A stretch of 44,513 nt of DNA from an uncultured bacterium (GTDB lineage Bacteria; Armatimonadota; HRBIN16): contig CALJAP010000014.1 in assembly GCA_938027655.1 (NCBI GenBank), positions 1-44,513 of the forward strand, read 5' to 3'. The position numbers and the translations under genes are program-made. Position 1 is the first letter of the stretch, and every line of letters begins with the position of its first letter. The notes under the pieces are model-generated. The model was not told the DNA's origin, searched no databases, and saw only the letters and a program-made list of their open reading frames with translations. Positions 1 to 44,513 of the stretch are shown in pieces.

Positions 1-204
1 GGCTGGGGAAGCCCATCCTGTTCGAACCCGAACATGAAGCCTCTGCAACCGGGGCGCATCCAGATGTTCCGCGAGGATGTGCCTCTGCACCTGACACCGC
101 AAACCGGGCAATTCGGCGCGATTTACGCGGTGAACATCTGCTTCCGCGATGGGCATGCTAAGATGTGGTTCCGCGAGCCGAACCGCGTCTATCCTGACGA
201 GTAA
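1..204 (+). CDS. Prepilin-like (H-X9-DG type) protein, C-terminal end only
   Basis: The frame is open from the left edge and ends in TAA at 202-204, giving the last 67 residues of a protein. The segment AIYAVNICFRDGHAKMWFRE matches the conserved C-terminal block (FxDGHxK) of the secreted prepilin-like family, of which two complete copies occur in this window at 32182 and 43417. In those copies an N-terminal prepilin helix and an FADGHVK block bracket a variable extracellular domain. The N-terminus lies outside the window, so class membership rests on this tail. A hairpin follows the stop. Confidence 0.6.
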   Translation, partial: GWGSPSCSNPNMKPLQPGRIQMFREDVPLHLTPQTGQFGAIYAVNICFRDGHAKMWFREPNRVYPDE

Positions 205-220
205 TCTCTTCCCGGTGGTT

Positions 221-253
221 TGCCCCTGGGGAGGAAATGCCTTCCCAGGGGCA
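221..253 (+). terminator. Hairpin after the prepilin-like gene
   Basis: TGCCCCTGGG (221-230) pairs perfectly with CCCAGGGGCA (244-253) around a 13-nt loop. A short T-rich run, TTTT, follows at 254-257. The position, 17 nt after the stop codon, fits an intrinsic terminator. Confidence 0.65.
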
Positions 254-290
254 TTTTGAATCTTACCAGAAGAGCACGAGGAATGCATTG

Positions 291-745
291 ATGCACAGGG
301 ATACATCTCTTCTTGTTTCTCCGCGTCTGAGCCGACGCCAATTGCTGCGCGGTGCAGGCGCACTGTTGACCACAACCTTGGCGGACATCGCGGCGGCGAA
401 TCGCACGTGAAGATTATCAGCCCTTTTACCGGTGAGGTGCGCATCATCGGTGCGGGAGCGTGGTGGGAGGGCGGTACCCCCGCGCAGTACGCTAAGGTCA
501 ACTGGTGGCATCCTGCAGGCGACGAAAACGGGAGATGGGTTGCTGCCGATAACTGGCACGGTGACATCGCGCTCTTCGACGCCAAAACCACCCGCATGTA
601 TCTGCTCACCACAGCACACCGCACCTACGGAGGCGGTGACCATCCACATGTGGGCTGGGACCGGCGCAGCAAGCGGGTGGTCTTCACTTCACACAGGCTG
701 GGCAACCCAAACGTCTGTGTAGCGACCATACCGGAGGGGTGGTAG
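291..745 (+). pseudogene. Remnant of a Tat-exported oligogalacturonate lyase-like beta-propeller protein
   Basis: From ATG 291 a 39-residue frame contains a textbook twin-arginine signal, SRRQLLRGAGALLTTTLADI, then stops at TGA 408-410. The next frame (407-745, 112 residues) carries a typical propeller C-terminus: GRWVAADNWHGDIALFDAKT, then HPHVGWDRRSKRVVFTSHR and GNPNVCVATIPE. Those blocks resemble the end of oligogalacturonate lyase/TolB-like propellers, which are usually about 400 residues. Signal and C-terminus are in different frames and most of the propeller is missing. I infer one ancestral exported lyase gene that lost roughly 250-300 internal codons. Substrate assignment is tentative. 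The GTG at 407 overlapping the TGA is probably coincidental. Confidence 0.6.
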
Positions 746-748
746 CCG

Positions 749-1591
749 CTACTCTGGCGGGGTCCCCTGCCCCTCTTCCCACACAACCCTTGCCCACTCC
801 GCCCCAAACAGGAAAGCCTGTGTGGAGAAGTATGCCCATAGCAGCAGCACTACTGCCGCGCTCGCCGCGCCATACGCCGATTGTAGCCCCGTTAACCCCA
901 GATAAACGCCCACGAGCAGCTTGCACAACGCGAACAGGAACGCCCCAACTATCGCACCGGACCACACGTCGCGCCAGCGTATTCGCTCGTCGGGTAGGAG
1001 GCGATAGGCTGTCGCAAACAGCAGGGTAAGTAGCGCCCATCCCGCTGCGAAGTTCAGCCATCGCCACACCGCCAGCGCTGGCATCCACCGCGCAGACAGG
1101 GCGGAGAGCACCACATCTGCACCTAACCACACCACGAGCGCCATCGCTGCAAGCAGCACCATCAGTACCGCTAGCAGATGTTCGCGCATGGTAGCTCGCA
1201 ACCCCTGCGCCGGTGTGCGTGTCTGCCAGACAATGTTCACCGCCGCTTTGAGCTGGCGAAACAGGCGCGCCGCACCGAACAACATCAGCAAGAGGCTGAT
1301 ACCTGCTGCGGAAAAACCGCTGGAAGGACGCTGCGTGTTGCGCAGCACCTCCTGGGCGAAACGCGCGGTCTCCTCGTTGACCGCTTGCCCTACCACGTTG
1401 ACCAGATACTGCGACGCCACATCGGGTTCCACCACCAGCGCAGTGACCGCTACCGCTACCACCAGCAAAGGCGATAGCGACAGCATCGCGTAGAAGGCGA
1501 TAGCCGCCGCCAGCAAGGGGGCATCATGCTCTCGCCAGCCGCGAATGGCTTTTCGGGCTATGCCGAACCAGTGCTGTATCCGCCTGAACAT
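749..1591 (-). CDS. YihY/BrkB-family integral membrane protein
   Basis: The 280-residue product has the YihY (formerly 'ribonuclease BN') pattern: a cytoplasmic start followed by DAPLLAAAIAFYAMLSLSPLLVVAVAV, an extracytoplasmic loop with NEETARFAQEVLRN, and about five further hydrophobic helices including GISLLLMLFGAARLFRQLKAAVNIVW and the C-terminal VVLLLWAYFSTQAFLFGAEWARV. The length is typical of the family. The molecular function is unsettled, and the old RNase BN assignment is not supported for this fold. It is transcribed alone, away from greA. The ATG at 1591 is the natural start (MFRRIQHWF). Confidence 0.85.
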   Translation of the reverse strand: MFRRIQHWFGIARKAIRGWREHDAPLLAAAIAFYAMLSLSPLLVVAVAVTALVVEPDVASQYLVNVVGQAVNEETARFAQEVLRNTQRPSSGFSAAGISLLLMLFGAARLFRQLKAAVNIVWQTRTPAQGLRATMREHLLAVLMVLLAAMALVVWLGADVVLSALSARWMPALAVWRWLNFAAGWALLTLLFATAYRLLPDERIRWRDVWSGAIVGAFLFALCKLLVGVYLGLTGLQSAYGAASAAVVLLLWAYFSTQAFLFGAEWARVVWEEGQGTPPE

Positions 1592-1726
1592 CGCGCCGTC
1601 TCCTCTTGATACAAGGGTTCGCTAAGTGTGAGATGGATTCCGTGTCCTTCGGAAAAAGCACACGGAGCGACAATCCGCATCCTCACATCCGGATAATTTA
1701 CACCGCCCCCTTATAAAACAAGCAGG

Positions 1727-1773
1727 AATACGGGTAACCTATGGCACAATATCAGAGGGAAATACGGGTAACC
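1727..1773 (+). repeat. Pair of 13-bp direct repeats upstream of greA
   Basis: AATACGGGTAACC occurs at 1727-1739 and again at 1761-1773, 34 bp apart start to start (about three helical turns). It lies in the 282-bp gap between the divergent yihY-like gene and greA. The spacing would suit a regulator binding two sites on one face of DNA, but no regulator is known. No convincing -35/-10 pair was found for greA, and nothing else in the gap was recognised. Confidence 0.35.
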
Positions 1774-1873
1774 GGCGCGGGCGCAACGTGCGTCCGTTTT
1801 TACGTATATCATATCACGATGAGCTTCGTGTCCTGCGCGACACGAGAAGCCAAAAAAGGAGCGTCAAACGTCG

Positions 1874-2365
1874 ATGAAAGCAGTCCCCTTCAACGGACAA
1901 GAGATAGTGCTGACCGCGGAAGGTTATGCGCGCATCGAAAAGGAGCTGGAGCACCTGAGCAAGGTGGAGCGCAAGGCGGTTGCCGACCGCATCCGTGAAG
2001 CAAAGGATTTCGGCGAGCTGACGGAAAATGCTGAATATGAGGACGCCAAGAGCGAGCAGGCTCTCATCGAAGGGCGGATTCTGGAGCTGCGCCAAATCCT
2101 GAGCCAGGCGGTCATCCTGAAAGAGGAAGACATCTCTACCGATCACGTCAGCATCGGTTCGTATGTTCGCGTGCGTGATCTGGATACCGGGGAAGAGTGG
2201 GAGTTCCGTATGGTCAGCCCCTTCGAGGCAGACCCCGACGAAGACCGCATCTCCCACGAATCGCCTATCGGTGAGGCACTGCTTGGACATCAGGTAGGCG
2301 AAGTGGTTGAGGCGAATATACCCGCAGGCAAGGTGCGATACCAGATTCTGCAAATCCGAAAGTAG
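1874..2365 (+). CDS. greA: Transcription elongation factor GreA
   Basis: The 163-residue protein has the two GreA domains. An N-terminal antiparallel coiled coil contains LTAEGYARIEKELEHLSKVER and the diagnostic DFGELTENAEYEDAKSEQA; its acidic tip reaches into the RNA polymerase secondary channel to stimulate cleavage of backtracked RNA. The C-terminal FKBP-like domain contains SPIGEALLGHQVGEVVEANIPAG. The length is normal for the family (about 155-165). An AAAAAAGGAG ribosome binding site precedes ATG 1874. The lysS start follows 9 nt after the stop, so the two genes are almost certainly one operon, as is common in other bacteria. Confidence 0.97.
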   Translation: MKAVPFNGQEIVLTAEGYARIEKELEHLSKVERKAVADRIREAKDFGELTENAEYEDAKSEQALIEGRILELRQILSQAVILKEEDISTDHVSIGSYVRVRDLDTGEEWEFRMVSPFEADPDEDRISHESPIGEALLGHQVGEVVEANIPAGKVRYQILQIRK

Positions 2366-2374
2366 CGGACAACG

Positions 2375-3868
2375 ATGGAACTGACGCACGAGGAGAACGA
2401 CCAGGTACTGAGGCGGCGAGAGAAACTGCAGGCTCTGCGCGAGATGGGCAACGACCCTTACCGCGAGGAGCGATACGAGCGAACACATCTCGCCGCCGAC
2501 ATACTGAACCATTACGATGATCTGGAAGGCAAAACGGTGCGCATCGCAGGGCGTATCGTCGCGATGCGCTTGATGGGCAAAGCCTGCTTCATGCACCTGC
2601 AAGACGGCTCCGACAAGATTCAAATCTACCTCCGCGCCGACGACCTGGGCGAGGAACGATACACTCTGCTTAAACTGCTGGACCTGGGTGACTTCCTCGG
2701 CGTGCAGGGCGAGGTGTTCCGCACCCGAACAGGCGAAATCACCGTGCATGTGCGCGAGTTCACCATTCTCTCCAAGGCACTGCGCCCCATCCCCTTCGGC
2801 AAGGAGAAGGGTGAACAGCACTGGTACGGTCTGCAGGACGTGGAGCTGCGCTACCGCAGACGGTACTTGGACCTGTTGGTGAACCGCGAGTCGCGCCAAA
2901 TGCTGCTGGACAGGTGCCGCATCGTGCAGGCAACGCGCCGTTTTCTGGATAGCGAAGGCTTTCTGGAGGTGGAGACGCCCGTCTTGCAACCTCTCGCCGG
3001 AGGTGCAGCGGCACGCCCCTTCATCACCCACCACAACGCGTTGGATGTGGACTTCCACCTGCGCATCTCGCTGGAGCTCTACCTGAAGCGCCTCATCGTG
3101 GGCAACATCGAGAAGGTGTACGAAATCGGGCGCGTGTTCCGCAACGAGGGCATGGACCGTCGCCATAATCCCGAGTACACCCTGCTGGAGCTCTATCAGG
3201 CGTATGCCAACCTCGAAGACATCATGGATTTGGTGGAACGGTTATTCTACCACGTGTGCCTCGAGGTGCGCGGGGAGCCGTTCATCGAATACAATGGTCA
3301 GAAGGTGGATATGACCCCTCCGTGGAAGCGCGGACGCCTACTCGACCTGATTGAGGTCTACGCCGGGGTCAAGCCGGAGGAGTTCGCCACACTGGAGAGC
3401 GCAAAAGCGGCGATGGAGCGCAAGGGCTTGCCCACCGAAAATGAGCATACCGTTGGCGGTATCATCGAGAAGTTGCTGGAGCGGTTCGTGCAACCCAACC
3501 TGATTGAACCCACCTTCGTCACCGACTACCCGATAGAGACCTCTCCGCTGGCGAAGAAGCACCCGCAAGACCCGCGCTTCACCCGCCGATTTGAGGGATA
3601 CGTCGCCTGCCAGGAGGTCGCCAACGCCTTCTCGGAGCTGAACGACCCCGACGACCAGCGCGAGCGGTTCGAAGCGCAGATGCGCATGCGCGCCGCAGGC
3701 GACGAGGAGGCACATCCCTACGACGAGGATTTTGTGACTGCGCTGGAATACGGGATGCCCCCTACCGGCGGATTAGGCATCGGCATGGACCGCATGGCGA
3801 TGGTGATACTGGGCGCAGATTCCATTCAGGATGTCATCTTCTTCCCCCAGATGCGTCCGAAGGGATAG
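2375..3868 (+). CDS. lysS: Class II lysyl-tRNA synthetase
   Basis: The 497-residue enzyme charges tRNA-Lys. The N-terminal OB-fold anticodon-binding domain covers about residues 50-150 (VRIAGRIVAMRLMGKACFMHLQDGSDKIQ). The class II catalytic core follows, with motif 2 (KVYEIGRVFRNEGMDRRHNPEYT) and motif 3 (GLGIGMDRMAMVILGADSIQDV near the C-terminus). The ending, IFFPQMRP, is typical. It lies 9 nt downstream of greA. The spacer has no strong Shine-Dalgarno sequence, so translation may be coupled to greA. Length and motifs are complete. Confidence 0.97.
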   Translation: MELTHEENDQVLRRREKLQALREMGNDPYREERYERTHLAADILNHYDDLEGKTVRIAGRIVAMRLMGKACFMHLQDGSDKIQIYLRADDLGEERYTLLKLLDLGDFLGVQGEVFRTRTGEITVHVREFTILSKALRPIPFGKEKGEQHWYGLQDVELRYRRRYLDLLVNRESRQMLLDRCRIVQATRRFLDSEGFLEVETPVLQPLAGGAAARPFITHHNALDVDFHLRISLELYLKRLIVGNIEKVYEIGRVFRNEGMDRRHNPEYTLLELYQAYANLEDIMDLVERLFYHVCLEVRGEPFIEYNGQKVDMTPPWKRGRLLDLIEVYAGVKPEEFATLESAKAAMERKGLPTENEHTVGGIIEKLLERFVQPNLIEPTFVTDYPIETSPLAKKHPQDPRFTRRFEGYVACQEVANAFSELNDPDDQRERFEAQMRMRAAGDEEAHPYDEDFVTALEYGMPPTGGLGIGMDRMAMVILGADSIQDVIFFPQMRPKG

Positions 3869-3953
3869 ATTCCCGGTGGCAGAAGTTTGAGACTCATGGC
3901 TGAGTAAGATATACTAAAAAGCGGAGGGAATACACTTCCGCGGAGATCATCGG

Positions 3954-4411
3954 ATGGGTAAGCTAGCCGCTCTACATAACGTTAAGAAGAATAGGGTATC
4001 ATCAGCGCCGAAACCACGTCTCCCGCTTGGTGAAGCTCTGGAATCACTCGACGTGTACGAAAGAGAGGGAATACGCATTTTCTGGGCGGATGTTTCCACC
4101 CTATACGACGAATGGCCCTCCCCTATCGCTATCATATCCGACGGTGCTTACGGAATAGCTGGTGGCAGTACAAAAGAGAGACAGAAGAAAGCGCCAAGAT
4201 TTCATCTCCCTCAGAAGCAAGGCACTATCTCAGCGCACGAGAAAAAATCAACGATGTCCCCGCGTCAGATAGAGGAGGTAATTTTGGGCGTGTCGCTCGT
4301 ATTGGTATTATGGATGATGGGATAAACTCTTTTCACCAACTGCATCTACTCGGTATCCCGGTAGAATCCTGGCGAAGGTTCTTTAAGAAGGCAACTTCTT
4401 TTGCCCGATAA
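3954..4411 (+). pseudogene. Remnant of a DNA methyltransferase gene, frame-disrupted
   Basis: From ATG 3954 the frame reads LPLGEALESLDVYEREGIRI, FWADVSTLYDEWPSP and IAIISDGAYGIAGG. This resembles the N-terminus of a class of type II adenine-type methyltransferases whose motif IV is SDG(A/P)YG. After about residue 70 the match is lost and the frame ends at 4325. A second frame, open from 4112 to 4411, has coding character: SAREKINDVPASDRGGNFGR, then IGIMDDGINSFHQLHLLGIP and VESWRRFFKKATSFAR. I cannot assign that part; it might be the tail of a neighbouring or cognate gene. The whole is far too short for a methyltransferase (about 300-450 residues), lacks motif I, and appears to be a deletion remnant. 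Confidence 0.5.
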
Positions 4412-4469
4412 CCAATTACCTCGTATATCGTCTAAAGAAGAGATGATACGGCAAGGGAGTGATAATCTC

Positions 4470-5729
4470 ATGAGCAGAGCACCACATTGGCTTCTCCCGG
4501 TACTCGCCCTGTTGTTCACAGGGTGCGGCAATGTTGCAACCACCGGTGTGGGCAACGAACCCCCACCACAACCGAACACCGGCAAGATGACCGAATCAAC
4601 CAGAAAGGTGGACCCGAGACTGGTAGACGCGAACAACCGGTTTGGCTTTGCGCTCCTTCATCAGCTGCGCGAAGCGGACGAGCGGAAGAACGTGTTCCTC
4701 TCACCAACAAGTATCACCCTCGCCCTTGCCATGACCTATAACGGCGCAGCAGGCGAAACCGAGCAGGCGATGGCGAAGGTGATGTCGCTGGAAGGGATAA
4801 GCAAGGAGGAACTGAACCAGGCGGCGATGGACCTGCGCCAGAGCCTGCAGAGCGCAGACCCCAAAGTGGAACTCACCATCGCCAACTCGCTCTGGGCGCG
4901 GCAGGGAATCTCGTTCAAAAAGCAGTTTCTGGAAACCAATCGCCAGTACTTCGGGGCACAGGTAAGCGTGCTAGACTTTGGCGACCCCGCTGCACCACAG
5001 ACCATTAACCGCTGGGTGGAGGGCAACACCAGAGGCAAAATCAAGAAGATAGTGGATAGCATCCCGGCGAGCACGGTCATGTTCCTCATCAACGCCATCT
5101 ATTTTAACGGCAAGTGGCAGAAGCCCTTCGACAAGTCGCTGACGCAGGAGAAACCTTTCCATCTGGCGAACGGCGAGCAGAAGCGCGTGCCGATGATGGC
5201 GCAGACCGGCAAGTTGCCTTACCTGAAGGGCGAGGGTTTCCAGATGGTGAGCCTGCCTTACGGCACAGGTCGGCTGAGCATGGTCATTGTTCTACCCGAT
5301 GAGGGTATCAGCCTGAACGAGTGGCTGGAGTCGCTGGACGCGAAGACATGGAGGGAGTGGACATCGAAGCTGGTTACCACCGATGGCGAACTGCAATTGC
5401 CCCGTTTCAAGACAGAGTACGACAAAATCCTGAACGATGCCCTGAAGTCGCTGGGCATGGCGGTCGCCTTCGATGCTGACCGCGCGGACTTCACGGGCAT
5501 GCGTGACGAGCGTGACCTGTTCCTCGAAAAGGTGCACCACAAAGCGGTGGTAGAGGTGAACGAGGAAGGAACAGAGGCAGCTGCTGTGACCTCTGTGCAG
5601 GTGGGCATCACCTCGGTACAGCAACCGCGCCCACCGTTCAAGATGATAGTAGACCGCCCCTTCTTCTTCGCCATCCGCGATACCCGCACCGGCATGGTGC
5701 TGTTCATGGGGGCAGTAGTCGAGCCGTAG
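4470..5729 (+). CDS. Lipoprotein serpin (serine/cysteine protease inhibitor)
   Basis: The chosen ATG 4470 has an AAGGGAGTGA site about 9 nt upstream and gives a 419-residue protein. It starts with a lipoprotein signal, MSRAPHWLLPVLALLFTGC, with Cys19 as the lipidation site, then a short Pro-rich linker and a full serpin fold: NRFGFALLHQLRE, NVFLSPTSITLALAMTYNGA, FLINAIYFNGKWQKPFD, and a C-terminal RPFFFAIRDTRTGMVLFMG. The hinge VNEEGTEAAAVTSV keeps the small residues needed for loop insertion, so it should be inhibitory. If P17-P1 spacing is standard, P1-P1' is Thr-Ser in GITSVQQ. Earlier in-frame starts (TTG 4401, ATG 4443) would spoil the signal peptide. The protein is probably anchored outside the cytoplasmic membrane. 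Confidence 0.9.
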   Translation: MSRAPHWLLPVLALLFTGCGNVATTGVGNEPPPQPNTGKMTESTRKVDPRLVDANNRFGFALLHQLREADERKNVFLSPTSITLALAMTYNGAAGETEQAMAKVMSLEGISKEELNQAAMDLRQSLQSADPKVELTIANSLWARQGISFKKQFLETNRQYFGAQVSVLDFGDPAAPQTINRWVEGNTRGKIKKIVDSIPASTVMFLINAIYFNGKWQKPFDKSLTQEKPFHLANGEQKRVPMMAQTGKLPYLKGEGFQMVSLPYGTGRLSMVIVLPDEGISLNEWLESLDAKTWREWTSKLVTTDGELQLPRFKTEYDKILNDALKSLGMAVAFDADRADFTGMRDERDLFLEKVHHKAVVEVNEEGTEAAAVTSVQVGITSVQQPRPPFKMIVDRPFFFAIRDTRTGMVLFMGAVVEP

Positions 5730-5779
5730 GCAGCGATATGTATCATTCGCATGGTTCTGCCGATAATATATTTCAGAAA

Positions 5780-5795
5780 CTCGCGATATCGCGAG
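5780..5795. promoter_or_regulatory. 16-bp perfect palindrome, possible operator
   Basis: CTCGCGATATCGCGAG is a perfect self-complementary sequence ending 8 bp before the putative -35 of the promoter at 5804-5833. Its symmetry and position fit a dimeric regulator site, but no regulator can be named. Confidence 0.3.
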
Positions 5796-5803
5796 CGTCA
5801 TGA

Positions 5804-5833
5804 GTGACATTCACCGGCAAAGAGAGGTACAAT
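5804..5833 (+). promoter_or_regulatory. Putative sigma-70 promoter for the polysaccharide-export gene
   Basis: GTGACA (5804-5809) and TACAAT (5828-5833) are separated by 18 bp, each one mismatch from consensus. The coding start is at 5882, leaving a leader of about 40 nt. Confidence 0.5.
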
Positions 5834-5881
5834 ACGTTTGTGTGCACATTTGCAAGCCACAAGAAGGGGGTTCCGCCGCCT

Positions 5882-7039
5882 ATGAAGCGCGTGACAATTC
5901 TTTTCATCTTGCTGATGACAGCTCTCGCTGTGCTATCGGCGCTGGCGCAAAACGGACCGCCTCGCATCGGCGCAGGGGATACGCTGGGCATTAACCTAGT
6001 TGGCGACAAAGACATCACCGGACAGTACAAGGTGGACGACAACGGCTACATCAAGGTGCCGTTGCTGGGGTCTATCAAGGTGGATGGTGAGACCGAAGAA
6101 GGATTAGCCAAAAAGCTCACCGAGATGCTCAAGAAGTACTATGTAGACCCCGTGGTGACAGTGGTGATTCTGGAGCGGTTCCCACGCTACGTGACGGTGA
6201 CCGGCGCGGTGCGCAAAGGCGGGAAGATACCGCTGCGCGAGAACATCCCCACCCGTCTGATCGAAGTGATTCAAGCCGCCGAGCCTGAGCAGGGCGCGGA
6301 CCTGGCGCGAATCAAGCTCACCCGCAAACAGCCCGCCCCTGCCGAGATGACGCTGGACCTAGAGCGGTTCATCAAGTTCGGCGACCCGACCGCCAACGTG
6401 GAGATAATGCCCGACGACGTGATCCTCGTGCCCGCGAAGCAGATGATGACGATTTTTGTCACGGGGGCAGTGGCGCGTCCGGGAGCGCTGACTCTGCAAG
6501 AAGGTAGCACCTTCCGCGAGGCGATTCTGCAGGCAGGAGGCTTGCAACCCAACGCTGATAACTCGCGCATCACCATTCGCCACGAGGGGCAAACCGAAGA
6601 GATTCCGGTGAATTACACCGAAGCGATGTCGCAGGATGCTGCTAAGCAGGTGGTGCTGAAGAACGGCGACCGCATTCTGGTTCCTACCGTGCAGGAAGCG
6701 GTAACCGTCTCGGTGTTCGGTGGGGTCAATCGCCCCGGGCCTGTGCCTCTGGTTGGGCGGATGCGTTTGAGCGAGGCGATTGGCGCGGCGGGAGGTTTTT
6801 CTCCATACGCCAGAAAATGGGATATTAAAATCCTGCGGGCGGTACCCGGCTCTAACAAGCGACAGACGATGAAGGTCAACTTCGGCGAAATCGAAGAGGG
6901 CAAAGCGGACGACCCCTACCTGGAGCCGAATGACCAGATTGTGGTGGCAGAACGTTCGCGCGAGCAATTCAACTTGGGCACTGCGCTATCGATGCTGTCG
7001 GCTATTGCCAGCCTCGCGTGGCTGCTACGGCGAAGATAG
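5882..7039 (+). CDS. Polysaccharide export protein with SLBB repeats (Wza-like)
   Basis: ATG 5882 follows AAGAAGGGGG and begins a Sec signal, MKRVTILFILLMTALAVLSALAQ; the 385-residue protein is then a Poly_export domain (IGAGDTLGINLVGDKDITGQ through about residue 105) and three SLBB-type repeats with shared wording: YVTVTGAVRKGGKIPL, FVTGAVARPGALTLQ and VSVFGGVNRPGPVPL, each followed by an EAI(L/G)xAGG-type element in the last two. It ends in a hydrophobic helix and basic tail, ALSMLSAIASLAWLLRRR. There is no lipobox Cys as in classical Wza. Such proteins form periplasmic or outer-membrane export channels, but no other exopolysaccharide gene is adjacent, so the exported polymer is unknown. 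An earlier in-frame start near 5804 would precede the signal peptide and is unlikely. Confidence 0.85.
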   Translation: MKRVTILFILLMTALAVLSALAQNGPPRIGAGDTLGINLVGDKDITGQYKVDDNGYIKVPLLGSIKVDGETEEGLAKKLTEMLKKYYVDPVVTVVILERFPRYVTVTGAVRKGGKIPLRENIPTRLIEVIQAAEPEQGADLARIKLTRKQPAPAEMTLDLERFIKFGDPTANVEIMPDDVILVPAKQMMTIFVTGAVARPGALTLQEGSTFREAILQAGGLQPNADNSRITIRHEGQTEEIPVNYTEAMSQDAAKQVVLKNGDRILVPTVQEAVTVSVFGGVNRPGPVPLVGRMRLSEAIGAAGGFSPYARKWDIKILRAVPGSNKRQTMKVNFGEIEEGKADDPYLEPNDQIVVAERSREQFNLGTALSMLSAIASLAWLLRRR

Positions 7040-7078
7040 AACCCTCCCATGTTGTTACTGCGAACGAGTGAAACAACC

Positions 7079-7112
7079 GAGGCAATCCCGCGCGTCCATC
7101 GGGGATTGCTTC
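7079..7112 (+). terminator. Hairpin between the export gene and rsmG
   Basis: AGGCAATCCC near 7080-7089 pairs with GGGATTGCTT at 7103-7112 with one G-T pair, around a GC-rich loop. The T-rich tail is weak (CGGCATTTTGTG). It is probably the end of the polysaccharide-export transcript. Confidence 0.5.
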
Positions 7113-7187
7113 GGCATTTTGTGCCTCACCATGATGCGGGGAACGGCTTGACAGGAGACACGCCATCCAAACTGGTAAATCGCTACG

Positions 7188-7928
7188 ATGTTTCCATACG
7201 ACCTGCTGCGAACTGGAGCGGAAGCACTGGGCATCGCGCTGGACACGAGCCAGCTGGAACAGTTTGCGCTGTACGCCCATCGTCTCTATGAAGCCAATCA
7301 GCACATGAATCTCACCTCCGTGCCACCGGAAGAGGTGGTTGTTCGGCATTTCCTCGATTCGCTCACGCTGGTTCACGCGTGGAAGCCATCCGCAGGAGCG
7401 CAGGTGCTGGATGTGGGAACCGGAGCAGGTTTCCCCGCACTGCCCCTGAAGATTGCCTTTCCCCAAGTGCGCCTCGCCTTGCTCGATTCGCGTCGCGACC
7501 CCTTCCTGTTCTTGCGCCCGCTGTGCCTGGAAATGGGGGTTACCGACGTGGAGTTCATTCACGCCCGTGCGGAAGAGGCAGCGCGTCAGACTCGGTGGCG
7601 TGAAGAGTTCGATATGGTGACCGCTCGCGCGGTAGCGCACCTGTGGGCGCTGGCGGAATGGACCCTGCCCTTCGCCCGGGTGGGTGGGAGCGTGGTCTGG
7701 ATGAAGCGTCCTTCTCAACAAGAAGAGGTAGAGCAGGCGCGCGGACAGATCCTGCGGCTGGGTGGCGCAGAGCCGGAGATGGTGGAAGCACCTGTGCCCC
7801 TCTCCGACGTGGTGAACCTGCTGGTGCGTTCGGTGAAGGTGGCGACCACGCCCGCACAGTATCCGCGTGCTACCGCGCGTGTGTTACGAGAAGCCAGGCG
7901 GTTCAGGAGTCCGTCCGAAGATGTTTGA
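7188..7928 (+). CDS. rsmG: 16S rRNA (guanine-527-N7) methyltransferase RsmG/GidB
   Basis: The 246-residue enzyme methylates G527 of 16S rRNA with S-adenosylmethionine. It has the family's leading segment LYEANQHMNLTSVPPEEVVVRHFLDSL, the Rossmann motif VLDVGTGAGFPALPLKIAFP, then LLDSRRDPFLFL and the later DMVTARAVAHLWALAEWTLPF. All are standard RsmG blocks and the length is normal. The last 8 nt overlap the start of the DUF123 gene, so the two are translationally coupled. Confidence 0.95.
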   Translation: MFPYDLLRTGAEALGIALDTSQLEQFALYAHRLYEANQHMNLTSVPPEEVVVRHFLDSLTLVHAWKPSAGAQVLDVGTGAGFPALPLKIAFPQVRLALLDSRRDPFLFLRPLCLEMGVTDVEFIHARAEEAARQTRWREEFDMVTARAVAHLWALAEWTLPFARVGGSVVWMKRPSQQEEVEQARGQILRLGGAEPEMVEAPVPLSDVVNLLVRSVKVATTPAQYPRATARVLREARRFRSPSEDV

Positions 7929-8304
7929 CCTCAACACCATTCCCGACGAGCCGGGCATGTATCAGCTGGTGCTATCTCTGGCGGAAGAGGTCACTCTGCA
8001 AGTGGGCGCACTGGGCACTTTTCGCTTCCCTACCGGCAAGTACCTCTACACCGGCAGCGCACTGGGAGGCTTGCGCAAACGGCTCGCTCGCCACCTGCGT
8101 CGGGAGAAACGCCTGCACTGGCACATCGACTACCTGTTGCAACATGCCGTTGTGGAAGAGTTCCGCCTATACCCCGCCGGCGGGCTTAGCGAGTGCGCCC
8201 TGAACCGACGGATGCTCGCTCTCCCCCATGCCCGGGTGATAGCGCGCGGCTTTGGCTCCAGCGATTGCACCTGTCCAGCGCATCTGGTGTATCTAGGGCG
8301 TTAA
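7921..8304 (+). CDS. DUF123 / GIY-YIG-like (Uri superfamily) protein
   Basis: ATG 7921 lies within the end of rsmG and gives a 127-residue protein starting MFDLNTIPDEPGMYQLVL. It carries the family blocks FPTGKYLYTGSALGGLRKRLARHLR, KRLHWHIDYLL and the C-terminal GSSDCTCPAHLVYLG. The domain is related to GIY-YIG endonucleases (GxYxYTGSA in place of GIY-YIG), is widespread in archaea and bacteria, and has no settled role; a structure-specific nuclease function is only an inference. The two cysteines and histidine of CTCPAH could bind a metal. The stop codon abuts the tail of a minus-strand remnant. Confidence 0.88.
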   Translation: MFDLNTIPDEPGMYQLVLSLAEEVTLQVGALGTFRFPTGKYLYTGSALGGLRKRLARHLRREKRLHWHIDYLLQHAVVEEFRLYPAGGLSECALNRRMLALPHARVIARGFGSSDCTCPAHLVYLGR

Positions 8305-8536
8305 TCGGGCAGCTTCGTGCCCGGCAGCCGGGCATAATAGTGCGGTTCCCCGTGCACCACCCGATGGAGCGCGTCGGATGCCAGCCGTTCTGCCTACGCC
8401 GTTGCCAGCAGGCTCAGAACATACAACAAAAACAGCATGCTTGCCACCTGCAAGCCAAACCGACGCATTCCCTCCGCCAGAGCAGCGCCGCCAGTGTGCC
8501 CCCGCGTAACCTGCCAGAACGCCGCCACCGCTGCCA
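8301..8536 (-). pseudogene. Remnant of an unidentified membrane-protein gene with an internal stop
   Basis: Read on the minus strand from about 8536, one frame gives [20 protein letters not shown], then [20 protein letters not shown] and SLLATA. An in-frame TAG at 8396-8394 follows, then AERLASDALHRVVHGEPHYY and ARLPGTKLPD before a TAA at 8303-8301. Both halves have coding-like composition and the first contains a hydrophobic helix. The reading is uninterrupted in the same frame except for the TAG, as in a decayed C-terminus. No family was recognised. The upstream edge coincides with the point where the truncated prepilin frame loses its family pattern. Confidence 0.4.
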
Positions 8537-8818
8537 GAAGATGTTGCGGTTCTTGATGTACGGCTGCAACAGCACCTGTGCTTCGGTGTTGTCGTCGAAG
8601 TCGGGACCGTCGGCGTTGTTCTGCGACATGAAGCGCTCGTCGTAGTCCTGGGCGTACATCAGGAAGGCATTGGTCAACTGTTTCAAGTTGCTCACACAGA
8701 TTGTACGTCGTGCTTGCTCCCGCGCCTGGGCGAACACGGGAAACAGAATCGCTGCCAGTATCGCGATAATCGCGATAACAACCAGCAACTCAATCAAGGT
8801 GAATGCTTTGCACCGCAT
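8414..8818 (-). pseudogene. Truncated prepilin-like gene
   Basis: From ATG 8818 ([14 protein letters not shown]) the frame carries the full N-terminal prepilin helix and the following block [20 protein letters not shown] and [10 protein letters not shown], up to PYIKNRNIF near 8537. Intact members then continue for 150-250 residues to an FADGHVK motif. Here the frame runs into an Arg/Trp/Cys-rich tail ([15 protein letters not shown]) that is an out-of-frame reading of the adjacent remnant, and stops at 8414. The C-terminal two thirds are therefore missing and a deletion junction lies close to 8537. Two in-frame ATG/GTG-type starts upstream exist, but [10 protein letters not shown] fits the family. 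Confidence 0.7.
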
Positions 8819-9015
8819 GAGAACCATCCTGCGTATGGTTATTCGCTCAACCATCCCTACTCTATGCTGGCATTGCTATTCTGTCTAACAGCATACTGGC
8901 TCACATTTCAAAATTCTTTGCCGGTAGCGCACAAACAACACCCCTTGCACCCTTGACGCCAGCTACCCTTGCAGGTGATAATAAAGAAGCGGGTAAGAAG
9001 GACAAAGGAGTGCAC

Positions 9016-9585
9016 ATGGCATCTGCGGTATTCCCTACTGTACGCTGGGGTGAAAGGCTTGCCACTTTCCGTCCGCGTCGTCGGTGGCAGGGCATTCAAC
9101 CGATGCAGGCGGTGTTGCTGTTCGCCTTTTTTGGGGACAGGGTGGTGCTCTGCGACATCGAAGGGCGTGGCTGGAGCGTGCCCAGCGGTCATATCCAGCA
9201 GGGCGAGACGCCGGAGCAGGCAATACGCCGGGAGGCACAGGAGGAGGCAGGTATCCTCCTGAACAGGGTTCAACCGCTCGGCGTCTATACGCTGGAGGAA
9301 CCGGACGGCAGCCGCTGGTACGCCCCGGTGTTTATCGGCGAGGTGGCGCATTTCATCACCATCCCCGATAGCAGCGAGTCGCATGGCATCCTGCTGATAC
9401 CACCGGAAGACGTGCAGGAGGTATACCACCTGTGGGACCCGCTGATAGCGGAGGTCTTCCGCTATGCGCTCGCCCAGTATCGCGAGCGGTTCCGCCCGGG
9501 CGTGCCGTTGCGCGAGGTCTATGAACAGTTCGCCCGCGTGGAGCCCATACCTGAAAACGATACCAGCAGCTATTTTCAGCGATAA
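9016..9585 (+). CDS. NUDIX hydrolase
   Basis: ATG 9016 follows a good AAAGGAG site (9004-9010) and encodes 189 residues. The complete NUDIX box GX5EX7REUXEEXGU is present: it begins GHIQQGETPEQAIR and ends REAQEEAGI, around residues 60-82. It is preceded by WSVPSG and followed by a beta-rich half and a C-terminal helix, VEQ-type, with FRPGVPLREVYEQFARV. NUDIX enzymes cleave nucleoside diphosphates linked to another group with Mg2+, but the substrate cannot be read from sequence. The aminotransferase start lies 11 nt after the stop, so they are probably co-transcribed. Confidence 0.88.
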   Translation: MASAVFPTVRWGERLATFRPRRRWQGIQPMQAVLLFAFFGDRVVLCDIEGRGWSVPSGHIQQGETPEQAIRREAQEEAGILLNRVQPLGVYTLEEPDGSRWYAPVFIGEVAHFITIPDSSESHGILLIPPEDVQEVYHLWDPLIAEVFRYALAQYRERFRPGVPLREVYEQFARVEPIPENDTSSYFQR

Positions 9586-9596
9586 GGAGGTTACGC

Positions 9597-10790
9597 ATGT
9601 TCATCTCGCAACGCGCTCAACGCACCAGCCCATCTCCCACCCTCGCCATCACCGCTAAAGCGCGCAAGATGCGTGAGGAGGGTATCGATGTGCTCTCATT
9701 CGGGGCAGGAGAACCCGACTTCGATACCCCCGAGTTCATTAAGGATGCCGCCATCACTGCCTTGCGAGAGGGCTTCACCAAGTACACACCGACCGCAGGC
9801 ATCGAGCCACTGCGCAAAGCGATTTGCGACAAGCTCTGGCGCGATAACGGACTGAAGTATGAACCGAACCAGATTATCGTCACCTGCGGAGGCAAGCACG
9901 CGCTATACAACACCTTTCAGGTTATCTGTGACCCCGGTGACGAGGTGATTATCCCCGCCCCCTACTGGGTGAGCTACCCGGAGATGGTCAAACTTGCCGA
10001 CGGCGTGCCGGTGTTCGTGTACGCGGATGAGAGCACCGGTTTCGTGCCTACCATCGACGCCATTCGCGAGAAGATAACCGCGCGCACGCGAGCCATTGTG
10101 GTCAACAGCCCGTGTAACCCAACCGGCGCGGTGTTCCCCCGCCAGAGGCTGGAAGAGATTGCCGACCTCGCGCTTCGGCACGACTTGTACATCATCTCCG
10201 ACGAGATTTACGAGAAGATGGTATACGACGGGCACGAGCACTTCAGCATCGCCAGCCTGGGCGAGGAGGTGAAAAAGCGCACCATTCTGGTCAACGGGAT
10301 GTCCAAAGCGTACTCGATGACCGGCTGGCGCATTGGCTACGCCGCGGCGGAGCGCGAGCTGATCGCTGCCATGACGCGCATCCAGGACCAGTCCACCTCC
10401 AATCCCACCTCTATCGCGCAGCGAGCCGCGCTGGCGGCACTACAAGCATCGGAGGACGCAGTAAAGCAGATGGTCACAGCGTTCGCCGAGCGCAGGCGGG
10501 CGATTGTAGACGGCTTGAATAACATCCCCGGTTTCCGCTGCGCCGAGCCGGGCGGGGCGTTCTACGCCTTCCCCAATGTGTCCGCGCTGTACGGCAAGCG
10601 ATGGGGCGACCGCGTGCTCAACAACTCGGATGCTTTTGCAGAGTATCTGCTGGAGGTGGCGCGGGTGGCGGTCGTGCCGGGCAGCGGCTTCGGTGCGGAT
10701 GAGAACATCCGTCTGTCCTATGCCTGCTCGCTGGACACCATCCGCAACGGTCTCGCCCGCATTGCGGAGGCGGTGCAGGCGCTGGGGTAA
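9597..10790 (+). CDS. Class I pyridoxal-phosphate aminotransferase, aspartate aminotransferase type
   Basis: The 397-residue protein follows an AAGGAGG site and has the AspC/AspB-type (subgroup Ib) layout: LSFGAGEPDFDTPEFI near the start, KYTPTAGIEPLR, PAPYWVSYPEM, NSPCNPTGAVF (Asn170 region), SDEIYEKMVYDG and the PLP-lysine motif SKAYSMTGWRIGYAA with Lys237. The C-terminus holds the arginine region NIRLSYACS. It should transfer the amino group between aspartate and 2-oxoglutarate; prephenate or other acceptors are possible in this subgroup. It lies directly downstream of the NUDIX gene. Confidence 0.92.
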   Translation: MFISQRAQRTSPSPTLAITAKARKMREEGIDVLSFGAGEPDFDTPEFIKDAAITALREGFTKYTPTAGIEPLRKAICDKLWRDNGLKYEPNQIIVTCGGKHALYNTFQVICDPGDEVIIPAPYWVSYPEMVKLADGVPVFVYADESTGFVPTIDAIREKITARTRAIVVNSPCNPTGAVFPRQRLEEIADLALRHDLYIISDEIYEKMVYDGHEHFSIASLGEEVKKRTILVNGMSKAYSMTGWRIGYAAAERELIAAMTRIQDQSTSNPTSIAQRAALAALQASEDAVKQMVTAFAERRRAIVDGLNNIPGFRCAEPGGAFYAFPNVSALYGKRWGDRVLNNSDAFAEYLLEVARVAVVPGSGFGADENIRLSYACSLDTIRNGLARIAEAVQALG

Positions 10791-10854
10791 CCGTACCACC
10801 ACTCCGGGCGTCTAAAAGGCAAAACAACGCGGGAACAGAGGAGGAAATCCGGCA

Positions 10855-12201
10855 ATGCCATCATCTCCGGTTTTGCACGTTCGCGCTGTTACCCGTGAGG
10901 GACGACCGGTCAAAGACGCACAGATTCTGGTGTGGCGCATTATCCCTGCCGGCGCACTGAAGCCTCTGCTGGGAAACTGGAGCACCTCTGAGACCGGCGA
11001 ATTGCGTACCCAGCTCCCCCTGCCCTCTGAACTGCTCACCGTTGCCAGAGAAAGCCAGACACCCCTGCGCTTTCTGGTGTTGGCATGGCATCCGCAAGCA
11101 GGTTGGGCGTGGAGCGTTGCCCGTCAGGATGCCCTGCAGAACATGAAGCTGACCCTTGCTTTGGCGGGGCAATGTACCTGGACGGTGCAAAACTGCTTCG
11201 GTGAACCCGCAAAGGGGCTGATGGGACGAATCGTTCAGCTGCGGATACCCGAGATTGCCACGCCGATACCTCTCCCGCAGATGCCTGAGGCGATTTTGCA
11301 GACGAACGCAGAGGGCAAGCTCACAGTAGGGTTGCCCGTTGGGGTTACCGCCTACTGGGCTTGGGGCGGAGAACTGCCTGCGGGAATGCACTGGCGGTTC
11401 CACGAACCGGTTCCTCTGAACGTCGGTGAACAGCGTGTGCGTTACCACTTGGGCACGCGAGAGGTGCGCGGCAGGCTGGTAGACGCCCGTACCCACCAGC
11501 CATTACGCGGGGAAGCGGTGCTATTGCACACACAACCCCACGTATTTTTCCAATGCGTGCCCACTGCCTACCTGACTCTTACCGATGCACAGGGGTGGTT
11601 TACCCTATATCTTCCGCCCGAACCCACCGGTCCGGTCATCCCCACGCTGTGTCGCTTCTCCAGCGGTGCTGAGTTGTGGGCGAGCCTGATTCCACTGGAT
11701 GCACGCCCGCCTGTGCAGGCAGCCTGCGAGCGCTGGGATCTGGGTGAGGTCGCTCTCAGCGCGCCGGATGCGTTCATGGTGGGAGAGGTGAGAGGGTCTA
11801 ACGGCAAACCGGTACCGTTTGCGCTGGTTGCAGGTCAGCAGAAACAGTCGGAAGCGCAGACAAGGTTCACAGAAATTACCTGTAAAGTAACCACCTGTGC
11901 CGGAGTGCGAAGAACACTGCAGCAACGTATCCGTCCTAGCAGAGCGTTCGCCTGTGCGTTTGCGGATGGGCAGGGGCGGTTCCGCCTGTCGGTGCGAGCG
12001 GGCGACTGGTGGTTGCGTGCATATCCCGTACACTTACCCAATGAGCCTGCGCCCACGTCGTCGCCACCCTTACCCTGTCGGATACCCTCCGTGAGCGTGG
12101 ATACCCAATGGACGGCGACGCGGGTGAACGCCGGTCAAACGGTGAAGGTGCAGCTATCGCTCAGCGCGGGCATGCCTGTTCGCCCGATACGTGTTTCGTA
12201 G
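10855..12201 (+). CDS. Unrecognised beta-rich protein with carboxypeptidase-regulatory-like repeats
   Basis: The 448-residue product starts at ATG 10855 after GGAGGAAA. I recognise no named family. Several segments look like Ig/carboxypeptidase-D regulatory (CarboxypepD_reg) beta sandwiches: VRAVTREGRPVKDAQILVW at the start, VRGRLVDARTHQPLRGEAVLL then TDAQGWFTLYLPPEP around 205-255, and VGEVRGSNGKPVPFALVAG then DGQGRFRLSVRAGDWWLRAY in the last third. There is no signal peptide or membrane helix, so unlike most proteins with such repeats it may be cytosolic, or exported by an unrecognised route. It is single-gene and convergent with the URO-D-like gene. The function is unknown. Confidence 0.65.
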   Translation: MPSSPVLHVRAVTREGRPVKDAQILVWRIIPAGALKPLLGNWSTSETGELRTQLPLPSELLTVARESQTPLRFLVLAWHPQAGWAWSVARQDALQNMKLTLALAGQCTWTVQNCFGEPAKGLMGRIVQLRIPEIATPIPLPQMPEAILQTNAEGKLTVGLPVGVTAYWAWGGELPAGMHWRFHEPVPLNVGEQRVRYHLGTREVRGRLVDARTHQPLRGEAVLLHTQPHVFFQCVPTAYLTLTDAQGWFTLYLPPEPTGPVIPTLCRFSSGAELWASLIPLDARPPVQAACERWDLGEVALSAPDAFMVGEVRGSNGKPVPFALVAGQQKQSEAQTRFTEITCKVTTCAGVRRTLQQRIRPSRAFACAFADGQGRFRLSVRAGDWWLRAYPVHLPNEPAPTSSPPLPCRIPSVSVDTQWTATRVNAGQTVKVQLSLSAGMPVRPIRVS

Positions 12202-12227
12202 GGGCAGACCCGTGTGTCTGCCCCTAC
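12198..12227. repeat. Perfect 12-bp inverted repeat, REP-like, acting as a bidirectional terminator
   Basis: GTAGGGGCAGAC (12198-12209) and GTCTGCCCCTAC (12216-12227) form a perfect 12-bp stem with a 6-nt loop. It begins inside the last codons of the preceding gene and lies 7 bp before the stop of the convergent URO-D gene. The GTAGGGGC...GCCCCTAC style resembles dispersed palindromic repeats known in several phyla. It can terminate transcription from both sides. Confidence 0.6.
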
Positions 12228-12234
12228 ACGACCG

Positions 12235-13296
12235 TTATCCGTACTGCCCGTATTTGCGCACCAGGTCTATGGTGCGACAGTATTGCTCGAAGCTCACACT
12301 GGGCGGTACGGAGTGGTCGCTGTGATACAGGTAGCCTCCGCCTTTCATGGCTACTTCGAACTTGCTGCGTATCTCCTCTTCGATTACGCTGGGGTCAGGG
12401 TCTGCCATCTTGCGCGCATCGATGTTGCCCATGAAAGCGAGGCGGTCGCCGTACTGCTTCTTCAGCTCGCGCACGTCCATGTTCGCTTTCGCCTCCAAGG
12501 GTTGCAGGCAGTCGATGCCTGCTTCGATCAAGCCCGGTATCAGCAGGCGCACGTCGCCGTCGGTGTGGTAGATGACCGGCATACCCCGGCTGTGGAAGAA
12601 GTCGCACAGCATCTTGTCCGACTCCAGAATGCACTCTCTGTACATCTTTGGCGAGAAGAGCGGCCCGTTGCGATAGCCCATGTCGTTGAACAGGAAGGCT
12701 GCGTCGCACGGATAGCCTGAATCGAGAATCATCCGCGCCATCTCCAGCACCAGCAGAGCATGGGTCTGCACCATATCGCGGAACCAGTCGGGGTCATCGT
12801 GCATGATAACCAGCAGCTCTTCGCTCTTCACGTAGGACTGCAGATGGTCGTACCCAACAGCCGCGGTCAGCACAATGCACTTGTTCTCCGAGCGAGCCTG
12901 CTGGTAGCGCTGGCGCAGAGACACCCAGTCCACGCGGGTATAGTCCGGACGCAGGCGTTCTTTGATGCGTAGCCAGTCCTCTTTGCTCTTCACCGCCCAG
13001 TCGATAATCTCAGGCGTGCTGGCGTAGGTACGGAAGTTCTTGCGCACGCCGCCGTAGGGAGTGGTCTGGACAATCACATGGTCGTCCTTGTACAGCGTTT
13101 TGACCTCGAACATGGGCGAGGGGTCAAAGCCGACGCCCACAATCTCGTAGCCGAAGTAGTCTTCCGCGGGGATTTCGGCGGGCAGTCCTTCACGCTGCCA
13201 CCGGCGGACGGTCTCCGCCCACAAGCCGTCGTGCACAGGCACGCGGTCCGGCTCCTCGCGACGCAGTGCTTTCAACACACGTTCTCGCGGTGTCAT
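12235..13296 (-). CDS. Uroporphyrinogen decarboxylase (URO-D)-like protein, possible corrinoid methyltransferase
   Basis: The 353-residue protein starts MTPRERVLKALRREEPDRVPV, the standard opening of the URO-D/MtaA/CmuA superfamily, and ends YLYHSDHSVPPSVSFEQYCR, the standard closing block. The central GMPVIYHTDGDVRLLIPGLIEAGIDCLQPLEAKANMDV is a conserved TIM-barrel strand. Superfamily members either decarboxylate uroporphyrinogen III or move methyl groups to or from corrinoids. The MtaA-type zinc motif HxC is HTD here, and the HemE N-terminal RQAG motif is absent, so neither role is assured. It lies 212 bp downstream of the second URO-D gene on the same strand. A one-carbon role is suggested by the nearby MtaB. 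Confidence 0.85.
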   Translation of the reverse strand: MTPRERVLKALRREEPDRVPVHDGLWAETVRRWQREGLPAEIPAEDYFGYEIVGVGFDPSPMFEVKTLYKDDHVIVQTTPYGGVRKNFRTYASTPEIIDWAVKSKEDWLRIKERLRPDYTRVDWVSLRQRYQQARSENKCIVLTAAVGYDHLQSYVKSEELLVIMHDDPDWFRDMVQTHALLVLEMARMILDSGYPCDAAFLFNDMGYRNGPLFSPKMYRECILESDKMLCDFFHSRGMPVIYHTDGDVRLLIPGLIEAGIDCLQPLEAKANMDVRELKKQYGDRLAFMGNIDARKMADPDPSVIEEEIRSKFEVAMKGGGYLYHSDHSVPPSVSFEQYCRTIDLVRKYGQYG

Positions 13297-13408
13297 TGCA
13301 GCAACACCTCCCGTTGTGGTGCTACTTACGATTTCGCCGATACAGCAGGGATTATCCTTGTTTGTATGTGAAGAGAAAAATAGAGTCCGGAGGCATGTTT
13401 CGGTCTAC

Positions 13409-13462
13409 TTTGTCATGCTGCTAGCCGCGCATGTAACTAACAGAGTGTCAGCGAAGCATCTC
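13409..13462 (+). repeat. Dispersed TGTCATGCTG...GCGAAGCATCTC repeat, copy A
   Basis: TTTGTCATGCTG (13409-13420) is followed after a 26-bp insertion by GTGTCAGCGAAGCATCTC (ending 13462). Copy B at 16112-16143 has the same two blocks fused, in inverted orientation. A further half-copy, TGTCATGCTCAACAG, follows at 13473. The 212-bp gap between the two URO-D genes holds nothing else recognisable. Confidence 0.5.
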
Positions 13463-13508
13463 GTCTTTTTCCTGTCATGCTCAACAGGGCGAAAGGGGTT
13501 GCCCGGCA

Positions 13509-14576
13509 CTACCCATACCTGCCGTACTTCCGTACCAGATCCACCACCTGCGCGTAGCGTGCCATACTGACCGTCGGCGGGATGGAGTGGTCGCTATGGT
13601 ACATGTAGCCGCCGCCTTCCATCGCCACTGCAAGCTTGCTGCGTATCTCCTCCTCCAGCTCCTCGTCGGTTCCGTAAGCCATCACATCCGCGCTGATGTT
13701 GCCGAAGAAGACAATCTGCGTGCCATAGAGCTTCTTCAGCTCGCGCACGTCGTTGCCTGCTCGCGCCTCCAGAGGTTGGATGGCATCGAAGCCTGCCTCG
13801 ATGAGCAACGGGATGAACCGCCGCACATCGCCGTCGCAGTGCAGCAGCATCGGTATCCCCTGCGCCTCACACCACGCCTTCACCTTGCGATGACAGGGCA
13901 TCAACAGCTCGCGGTAGGCGCGCGGCGAGAAGAGCATCCCGTTCTTGTAGCACAGGTCGGAGAAGAACCACAGCCCGTCGAAGGTGATACCCCTCTCCAC
14001 GCACAGCTGACACATCCCCAACAGGAAATCGGTATAGGTGTTCAGGATGTCGGCGATGAGGTCGGGTTGTTCGGCAATCAGGGGCAAGGCGTTCTGGAAG
14101 CCCATCAGGTGGTCGAGCACATACCACATCGGCTCGACCGGCTCCGCCACCACAAACCAGTCCTGCTCGCGCCAGTCACGGTAGTTCTGAATCATCCATT
14201 CGGGGATACGGTCGAGGCTTGGCTGTAAGCGCGGCTTTACCTTCAACCACTCATCCCAGCTCTGCACGCTGCACTCCAGCCGGGCAGGGGGTGCGTACGA
14301 ATCCTTCCACTCTTTCACCACCAGCCCGTTGGCGTTACGGTAGATACGCCAGCGGTCGGTCTCTTCGATCATTTCCACCGGCAGCTGCAGCGAGCCATCG
14401 AAGCCGAAACGCTCGATCCCGTCCAGTCCGAAGTAGTCCACCGGGTCTGCCCCTTTGGGGAAGCCCTCCTGTTGCCAGCGCACGAGGGTGTCGGGCCAGA
14501 AGGTGATATCGAGCATAGGCACGCGATCGGGAATACCGCGCGCCAGCGTGGTCCGGATGCGTTCACGTGAGTTCAT
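13509..14576 (-). CDS. URO-D-like protein translationally coupled to MtaB
   Basis: ATG 14576 overlaps the TGA of the upstream mtaB-like gene (ATGA), which fixes the start; the longer open frame upstream is not used. The 355-residue product opens MNSRERIRTTLARGIPDRVPM and closes YMYHSDHSIPPTVSMARYAQ. The barrel block GIPMLLHCDGDVRRFIPLLIEAGFDAIQPLEARAGNDVRELKKLYG is nearly identical in plan to the gene at 12235, so they are paralogues. The MtaA-type HxC zinc pair reads HCD here. Direct coupling to an MtaB homologue suggests that it handles methyl groups on a corrinoid, as MtaA does with coenzyme M, but the acceptor is unknown. Confidence 0.87.
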   Translation of the reverse strand: MNSRERIRTTLARGIPDRVPMLDITFWPDTLVRWQQEGFPKGADPVDYFGLDGIERFGFDGSLQLPVEMIEETDRWRIYRNANGLVVKEWKDSYAPPARLECSVQSWDEWLKVKPRLQPSLDRIPEWMIQNYRDWREQDWFVVAEPVEPMWYVLDHLMGFQNALPLIAEQPDLIADILNTYTDFLLGMCQLCVERGITFDGLWFFSDLCYKNGMLFSPRAYRELLMPCHRKVKAWCEAQGIPMLLHCDGDVRRFIPLLIEAGFDAIQPLEARAGNDVRELKKLYGTQIVFFGNISADVMAYGTDEELEEEIRSKLAVAMEGGGYMYHSDHSIPPTVSMARYAQVVDLVRKYGRYG

Positions 14577-15964
14577 GTGCTCAACCCATATTCCGCAGGG
14601 ATATACAATGAACCGTAATTGAGGTCCGCCCGCTGGCGGAGTGCGTCGGCGTCTTCGGGCAGGTCGGCGAGGGCGTCTTCTATCATGCCCAGCCACCGCT
14701 CCTCACGTTGCTCCAGGGTCATGTTGCCTTCGCGCACGGCGCGGCGTATCTCCTCCGTCGCATAGCGTGCCATCGCCAGCGTGCGAGCGTAATGGTCCTC
14801 GCCTGCCCCGACGATACGCTTTCCTGCCTCATATACTACGCGCAGGTCAAGCATCAACGCCTGCGGGTCGCGATGGTGGTCAGACAGCACCAGCAGGTCG
14901 CGCAGGGTATGACCCTGCCCCTGCTTGAGAGCGGTGTTCATCAACCGACAGTCGTAAGCGAGGATTTCAGTAAATACCGCCGGCGCGTAACCGCCCAGCA
15001 GACGCACGTCCTGCACCGTCTCGTTGCTCCACAGGTCACATACCGCCGCGGCGATATTGCCCAGCGGCGAGGAGTGTGCGCACGCGCTGGATTTCCCCTC
15101 CATGCTAATGGGCACACCGGTTAGGGCTTTGATCACGGGGTTCTCGTATCCACAGTCCTTCAGCGGGCCCGTCGCGCCCATCTCCACCGCCACCAGCGAG
15201 CGCGGTACCGTCATCAGCCGGACGACAGCCGCCAGCACTTTGGGCAGTAACCCCTGATACGCCAGTTGCATCGCGGTATTGCCGAAGCCGCAGGCGGTAT
15301 CGCCTCCAGGCACCACCTTGTAGCGATGCGCGATGTCCACAATGGCTTCCCATAGCGATTCCATGTCGCGCGGCGCCAGCACTCCCAGCGCGAAGGCGAT
15401 GCCTTCCATGTCGCCCTGCACCAGCGCGTGGTCGTTGACCTCTTTGCCGCCGGTGCTTTCGATGGAGAGGATATCCGCGCCGGCGTCCGCACATCGCTCA
15501 AAAGCCTGTAGCATGGTGGCGAACAGCTCACCGGTGCGCATGTGCGGGGGACGCTGCTGGTCGCGGATGTCAGCGACGGTCACACGCAGGGCAGAACGCA
15601 GTCCGTAGCGCTGTTCAAAATCTTCCATCAACGCCTTGATATCCGCTGTCACCAGTGCGCCCCAGTCGGGATGCAGAGTCAGCTCGTACAGGTGCTCCAA
15701 CTCCAGCACTAGAGCAGAGAGCCCTTGCTGCACGGCGCGGGTGAGGATGCGCTCCACCATCTCGCGAAACCGCTGGCGCACATCAGGCAGAGTTTCTTCG
15801 CGTATCGCCATCGGCGGCAGGGTAAAGTTCACTTCGGGTATCACTTCCCCAGCTCCGACGAGTACTCCATTACCACAGGCGATAGGCTTCGCCGCCGAAC
15901 CAAAAATCATCTCCTCCGGCGAGGAATACGCCATCCCTGTAACCGGCTTGCGGTGATAAGACAT
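14573..15964 (-). CDS. mtaB: MtaB-like methanol:corrinoid methyltransferase
   Basis: ATG 15964 has a perfect AGGAGGT site 6 nt upstream. The 463-residue protein begins with the MtaB hallmark MAYSSPEEMIFGSAAKPI. In Methanosarcina MtaB, a zinc ion held by Glu164, Cys220 and Cys269 activates methanol, which methylates the corrinoid on MtaC. The corresponding residues appear present: Glu169 in ILSIESTGGKEVNDHAL, Cys225 in GGDTACGFGNTAMQLAY and Cys271 in LKDCGYENPVIKALTGVP. Length matches the family. No corrinoid protein (MtaC) or RamA-type activator lies in the window. Methanol, or a methoxylated compound handled by an MtaB relative, is the likely methyl donor. It overlaps the downstream URO-D gene by 4 nt. 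Confidence 0.88.
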   Translation of the reverse strand: MSYHRKPVTGMAYSSPEEMIFGSAAKPIACGNGVLVGAGEVIPEVNFTLPPMAIREETLPDVRQRFREMVERILTRAVQQGLSALVLELEHLYELTLHPDWGALVTADIKALMEDFEQRYGLRSALRVTVADIRDQQRPPHMRTGELFATMLQAFERCADAGADILSIESTGGKEVNDHALVQGDMEGIAFALGVLAPRDMESLWEAIVDIAHRYKVVPGGDTACGFGNTAMQLAYQGLLPKVLAAVVRLMTVPRSLVAVEMGATGPLKDCGYENPVIKALTGVPISMEGKSSACAHSSPLGNIAAAVCDLWSNETVQDVRLLGGYAPAVFTEILAYDCRLMNTALKQGQGHTLRDLLVLSDHHRDPQALMLDLRVVYEAGKRIVGAGEDHYARTLAMARYATEEIRRAVREGNMTLEQREERWLGMIEDALADLPEDADALRQRADLNYGSLYIPAEYGLST

Positions 15965-16111
15965 GATGCACCTCCTGACGAAATCTCTGTTTGACAAGAA
16001 TAATTTACGTGCTTCAGTAAGTAAATCCTGTATTACTCTGCCAACCTTGATTATTTGGATGCAGACAAGGCGGTTTTACGCCCTCACCGTGCCGAACTTT
16101 AACGACATACT

Positions 16112-16143
16112 GAGATGCTTCGCTGACGCTCAGCGTGACAAAA
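16112..16143 (-). repeat. Dispersed TGTCA-type repeat, copy B
   Basis: The minus-strand reading TTTGTCACGCTGAGCG followed by TCAGCGAAGCATCTC matches copy A at 13409-13462 in inverted orientation. The two copies bracket the mtaB/URO-D operon. This class of short intergenic repeat is common in several thermophile genomes. Confidence 0.5.
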
Positions 16144-16162
16144 TAGGGTGAAAAACAGTCCT

Positions 16163-16272
16163 CCCACCATTGAAATGGTGGGCTATGGTGAGGAGAAACC
16201 TGTCTTCACAAGTTTTCCAATCCGCGCAGGCGGATTTTGCTCCTTTCATAGCCCATGATTTCAATCGTGGGG
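16163..16272. repeat. Nested-palindrome, MITE/REP-like element
   Basis: Three hairpins sit in a row: CCCACCATT-GA-AATGGTGGG (16163-16182), AATCCGC-GCAG-GCGGATT (16219-16236) and CCCATGATT-TC-AATCGTGGG (16252-16271, one G-T/A-C irregularity). The two outer hairpins plus their flanks (CTATG...GGAG and CTCC...CATAG) are also an imperfect inverted repeat of one another, about 33 bp each. This hairpin-(GCGGAT)-hairpin architecture resembles dispersed nested repeats of other bacterial phyla. It lies 40 bp beyond the end of the restriction endonuclease gene, and it and copy B account for most of the 350-bp gap 15965-16314. Confidence 0.6.
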
Positions 16273-16314
16273 TGCAGCCATGGAAAACGGTCTCTTGAAA
16301 CAGTTAGCAGGAGG

Positions 16315-17310
16315 TTACGAACCCTCTTCAAACTGCACAAAGTACTCTGAGGCTTCGTACTCACCGGCGGACTCGCGCAAGAGGCTGAAGGGGTTTGTGG
16401 ACGGGGATGCTGCCTCCTCCAGCACCTTCTGGAGCACCTTGTTCAGTTTGCTTTTGAGATTGCTCTTCACGGGTTTGTGCGGAATATCCAACGTGCTTAA
16501 AATGTGCGCGAACTGGGAGAGGTCATCAGCGCCACGAAGCTCCACCCACAATATACCGCGTTCCGTCAACTGTGCCTTGTTCTTGTCCGACAGTTTGTCC
16601 GCAACGAAGACGTTCGCGTCGCGGGCTAAAGCGGCATCTGCGCTCTCTGGGTTGCCTTTACCCATCAACTTCACCTCGCAGCGGTAAGTCTTGCCCGTCT
16701 TGTCCACAAGGTGAAAATCCACTTCCCGTTTGTGTCCGGGTGGCGAAGACAGCATAAAATAGCGACGAGGCACCTGATGCAAAGCGCAGAGCGTCATCAT
16801 CAGCGGCTTCTCCACCTGTTTGCCAGCGGTACTCCAGATACCCCCACGCAAGGCAGCACGAGCAACCGCAAGGGCGTTGATGACAATCAAGCTCTCGTTG
16901 ATGTCCAAGTCAATTGCTACGTTGTTGAACTTGATGGTAAGAATAATGTTTACATCCGTCTCGCTCGTCAAGTCACGAATGGCATCATAAAGGGTCTCGT
17001 AGTGCTCAAGGGATGCCTCGATAACAACTTGTTTGCGAGTGGTGTTATACATATTGTTGATGGTCTTGATATTCAACCCAGCATGGATTGCAATCTCTTC
17101 CTTCGGTAGGTTATCAGCAAGCATTTCTCGGCGATACCAGTCAAGGGTGATTTGCTGATGCCGCATCTTCGCTTCAGCAACGCGCTTGAAGAACTCGATG
17201 GCGTACTCCAGAAACTGCGCATCAATGAGGGCAACCACTTCTGACCGGTAGTCCTCACCGAATATCAGCTTGCGGATAATGTTGCCAACCAGTGCATCAG
17301 TTGCAGTCAT
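16315..17310 (-). CDS. Type II restriction endonuclease, possibly CfrBI-like
   Basis: The 331-residue protein overlaps the upstream methyltransferase stop by 4 nt (ATGA), the classic R-M arrangement. A PD-(D/E)xK nuclease signature is visible: KREVDFHLVDKTGKTYRCEVK, with Asp198, Glu212 and Lys214 as candidate metal and catalytic residues, followed by GKGNPESADAALARDANVFV. The N-terminal half is helical (IIRKLIFGEDYRSEVVALID). The overall pattern recalls the CfrBI family (CCWWGG cutters), whose partner is an N4-cytosine methyltransferase like the one here. The family name is from memory and not searched. The gene is intact, with no frameshift. The nested-palindrome element lies just beyond its 3' end. 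Confidence 0.72.
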   Translation of the reverse strand: MTATDALVGNIIRKLIFGEDYRSEVVALIDAQFLEYAIEFFKRVAEAKMRHQQITLDWYRREMLADNLPKEEIAIHAGLNIKTINNMYNTTRKQVVIEASLEHYETLYDAIRDLTSETDVNIILTIKFNNVAIDLDINESLIVINALAVARAALRGGIWSTAGKQVEKPLMMTLCALHQVPRRYFMLSSPPGHKREVDFHLVDKTGKTYRCEVKLMGKGNPESADAALARDANVFVADKLSDKNKAQLTERGILWVELRGADDLSQFAHILSTLDIPHKPVKSNLKSKLNKVLQKVLEEAASPSTNPFSLLRESAGEYEASEYFVQFEEGS

Positions 17311-18665
17311 CCTTCTTCCTTTGCATAACCTGCGCTGATACAGGTGAATTCATCCAGTGTCATCGTTCGGACAGATTTACCTCCAAACAGAGTACCTTCG
17401 CTCAGAAGCTCTTTGGCGTAGGAGGCGTACTGTGGGTCTTTTTCCACAAGGAAATAGAATCTTCCGGTTTGTAGCGCAGCGATACCAACGGTTCCACGTC
17501 CCGCAAATGGGTCAAATACCAGGTCGCCTCGATAGGAGTACAGTTCGATAATGCGGGTTGCCAGTTCCACAGGGAAGACCGCCGGATGCACAGGGTCTGC
17601 AGAAGGCGCGATTCGCCAGACGTTGGTTTTCTCGTAATCGCCCAGCACCTTGCTTGCTTCTACCGTTTCCGAGTCATACTGGCGCATGTTCCAGTCAATT
17701 AACTTGTTGGTATGCTTTCTGTAGACGATAACGTATTCCACTACCGAGTTTGCCTTATACCCCAGCGGCTTGCGGTGCTGATAAAAGCCACCGTTGCGGT
17801 TCTTAGCACTGGGATCTGGCTTCACCCAGATGATGTCATCGATAAAATCAAAGCCGATTTTGGTAATCAGGGGATGAATGTCAAACGGGATCAAGTAACG
17901 TGTGCTTGAATGCTGCCTGCTCATGCGCGGTACCAGCACTGGCGAAGTGTTCAGCACGAAGAATCGCCCTTCTTTGGTGATACGGTGCACCTCGGTAAAC
18001 ACGCGAACCAGAAACTGCAGGTACTCCTCGTAGCTGCGGTAGATGGTGTAGTCTCGCGCGTTGTAGTAAGGAGGTGATGTAAAAGTGAGATGCACCGATT
18101 CATCGGGGACGTGGCGTAACACATCCAGCACGTCGGCATTTACCAGCACATTGTGCAGCCATTCGGGGCTGTGTACGTGGTCTCGCTTTTCCTGCTGTGA
18201 ACCGTGTTTGTCATCCAGCTCTGTGCCGATCGCCTTACGTATCAGCTCGTTAGGGTGACCACGCAGTTTTTCGAGATGCGTGATTACCTCGGCATTGTGC
18301 CGAAAGCATAACAGCCCCCTAATTGCCTGTAGCACCACTTTGGGGTCTTCATCTTGCAAAAAGGTTATCAGGTAGGGGATTGCGGAGGGATGGCGCAACC
18401 GTCCTATCGCAGAGACGAACTCACGCCGTGCCATCGTGTTAGGCTCTCTGCCGGCGCACTCTACAAGAAAGGCAAGCAAGGACAGATTCTCCAGCTTGGC
18501 AAGGTTCTTTGCAGCGGCGGCACGCACTTTGGGGTTGGGATGCTGTGCCAGTTGCATCAGCGGACTGGGGTCGGTATCCGCGGGAAGTTTGCCCAGCCGC
18601 TCCAGTCGCTCCACAATCTCGCCGCTATCCAGGTTATATGCCAACTCCAACGGAAGCGCACCCAT
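17307..18665 (-). CDS. HEAT-repeat/DNA methyltransferase fusion (beta class, likely N4-cytosine)
   Basis: The 452-residue protein has two parts. Residues about 35-150 are HEAT-like helical repeats (LAQHPNPKVRAAAAKNLAKL, then ARREFVSAIGRLRHPSAIPYLITFLQDEDPKVVLQAIRGLL). Residues about 165-430 are a SAM-dependent methyltransferase of the beta class, with motif IV TSPPYYN first (196-202) and motif I FDPFAGRGTVG last (384-394). TSPPY points to N4-cytosine methylation. It protects host DNA from the nuclease encoded next, which it overlaps by 4 nt. The HEAT module may help target recognition or recruit a partner; ordinary type II methyltransferases lack it. Start ATG 18665 has no strong RBS. Confidence 0.85.
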   Translation of the reverse strand: MGALPLELAYNLDSGEIVERLERLGKLPADTDPSPLMQLAQHPNPKVRAAAAKNLAKLENLSLLAFLVECAGREPNTMARREFVSAIGRLRHPSAIPYLITFLQDEDPKVVLQAIRGLLCFRHNAEVITHLEKLRGHPNELIRKAIGTELDDKHGSQQEKRDHVHSPEWLHNVLVNADVLDVLRHVPDESVHLTFTSPPYYNARDYTIYRSYEEYLQFLVRVFTEVHRITKEGRFFVLNTSPVLVPRMSRQHSSTRYLIPFDIHPLITKIGFDFIDDIIWVKPDPSAKNRNGGFYQHRKPLGYKANSVVEYVIVYRKHTNKLIDWNMRQYDSETVEASKVLGDYEKTNVWRIAPSADPVHPAVFPVELATRIIELYSYRGDLVFDPFAGRGTVGIAALQTGRFYFLVEKDPQYASYAKELLSEGTLFGGKSVRTMTLDEFTCISAGYAKEEG

Positions 18666-18749
18666 GGAGTACGCTTGCCTCCCCTACCCGTGATTTTGAA
18701 AGGTTTCCCTACAAACAGTATACCGCCTGGCACAGGAGAGAACAACCTC

Positions 18750-20162
18750 TTATCCCCCGTCACCTTTCCCCACGATACCGCCTTCGGTCATGGGGCGCGG
18801 GTCCAGCAGCTGGTCCAGCTGCTCGGCGGTGAGGTCGGTCATCTCCAGCGCGACCTCTTTGAGCGAGCGTCCCTCCGCATACGCCCGTTTGGCAATCTGC
18901 GCCGCCTTGTCATAGCCGATGACGGGGTTCAGGGCTGTGACCAGAATGGGGTTTTTGCCGACCGCCTCGGCGATGCGCTCGCGGTTCACGGTGAAGCCTG
19001 CTACCGCCCTGTCCGCAAAAATGCGCGCCACGTTGCCCAGAATGGTGATAGACTGTAGCAGGTTGTGCGCCATCAGCGGTAACATCACATTCAGCTGGAA
19101 GTTGCCCCGCTCGTTGCCGATGGATACCGCCAGGTCGTTGCCCATCACCTGCGCACACACCATCATCACCGCCTCGCAGATGACCGGGTTCACTTTGCCG
19201 GGCATGATGCTGCTACCGGGTTGCAGGGCAGGCAGGGCGATTTCACCCAGCCCCGCGATGGGACCGCTGTTCATCCAACGCAGGTCGTTAGCGATTTTCA
19301 TCAGCGCGGTCGCGGTGGTCTTCAGATGACCGCTGAGCTCGGTAGCGGTATCCATCGCCGATTGTGCCGCAAAGTGGTTATCGCTTTCCACAAAGGGGAT
19401 GCCGGTGCGCTGTGCCAGCTTCGCCGCCACACGCGAGGCGAACTCGGGGTGGGCGTTGATACCCGTGCCTACCGCCGTACCTCCCAGCGCAAGCTTCGCC
19501 AGTCTGGGCAGGCAGCTTTCGACCCGTTCGATGCTCTGCGCCACCTGGTATGCCCAGCCGCCCAGCTCCTGACTCATGCGTACCGGCATGGCGTCCATCA
19601 GGTGCGTCCTGCCTGTTTTCACCACGTCGTCCAGCTCGGCAGCGCGCTTCCGAAGCACCTCGTGCAGATGGCGCAGGGCGGGTAACAGCACCTCCTGCAC
19701 CTGCAGATACGCGCTGACGTGGATAGCGGTGGGTATGACGTCATTAGAGGACTGCCCCATGTTCACGTGGTCGTTCGGGTGCACCAGTTTACTGCCGATT
19801 TCACCGCCCAGAATCTGCGTGGCGCGATTGGCAATCACCTCGTTGGCGTTCATGTTGGTGGAGGTGCCGGAACCGGTCTGGAAGATGTCGATGGGGAAAT
19901 GCTCATCCCACTTGCCCTCGGCGACCTCCTCCGCCGCCTGCTGGATGGCTCGCGCCTTTTGCTCATCGAGCAGTCCCAGCTCGTGGTTCACTTCGGCGGC
20001 AGCGCCCTTAATCAGCCCCAGCGCGCGGATGAATACACGCGGGAAGCGGATGCCGCTCACAGGAAAGTTCTCCACCGCCCGCTGCGTTTGCGCTCCATAC
20101 AGGGCATCGGCGGGTACTTGCACCTCGCCTAAAGAATCGCGTTCGATACGGTAGTGGCTCAT
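18750..20162 (-). CDS. fumC: Class II fumarate hydratase
   Basis: The 470-residue enzyme interconverts fumarate and L-malate in the citric acid cycle. It has the expected blocks: [33 protein letters not shown] at the start, [40 protein letters not shown], and the superfamily signature [16 protein letters not shown] around residue 320. The C-terminal domain ends with [28 protein letters not shown]. Length is normal for an iron-independent fumarase. The gene lies 38 bp downstream of a small secreted-protein gene on the same strand, and the R-M pair starts 84 bp further on. Confidence 0.96.
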
Positions 20163-20200
20163 GATAGCTCCCTCCCCTCAAGGTACGACAAGGTATTATT

Positions 20201-20683
20201 TCACTTCGCAAAGATGCTTACCTGCCCACTCAACACCGTGCCAGCAGGTATCTCGTTAATCGGTACCACCACAAAGGAGGAGCGGCTCGGCAGGCGCAAA
20301 TCCAGCCCCGGAATAGACAGCGAATCCTCCACCACAAAGCCGTTAATCACATAAAAGTAGATGCGACAGTCGCGGGCGGTCTGGTCGATCTCCAGAGTCA
20401 CAGGGTTACTGTAGGTAGTGACCTGTCGCCCGTCTTTGGTGGTGTAGGTGGCGGAAGCCTGCAGCTGGAACGTCTGACGCGGTGCGGGGTTTTGCACGGT
20501 AAAGCGCACGGTCTGCACGGTACCGGAGGGGAATCTGCCGCGCGCGCCCTGAATGGACAGTCTTACCGGAAACTCGTTGCCAGACACCGCCCACGCCCGC
20601 AGCAGGGCATCGGCAGATGCCTGGGCTACCAGCCACGCGAGCAGCATCGCGCCTGTGAGCAGGCGCACAATATCCTTTCGCAT
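20201..20683 (-). CDS. Secreted protein of unknown function
   Basis: ATG 20683 has GGGAGGT 6 nt upstream and gives a 160-residue protein with a Sec signal, MRKDIVRLLTGAMLLAWLVAQASA. The mature part is beta-rich, VRLSIQGARGRFPSGTVQTVRFTVQN through YTTKDGRQVTTYSNPVTLEID, and resembles a single Ig-like or fibronectin-type sandwich. It has one Cys in the mature region. No family was recognised. It is the gene immediately upstream of fumC on the same strand, but a shared function is not implied. A longer open frame upstream to 20797 would destroy the signal peptide. Confidence 0.65.
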   Translation of the reverse strand: MRKDIVRLLTGAMLLAWLVAQASADALLRAWAVSGNEFPVRLSIQGARGRFPSGTVQTVRFTVQNPAPRQTFQLQASATYTTKDGRQVTTYSNPVTLEIDQTARDCRIYFYVINGFVVEDSLSIPGLDLRLPSRSSFVVVPINEIPAGTVLSGQVSIFAK

Positions 20684-20948
20684 ACACAACCTCCCGTATC
20701 GTTCTTGGGAAAAGGATTCTATAGAGAGACATGCTAGCGAACAACTGCAGGTTCCAGTTGCAAAGGTGCTCTGCCTCAGGGCATCCTCTGCCATCAACGA
20801 CCATTATATCACAGAATAGCAATTGTAACCAGTAGTCTACATTACACTTCCTTCCTCCTCTTTTCCCTGTGCTGAACGCAGGAATGGTGTTCGCCTAATC
20901 CGAAATGAGTATGACGCATCAGTATAGTGTTAACTGTGGGAGGAAGCC

Positions 20949-22937
20949 TTGTCCCTGCATAGTATCGCCAGCCGCATTGCCGCGCGACGAGCACGAGAAC
21001 AGGTTGTTCCAGCTGGAGTGCCTGCGCCCCGCGTGGTCACGCTGCGGGCAGTGCTGTTGGGGCTGCCGCTGATCGCCATCAACTGTTTCTGGATTACTGT
21101 CGTGGAGGTGCGTCTGTACACACTGGACGGCACCTCGTTACCCCTGTTCATTACACCCATCTTCATCCTGTTCATGCTGATTATTCTGAACTTGTTCTGG
21201 CGATGGCTCAGCCCGCGCTCCGCTTTGACCCCCGGTGAGCTGCTGACAATATACGTGATGCTGGTTATCTCTTCCACGCTGGCAGCGCATGATATGCTGC
21301 AGAACATGTTCGGTGTGTTGGGGCATCCCGTCCGCTTCGCCACCCCCGAGAACAACTGGAAGGCGTTGTGGTTCCAGTATTTGCCCTGGCGGCTGTTCGT
21401 GCGCGATGAAGAGGTGTTGAAGGACTTCTACCAGGGCAACGTCTCGCCGTATCGCTGGTATCGTATCCAGCCGTTTCTGGAGCCTCTGTTGCTGTGGGCG
21501 GTGCTGATACTCGCGCTTATCGGCGTGATGTTAGGAGTGAACATCCTTCTGCGCCGCTCGTGGACGGAACATGAACGGCTGGTCTTCCCTATCGTGCAGC
21601 TGCCGATGGCGATGACAGGGCATATCGGCGGAGTGCCTTTCTTCCGCCAGAAGCCGATGTGGGCGGGGTTCGCTCTCGCCATGGCGATCAGCGGGCTGAA
21701 CGGTATCCACTGGCTGTATCCCTCGGTGCCCTACATTCAGTACATTAAGCTCTACGACCTGCGCCAGCATATCACCAACCGCCCGTGGGATGCGGTAGGC
21801 TGGACGCCTATCAGCATGTATCCCTTTGGCATTGGGCTGGCGTTTTTTACACCGTTAGACCTGCAGTTCTCGTGCTGGTTCTTCTACGTGGCGCGGAAGC
21901 TGTTCCAAGTGGTCGGTGCGGTGTTCGGCTGGGATGCCCCGACGAATGTGGGCTTCCCCTTCTTCCCTGAACAGGCGGCGGGAGGATGGATGGCTCTGGG
22001 CATCGTGGTGGTATACGGTGCGCGGCGCTACTTTGTAAACGCCTGGCGGCAGGCATGGGCACAGAACCCCACCGACCCTGAGGAGAGCCGTCGCTTCCGC
22101 TGGGCGTTTGGATTGATTGCGGTGTGCCTCGTGGTGATTATCATTTTTGCGCAGCAGATAGGACTGTCGCTGTGGGCGGGCGCGGTTTTCTTCGGCATCT
22201 ACTTCCTGCTGGCGATTACCATCACCCGCGTGCGTGCCGAGCTGGGCACACCCCACGAGATTTACTTCGTCAACCCCAACCGCATGATGACCGCTCTGTT
22301 CGGTAGCCAGAACATCGGCACGCGCGACCTGACGCTGATTCAAACCCTTTACTGGTTTAACCGGGGCTACCGTTCGCATCCCATGCCCAACCAGCTGGAA
22401 GCGATGAAGATGTTTGAAGGGCATCCCAAGTCGCTGAACAGGCTCATCTGGGTGATTGTGGTCGCCACACTGTTCGGTTTTGTCGCTACCTGCTGGGCGA
22501 ATCTGCATGTGACCTATCGTGCAGGGGCAGACGCGAAGGCGGTGGGGTTCAAGGACTGGCTGGGTTGGGAGTCCTTTGGCTGGTTGACCAACTGGATCAA
22601 CGCGCCCGTGAAACAGGAGAGCACCCGTATCGGGTATATGGTGGGAGGTTTCCTGATAGTGGTCTTCCTGCGGTTGATGCGCAACCTGTTCCTGTGGTGG
22701 CCCCTGCACCCTGCGGGCTACGCGCTGGCGGTCTCGTACGCGATGGACTACTTCTGGTTCAACTTCTTCATCGCGTGGGTGATTAAGGGTTTGCTGGTTC
22801 GCTACGGCGGGATGCGCGCACACAACATCGCCGTGCCCTTCTTCCTCGGGCTGATACTGGGCGACTATACGATGGGTTCCCTGTGGAGCATCCTCGGCGC
22901 GGTGATGGATGTGCAAACGTATAAGATATACATTTAG
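20949..22937 (+). CDS. Large polytopic membrane protein, DUF6785/DUF6784 type (OPT-like)
   Basis: TTG 20949 is the start: GGGAGGA lies 5 nt upstream and no nearer ATG fits. The 662-residue protein has about 12-14 hydrophobic helices (for example LRAVLLGLPLIAINCFWITV, FITPIFILFMLIILNLFW, VMLVISSTLAAHDMLQNMFG). Long loops between them contain TEHERLVFPIVQLPMAM and the C-terminal PVKQESTRIGYMVGGFLIVV. The pattern recalls uncharacterised membrane proteins annotated DUF6785/DUF6784 in Armatimonadota and Planctomycetota, distantly like oligopeptide (OPT) transporters; this is recalled, not searched. It precedes sugar-metabolism genes on the same strand, so a substrate-uptake role is plausible. Confidence 0.75.
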   Translation: MSLHSIASRIAARRAREQVVPAGVPAPRVVTLRAVLLGLPLIAINCFWITVVEVRLYTLDGTSLPLFITPIFILFMLIILNLFWRWLSPRSALTPGELLTIYVMLVISSTLAAHDMLQNMFGVLGHPVRFATPENNWKALWFQYLPWRLFVRDEEVLKDFYQGNVSPYRWYRIQPFLEPLLLWAVLILALIGVMLGVNILLRRSWTEHERLVFPIVQLPMAMTGHIGGVPFFRQKPMWAGFALAMAISGLNGIHWLYPSVPYIQYIKLYDLRQHITNRPWDAVGWTPISMYPFGIGLAFFTPLDLQFSCWFFYVARKLFQVVGAVFGWDAPTNVGFPFFPEQAAGGWMALGIVVVYGARRYFVNAWRQAWAQNPTDPEESRRFRWAFGLIAVCLVVIIIFAQQIGLSLWAGAVFFGIYFLLAITITRVRAELGTPHEIYFVNPNRMMTALFGSQNIGTRDLTLIQTLYWFNRGYRSHPMPNQLEAMKMFEGHPKSLNRLIWVIVVATLFGFVATCWANLHVTYRAGADAKAVGFKDWLGWESFGWLTNWINAPVKQESTRIGYMVGGFLIVVFLRLMRNLFLWWPLHPAGYALAVSYAMDYFWFNFFIAWVIKGLLVRYGGMRAHNIAVPFFLGLILGDYTMGSLWSILGAVMDVQTYKIYI

Positions 22938-22960
22938 CGGTCTAGCTGTCTGGTTATCAG

Positions 22961-23046
22961 AGGAAAACCTCCGCCAGTGGCGAATAGATTCTTTAATATC
23001 TCCAACGAAGGAGGCACTCCCCCGATGAAAATCGGCATCAACCGAT
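22961..23046 (+). repeat. Duplicated leader and start codon of the sugar-isomerase gene, copy 1
   Basis: This 86-bp stretch matches 23860-23945 with about five mismatches (offset 899 bp). It includes the ribosome binding site and an ATG at 23025 followed by MKIGINR, identical to the isomerase N-terminus, but here the frame ends after 9 codons (TAG). It directly follows the membrane-protein gene and marks the left edge of the toxin-antitoxin insertion. Confidence 0.9.
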
Positions 23047-23065
23047 TTCGATAGCCGTGGGTGTA

Positions 23066-23478
23066 TTAACTGGCTTTTATCTTGTCCATGAAGTCTCGCC
23101 CGTTCACGATGGCAATATTGCGGAACGTTCCAAGAGCCAGAAGATGGGTGTCTCCGCTAACGATGAAATCGGCATTTCCTTCAACAGCAGCCTCGAGGAA
23201 TTTGTTATCGCTCGGATCGTCATGTACAACATCTATTGCCTGCGTAGGCGATACAAACTGCGCTTTCTTGAACAGGTAATCAATTGTCGCAGTGAGTTCT
23301 TCGACAGCAATGCCGAACTTCGGACGTTGAAGCACAGCCACGTACTCCCGTACGATGGGTTCACTGACTACCAACGTAAACTTGCCTGTTCTCCACTCAT
23401 CCACGATGGCGCCCAAACGCCCGCCCAGTAAAGCAGTAAAGCAGAGACGAAGATATTTGTGTCAAGAACGACTCGCAT
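23066..23478 (-). pseudogene. PIN-domain toxin, frameshifted by an 8-bp tandem duplication
   Basis: Translation from ATG 23478 gives MRVVLDTNIFVSALL, the PIN-toxin start with catalytic Asp6, then leaves frame and stops. The rest of the domain, GAIVDEWRTGKFTLVVSEPI through SGDTHLLALGTFRNIAIVNG, is open in another frame from 23416 to 23066. The shift is caused by a perfect tandem repeat, AGTAAAGC twice at 23427-23442; deleting one copy restores a normal ~133-residue VapC-like RNase reading ALLGGRLGAIVDEW. The ATG overlaps the antitoxin end by 17 nt. A product from the TTG at 23416 would lack Asp6. This is a recent, possibly reversible, inactivation. Confidence 0.82.
23427..23442 (+). repeat. 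8-bp perfect tandem repeat inside the toxin gene
   Basis: AGTAAAGC is repeated exactly, at 23427-23434 and 23435-23442. It lies 37 bp inside the coding strand start of the toxin and is not a multiple of three, so it shifts the frame. Confidence 0.9.
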
Positions 23479-23704
23479 ACCCTTCTCTCACAGCACGCAC
23501 CTCGGCTTCAATATCCTCCTCCATGAGGTCCATCTTTTCTGCCTTGGCTCGCATCGAACGCAGAGCTTTTTCGAATCTCTCCTCGATCTCCGGCTCCTCT
23601 GCAAGAGTCAGTTTAAGATAACGAATAAAGGCAAGCACATCGGGCAGCCGTGCTTCGGGAAGGTCGGCAATTTCTCGCATAATCGCTTGCTCTAAGCTGG
23701 TCAT
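23462..23704 (-). CDS. Antitoxin of the PIN toxin module
   Basis: ATG 23704 follows GGAGGGG and gives an 80-residue protein, MTSLEQAIMREIADLPEARL then PDVLAFIRYLKLTLAEEPEI. The first half looks like the small helical domain common in VapB/DUF2281-like antitoxins and the rest is acidic and helical (EERFEKALRSMRAKAEKMDLMEED). Its stop codon overlaps the toxin ATG by 17 nt, the usual coupling. It is intact although the toxin is not. An upstream in-frame extension to 23797 is unlikely given the RBS. Confidence 0.75.
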   Translation of the reverse strand: MTSLEQAIMREIADLPEARLPDVLAFIRYLKLTLAEEPEIEERFEKALRSMRAKAEKMDLMEEDIEAEVRAVREGYASRS

Positions 23705-23859
23705 GATGCCCCTCCTGTCGCGATGCTTTGTGCACGCTGCTATACCAAAATTATACGCCTCCGGTATATTCGTCTGCAAGCCCACGATTTGCCTCACGCA
23801 ACGTCTTGTCTGAAGCTATTCACGTACCAGAGTCTCCGCCATCGGGTGAGAACCTCCAG

Positions 23860-23945
23860 AGGAAAACCTTCGCCAGTGGCGAATAAATTTTTCGATATCT
23901 CCAACGAAGGAGGCACTCCCCCGATGAAAATCGGCATCAACCGAT
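23860..23945 (+). repeat. Duplicated leader and start of the sugar-isomerase gene, copy 2 (functional)
   Basis: This is the functional counterpart of copy 1 (22961-23046). It contains AAGGAGG (23907-23913) and the real start ATG 23924. The toxin-antitoxin module lies between the two copies. Confidence 0.9.
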
Positions 23946-24742
23946 GGACAATGCCCGGCGACTGGTCGTTTGAGCGGTGCCTCACGGCGGCAAAAGACGC
24001 CGGGTTCGACAGTATCGAGTTCAACATGGCGGAAGACGGTGTGCTCGGCTTCGAGGCGAAAGAGTCCGAAGTGCGTGCGCTCGCCGAATCTGCTCAGCGT
24101 ATCGGCGTAGAGCTGTCCAGTCTCTCCACGGGACTGGGCTGGCGGTACCCGCTCACCAGTCCAGACCCCGCCGTGCGCGAGAAAGGGATGCAAGCGGTTC
24201 GCAAGCAGCTGCAGATTGCGAGCTGGCTGGGGGTAGACACCATTCTGGTCGTGCCCGGATTGGTGAACGAAGAAACCGCCTACGACGAGGCATACGAACG
24301 CGCTCATAAAGCACTGCGTGAGCTGCTGCCGGAGGCAGAGCGGTTGGGCGTGCGCATCGGCGTGGAAAATGTGTGGAACAAGTTCCTTCTCAGCCCCCTG
24401 GAGATGCGACAGTTCGTGGACGAGCTGGGCAGTCCGTATGCGGGCGTATACTTCGACGCGGGCAACGTGCTGGTGATGGGCTATCCCGAACAGTGGATAC
24501 GGATTCTGGGCAAGCGCATCTATCGCGTGCACGTGAAGGACTTCAAGACGCACATCGGCAATATCAGCGGCTTCTGCAACCCCCTGCAGGGCAATGTGCC
24601 CTGGGCGAAGGTGAACGATGCGCTGAAACAGGTGGGGTATGACGGTTACATCACCGCCGAGGTAGAGGGCTACCCGAACTACCCCGAGCTCGGCTTGAGG
24701 CACATCGCGGAGAGCCTCAAAGCGGTTTTTAATCCGATGTGA
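23924..24742 (+). CDS. Sugar phosphate isomerase/epimerase (xylose-isomerase-like TIM barrel)
   Basis: ATG 23924 is fixed by AAGGAGG 10 nt upstream. The 272-residue protein has the AP-endonuclease-2/xylose-isomerase-like barrel: MKIGINRWTMPGDWSFERCLTAAKDAGFDSIEFN, then GVRIGVENVWNKFLLSP (metal Glu), VYFDAGNVLVMGYPEQWIR (Asp), VHVKDFKTHIGNISGF (His) and YITAEVEGYP (Glu). These match the metal ligands of this family. Relatives isomerise or epimerise sugars, hydroxypyruvate or inositol derivatives; the substrate is not determined. It heads a run of plus-strand genes with two Gfo/Idh/MocA oxidoreductases, so it probably acts in a sugar or inositol-like catabolic route. Its original leader was displaced by the toxin-antitoxin insertion. 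Confidence 0.88.
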   Translation: MKIGINRWTMPGDWSFERCLTAAKDAGFDSIEFNMAEDGVLGFEAKESEVRALAESAQRIGVELSSLSTGLGWRYPLTSPDPAVREKGMQAVRKQLQIASWLGVDTILVVPGLVNEETAYDEAYERAHKALRELLPEAERLGVRIGVENVWNKFLLSPLEMRQFVDELGSPYAGVYFDAGNVLVMGYPEQWIRILGKRIYRVHVKDFKTHIGNISGFCNPLQGNVPWAKVNDALKQVGYDGYITAEVEGYPNYPELGLRHIAESLKAVFNPM

Positions 24743-24756
24743 AGGAGAGCTGCGAC

Positions 24757-25017
24757 GTGCCTAGGCTTTCCGAGTTTTACGGGATTGTCATCAGCATGTT
24801 TTACAGAGACCATGCGCCGCCTCATTTCCACGCCGTTTATGCGGAACATGAGGCGATAGTTGGTATAGACCCGATTCGGGTGCTGGAAGGGCAGCTGCCC
24901 AGAAGGGTTCAGTCGATGGTCTTTGAGTGGGCAGCAATGCATCAAGAAGAACTGCGCGAGAACTGGGACCTGGCAAGAACGGGACAACCGTTACGACGCA
25001 TTCCCCCGCTAGATTAG
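24757..25017 (+). CDS. DUF4160 protein
   Basis: GTG 24757 follows AAGGAG (24743-24748) and yields an 86-residue product, MPRLSEFYGIVISMFYRDHAPPHFHAVYAE, a typical DUF4160 start; an earlier GTG at 24739 overlaps the previous stop but gives a non-family N-terminus. The domain is small, with the conserved DHxPPHFHA block. DUF4160 genes are usually paired with DUF2442 as here, and the pair is suspected to be a toxin-antitoxin-like or regulatory unit, which is unproven. It has been placed within the sugar operon, 14 bp after the isomerase stop. Confidence 0.85.
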   Translation: MPRLSEFYGIVISMFYRDHAPPHFHAVYAEHEAIVGIDPIRVLEGQLPRRVQSMVFEWAAMHQEELRENWDLARTGQPLRRIPPLD

Positions 25018-25029
25018 GAGGTGACCAAG

Positions 25030-25290
25030 ATGATCTTACGGGTCACAGAAGCCAAGGTATGCGGTAACCATTCGCTAGAGATTACATTCAACAATGGGGT
25101 GCGCAAGCGTGTGAACGTGCTACCTCTGTTAGTGGGAGCGGTTTTCGAACCTCTACGCGACCCGTCCTTCTTCGCGCGGGTTAAGGTAGACCCCGTGGTA
25201 GGCACGGTGGTCTGGCCAAACGAGGCAGACATCGCCCCCGAAGCACTCTACGAATTGCCCACAGAACAAGAGACCTGGACAGGGAGGTGA
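25030..25290 (+). CDS. DUF2442 protein
   Basis: ATG 25030 has an AGGAGGTGA site about 6 nt upstream, giving 86 residues. The sequence MILRVTEAKVCGNHSLEITFNNGVRKRVNVLPLL then DPSFFARVKVDPVVGTVVWPNEADIAPEALYEL is the DUF2442 pattern. It begins 12 nt after the DUF4160 stop, and the next oxidoreductase starts 4 nt after its own stop, so the pair is fully embedded in the operon. Function is unknown; it is the usual companion of DUF4160. Confidence 0.88.
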   Translation: MILRVTEAKVCGNHSLEITFNNGVRKRVNVLPLLVGAVFEPLRDPSFFARVKVDPVVGTVVWPNEADIAPEALYELPTEQETWTGR

Positions 25291-25294
25291 CAAG

Positions 25295-26287
25295 ATGCTG
25301 CGAGTGGGTATCGTGGGCGTGGGCACGATGGGACGCACCCATGCGTCTGCCTACACGAAACTGCCCAACGTTCAACTGGTCGGTTTTACCGACGCCATCG
25401 CCGATGCTGCCCAGCGTGTCGCATCACAGTTTGGCGTGCAAGCGTTCGACAGCTACGAAACGCTGCTGGAGCAGGTGGATATGGTGGACATCTGCACCCC
25501 CACCCCCACCCACCTGGAGCTGGTACTGCGGGCGGCAAGCGCAGGCAAACATATCCTTTGCGAAAAGCCGCTGGGGCGCACCCTGCCACAGTGCGAGCAG
25601 ATGATTGAAGCCGCCAATAAGGCGGGAGTGACCCTGATGCCTGCGCAGGTGTTGCGCTTCTTCCCCGAGTTCAAGCAGGCGCGCGACTTGGTGCTGGCGG
25701 GCGCGGTGGGTACACCGGCGGCGATTCGCACCCGACGCGGTGGGCCCTATCCCCGTGCCGCCAACGACTGGTACGCCGATTTCGAACAGAGCGGCGGTCC
25801 GATTCTGGATATGGTCATCCACGACTTCGACTGGCTGCGCTGGACGTTCGGCGAGGTGGAGCGCGTGTTTGCCAAAGCGTTGACCTTCAAGGGGTTGGAC
25901 CACATCGACTACGCGCTGATTACCCTGCGTTTGAAGAGCGGCGCAATCGCGCACGTAGAGGCGAACTGGGCGGACCCCGGCGGCTTCAAGGTGGACTTCG
26001 AAATCGCGGGAGACGCCGGCATGATTGCCTTTGACAGCCGCTTGGCTACGCCGCTGACGGTGGCAAAACAGGATGCGGGCGGTGGAGGTGGGGGCGTCGC
26101 CGTACCCGAAAGCCCACTGGCGGAAGACCCCTACATGCTGGAGATAAAGCACTTCGTGGACAGTGTGCAGGCAGGACAACCGCCGTCCATCACCGCCGAA
26201 GACGGCATGAAAGCGGTGGAGATCGCGCTCGCTGCGATAGAAAGCGTACGCACAGGCAAGGTGATTCGGCTGGGAGGAGGTGCTTGA
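25295..26287 (+). CDS. Gfo/Idh/MocA-family oxidoreductase
   Basis: The 330-residue protein has the N-terminal NAD(P) Rossmann fold (MLRVGIVGVGTMGRTHASAY), the conserved EKPLGRTLPQCEQMIEAA and a C-terminal alpha/beta domain with the catalytic-type block GGPILDMVIHDFDWLRWTFGEVERVFA. Family members oxidise or reduce sugars, inositols and their derivatives. It follows DUF2442 by 4 nt and is followed at once by a second member, so both probably act on the same pathway. A glycine-rich stretch, DAGGGGGGVAVPES, near residue 265 is an unusual loop. The substrate is unknown. Confidence 0.9.
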   Translation: MLRVGIVGVGTMGRTHASAYTKLPNVQLVGFTDAIADAAQRVASQFGVQAFDSYETLLEQVDMVDICTPTPTHLELVLRAASAGKHILCEKPLGRTLPQCEQMIEAANKAGVTLMPAQVLRFFPEFKQARDLVLAGAVGTPAAIRTRRGGPYPRAANDWYADFEQSGGPILDMVIHDFDWLRWTFGEVERVFAKALTFKGLDHIDYALITLRLKSGAIAHVEANWADPGGFKVDFEIAGDAGMIAFDSRLATPLTVAKQDAGGGGGGVAVPESPLAEDPYMLEIKHFVDSVQAGQPPSITAEDGMKAVEIALAAIESVRTGKVIRLGGGA

Positions 26288-26288
26288 G

Positions 26289-27290
26289 ATGGCAGTACGA
26301 ATCGGCATGATGAGCTTTGCGCACATGCACGCCTATTCTTACATCCAGTGTGTGAAGCAGCTGGAGGCGGAAGGCAAGGCGCAGCTGGTAGGTGTAGCAG
26401 ACGACGACCCGCAGCGCGGTCAGCAGGTGGCACAGCAGTACGGCACGCGCTTCTACGACAGCTACAAGGCTCTGCTGGACGCTGGCATCGACGCGGTCAT
26501 CGTCTGTCCGGAGAATATCAAGCATCGTCCGCTCACCGAGATGGCAGCCAAAGCGGGCAAACACGTGCTGTGCGAGAAACCCCTCGCCACCACCAAAGCC
26601 GACGGCAGGGCGATGATTGAGGTTTGCCGGGCGAACGGCGTGCAGCTGATGACCGCCTTCCCGTGCCGTTTCAGCCCCTCGTACATCCGCCTGAAGCAGA
26701 TGGTGGAGTCCGGCGAGCTGGGCGAGGTGCTGGCGATTCGCGGCACCAATCGCGGGCGCAACCCGGGCGGATGGTTTATCGTGCCTGAACTCTCCGGCGG
26801 CGGCGCGGTGATTGACCATACCGTGCACGTGACTGACCTCTGCCGCGACCTGCTAAAAAGTGAGGTCGTGGAGGTGTACGCCGAAATCGGCAACGGCTTC
26901 TGTCACGGCGACTTCGACGACACGGGAATGCTGACCCTCACCTTCGCCAACGAGGTGTTCGCCACGCTGGACTCCTCGTGGTCCCGTCCGAAGGTGTTCC
27001 CCACGTGGGGCGACGTGACCCTGCAGGTGGTGGGCACGAAGGGGCTGGTGTACATGGACATGTTCGCCCAAAACTCTACCCTGTACGACGACCGCAACAT
27101 GCGCATCACGCTAGAGCACTGGGGTTCCAGCATCGACTACGGGCTGGTGAGCGCGTTCGTGGAGAGCGTGGCGACGGGCAAACCCGTGCCCATCACAGGT
27201 GAAGACGGTCTGGCAGCGGCAGAGGTGGCATTTGCGGCGTACGAGTCCGCAAAGCGCGGCGAGCCGGTGAGGTTGCCTTTGCCGGAGTAA
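26289..27290 (+). CDS. Second Gfo/Idh/MocA-family oxidoreductase
   Basis: ATG 26289 follows GGAGGAGG by 8 nt, one base after the previous stop, giving 333 residues. The first strand reads MAVRIGMMSFAHMHAYSYIQ, so the classic GxGxxG is replaced by GMMSFAHM; this variant occurs in one subgroup. The block CEKPLATTKADGRAMIEVCR and the domain-2 motif GGGAVIDHTVHVTDLCRDLL are present. NAD(P) binding may differ from the first paralogue. The gene pair suggests sequential oxidation and reduction of one sugar. Confidence 0.9.
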   Translation: MAVRIGMMSFAHMHAYSYIQCVKQLEAEGKAQLVGVADDDPQRGQQVAQQYGTRFYDSYKALLDAGIDAVIVCPENIKHRPLTEMAAKAGKHVLCEKPLATTKADGRAMIEVCRANGVQLMTAFPCRFSPSYIRLKQMVESGELGEVLAIRGTNRGRNPGGWFIVPELSGGGAVIDHTVHVTDLCRDLLKSEVVEVYAEIGNGFCHGDFDDTGMLTLTFANEVFATLDSSWSRPKVFPTWGDVTLQVVGTKGLVYMDMFAQNSTLYDDRNMRITLEHWGSSIDYGLVSAFVESVATGKPVPITGEDGLAAAEVAFAAYESAKRGEPVRLPLPE

Positions 27291-27335
27291 CCAACTACGT
27301 GGAAGGATGCGTTCCGCCGCATCAGATGGACATCG

Positions 27336-27400
27336 GGAGGGCGAGGCTCCGTCCGAGCCGTTGGTACACGATGTTTGGCTCACCTAGAGGTTCGCCCTCC
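27336..27400. repeat. Imperfect palindromic repeat element
   Basis: GGAGGGCGAGGCTCCGTCCG then AGCC (27336-27359) is complementary, with about seven mismatches of 24, to 27377-27400 (GGCTCACCTAGAGGTTCGCC then CTCC). The GGGAGGGCGAGGCTCC type of palindrome is dispersed in related genomes, from memory. It occupies most of the 132-bp gap between the second oxidoreductase and the glycosidase-like gene and could terminate or attenuate transcription. Confidence 0.5.
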
Positions 27401-27422
27401 ACAACAGTGAAAGGGGTCAACC

Positions 27423-29891
27423 ATGTCTGCCCTGCGCAACGGTTTCTTTATCGTTCAGTTGCAAAAGCACGTGCTGAGCGACCTGCGGTGCGACCCGACG
27501 GGCAAAGCACGCACCAGCCAGCCTTTCTGCATCACCATCATCCCCGAAGGCTGGGAATGGACACAACAAACCCACGTGCGCCAGAGGGAGAGCGAAGCCA
27601 CCATCGAACCCCTGCAGGTGTGGCATCCTGAGCCGATAGCCATCGAAAGCGGCAACGAGGTTACCTTCCCGGAAAGGCTGGAAGAAGGGCATACGCTGGC
27701 GCAAACCTTCCGTATCGCACCCGGGCAGCAGTTTCGCACCGTTTCGGTGCATCTACCCACCTGGCATACCTCCGATTCGGGTTGCACGCTGAGCCTGTTT
27801 CGGGGCGATACACTCATCGCCTCGCGCCGCCTGCAGAACGTGCCTGACAACTCATGGCAAACGCTTGTGTTGGGTGAACCACAAAGCGAAGGCGAGTACA
27901 CAGTGCAGATCTCCGATGCCCACGGCTCCATCGGCTGGTGGAGCAGCCAGAAGGACGTGTGGGCGGGTGGAACCGCGCTGGTGGACGGCGAGGCGGTGTC
28001 TCGCGACCGCGCTCTGCGTGTGGACGTGCGCCGAGCCATCGGCGAGGGACGTTTACGCTACCGCCTGCAAAGAGACGCGATGCAGATAGAGGCGCAGTTG
28101 CGCTCCCAATCCGCTCCCCCTGCTCCCTCGCGCTGGACATGGAACACCACATGGACGAAGGCGGGCTACGATTGCACCCCGCGCGCGGGCGTGGTCTTCA
28201 GCCGCTTCTTCACCGACAACCAGCGCTACATGCCCGTACAGCAGCTGAAACGACGTGACCATGCCGGGCTATCCTTTGATGGGGCGCGCTGGATTGAGAT
28301 GGAAGGCACTCGCGACGCCGACCTGCGCATCGAAGGCGAAGGCTTGCACCTGCACTGGGAGATGGACGAGAAGCAGATGCACCTGCGTCTGCACATCCCC
28401 TATAAGCAGGAAGGCAGCGGATGGATATGTCGATGGAGCGTACGCGTGCTGCCCCGAACCGATTCCGTGCCCGCCGACTTTCCGCGCTTCACCTGCCCGC
28501 AACGCAGGCTGGAAGAGGACATCAACCGCTTCTGGTGGGAGCGAGCGTTCACCTACCCAGCGCCTGCGGGTCCTGCTGCATGGTTCGAATGGATGGCAAC
28601 CATGCGATGCTGGTACGAGGGCGCACAACGGCTCGGTGAAATGGAGCAGTTGCGTACTTATCCCATCACGCCCGAAGGATACGTACACACATGGGGCGCA
28701 ATGCAAGGCTGGCCCTTCCCGCCCTCGCCGCCGTACGATACACGTCATTTCGACACCAACGCCCGCTTCATTCTTGCCTGCTGGCGGTTCTACCTGTGGA
28801 CGGGCGATAGGCAATTCCTGAAAAGCCAGGCAGACCGCCTGCGCCGCGCGATGGCATATCAGTTGGAAACGCTGAAGGGGCAGGAAGGGCTGATTATCAC
28901 CGCCAGCAAGGATGTGAACGGCAGGCACAAAGGCGTGGGCAATAACTACTGGGATATTCTGCCGTTCGGACACCTGGACGCCTACGCCAACGCGGTGTAC
29001 TACGCCAGCCTCGAAGCCATGCAGGGGGTTGACACAGTGTTGCGTCAGCGACCCTTGACCGACTACAATGCCCTGCGCCAGAAGGTGCATCGCCGCTACG
29101 ACGAAGTCTTTTGGGACGAGAAGGCAGGGCGGTACATCGGTTGCGTGGACATCGACGGCGTGCGCCACGACTACGGTTTCACTTTCGTCAATTTGGAGGC
29201 GTTGTACTACGGATTAGGCGACGGGCAGAAGGCGAAACGCATTTACCGCTGGATGGAGAGGGAACCGACCTCCACCGGCAAATCCGACACCTACAGCAAG
29301 TGGATTTTCGCGCCGCGCGCCAACACCACCCACAACCCGATGTGGGGCGAGAACGCTCCCCCTGAGGAGCGCAACAGCCCGGTTCCCCCGTGGTGGCATT
29401 TCGGTTGGCTGGGCACACCCTACGGCGACCAGTGTCAGGACGGCGGGGCAATCCTGTATACCTCCTACTTCGACCTGATGGTGCGCCTGCGCTTCTTTGG
29501 TATCGAGAACGCCTGGAAACGGTTCGCCGAGATACTCTCGCGCTACCGGATGCCCGACCGCCTGTGCGGGGGACCTCCTCTCTATCGCGGTGAGATACCG
29601 CAACAGGAAAACCCCGGACAGGTAGGTGTCGACCTGCCCTTCCCCGAAAGCGGATTGGTTCCCTGCTTCCTGCTATTCGGCGTGCTGGGCGTAGAGGCGA
29701 CGCCAGAGGGCTTGCGCATCCAGCCTAAACTGCCGAAGGAGATACCCGCTCTGGGGGTGGACGGGGTGAGCTACCGGGGCAACCGCCTGCGAATTACCGC
29801 TACCCCGCATGAGGTGGTGGTAGAGGGCGAGCGCATCCGCAAAAGACTATCCCCAACGGGTGGCGTCATTTCGGGTAAAATAGACGCATGA
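27423..29891 (+). CDS. Six-hairpin glycosidase-like protein
   Basis: The 822-residue product begins at ATG 27423 without a signal peptide. The first ~380 residues are beta-rich, with a sugar-binding-like fold (ISDAHGSIGWWSSQKDVWAGGT). Residues about 395-720 form an (alpha/alpha)6 barrel: DINRFWWERAFTYPAPAGPAAWFEWMATMRCWYEG, RFYLWTGDRQFLKSQADRLR, GVGNNYWDILPFGHLDAYANAVYYASLEAM and WFGWLGTPYGDQCQDGG. A C-terminal beta domain, EATPEGLRIQPKLPKEIPALG, is like those of GH65/GH78/GH94 relatives. It is probably a cytoplasmic glycoside hydrolase or phosphorylase releasing the sugar used by neighbouring enzymes. The exact GH family and catalytic acids are not assigned. The stop overlaps the HxlR gene. 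Confidence 0.72.
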   Translation: MSALRNGFFIVQLQKHVLSDLRCDPTGKARTSQPFCITIIPEGWEWTQQTHVRQRESEATIEPLQVWHPEPIAIESGNEVTFPERLEEGHTLAQTFRIAPGQQFRTVSVHLPTWHTSDSGCTLSLFRGDTLIASRRLQNVPDNSWQTLVLGEPQSEGEYTVQISDAHGSIGWWSSQKDVWAGGTALVDGEAVSRDRALRVDVRRAIGEGRLRYRLQRDAMQIEAQLRSQSAPPAPSRWTWNTTWTKAGYDCTPRAGVVFSRFFTDNQRYMPVQQLKRRDHAGLSFDGARWIEMEGTRDADLRIEGEGLHLHWEMDEKQMHLRLHIPYKQEGSGWICRWSVRVLPRTDSVPADFPRFTCPQRRLEEDINRFWWERAFTYPAPAGPAAWFEWMATMRCWYEGAQRLGEMEQLRTYPITPEGYVHTWGAMQGWPFPPSPPYDTRHFDTNARFILACWRFYLWTGDRQFLKSQADRLRRAMAYQLETLKGQEGLIITASKDVNGRHKGVGNNYWDILPFGHLDAYANAVYYASLEAMQGVDTVLRQRPLTDYNALRQKVHRRYDEVFWDEKAGRYIGCVDIDGVRHDYGFTFVNLEALYYGLGDGQKAKRIYRWMEREPTSTGKSDTYSKWIFAPRANTTHNPMWGENAPPEERNSPVPPWWHFGWLGTPYGDQCQDGGAILYTSYFDLMVRLRFFGIENAWKRFAEILSRYRMPDRLCGGPPLYRGEIPQQENPGQVGVDLPFPESGLVPCFLLFGVLGVEATPEGLRIQPKLPKEIPALGVDGVSYRGNRLRITATPHEVVVEGERIRKRLSPTGGVISGKIDA

Positions 29892-30208
29892 AGGTTGAGG
29901 GACGTGCACAATCGAGGGAAGTTTACGATTGCATCACCGAGATTCTCAAATGCAAGTGGACGCTGGCGATTCTGGACGCCATCGCGCGCGGTATCAATCG
30001 CCCCGGCAGACTGGAACGCGAGCTGCCCGGCTTAACCACCAAGGTGCTCAATGAACGCATCCGCAAGCTCGAAAACTACGGCATCATTGTCCGACAGGTA
30101 TATCCGGAGATACCGCCGCGCGTGGAGTATCTGTTCACCGAGCGAGGCAAACGGTTGCTGAAGCTGCTGGATACGGTGAACGAATTTGTCCGCCAGTGGA
30201 ATGAGTGA
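29888..30208 (+). CDS. HxlR-family transcriptional regulator
   Basis: ATG 29888 overlaps the glycosidase stop (ATGA), so it is co-translated with the operon. The 106-residue protein is a winged helix of HxlR type: YDCITEILKCKWTLAILDAI, GRLERELPGLTTKVLNERIRKLENYGII, then RVEYLFTERGKRLLKLLDTV. There is a cysteine near the N-terminus, as in redox- or ligand-sensing members. It probably represses or activates the sugar operon it belongs to. Only 7 bp separate its stop from that of the convergent methyltransferase. Confidence 0.88.
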   Translation: MKVEGRAQSREVYDCITEILKCKWTLAILDAIARGINRPGRLERELPGLTTKVLNERIRKLENYGIIVRQVYPEIPPRVEYLFTERGKRLLKLLDTVNEFVRQWNE

Positions 30209-30215
30209 GTAAAAC

Positions 30216-30860
30216 CTATGGGGGACGTAGGTCAAACACAATCACATCGTGCCGGCTCTCCAGCAATTGCGCGGTGTGCTCGTTAAAGTCTACACGCCAG
30301 CCTGCCCGCTCCATCTGTACGATGAACTCCCATGCGCTGTCGCGCCAGGGGTCTGCCAGAAAAACGCGACTGCTGGCCGAGGTCACTTTCTGTAGCACCT
30401 CCTGCAAATCGCCGTGCAGTCGACGCTCATACAGGATGTCCGCCGCAATCACCACGTCGAAGGGCTCCGTTTCGGGGAAGCGACGCCAGTCGGCGAGGAG
30501 TGTTTGAACATGCCCCACCCCGTTCTGTTCCGCATTCCACAGAGCGAACTCCAGCGCGTCAGGCTGATAGTCGTTCAGCGTAACTTCACCGCCCAACCAT
30601 CGGGCGACTATCCCGCACAGCCCTAACCCGGCACCCAGCTCCAACACCCGCCGACCACGCACCACGTCTCGGTGCTCACAGAGAAACTGGCATAACCCGA
30701 CCGACGCATGCCAGGGCACCGCCCAGAAGGGGATTTCATCGGCGGAGAGGTTCTGGGAAAGCAGGTCGTCCACGCTACGCACGGCTGTCAACCGAAACGT
30801 CCGCTGGCAAAGCGGAATAGACACCGTATGCGTCGGGTAGCGCAGGATGGCGGAGGTCAC
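30216..30860 (-). CDS. Class I SAM-dependent methyltransferase, lysine methyltransferase-like
   Basis: The 214-residue protein starts at ATG 30860, overlapping the ABC ATPase stop by 4 nt. It has the Rossmann motif I VLELGAGLGLCGIVARWLGG, motif II TLNDYQPDALEFALWNAEQN, and FDVVIAADILYERRLHGDL. The IPFWAVPWHASVGLCQFL entry and EL(G)AGxGLxG pattern resemble the METTL20/21 (ETFB lysine methyltransferase) group. The substrate is unknown, and coupling to the ABC gene may be positional only. Confidence 0.82.
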   Translation of the reverse strand: MTSAILRYPTHTVSIPLCQRTFRLTAVRSVDDLLSQNLSADEIPFWAVPWHASVGLCQFLCEHRDVVRGRRVLELGAGLGLCGIVARWLGGEVTLNDYQPDALEFALWNAEQNGVGHVQTLLADWRRFPETEPFDVVIAADILYERRLHGDLQEVLQKVTSASSRVFLADPWRDSAWEFIVQMERAGWRVDFNEHTAQLLESRHDVIVFDLRPP

Positions 30861-31870
30861 CCGACCGTAGCCTCCGGCGTTTGGGTGCTCAATCGGGCGC
30901 GCCCGGCAAAGATGTCGCGGATGACCTCCTCCGCCTCCACCTCGTCGATGACGATGTCCACCACCGGCAGCTCCGAAAGCACCTGCGAAGCAATCTGCGT
31001 GGTGCGTCCACGAGGAACCTCGATAACCGCACGCAGGTCATCCACCCCGTATACCACACCGAACCGCTCCAGCTGCTCACGGGCTACCGGACGGTCAAAG
31101 GTGAGCTTCAGCAGCTTGCTGTCCGAATACTGCTCCACCAGCGTCTGCAAGGTGTTATCGAAAATAATCCGCCCATGGTCGATAATAATCACCCGCTCGC
31201 ACAGCTCCTGAATATCCTGCATGTAATGAGAGGTGAGCAAGATAGTGGTTTTCGCCTGGCGATTGTACTCCTGCAGGAACTCGCGGATGCGTTTTTGGGA
31301 CACCACATCCAGCCCAATAGTGGGCTCATCCAGAAACACCACCTTTGGCGCATGAAGCAACGCCGCCAGCAGCTCGCACTTCATGCGCTCGCCCAGACTC
31401 ATCCGCCGTACTTGGGTGTGCAGCAGCTTCTTGATGTCCAGCATCTCCGCCAGCTCGTTCACACGCCTCTCGAAGGTGCGGTCATCCACCTCGTACAGCT
31501 CTTTCAACAGGATGAAGCTTTCGTAGGCAGGCAGGTCCCACCATAACTGCATCTTCTGCCCCATCACGATAGACATCTGCCTCTGGAAAGCGGGTTTGCG
31601 CTCCCATGGCACATAGCCCATGACGGTAGCCCTGCCCGAGGTGGGGTAGAGGATGCCCGACAGCATCTTGAGCGTCGTCGTCTTGCCTGCACCGTTCGGA
31701 CCCAGAAATCCGACGAGCTCGCCTTCCTCGATGGTAAAAGAGACCTCCTGTACCGCGTGTACCTCCACCTTCTGGCGGGTGACAAGGCTTTTCAGGGCGC
31801 CCAGTGCACCCTGCTCTCGTTTGTGGGTGACATATGTTTTAGAAAGCCTGTCCACCTCGATAATCGCCAT
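30857..31870 (-). CDS. ABC-2-type transporter ATP-binding protein
   Basis: The 337-residue ATPase has Walker A VGFLGPNGAGKTTTLKMLSG, the signature block RRMSLGERMKCELLAALLHA (MSLGE in place of LSGGQ), Walker B KVVFLDEPTIGLD and H-loop ILLTSHYMQDIQE. The C-terminal extension (DUF4162-like, with RTTQIASQVLSELPVVDIVIDEVEAEEVIRD) is common to drug or polymer exporters of the NatA/daunorubicin type. No permease gene is adjacent, so its membrane partner lies elsewhere. Its start has GGGAGGTG upstream. Confidence 0.92.
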   Translation of the reverse strand: MAIIEVDRLSKTYVTHKREQGALGALKSLVTRQKVEVHAVQEVSFTIEEGELVGFLGPNGAGKTTTLKMLSGILYPTSGRATVMGYVPWERKPAFQRQMSIVMGQKMQLWWDLPAYESFILLKELYEVDDRTFERRVNELAEMLDIKKLLHTQVRRMSLGERMKCELLAALLHAPKVVFLDEPTIGLDVVSQKRIREFLQEYNRQAKTTILLTSHYMQDIQELCERVIIIDHGRIIFDNTLQTLVEQYSDSKLLKLTFDRPVAREQLERFGVVYGVDDLRAVIEVPRGRTTQIASQVLSELPVVDIVIDEVEAEEVIRDIFAGRARLSTQTPEATVG

Positions 31871-32019
31871 GCTGCACCTCCCACTGCACCTCTATATGAT
31901 ACACCAGAGAGAACCGCAGGTTGCAAGCTGGCACTCCAAGCACTGCTCCCATCCCATTTTAAGCCGAAGGCGCAGTAACAGACCCCTCCGATTTTTTTCG
32001 TGGACAGTGTGGAAAATGC

Positions 32020-32048
32020 TTGACAATCGCGCAAAAACAAAGTATACT
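32020..32048 (+). promoter_or_regulatory. Sigma-70 promoter of the prepilin gene
   Basis: TTGACA (32020-32025) and TATACT (32043-32048) are separated by exactly 17 bp. It lies 134 bp upstream of the prepilin ATG, so the transcript has a long leader that contains an AAAGGAGGTGG (32068-32078). The rest of the 311-bp gap 31871-32181 holds the ABC gene's leader and nothing else recognisable. Confidence 0.8.
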
Positions 32049-32091
32049 TAGAATAAACATCTGTGCCAAAGGAGGTGGTTACCTGATACCG

Positions 32092-32160
32092 ATGCAAAGT
32101 AGGTTGTTGTCAACGTACCGTCTTCCATCTTCCTCTGTTCGCGAAAAAAACATTCTTTAA
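32092..32160 (+). other. Possible 22-codon leader ORF upstream of the prepilin gene
   Basis: ATG 32092 opens a 22-codon frame (MQSRLLSTYRLPSSSVREKN, then IL) that ends in TAA at 32158-32160, just before the prepilin RBS. An AAAGGAGGTGG lies 13 nt upstream, farther than optimal. No homology is claimed; the support is the strong RBS within the leader. Confidence 0.25.
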
Positions 32161-32181
32161 ACACAAAAAGGAGGGTGCACA

Positions 32182-33177
32182 ATGAAACGGCAAGGCTTTA
32201 CGCTCATCGAGCTGCTGGTAGTTATCGCGATTATCGCGATACTGGCAGCCATCCTGTTCCCTGTGTTCGCACAGGCTCGTGAAAAAGCGCGACAGGCGAC
32301 CTGTGTAAGCAACCTCAAGCAAATCGGTACCGCGTGGTTGATGTACGCGCAGGATTACGACGAAACCGGCTCGCCGATGTGGGTCAAGAGCAACCTGAAC
32401 CGAGGTTGCTTCCCCGTGGTGGACCCGAACTTCCGTGCGCCGTACACAGGCACTACGTGGGGGCAGTACTGGCCCGACCTCATTTACCCCTATGTCAAAG
32501 CGGGGCGAGCAGCTAACTACGACTCACGGGGCAACCCCATTTCCAAAGGGAACCGCGCGGTCTTTACCTGTCCCAGCGGCGACAGTCGGCTCACCGTACC
32601 CGGCGGAGACGGAGGTTGGGGTTCACTCACCTATGGCATCAATCAGAGCTACGTCAACTACGACCCCATCAACCCGGAGAGCGCATGGAATGCCGCCGGC
32701 GGTGGGCCCGATTTCCTGTGCGGACAGGACCCGGGCTGCCAGTCGTGGGGATGGGGTTGTTCGAAGGGTGCGACCATCGCTAAGCTCACCCACCCCGCCG
32801 ATACCATCATGTTCATGGAGGGACTGGTTGGCGCAGGTCCGGGCTGGTTTGGCGGATGCTGTAGCCTGGACAACTACCCGGGCACGCGCGAGACCGTGAT
32901 GGCAGGTATGGCAGCGGCGTATCCGGCGGAGGGTGGCTTCCCCGCGGGCTACCACCCGAACCGACCGATTAAACGCCAGCGCCTGGACGGCGTAGGCAGC
33001 TTCTGGGATTATGCCAGTGGTACGCTCAACGACGATGGAACTGTGATGCCGGTTCCTCTGTCTAACGACCGCGTGCTGTACGTGCACAACGGCGTTGCTA
33101 ACTTCGTCTTCGCCGATGGGCACGTGAAGGCGCAGCGCGTGACTACCATGCGTCAGCATACCGCATCATCTGATTAA
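32182..33177 (+). CDS. Prepilin-type protein with H-X9-DG C-terminal motif
   Basis: ATG 32182 follows AAGGAGGG. The 331-residue protein starts [20 protein letters not shown], a type IV prepilin/pseudopilin cleavage site (after Gly5) and hydrophobic helix, then [20 protein letters not shown] and LMYAQDYDE, the family's first beta region. The last third has [20 protein letters not shown] and [10 protein letters not shown]. The middle is Cys-rich ([20 protein letters not shown]), which is unlike the copy at 42638. These proteins are exported and are numerous in Armatimonadota, Planctomycetota and Verrucomicrobiota, with uncertain function. A hairpin follows and then a small membrane-protein gene. 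Confidence 0.9.
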
Positions 33178-33182
33178 CCCGC

Positions 33183-33209
33183 AGGGGTTGGGCTTCACGC
33201 CCAACCCCT
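33183..33209 (+). terminator. Hairpin between the prepilin and small membrane-protein genes
   Basis: AGGGGTTGGGC (33183-33193) pairs perfectly with GCCCAACCCCT (33199-33209) around a 5-nt loop, 6 nt after the prepilin stop. The T-rich tail is short (TGCTT). It may attenuate readthrough into the next gene. Confidence 0.6.
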
Positions 33210-33233
33210 TGCTTCAACGGGAGGGGAGCAACC

Positions 33234-33536
33234 ATGCCACAGGTCATTCGCAAGGGACAGAGCAGTGACAAACTGCACCAGAACGTTTCCACGCCCGTGC
33301 TGATACTGGCAGTAGTGGTTGTGCTGGCGTTTCTGGTTTTCATGGTAGACCGCTTCATCACGCCAGTAGTACCGCGAAACACCCAGAAGCAGGAACAAGA
33401 GGCGTGGCATCGGCAACTCAGGCAAATGCAGCAGTCGATGCCTCAGGGAGGTTGGGCATCACCGGTACCCGGCATGCCCCCTGTTTACGTCCCGCCCGCT
33501 GGGCAACCGGTCGAGAATATTCCGCCGCCTAAGTAA
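33234..33536 (+). CDS. Small single-TM protein paired with the prepilin gene
   Basis: The 100-residue product has one membrane helix, TPVLILAVVVVLAFLVFMVD, after a short basic N-terminus, then a coiled, Gln-rich stretch (QKQEQEAWHRQLRQMQQSM) and a Pro-rich tail ending AGQPVENIPPPK. RBS is GGGAGGGGAG. No family was recognised. The same layout, small protein with N-terminal helix and Pro-rich tail directly downstream of a prepilin gene, occurs at 42364, which suggests a functional pair. Confidence 0.6.
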   Translation: MPQVIRKGQSSDKLHQNVSTPVLILAVVVVLAFLVFMVDRFITPVVPRNTQKQEQEAWHRQLRQMQQSMPQGGWASPVPGMPPVYVPPAGQPVENIPPPK

Positions 33537-33543
33537 AGGCAAG

Positions 33544-33568
33544 GCAGGGCGGATGGAAACCGCCCTGC
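33544..33568 (+). terminator. Hairpin after the small membrane-protein gene
   Basis: GCAGGGCGG (33544-33552) pairs with CCGCCCTGC (33560-33568) around a 7-nt loop and ends in TTCG. It lies 8 nt after the stop codon, between two convergent genes. Confidence 0.6.
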
Positions 33569-33602
33569 TTCGCCTGCATCCCCAGTAGCCACTCTGTACG
33601 CT

Positions 33603-34271
33603 CTATTCCTTTGCGCCTGCTTCCAGTAGTAGCTTCTCCACCTCTTTACGGTTGTACTTGCGCGCCAGTGCGAGAGGCGATTCGCCGCCGTTGGTCTTCA
33701 CATCTACTCTGGCGCCGCGTTGTAGCATCATTTTCACCACTTCTGCGTTACCAAACATCGCAGCGAGGGTCAGCGGCGTTTCCCCGTAGTTGTTGGTGGC
33801 GTTGACATCAGCCCCCCGCTCTATCAAGATTTTCGCCACCTCTACCTCGTTGTCTGACAATGCATACATCAGTGGCGTCCTGCCATTGACATCTCTGGCG
33901 TTGATGTCCGCCCCCTTCTCCAAGAGGGCAAGGAGCACCGCACTCTGTGCTCGCTGGCGGGGGTTGGCGGCAACCATTAAGGGGGTGACCCCGAACTTAT
34001 CAGCAGCGTTGACGTCTGCCCCTCGTTCTATCAACAGCTGCACCATTTCTAACGAACCTCTCATTGACGCCCACAGCAACGCTGTCTTCCCATGCTGGTC
34101 TCGGGCGTTCACGTCGACGCCCCTGTCCAGTAGTGAGCGCACTGCCTCTACATCCCCGCGGATTGCCGCATCCACCAAGCTTGCCTGCGAACGAGAGCGC
34201 ACGTACCAGCCAAGGGAGATACCTACCAGAACCAGTATCACGATCAACGCCAACGCTGTTGTGCGTTTCAT
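33603..34271 (-). CDS. Ankyrin-repeat protein with N-terminal membrane anchor
   Basis: The 222-residue protein starts with a membrane or signal helix, MKRTTALALIVILVLVGISL, then about five ankyrin repeats: DQHGKTALLWASMRGSLEMVQLLIERGADVNA, DKFGVTPLMVAANPRQRAQSAVLLALLEKGADINA, DVNGRTPLMYALSDNEVEVAKILIERGADVNA, NNYGETPLTLAAMFGNAEVVKMMLQRGARVDV and a last NGGESPLALARKYNRKEVEKLLLEAG. Repeats are regular, so the scaffold is intact. It is probably anchored to the membrane with the repeats outside the cytoplasm, and binds an unknown partner. No enzymatic domain is present. Confidence 0.92.
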   Translation of the reverse strand: MKRTTALALIVILVLVGISLGWYVRSRSQASLVDAAIRGDVEAVRSLLDRGVDVNARDQHGKTALLWASMRGSLEMVQLLIERGADVNAADKFGVTPLMVAANPRQRAQSAVLLALLEKGADINARDVNGRTPLMYALSDNEVEVAKILIERGADVNATNNYGETPLTLAAMFGNAEVVKMMLQRGARVDVKTNGGESPLALARKYNRKEVEKLLLEAGAKE

Positions 34272-34320
34272 GGTGCGGCCACCTCCTCAGATCAATAGCT
34301 TGTAGTTATTTTTTCTCTGC

Positions 34321-34848
34321 TCAGGTAATCATGTCCTTGCCCAGGTGTCCGATGAAATTGGTGTGTCGCACGCGCAATATGCCCTTTTCATCCCATTCCA
34401 GCACCGAAATGCCCCCGTTGAAGTGCGTAAAGCGGGTGTGATGGGAGGTTTTGGTGAACGCGCACACCAGCCGCGAGCCGAACGTGCCATGTGTGACGAG
34501 CACGATATTGTTCTCCTCCCGCGCCCCGAACCGCCTCAGCACCTCCTCGGCTACACGCTGTGCGCGTTCCCACATCTCCTCTCGACTCTCCATCTCCGAG
34601 TCGTACTCCCGCAGGTCGTCCCACGTCTCCGGTTCGACGTCTATCGCTTGCGCCACGATGGCTGCGCTTTGCTGGGCACGCAGCAAAGGAGAGGTGAACA
34701 ACCAGTGCATTCTGTCCGGCTCGCTTAACAGCCACTTCGCCACCCGCTTCATCTGCTTACGTCCCAGCGGGGTCAGCGGGGGGTCCTCCAGCAGGGTCTG
34801 CCCCGCGTTGTTGGTGGACTGTCCATGACGAACGATGTATACACGCAT
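34321..34848 (-). CDS. Histidine phosphatase (phosphoglycerate-mutase-like)
   Basis: The natural start ATG 34848 gives 175 residues opening MRVYIVRHGQSTNNAGQTLL, with the RHG catalytic motif at residues 7-9. The second histidine is in NIVLVTHGTFGSRLVCAF, and LTPLGRKQMKRVAKWLL and SPLLRAQQSAAIVAQAI are standard. The longer open frame to 34875 would extend into queF. It dephosphorylates small phosphorylated metabolites, with substrate undetermined; cofactor-dependent mutase activity is not implied. It lies 4 nt after the queF stop. Confidence 0.9.
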   Translation of the reverse strand: MRVYIVRHGQSTNNAGQTLLEDPPLTPLGRKQMKRVAKWLLSEPDRMHWLFTSPLLRAQQSAAIVAQAIDVEPETWDDLREYDSEMESREEMWERAQRVAEEVLRRFGAREENNIVLVTHGTFGSRLVCAFTKTSHHTRFTHFNGGISVLEWDEKGILRVRHTNFIGHLGKDMIT

Positions 34849-34852
34849 TTGG

Positions 34853-35230
34853 TTACTTCTCGCCCCCTGCAACATAGCTGGCAGTTACTACCGAATAGAT
34901 TCCTCCGCGCACATTGAACTCTCCTGTTACCGTCATCCGCCGCGGACGGCACACCGCCACAAGGTCATCTAGTATCTTGTTCACCACTGCCTCGTAGAAG
35001 ATGCCCTGGTTGCGGTAGGCGAAGAAGTAGTACTTGAGCGACTTGAGCTCCACGCACTTCTTATCGGGCACGTACTCGATGGTGATAGTACCGAAATCCG
35101 GGTTACCCGTTTTGGGGCACACCGAGGTGAACTCCGGGCAAACGTGCTTGACCACGTAGTCCCTGTCGGGGTAAGGGTTGTCGAATACCTCCAGGATGCT
35201 CCTGTCCATAGCCAAACCCCTCTCGCTCAA
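34853..35230 (-). CDS. queF: NADPH-dependent 7-cyano-7-deazaguanine reductase QueF
   Basis: The 125-residue protein has the QueF core: [30 protein letters not shown] with catalytic Cys38, then [26 protein letters not shown] and [16 protein letters not shown]. It reduces preQ0 to preQ1 in queuosine synthesis. It is shorter than Bacillus QueF (~165), lacking about 20-30 N-terminal residues, as in other compact unimodular forms. ATG 35230 overlaps the URO-D stop by 4 nt; a second start, ATG 35209 ([14 protein letters not shown]), also has a plausible RBS. No other queuosine gene is in the window. Confidence 0.93.
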
Positions 35231-36375
35231 CGCGCCTTCGTGCGCACAGTTGCCTTAACCTCTTCCCAGTTTGGTGGGTCGGGGATACCAAACAGCCTGC
35301 GCTTGGTCTCCAGGTAGAACAGGTAGTTCTCATAGGTGACGTCGGGCGGGCAACGATGGTCGACATGCGGGATGTATCCGCCCTCTTCCACCAGCGGCTT
35401 CAGTCGCTCCAGCTCCCTGACAATCGCCTCTTTGCCTGCAATGAGTTGCGTTTTGTCCACCCCACCCATCAGCAACGCCGACTTGCCGAACTGCCTGCGT
35501 ATCGTCACGGGGTCGGAGCCAGCGCGCACCTCCAGCGGAAACATCACGTTCACCCCACCTGCCAGCCAGTGCTCCACCAGCTGCAGGATGTTCCCGTCGC
35601 AGTCCACATACACGATGTCCACGCCGAACCGGTCGCGCAGGTAGTCGGTAATCCGTTTGTAGCGAGGGGTCATCCACTGGCGGAACAGCCTGGGTGAGAT
35701 GATGGGTCCCTTGTTGAACGCCATGTCCTCCCAGAAGGAGGCGTAGTCCAGCTCCACATCCGCGGGGATTTTGCTGAGGGCGGTCAGCGCGAGCTCGGTC
35801 AGGTGCTCCATAATTTCCTCCACCAGCTCGGGCTGGTCCACGCAGGCATAGGAGACGCCCTCGAAGCCCATCCAGTCGCGAATCCAGCCGAATAGACTGC
35901 CGCAAAACACTCCCAGCGGATAGTCGCGGTTCGCCACCGACCTCTTCCACGCATCCCAATCGGTGGGGTAGCGGCGCGGGTCATCGGGGTCTAAGCGTTT
36001 CTTGAACTCCAGCCAGTCCTCGCGGCTCTTGATGGGGAACTCCAGGTAGTGCGGGATGGTGGAGGTTCCGTCCTTATACACGATGCTCTTCACGCCCGCC
36101 CCATCTATCTGGATACGGTAGCGGTCGGTCTCCTCCAGCACCTTTGCTTCGAAGGGCGGTATCAGCCCCAGGTTGATAGGCACTCCTCCACGCGGTGCAA
36201 AGCCGAAGAACCGGTTCGCCTTCCACTCTTCATTTACCCAGTCGGGCAGACCCTGTTTGTGCCACTCGGTGTATGTCTCCGTCCAGTAGCCGAACTCTTC
36301 GTCGGGCACGTGGTCCACCGGCTCATAGTGAAACGTCCTCAGCCACCTTTCACGATGCGTTAATGTCTCTCCCAT
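35227..36375 (-). CDS. Third URO-D-like protein, upstream of queF
   Basis: The 382-residue product opens [20 protein letters not shown] and ends with [20 protein letters not shown] then [10 protein letters not shown]. The core strand is [46 protein letters not shown], where the MtaA-type HxC pair is VDCD. It diverges more from the two copies at 12235 and 13509 than they do from each other. It is translationally coupled to queF by a 4-nt overlap, so it is not part of the mtaB operon. Its function is unknown; a housekeeping HemE role is unlikely because HemE N-terminal motifs are missing. Confidence 0.85.
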
Positions 36376-36582
36376 CGGCTGTTTCTCCCCCGGTCAGGTT
36401 GATGTACCACATTTTCTCGGCAGACAGAGGCGACTCCTGCGCGTGGCAATGTGGGCACAAAGCAGTGTCGCAGCGAGGTGGTCCGGGAAGAGTGCCCACG
36501 TGCTATCCGTTATTACTTCGAAGGGAATCGAACCACCCCCATCGAATCTGCAGATAACAACCCTTCAAACAGATAGTCTGAC

Positions 36583-39198
36583 ATGAACATCTCTCGCTCT
36601 CACCCGATAGTGGCGGTGATTCTGGCGGCGGGAAGGGGCACGCGTATGGGTGCTACTCACTTGCCGAAGGTGTGTTTCCCCATCGCCGGCACGCCCGCTA
36701 TTGCCCGCGCCGTGGGGTCGTACATGCGCTGCGGGATTCACACCCATTGCGTCGTCGTCGGACAGGGCGCGGAAGCCATTATGGGAGTGCTGAAGGACCT
36801 GCCGGGGCACCGCCTCTATGCTCACCAGCCCGAACCGCGCGGCACAGGTCATGCTACCCGCGTGGCGGTAGACCTCTTGCAATCGCTGGGCTATGAAGGC
36901 GACGTGCTGGTGGTTGCAGGCGACAAGGTGATTGAGGAGGCGTTTCTCGCTCGCTTGATAGACACCTTCTACTCCACCCGAAGTGACCTCGCTTTTGCGG
37001 TGGGCAGCGTGGAGCACTTTCCCACCTCCGGGCGCGTGGTGCGCGATGCGACGGGCAAGGTGTGCGCTATTGTGGAGGTGTTTGACCTGGTGCGGGCACA
37101 GGTTCTGCACGCCCTGCGACAGATGGCGCATCCCGCCCCCTTGCCCGCGCAGGAAGCCAAACGCCTTGTTGTCAGAACCTTTCCGCAGGAGAAAAAGGCG
37201 GCGCGTGCGCTGGGCGACCTGTGGCAAGCGATAGAGCGCGGCGAGCCAGTGTCCGCGGAAATGGTTCCCCCCCTTGATGGCATTCGCGTGGGTGACGCCG
37301 TGCTTCCCCTCTCGCAAGTGGAGCAGGCGCAGGAGGCGAACCTCTCGGTCTACCTGTTCCGCGCGCCCGTCCTGTACGATGCGCTGGCAAAACTGAGCGC
37401 CGACAACGCGCAGGGGGAGGAATACCTTACCGACATTGTTGCGCTCCTGTCGCAGCGTGGAGCGGTTATTCACACCGTGCCTGTTGCTTACCCCGAAGAG
37501 GCGATGGCGTTCAACACCCCGGAGGAACTGCAGGCAATTGAGGAATATCTCCTCTCCCGTCGCCGGATACAAGTGCAGCAGCTGCCACAGGGTATGTATA
37601 CGGTCAGTCAATGGCTGCGCGCCATCGAGGCACGCGATGACGCCTTCATGAACCACCTACGTAACACCTACGGCGGCGATGAGGCGATTGTGGAACGCAA
37701 GCGCGATCGCTTGCTGTCGCTACTCGCCCTGCATCTGCAGCGGTTTGGCGACCAGCAGGTGGTTATCGCGCGTGCGCCCGGCAGGGTGAATATCATGGGC
37801 AGGCACATCGACCACCAGGGCGGACACGTCAACATGATTGCCATCGACCGTGATGTGCACGCGGTGGTCGGGTTGCGTGCAGATAGGCAGGTGCATCTGC
37901 AAAACCTTCAGTCGCGGGCGTTCCCACCCCGCGAGTTTACACTGGATGACCTGTTGCCGGGCTATCAGCCGGGCGCGTGGGTGGAGTTCGTGAACAGTGC
38001 GCCGATACTGGAGGCGGCTGCCTCCGCACGGGGCGAATGGTCACAATACGTGAAAGCCGCCTGCGCCCGCCTGCAAGCGCATTTCGCCGACTACGTGCTG
38101 CCGGGGTTTAATCTGACCGCCGATGGCAACGTGCCCATCGGGGCAGGACTGAGCTCCTCGTCAGCGGTAGTGGTGGCGACGATGGAGGCGTTACTGCATC
38201 TGAACCGCTTCGAACTCCCGCCGGAGCAGTTTGTGGACCTGTGCGGCGAGGCAGAGTGGTACGTGGGCACGCGCGGCGGGGCAGGCGATCACGCGGCGAT
38301 GAAGTTCGCTCGACGTGACGCGGTGGTGAACATGAGCTTCTTCCCCTTCCGCGTGGTGGGCGACGTGCCTTTCCCGCAGGGCTATCGGTTTCTGGTGTGC
38401 CATTCGCATCAGCAGGCGAAAAAGACCGCCGGCGCGCGCGACCAGTTTAATCACCGGGTAGCGTGCTATCATCTGGGCAGAGAGTGGCTCAAACACACCT
38501 TTCCGCACCTTGCCCCGCGCATCGAGCATCTGCGCGACGTGAACACCGAGCGTCTGGGCATCCCGCTCGCTGAGCTGTACCGCCTGCTTGCGCACCTGCC
38601 CGAGGTGGTGGAGCGCCAGCATCTGCTGGAACGACTGCCTGCCGAACGGATAATGTCCTACCTCAGCACGCACGACGAGAAGCTGAACCGCTACCCGATA
38701 CGTCCGGTGGTGGTGTTTGGGCTGGCAGAGTGCGAGCGCAGCCGCCGAACCGCAACGCTGTTACGAGAGGGACACATCGATACTTTCGGACGATGGATGA
38801 ACCGTTCGCACGACGGCGACCGCGTTGCTCGCTGGAACACCGATGGTGATGATTTCCAGCCCTTTGCGGTGGATTACTCCGATAGCGCATTGCAACACCT
38901 CATCGAGCAGGCAGAGCACAATCTCCCCGACGCCGACCTTGTGTGGCAGCCGGGCGCATACGCCTGCAGCACACCGGAAATCGACTGGATGGTGGATGTG
39001 GCGTTGCGCGTGCCCGGTGTGCTGGGGGCGCAGATACTGGGGGCAGGACTGGGCGGCTGTATCCTGGTGTTGGTGCGCGAAGACGCCTGCGACGCCGTGC
39101 AGCGCGCCCTGACCGACCACTACTATGCCCCGCGCAAGCTGGAGCCGGAGATGTTCGTGTGTTCACCAGTAGCAGGAAGCGGGATTGTGACGGTGTGA
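36583..39198 (+). CDS. Fused GlmU-like nucleotidyltransferase/galactokinase-like GHMP kinase
   Basis: The 871-residue protein has two enzymes in one chain. Residues 1-320 are a sugar-1-phosphate nucleotidyltransferase: VILAAGRGTRMGATHLPKVC (12-31), HQPEPRGTGHATRVA (81-95), VVAGDKVIEE, and NAQGEEYLTDIVALL, very like the GlmU uridyltransferase. A ~70-residue linker follows. Residues 395-865 are a GHMP kinase of galactokinase type: APGRVNIMGRHIDHQGGHVN (398-417), VPIGAGLSSSSAVVV (ATP loop, 517-531), GGAGDHAAMK and ILGAGLGGCILVLV. GalK has GEHTD where this has GRHID, so the sugar-binding Glu is Arg here. The inferred role is a salvage enzyme that phosphorylates a free sugar at C1 and makes the NDP-sugar, like FKP (fucose). 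The start lies 207 bp from the divergent URO-D gene. Confidence 0.88.
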   Translation: MNISRSHPIVAVILAAGRGTRMGATHLPKVCFPIAGTPAIARAVGSYMRCGIHTHCVVVGQGAEAIMGVLKDLPGHRLYAHQPEPRGTGHATRVAVDLLQSLGYEGDVLVVAGDKVIEEAFLARLIDTFYSTRSDLAFAVGSVEHFPTSGRVVRDATGKVCAIVEVFDLVRAQVLHALRQMAHPAPLPAQEAKRLVVRTFPQEKKAARALGDLWQAIERGEPVSAEMVPPLDGIRVGDAVLPLSQVEQAQEANLSVYLFRAPVLYDALAKLSADNAQGEEYLTDIVALLSQRGAVIHTVPVAYPEEAMAFNTPEELQAIEEYLLSRRRIQVQQLPQGMYTVSQWLRAIEARDDAFMNHLRNTYGGDEAIVERKRDRLLSLLALHLQRFGDQQVVIARAPGRVNIMGRHIDHQGGHVNMIAIDRDVHAVVGLRADRQVHLQNLQSRAFPPREFTLDDLLPGYQPGAWVEFVNSAPILEAAASARGEWSQYVKAACARLQAHFADYVLPGFNLTADGNVPIGAGLSSSSAVVVATMEALLHLNRFELPPEQFVDLCGEAEWYVGTRGGAGDHAAMKFARRDAVVNMSFFPFRVVGDVPFPQGYRFLVCHSHQQAKKTAGARDQFNHRVACYHLGREWLKHTFPHLAPRIEHLRDVNTERLGIPLAELYRLLAHLPEVVERQHLLERLPAERIMSYLSTHDEKLNRYPIRPVVVFGLAECERSRRTATLLREGHIDTFGRWMNRSHDGDRVARWNTDGDDFQPFAVDYSDSALQHLIEQAEHNLPDADLVWQPGAYACSTPEIDWMVDVALRVPGVLGAQILGAGLGGCILVLVREDACDAVQRALTDHYYAPRKLEPEMFVCSPVAGSGIVTV

Positions 39199-39203
39199 AC
39201 CGT

Positions 39204-39332
39204 TGCGACATCCTTAATTTAGAAGAGGATCTGAGCCGTTTACTTGGCGTCAAAGTGCACCTTGTGGAGCGACAGGCGCTAAAACCGTCCATTAGGGAAC
39301 ACGTCCTGCAAGAGGTGACCCCAGTGCTATGA
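39204..39332 (+). pseudogene. C-terminal fragment of a MntA-like nucleotidyltransferase antitoxin
   Basis: The frame ending in TGA at 39330-39332 reads DILNLEEDLSRLLGVKVHLV then ERQALKPSIREHVLQEVTPVL, a close match in style to the end of minimal nucleotidyltransferases (MNT, HepT-MntA modules), where LexxLGxxVDLV is conserved. No start codon or catalytic GSxARG segment precedes it; the fragment begins directly after the fusion kinase stop. It is a remnant of about 40 residues. Confidence 0.55.
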
Positions 39333-39357
39333 CATCTCCGAAGCGCAGCTATGTCGA

Positions 39358-42249
39358 CTACCTTCGCGAGGCTGAAACGCCGTGATAGTGGGTGAGGGCA
39401 TCGGTACGCTTCTCCACACCCAGCATCTTGCGCAGGAACTGCCCTGTATAGCTTGCTTCCACCTGCGCAACCTCCTCTGGCGTGCCTTCTGCCACCACAT
39501 AGCCGCCCTCTGCGCCTCCTTCGGGACCGAGGTCGATAATCCAGTCGGCGGTCTTAATCACGTCCAGGTTGTGCTCAATCACGATAACCGTGTTGCCGTT
39601 GTCCACCAGGCGGTGCAGCACGTTGAGCAGTTTCTCGATGTCTGCAAAGTGCAAACCGGTGGTAGGCTCGTCCAGAATGTACAGAGTCCTTCCTGTGCCA
39701 CGCTTGGACAGTTCGGTGGCTAGTTTCACACGCTGCGCTTCACCGCCCGACAGAGTGGTAGCAGGTTGCCCCAGCTTCATGTAGTCCAGCCCCACATCGT
39801 GCAGGGTCTGTAGTTTGCGGGCAATGGGCGGAATGGCGCTGAAGAAGTGCAGTGCCTCTTCCACCGTCATATCCAGCACATCGGCGATGGATTTGCCCTT
39901 GTACCTCACCTCGAGCGTTTCGCGGTTGTAGCGCTTGCCCTTACACACCTCACAGGGCACGTACACATCGGGCAGGAAGTGCATCTCTATCTTGATGATT
40001 CCGTCGCCTTTGCACGCCTCGCAGCGTCCGCCTTTCACGTTGAAGCTAAACCGTCCCGGCTTGTAACCGCGCACACGCGCGTCCTGTGTGCTGGCGAACA
40101 GTTCCCGTATCATGTCGAACACGCCCGTGTAGGTAGCGGGGTTCGATCGCGGTGTGCGCCCGATGGGCGACTGGTCGATGTCCACCACTTTATCGACGTA
40201 TTCGATGCCGTCCACGCCGTCGTGTTCGCCCCACAACGGGTGCGAGCCGTACACGTGATACATCAGGCGCGGATAGAGAGTCTCCTGAATCAGCGTGGAC
40301 TTGCCGGAGCCAGAAACGCCCGTCACGCACACGAATAGCCCCAGTGGGATGCGCACGGTAATGTTCTTCAGGTTGTGCTGGCGTGCGCCGCGAACGGTCA
40401 ACCAGCGGTCGCCGGGCTGTCTGCGGACAAGCGGTACCGGAATCTGTCGCTTACCGCTGAGATATTGCCCCGTGATGGACTGCTCGCAGGCAATGATGTC
40501 CTCCACCGTACCCTGCGCCACAATGTATCCACCATGTTCGCCCGCGCCCGGACCGATGTCGATGATGTGGTCGGCGGTACGGATGGTCTCCTCGTCGTGC
40601 TCCACCACGATGATGGTGTTGCCCAAGTCGCGCAGGTGCAACAGGGTATGAATCAGTTTCTGGTTATCGCGCTGGTGCAAACCGATGCTCGGCTCGTCCA
40701 GAATGTACAGCACTCCCATCAGCCCACTGCCGATCTGTGTGGCGAGTCGGATACGCTGTGCTTCGCCGCCTGCCAGCGTCGCAGCAGGACGGTCTAGGGT
40801 GAGGTAGCCCAGCCCGACGTCCAGCAGGAAGCCCAACCGCGTCTGGATTTCGCGCAACAGCTGGTGAGCGATGTGCCGTTGGCGTTCGCCCAGATGCAAA
40901 GGGAGTTGGTCGAAGAATCTCTGCGCGTCCTCCACTGAGAGGGCAGTCAGCTGCGCGATATTTAATCCGCCCACCGTCACCGCCAGACTCTCGTCTTTCA
41001 GGCGAAGCCCTTTGCACTTTGGACAGGGTTTATCGGACATGTAGCGCTGTAGCCACTCGCGCACGTTCTCGGACTCGGTTTCGTTGTAGCGACGCTGGAG
41101 CATGGCGATAATGCCTTCGAACTCGCTGTCGAAGTAGCGGGTGCGTCCCCAGCGGTTGCGGAAGGTGACGGTAACGTTGCCTTCTACGCCGTAGAAGAGG
41201 TCGTGCCATTGCTTCTCGTTCAGCTGGTTAAGGGGCGTGTGGATGGTGAAGCCCAGTTTCTTTGCCACCCCGCGCAGTAGTCCCTCGTAGTAAGGCATCA
41301 AGCCGTCCTTACCGGCGAAGGGTTCTATCGCGCCTTCGGCGATGCTCTTGGTGGGGTCAGGCACGATGAGCGCGGGGTCAAACTCGGTTTTGAACCCCAA
41401 ACCATGACACTCCGGACAAGCCCCGTACGGGCTGTTGAACGAGAAACTGCGCGGCTCAATCTCCGGCAGGCTAATGCCGCACTCCGCGCAGGCGAAGTTT
41501 TCGGAGAAGACCAGCTCCTCGCCGTCCATAATCTGTGCGATAACTACGCCCTGCCCCATGCGCATGGCGGTTTCCACCGAATCGGCAAGCCGCTTCTCGA
41601 TGCCCGCACGCACCACGATACGGTCTACTACCACCTCGATATGGTGAATCTTATAGCGGTCCAGCGTGGGGATAGGCTGTTCGCTGAGGTCTATCGGCTC
41701 TCCGTCCACACGCAGGCGGTTGTAGCCCGCCTTGCGGGCATCCTCCATCTCCTTGCGGTATTCGCCTTTGCGTCCACGCACGATAGGCGCGAGAATCTGC
41801 AGGCGCGTGCTCTCCGGCAGGGCGAGGATGGTGTCCACCACCTGTTCTACCGTCTGCTGGGTAATCTCGCGCCCGCACTGGGGGCAGTGCGGGATGCCGA
41901 TTCGGGCATAGAGCAGGCGCAGGTGGTCGTAAATCTCGGTCACGGTGGCTACCGTCGAGCGCGGGTTCTTGCTGGTGGATTTCTGGTCAATCGAGACCGC
42001 TGGGGAAAGACCGATGATGTCGTCCACATCGGGTTTATCCATCTGACCGAGGAACTGCCGGGCGTAGGCGGAAAGCGACTCCACATATCGCCTCTGCCCC
42101 TCCGCGTAGATGGTGTCGAACGCCAGACTGGACTTGCCCGACCCCGAGATGCCGGTGATGACCACCAGCTTGTCGCGCGGGATTTCGACGGTAATGTTCT
42201 TCAGGTTGTGCTGACGCGCACCGCGAACGATAATCTTATCCTGAGGCAT
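39358..42249 (-). CDS. uvrA: Excinuclease ABC subunit A
   Basis: The 963-residue protein is the damage-recognition ATPase of nucleotide excision repair. It has two ABC modules, with Walker [21 protein letters not shown] near residue 30 and [20 protein letters not shown] in the second half. Signatures are [17 protein letters not shown] and [18 protein letters not shown], followed by [18 protein letters not shown]. The first zinc finger is CPQCGREI (and [10 protein letters not shown]), the last [20 protein letters not shown]. Full length and intact. It is preceded by its own promoter at 42286-42315. Confidence 0.98.
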
Positions 42250-42285
42250 AGCGAACCTTTGTCCATCGGGGATTTGCCGTCAAGG

Positions 42286-42315
42286 ATTGTAGCATATTGA
42301 GAGGGTGAGATGCAA
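42286..42315 (-). promoter_or_regulatory. Putative uvrA promoter
   Basis: On the minus strand, TTGCAT (42315-42310) and TACAAT (42291-42286) are separated by 18 bp and lie 37 bp before the uvrA ATG. No LexA-type box was recognised. Confidence 0.5.
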
Positions 42316-42326
42316 CCGTAGGGGAC

Positions 42327-42352
42327 CCCCCTGCCTCTTACGAGGCAGGGGG
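42327..42352 (-). terminator. 11-bp hairpin after the small membrane-protein gene
   Basis: CCCCCTGCCTC (42327-42337) and GAGGCAGGGGG (42342-42352) pair perfectly around TTAC. It lies 11 nt beyond the small membrane-protein stop and before the uvrA promoter. The T-tract is weak. Confidence 0.55.
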
Positions 42353-42363
42353 AGGCTTCACAG

Positions 42364-42627
42364 CTACCGCGTTGGAGCGGCAGGGGCTGGAGGTGCTGTA
42401 TTTCGCCTCCCCTCCATACGCTCCCTGCGTCGACGCAAAGCGTTCGTCAACACATCGTACTCCTGTTGGGTGACGCGGATCTGCTCCCCTCCGGTTGGTA
42501 GAGGCGCGGTGACCGCTCCCGCTCGCGAGTGCGATGTCCACCACCACGCGCCACCCAGAATGACCACTGCGGCGACAACGATGATAGCGATAGCGACGGG
42601 GACGGGTATCTCGCGTGAACGCTTCAT
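42364..42627 (-). CDS. Small single-TM protein paired with a prepilin gene
   Basis: ATG 42627 has TAGGAGG about 6 nt upstream, giving 87 residues: MKRSREIPVPVAIAIIVVAA, one membrane helix, then a short polar part with VTQQEYDVLTNALRRRRERM and a Pro/Ala-rich tail, NTAPPAPAAPTR. It lies 10 nt after the prepilin stop on the same strand. The layout repeats that at 33234. No family was recognised. Confidence 0.6.
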   Translation of the reverse strand: MKRSREIPVPVAIAIIVVAAVVILGGAWWWTSHSRAGAVTAPLPTGGEQIRVTQQEYDVLTNALRRRRERMEGRRNTAPPAPAAPTR

Positions 42628-42637
42628 GCTTCGCCTC

Positions 42638-43417
42638 CTAATAGATGCGACACTCGCTGTAGTCCGAGGCGCTACGTGGGCACAGACGACGCACATAGTG
42701 GTTAATGCTGTAATCGAAGTAGTACTTGACGTGCCCGTCAGCAAATGCTAAGTTTAAACCGGCAGGATGTGTCTGCGCATCCGGGTCCCAGCCGACATCG
42801 ACATCCCACTCATCGCTCTCGCCAGAGTGTGCACCCATCCAGTCCTCCCACCACGTGACCTGAATAGCTGGCGCCGCTAGCGAGGCGAGGGGATAGCCTG
42901 CTAAGGTGGAGTCCTTTACGACTTGCGGTGCATCTCCCCATGTCCCATCACCAGAACACCACCAGCTGAGCCAGTCTTTGTAGCAGTAGTTGTGAGGAGC
43001 GCCCGGCTCTTTGGCACGGATGGTAGGACACTGAAAAATGCCCTCGTTCTTGTTATAGGGCAAGAGTACCGTCAGGATGTGCACGCGAGGTATAGAAAAA
43101 CCACACCATTGTACCCCATAGGAGCTCGGGTCATAGGGCACGCCTAAATAGTGAGCGGGTTGACCGGGAGATCCCCAATCCGTCGCTGCCCACCAGTTGT
43201 TGGCTACGTCGGGGAAGACTTCATCGTAGTCCTGGATGTACATCAGCAAGGAGAGGTTAATCTGTTTCATGTTGGAGGTGCAGGTAGCGAGGCGTGCCTT
43301 CTCGCGTGCCTGCGCGAACACGGGGAACAGGATAGCGGCGAGGATCGCGATAATCGCGATCACAACAAGCAGTTCAATCAGCGTGAACGCTCGTGAGGAG
43401 TTTGAAACAGACTTCAT
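42638..43417 (-). CDS. Prepilin-type protein with H-X9-DG C-terminal motif
   Basis: ATG 43417 follows AAGGAGGG. The 259-residue protein opens [20 protein letters not shown] with the standard helix, then [20 protein letters not shown] and [20 protein letters not shown]; near the end it has [20 protein letters not shown]. The middle is shorter and Trp-rich ([20 protein letters not shown]). It is a paralogue of the 32182 gene with a different variable domain. A near-perfect promoter lies 35-63 bp upstream. It is followed at 10 nt by the small membrane-protein gene. Confidence 0.9.
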
Positions 43418-43451
43418 GGCTTTTCAACCCTCCTTGTATATAGTTAGGGTA

Positions 43452-43480
43452 ATTATACGCGCAAACAGTAAAGTTGTCAA
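43452..43480 (-). promoter_or_regulatory. Consensus sigma-70 promoter of the second prepilin gene
   Basis: On the minus strand TTGACA (43480-43475), 17 bp, and TATAAT (43457-43452) match the consensus exactly. It lies 35 bp upstream of the ATG at 43417. Confidence 0.9.
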
Positions 43481-43514
43481 TAACACAAGCAATCGCGATC
43501 GCGCACATTTCCAG

Positions 43515-43946
43515 TTAGAATCCAAAAGCCAGTGTATCCAGAATATACTTCGCCCGCGCCTGCCCAACTTGTTGATAGATTTCCAGCAACTCTTCATAAA
43601 CGTCCTCCACGCCAACCAGCGACCAGAACTCTTCGCCTATCAACACTGCATCCTCGAAAGGCATGTAGTTTCTCGCATATGTCCAGCGATAGTCGGCTCG
43701 GCTTGCTCCATATGGGTTGTACGCCATTGCGAAGTAACCGGCTACCTGCGGACGCTTTTGCCCGGTGACAAGGTGTACCCTCAGCAGCCTCTGGGTAACC
43801 TCCAGACACTGCCCTTTGTTCGGTACGGGCGATTTGATTTCAAAGAACAGCTGCGCGCCATCGTGTCGCTGAACCCACAGGTCGGCGACAAGGCGCACAG
43901 GAACAAGGTCGTTGGTTCGGCGCGCGCCAAACGAAATTCGTAGAAC
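43515..43946 (-). pseudogene. C-terminal fragment of a TdeIII-like type II restriction endonuclease
   Basis: The frame, open after a TGA at 43949-43947, reads RISFGARRTNDLVPVRLVAD then LWVQRHDGAQLFFEIKSPVP, NKGQCLEVTQRLLRVHL, YFAMAYNPYGASRADYRWTY, NYMPFEDAVLIGEEFWSLVG and YEELLEIYQQVGQARAKYIL. This strongly resembles the C-terminal half of TdeIII-type nucleases, with FFEIKSP as the E-x-K metal site. The N-terminal half is absent and no start codon with an RBS precedes it. It directly abuts the truncated methyltransferase, so a deletion removed the intervening part. Confidence 0.65.
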
Positions 43947-44513
43947 TCACTGCACCTTCGCCCCGTACGGCGGTTGACGTGCCGGTACAACACCGCTTCT
44001 ACCTGCACTCCAACCATTTCGGCAATTCGCCCATACAGGTTGTGCTTGTCATTAGCCACCACCACCATCGGCGCGCCAGACGGCATGATTTGCGCGATGC
44101 GTCGGAAGACAGTGGCGATGTCCACCATGTACTGTTGCTTTGCCCTTTCCGATGCACCGTTCGACGCTGCGCCGATCTCGCAATCGCGCAGGTCACGCAA
44201 GCCTAGCAGATGATAGGCGTAGGCGTGTTGCTCATGATAGTCGATCAATCCGACGTAGGGAGGGCTGGTAATTACACCGTCCACCGGTGGAAAATCCGCC
44301 TTACCACTTGCGCAGATATTCGCTACTGGATACCCCCTCCGCGTCGTAGACGACATCTTGCGCCTCCATCAGCAGGGAGAGTTGTCCTGCATCCCGTGAT
44401 GCCGTACGGCGATGCACCTTTTCCAGTACATCCATCACCTCTTTTTGCATCTTATCGAGGTCGTACCGCGCCGTCTTCGCCCGGCACAGCAGCACGTTGA
44501 ACGCAGAAACATC
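43931..44513 (-). pseudogene. Remnant of the cognate DNA methyltransferase, open at the right edge
   Basis: On the minus strand from the window end the frame reads DVSAFNVLLCRAKTARYDLD and VLEKVHRRTASRDAGQLSLL, ending at SEYLRKW and a TAA at 44303-44301. The next frame, beginning just after, has KADFPPVDGVITSPPYVGLI (motif IV), DYHEQHAYAYHLLG, and VVVANDKHNLYGRIAEMVGV through RHVNRRTGRRCSEFYEF, and then joins the endonuclease fragment. The region normally lying between LRKW and the SPPY domain is missing, so at least two deletions or frameshifts have broken the gene. The 5' end is outside the window. Confidence 0.65.

Follow-up and report, generated by a model that had tools for sequence, protein, structure and literature searches.

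A predicted single-chain UDP-sugar salvage enzyme pairing a GlmU-type nucleotidyltransferase with a GalNAc-kinase-type sugar kinase in Armatimonadota and other bacteria

Two described enzymes come closest to the protein considered here. FKP of Bacteroides fragilis, an L-fucokinase/GDP-fucose pyrophosphorylase, carries an N-terminal pyrophosphorylase and a C-terminal GHMP kinase joined by a helical linker of ~70 residues, and takes a free sugar to an NDP-sugar in two steps (PMC11982464). DrGKUP, the zebrafish glucuronokinase/UDP-GlcA pyrophosphorylase, has the same order as our protein, with a GHMP kinase and a bacterial-type nucleotidyltransferase producing a UDP-sugar for salvage; for bacteria, the DrGKUP study reports stand-alone nucleotidyltransferases of this group only (PMC3938481). 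We analyzed a gene in a 44,513-nucleotide stretch of DNA (the window) from an uncultured member of the Armatimonadota, whose predicted product shares the overall plan of FKP and DrGKUP but differs in pairing a GlmU-type with a GalNAc-kinase-type domain. Whereas the nucleotidyltransferase half of FKP has a beta-helix and makes GDP-fucose, the GlmU-type half found here has none, and the kinase belongs to the GalNAc-kinase/galactokinase branch. DrGKUP is eukaryotic, is shorter (619 residues versus 871) and has a kinase described as belonging to the glucuronokinase branch. A literature search that covered few subscription papers returned neither an account of a GlmU-type/GalNAc-kinase-type fusion nor a characterized orthologue of this architecture.

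The first-pass annotation had placed pyrophosphorylase and kinase motifs, in that order, in one 871-residue frame, and had likened the order to that of FKP. The frame, Pfam matches, motifs and structural model bear this out: the frame runs from ATG to stop with no internal stops, and encodes a GlmU-type nucleotidyltransferase, a helical linker and a galactokinase-type GHMP kinase. The features are as follows.

36583-39198, + strand: predicted bifunctional protein, nucleotidyltransferase plus GHMP sugar-1-kinase (intact ORF, purifying selection, AF2 pLDDT 91)
36583-37557, + strand: GlmU-type nucleotidyltransferase domain without the acetyltransferase (left-handed helix) half, residues ~1-325 (Pfam, PDB sequence matches, Foldseek)
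36622-36648, + strand: LAAGRGTRM nucleotidyltransferase signature, residues 14-22 (alignment)
37084-37323, + strand: mostly helical insertion of ~80 residues, residues 168-247 (alignment, model of the nucleotidyltransferase alone)
37405-37434, + strand: NAQGEEYLTD motif, GlmU-like sugar site, residues 275-284 (sequence motif, alignment)
37561-37752, + strand: helical linker, residues ~327-390 (homologue alignment, AlphaFold model)
37753-39195, + strand: GHMP sugar kinase domain, residues ~391-871 (Pfam, Foldseek)
37774-37824, + strand: APGRVNIMGRHIDHQGG, sugar-site signature, residues 398-414, with the R407 codon at 37801-37803 where Glu is usual (sequence motif)
38134-38166, + strand: PIGAGLSSSSA, GHMP phosphate loop, residues 518-528 (invariant columns P518, G522, S525-S527)
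38242-38289, + strand: CGEAEWYVGTRGGAGD, residues 554-569, with Mg-binding Glu558 and catalytic Asp569, a family hallmark (sequence motif, alignment)
39025-39060, + strand: GAQILGAGLGGC, GHMP C-terminal motif, residues 815-826, with Q817 covarying with R407 (alignment)

Eight of the nine other genomes of the genus hold full-length orthologues (77-95% identity), and within the genus dN/dS is 0.08-0.13 for the nucleotidyltransferase and kinase halves alike. Both halves are thus under purifying selection and the gene is real; together with relatives in several phyla, these data rule out a chance ORF or an assembly chimera. An AlphaFold model of the whole protein has a mean pLDDT of 91 and a pTM of 0.65, a value that leaves the placement of the halves relative to each other uncertain. 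In the window's genus the gene lies between a URO-D-like gene (upstream, opposite strand) and uvrA (downstream, convergent), an arrangement that makes it solitary rather than part of an operon, and no glycan genes adjoin it there. Elsewhere in the window, 33603-34271 encodes, on the opposite strand, a small protein consisting almost throughout of ankyrin repeats, and 27423-29891 encodes an 822-residue candidate glycoside hydrolase, GH116/GH65-like by weak Pfam matches.

The nucleotidyltransferase half resembles GlmU most closely in both sequence and fold. Pfam places NTP_transf_3 at residues 11-164 (4e-13, above the gathering cut-off), the best matches in a PDB sequence search are GlmU, and a model of this half alone (pLDDT 92) retrieved GlmU in all of its 36 best Foldseek matches (E 6e-24 to 2e-16), ahead of other pyrophosphorylases. 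Besides LAAGRGTRM, in which L14, G17, G19, R21 and M22 are invariant in the alignment of nucleotidyltransferase halves, we found the GD motif (114), NAQGEEYLTD and the Asn of AFNTPEEL; by alignment the catalytic residues are complete (K29, D114, E165, N253 and the NAQGE motif). An earlier reading of NAQG-E-YLTDI as a GlmU-type mark therefore agrees with both motif and fold. Unlike GlmU, the protein has no acetyltransferase domain: Pfam detected no Hexapep match (left-handed beta-helix acetyltransferase) in the 871 residues, and the kinase sits in that place instead. The helical insertion at residues 168-247 is missing both from GlmU and from the fused relatives L018 and L020, and the NCBIfam GlmU equivalog scores 134-137 bits, far below its cut-off of 450.

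The second half has the N and C domains, phosphate loop, catalytic Asp and Mg-binding Glu of the GHMP superfamily. Three Pfam families match above their gathering cut-offs, GalKase_gal_bdg (residues 384-430, 6e-17), GHMP_kinases_N (489-573, 3e-16) and GHMP_kinases_C (777-848, 2e-12), and the catalytic residues are again complete by alignment (R401, H408, D410, the phosphate loop, E558 and D569). The roles given to single residues in both halves lean in part on general family knowledge. They are otherwise based on FKP, with its catalytic Asp762 and Arg592 (PMC11982464). Human GalNAc kinase (GALK2; PDB 2a2c/2a2d) is the nearest solved kinase, 2a2c being the top match both in sequence and in Foldseek with the whole model, and the two share the HID motif and the GGxxD loop. 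Phe622 aligns with the Phe of GalNAc kinase, at a position where GALK1 has Tyr (Tyr236). Identity to GALK2 is only ~23% over the fold alignment, however, and GALK2 is not fused and lacks the Glu-to-Arg change in the sugar motif. The best NCBIfam model is the galactokinase TIGR00131, at 149-152 bits against a cut-off of 226.65. Because the protein scores below every curated equivalog cut-off for GlmU and for galactokinase, specificity cannot be transferred from either family.

Taken together, these data make it very likely that the protein combines a sugar-1-kinase and a uridylyltransferase in one chain. The first-pass annotation had proposed a single-chain salvage enzyme for UDP- or other NDP-sugars, and Pfam, PDB matches, model and Foldseek all point to a UDP-sugar product. 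In the mechanism we propose, the C-terminal kinase would use ATP to phosphorylate a free sugar at its anomeric carbon, and the N-terminal domain would then join the sugar-1-phosphate with UTP, yielding a UDP-sugar and pyrophosphate. The sugar would most likely be of the N-acetylhexosamine type: GalNAc, GlcNAc or a variant altered at C6, for example a HexNAc-uronic acid. Many relatives have a linked 4-epimerase, which would interconvert the UDP-sugar ahead of its use in surface polysaccharide. We put the probability of this reading, two-step salvage of a HexNAc-type sugar via its 1-phosphate to a UDP-sugar for surface glycans, at roughly 0.6. It is the most likely account of both activities, of UTP as donor and of sugar identity, given the architecture, catalytic residues, conservation, folds and neighbors. 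The genome also encodes its own GlmU and a galactokinase-like protein elsewhere, so the fusion appears to supply an extra function, and the idea that it replaces either canonical enzyme, GlmU or GalK, is rejected.

The gene neighborhoods of relatives bear on the substrate. In six Armatimonadota genomes, from five genera in families other than the window's, a WbpP/TviC-like epimerase adjoins the gene on the same strand at a distance of 12-79 bases (L034, L103, L102, L130, L134 and L140), and in a different genus (L037) it lies one gene away. It is the sole strong copy (>450 bits) in each of these genomes. Among characterized proteins of solved structure it is closest to WbpP and WbgU, which epimerize UDP-N-acetylhexosamines and their uronates, and we read it as a WbpP/TviC-like UDP-HexNAc(A) 4-epimerase. 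These loci are not fully independent, as all belong to one clade of Armatimonadota, and the window's genome has no close counterpart of the epimerase (best 35% identity). Glycosyltransferases and a Wza-type export protein also occur near the gene in relatives. In L030 the genes directly upstream encode WecB (above its cut-off), an SDR resembling CapI and a TviB-like dehydrogenase, and in L112 a NagA-type amidohydrolase follows a stand-alone kinase. A Gfo/Idh oxidoreductase beside the gene in L037 and L123 was considered as a WbpB-like clue and dropped, the PDB search being unspecific. The first-pass annotation had suggested an N-acetylhexosamine or galactose; with GalNAc kinase and GlmU as the nearest solved relatives and the epimerase as a neighbor, the substrate probably falls in the N-acetylhexosamine class, and galactose is the less favored of the two.

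The most striking departure from galactokinases is GRHID in place of GEHTD. Within a clade that extends over several phyla, 41 of 44 sequences have Arg407 here, and K574 and Q817 track it across the family alignment; Ser or Met stands instead in L123, L140 and L112, with Ser in L140 and in L123, a fused member. In galactokinases the equivalent position probably faces the sugar C6, which makes a C6 carboxylate attractive: Glu presumably serves the C6 hydroxyl, and Arg407 could pair with the carboxylate of a hexuronic or N-acetylhexosaminuronic acid, giving a UDP-uronate. The GAHIDHQGG motif of plant galacturonokinase is a lead. This uronate reading is possible but tentative; it is a sub-case of the HexNAc reading if the sugar is N-acetylated and a true rival if it is plain GalA or GlcA. 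It draws on the conservation of Arg407 and its two tracking residues, and on UDP-uronate-type enzymes encoded nearby in relatives, namely the CapI-like and TviB-like enzymes of L030, a UDP-glucuronate-decarboxylase-like SDR in L139 and the TviC-like epimerase of several Armatimonadota. However, TviC-like epimerases accept non-uronic UDP-HexNAc as well, L140 retains its epimerase neighbor despite Ser407, and the proximity of Arg407 to C6 would follow by analogy from galactokinase structures. The specific route, in which a free N-acetylhexosaminuronic or hexuronic acid bound via Arg407 becomes UDP-HexNAcA or UDP-uronate in one bacterial chain, is somewhat more doubtful still. We know of no described one-chain bacterial equivalent, and our literature search, with few subscription papers covered, returned no description of one. 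The zebrafish enzyme offers a precedent for the architecture acting on a uronate (PMC3938481).

Ordinary galactose salvage, in which a single chain would act as kinase and UDP-galactose pyrophosphorylase and so bypass GalT, is unlikely. The first-pass annotation had argued against galactose from the Glu-to-Arg change; the change is real and the conclusion plausible, but the change does not carry it unaided. The genome's own galactokinase-like protein (L149, contig C12) has GNHTD, so Glu is not universal even among galactokinase-like proteins, and with Ser in L123 and L140 the substitution alone does not exclude galactose. The Pfam galactose-binding signature and TIGR00131, best model although under its cut-off, also speak for galactose. 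Against it are the galactokinase-like gene already present and the nearest relatives of the two halves, GalNAc kinase and GlmU.

Less probable again is salvage of a 6-deoxy sugar or pentose (fucose, arabinose or a QuiNAc-like sugar) by an FKP analogue, although the Glu of the sugar motif is lost in such kinases too. The domain order is that of FKP (PMC11982464), but the matches include no fucokinase/GDP-fucose-pyrophosphorylase Pfam domain and the nucleotidyltransferase is GlmU-type, not GDP-fucose type.

If the HexNAc reading is correct, the fusion would do for UDP-(amino)sugars what FKP and zebrafish GKUP do for their products, and would do so in several mostly uncultured phyla, whose members would recycle free amino or acidic sugars straight into cell-surface precursors. 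It would also provide a ready single enzyme for UDP-sugar production, with R407 as a clear test of specificity.

Searching for the architecture across Armatimonadota and beyond recovered full-length fused relatives (38-51% identity), all with the nucleotidyltransferase ahead of the kinase, in other Armatimonadota, Sumerlaeota, KSB1, Chloroflexota, Lentisphaerota, Kiritimatiellota and a Clostridia MAG. Stand-alone kinase homologues (Chthonomonas relatives, Omnitrophota, Poribacteria, Caldithrix and others) begin at ~residue 336 and retain the linker, which thus belongs to the kinase unit. In a tree of kinase halves the Arg407 sequences, fused or stand-alone, cluster together (SH-aLRT 92), and sequences beyond this group carry Val, Thr, Met or Pro at the position; the fused count on this tree is one lower than scored, as the N-terminus of L138 reads as lacking the nucleotidyltransferase. 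Stand-alone members nest inside the Arg407 group, indicating that the fusion was lost or gained several times. In L140, nucleotidyltransferase, kinase and epimerase are three adjacent genes, the split falling at the linker, where only a few bases separate the TAA of the first gene from a plausible ATG for the second; this arrangement speaks for the HexNAc salvage reading. In L041 a stand-alone kinase begins 8 bases after the end of a GalU-like nucleotidyltransferase gene.

Other features were seen around stand-alone kinases. A large protein with no Pfam match, up to 2,200-2,550 residues (L143:1636-9150), adjoins them or lies one gene off at six loci from Omnitrophota, Armatimonadota and a Desantisbacteria MAG (L143, L038, L113, L141, L142 and L047), a strong link. 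A DUF4922 gene (L049:4210-5139) lies immediately upstream of another stand-alone kinase and could provide the nucleotide-transfer step there. In distantly related stand-alone kinases of Armatimonadota and Actinomycetota (L053:7914-9707, L054 and L118), NPHCDHQGA replaces the sugar motif, but the CGEAEWYVGTRGG loop is retained.
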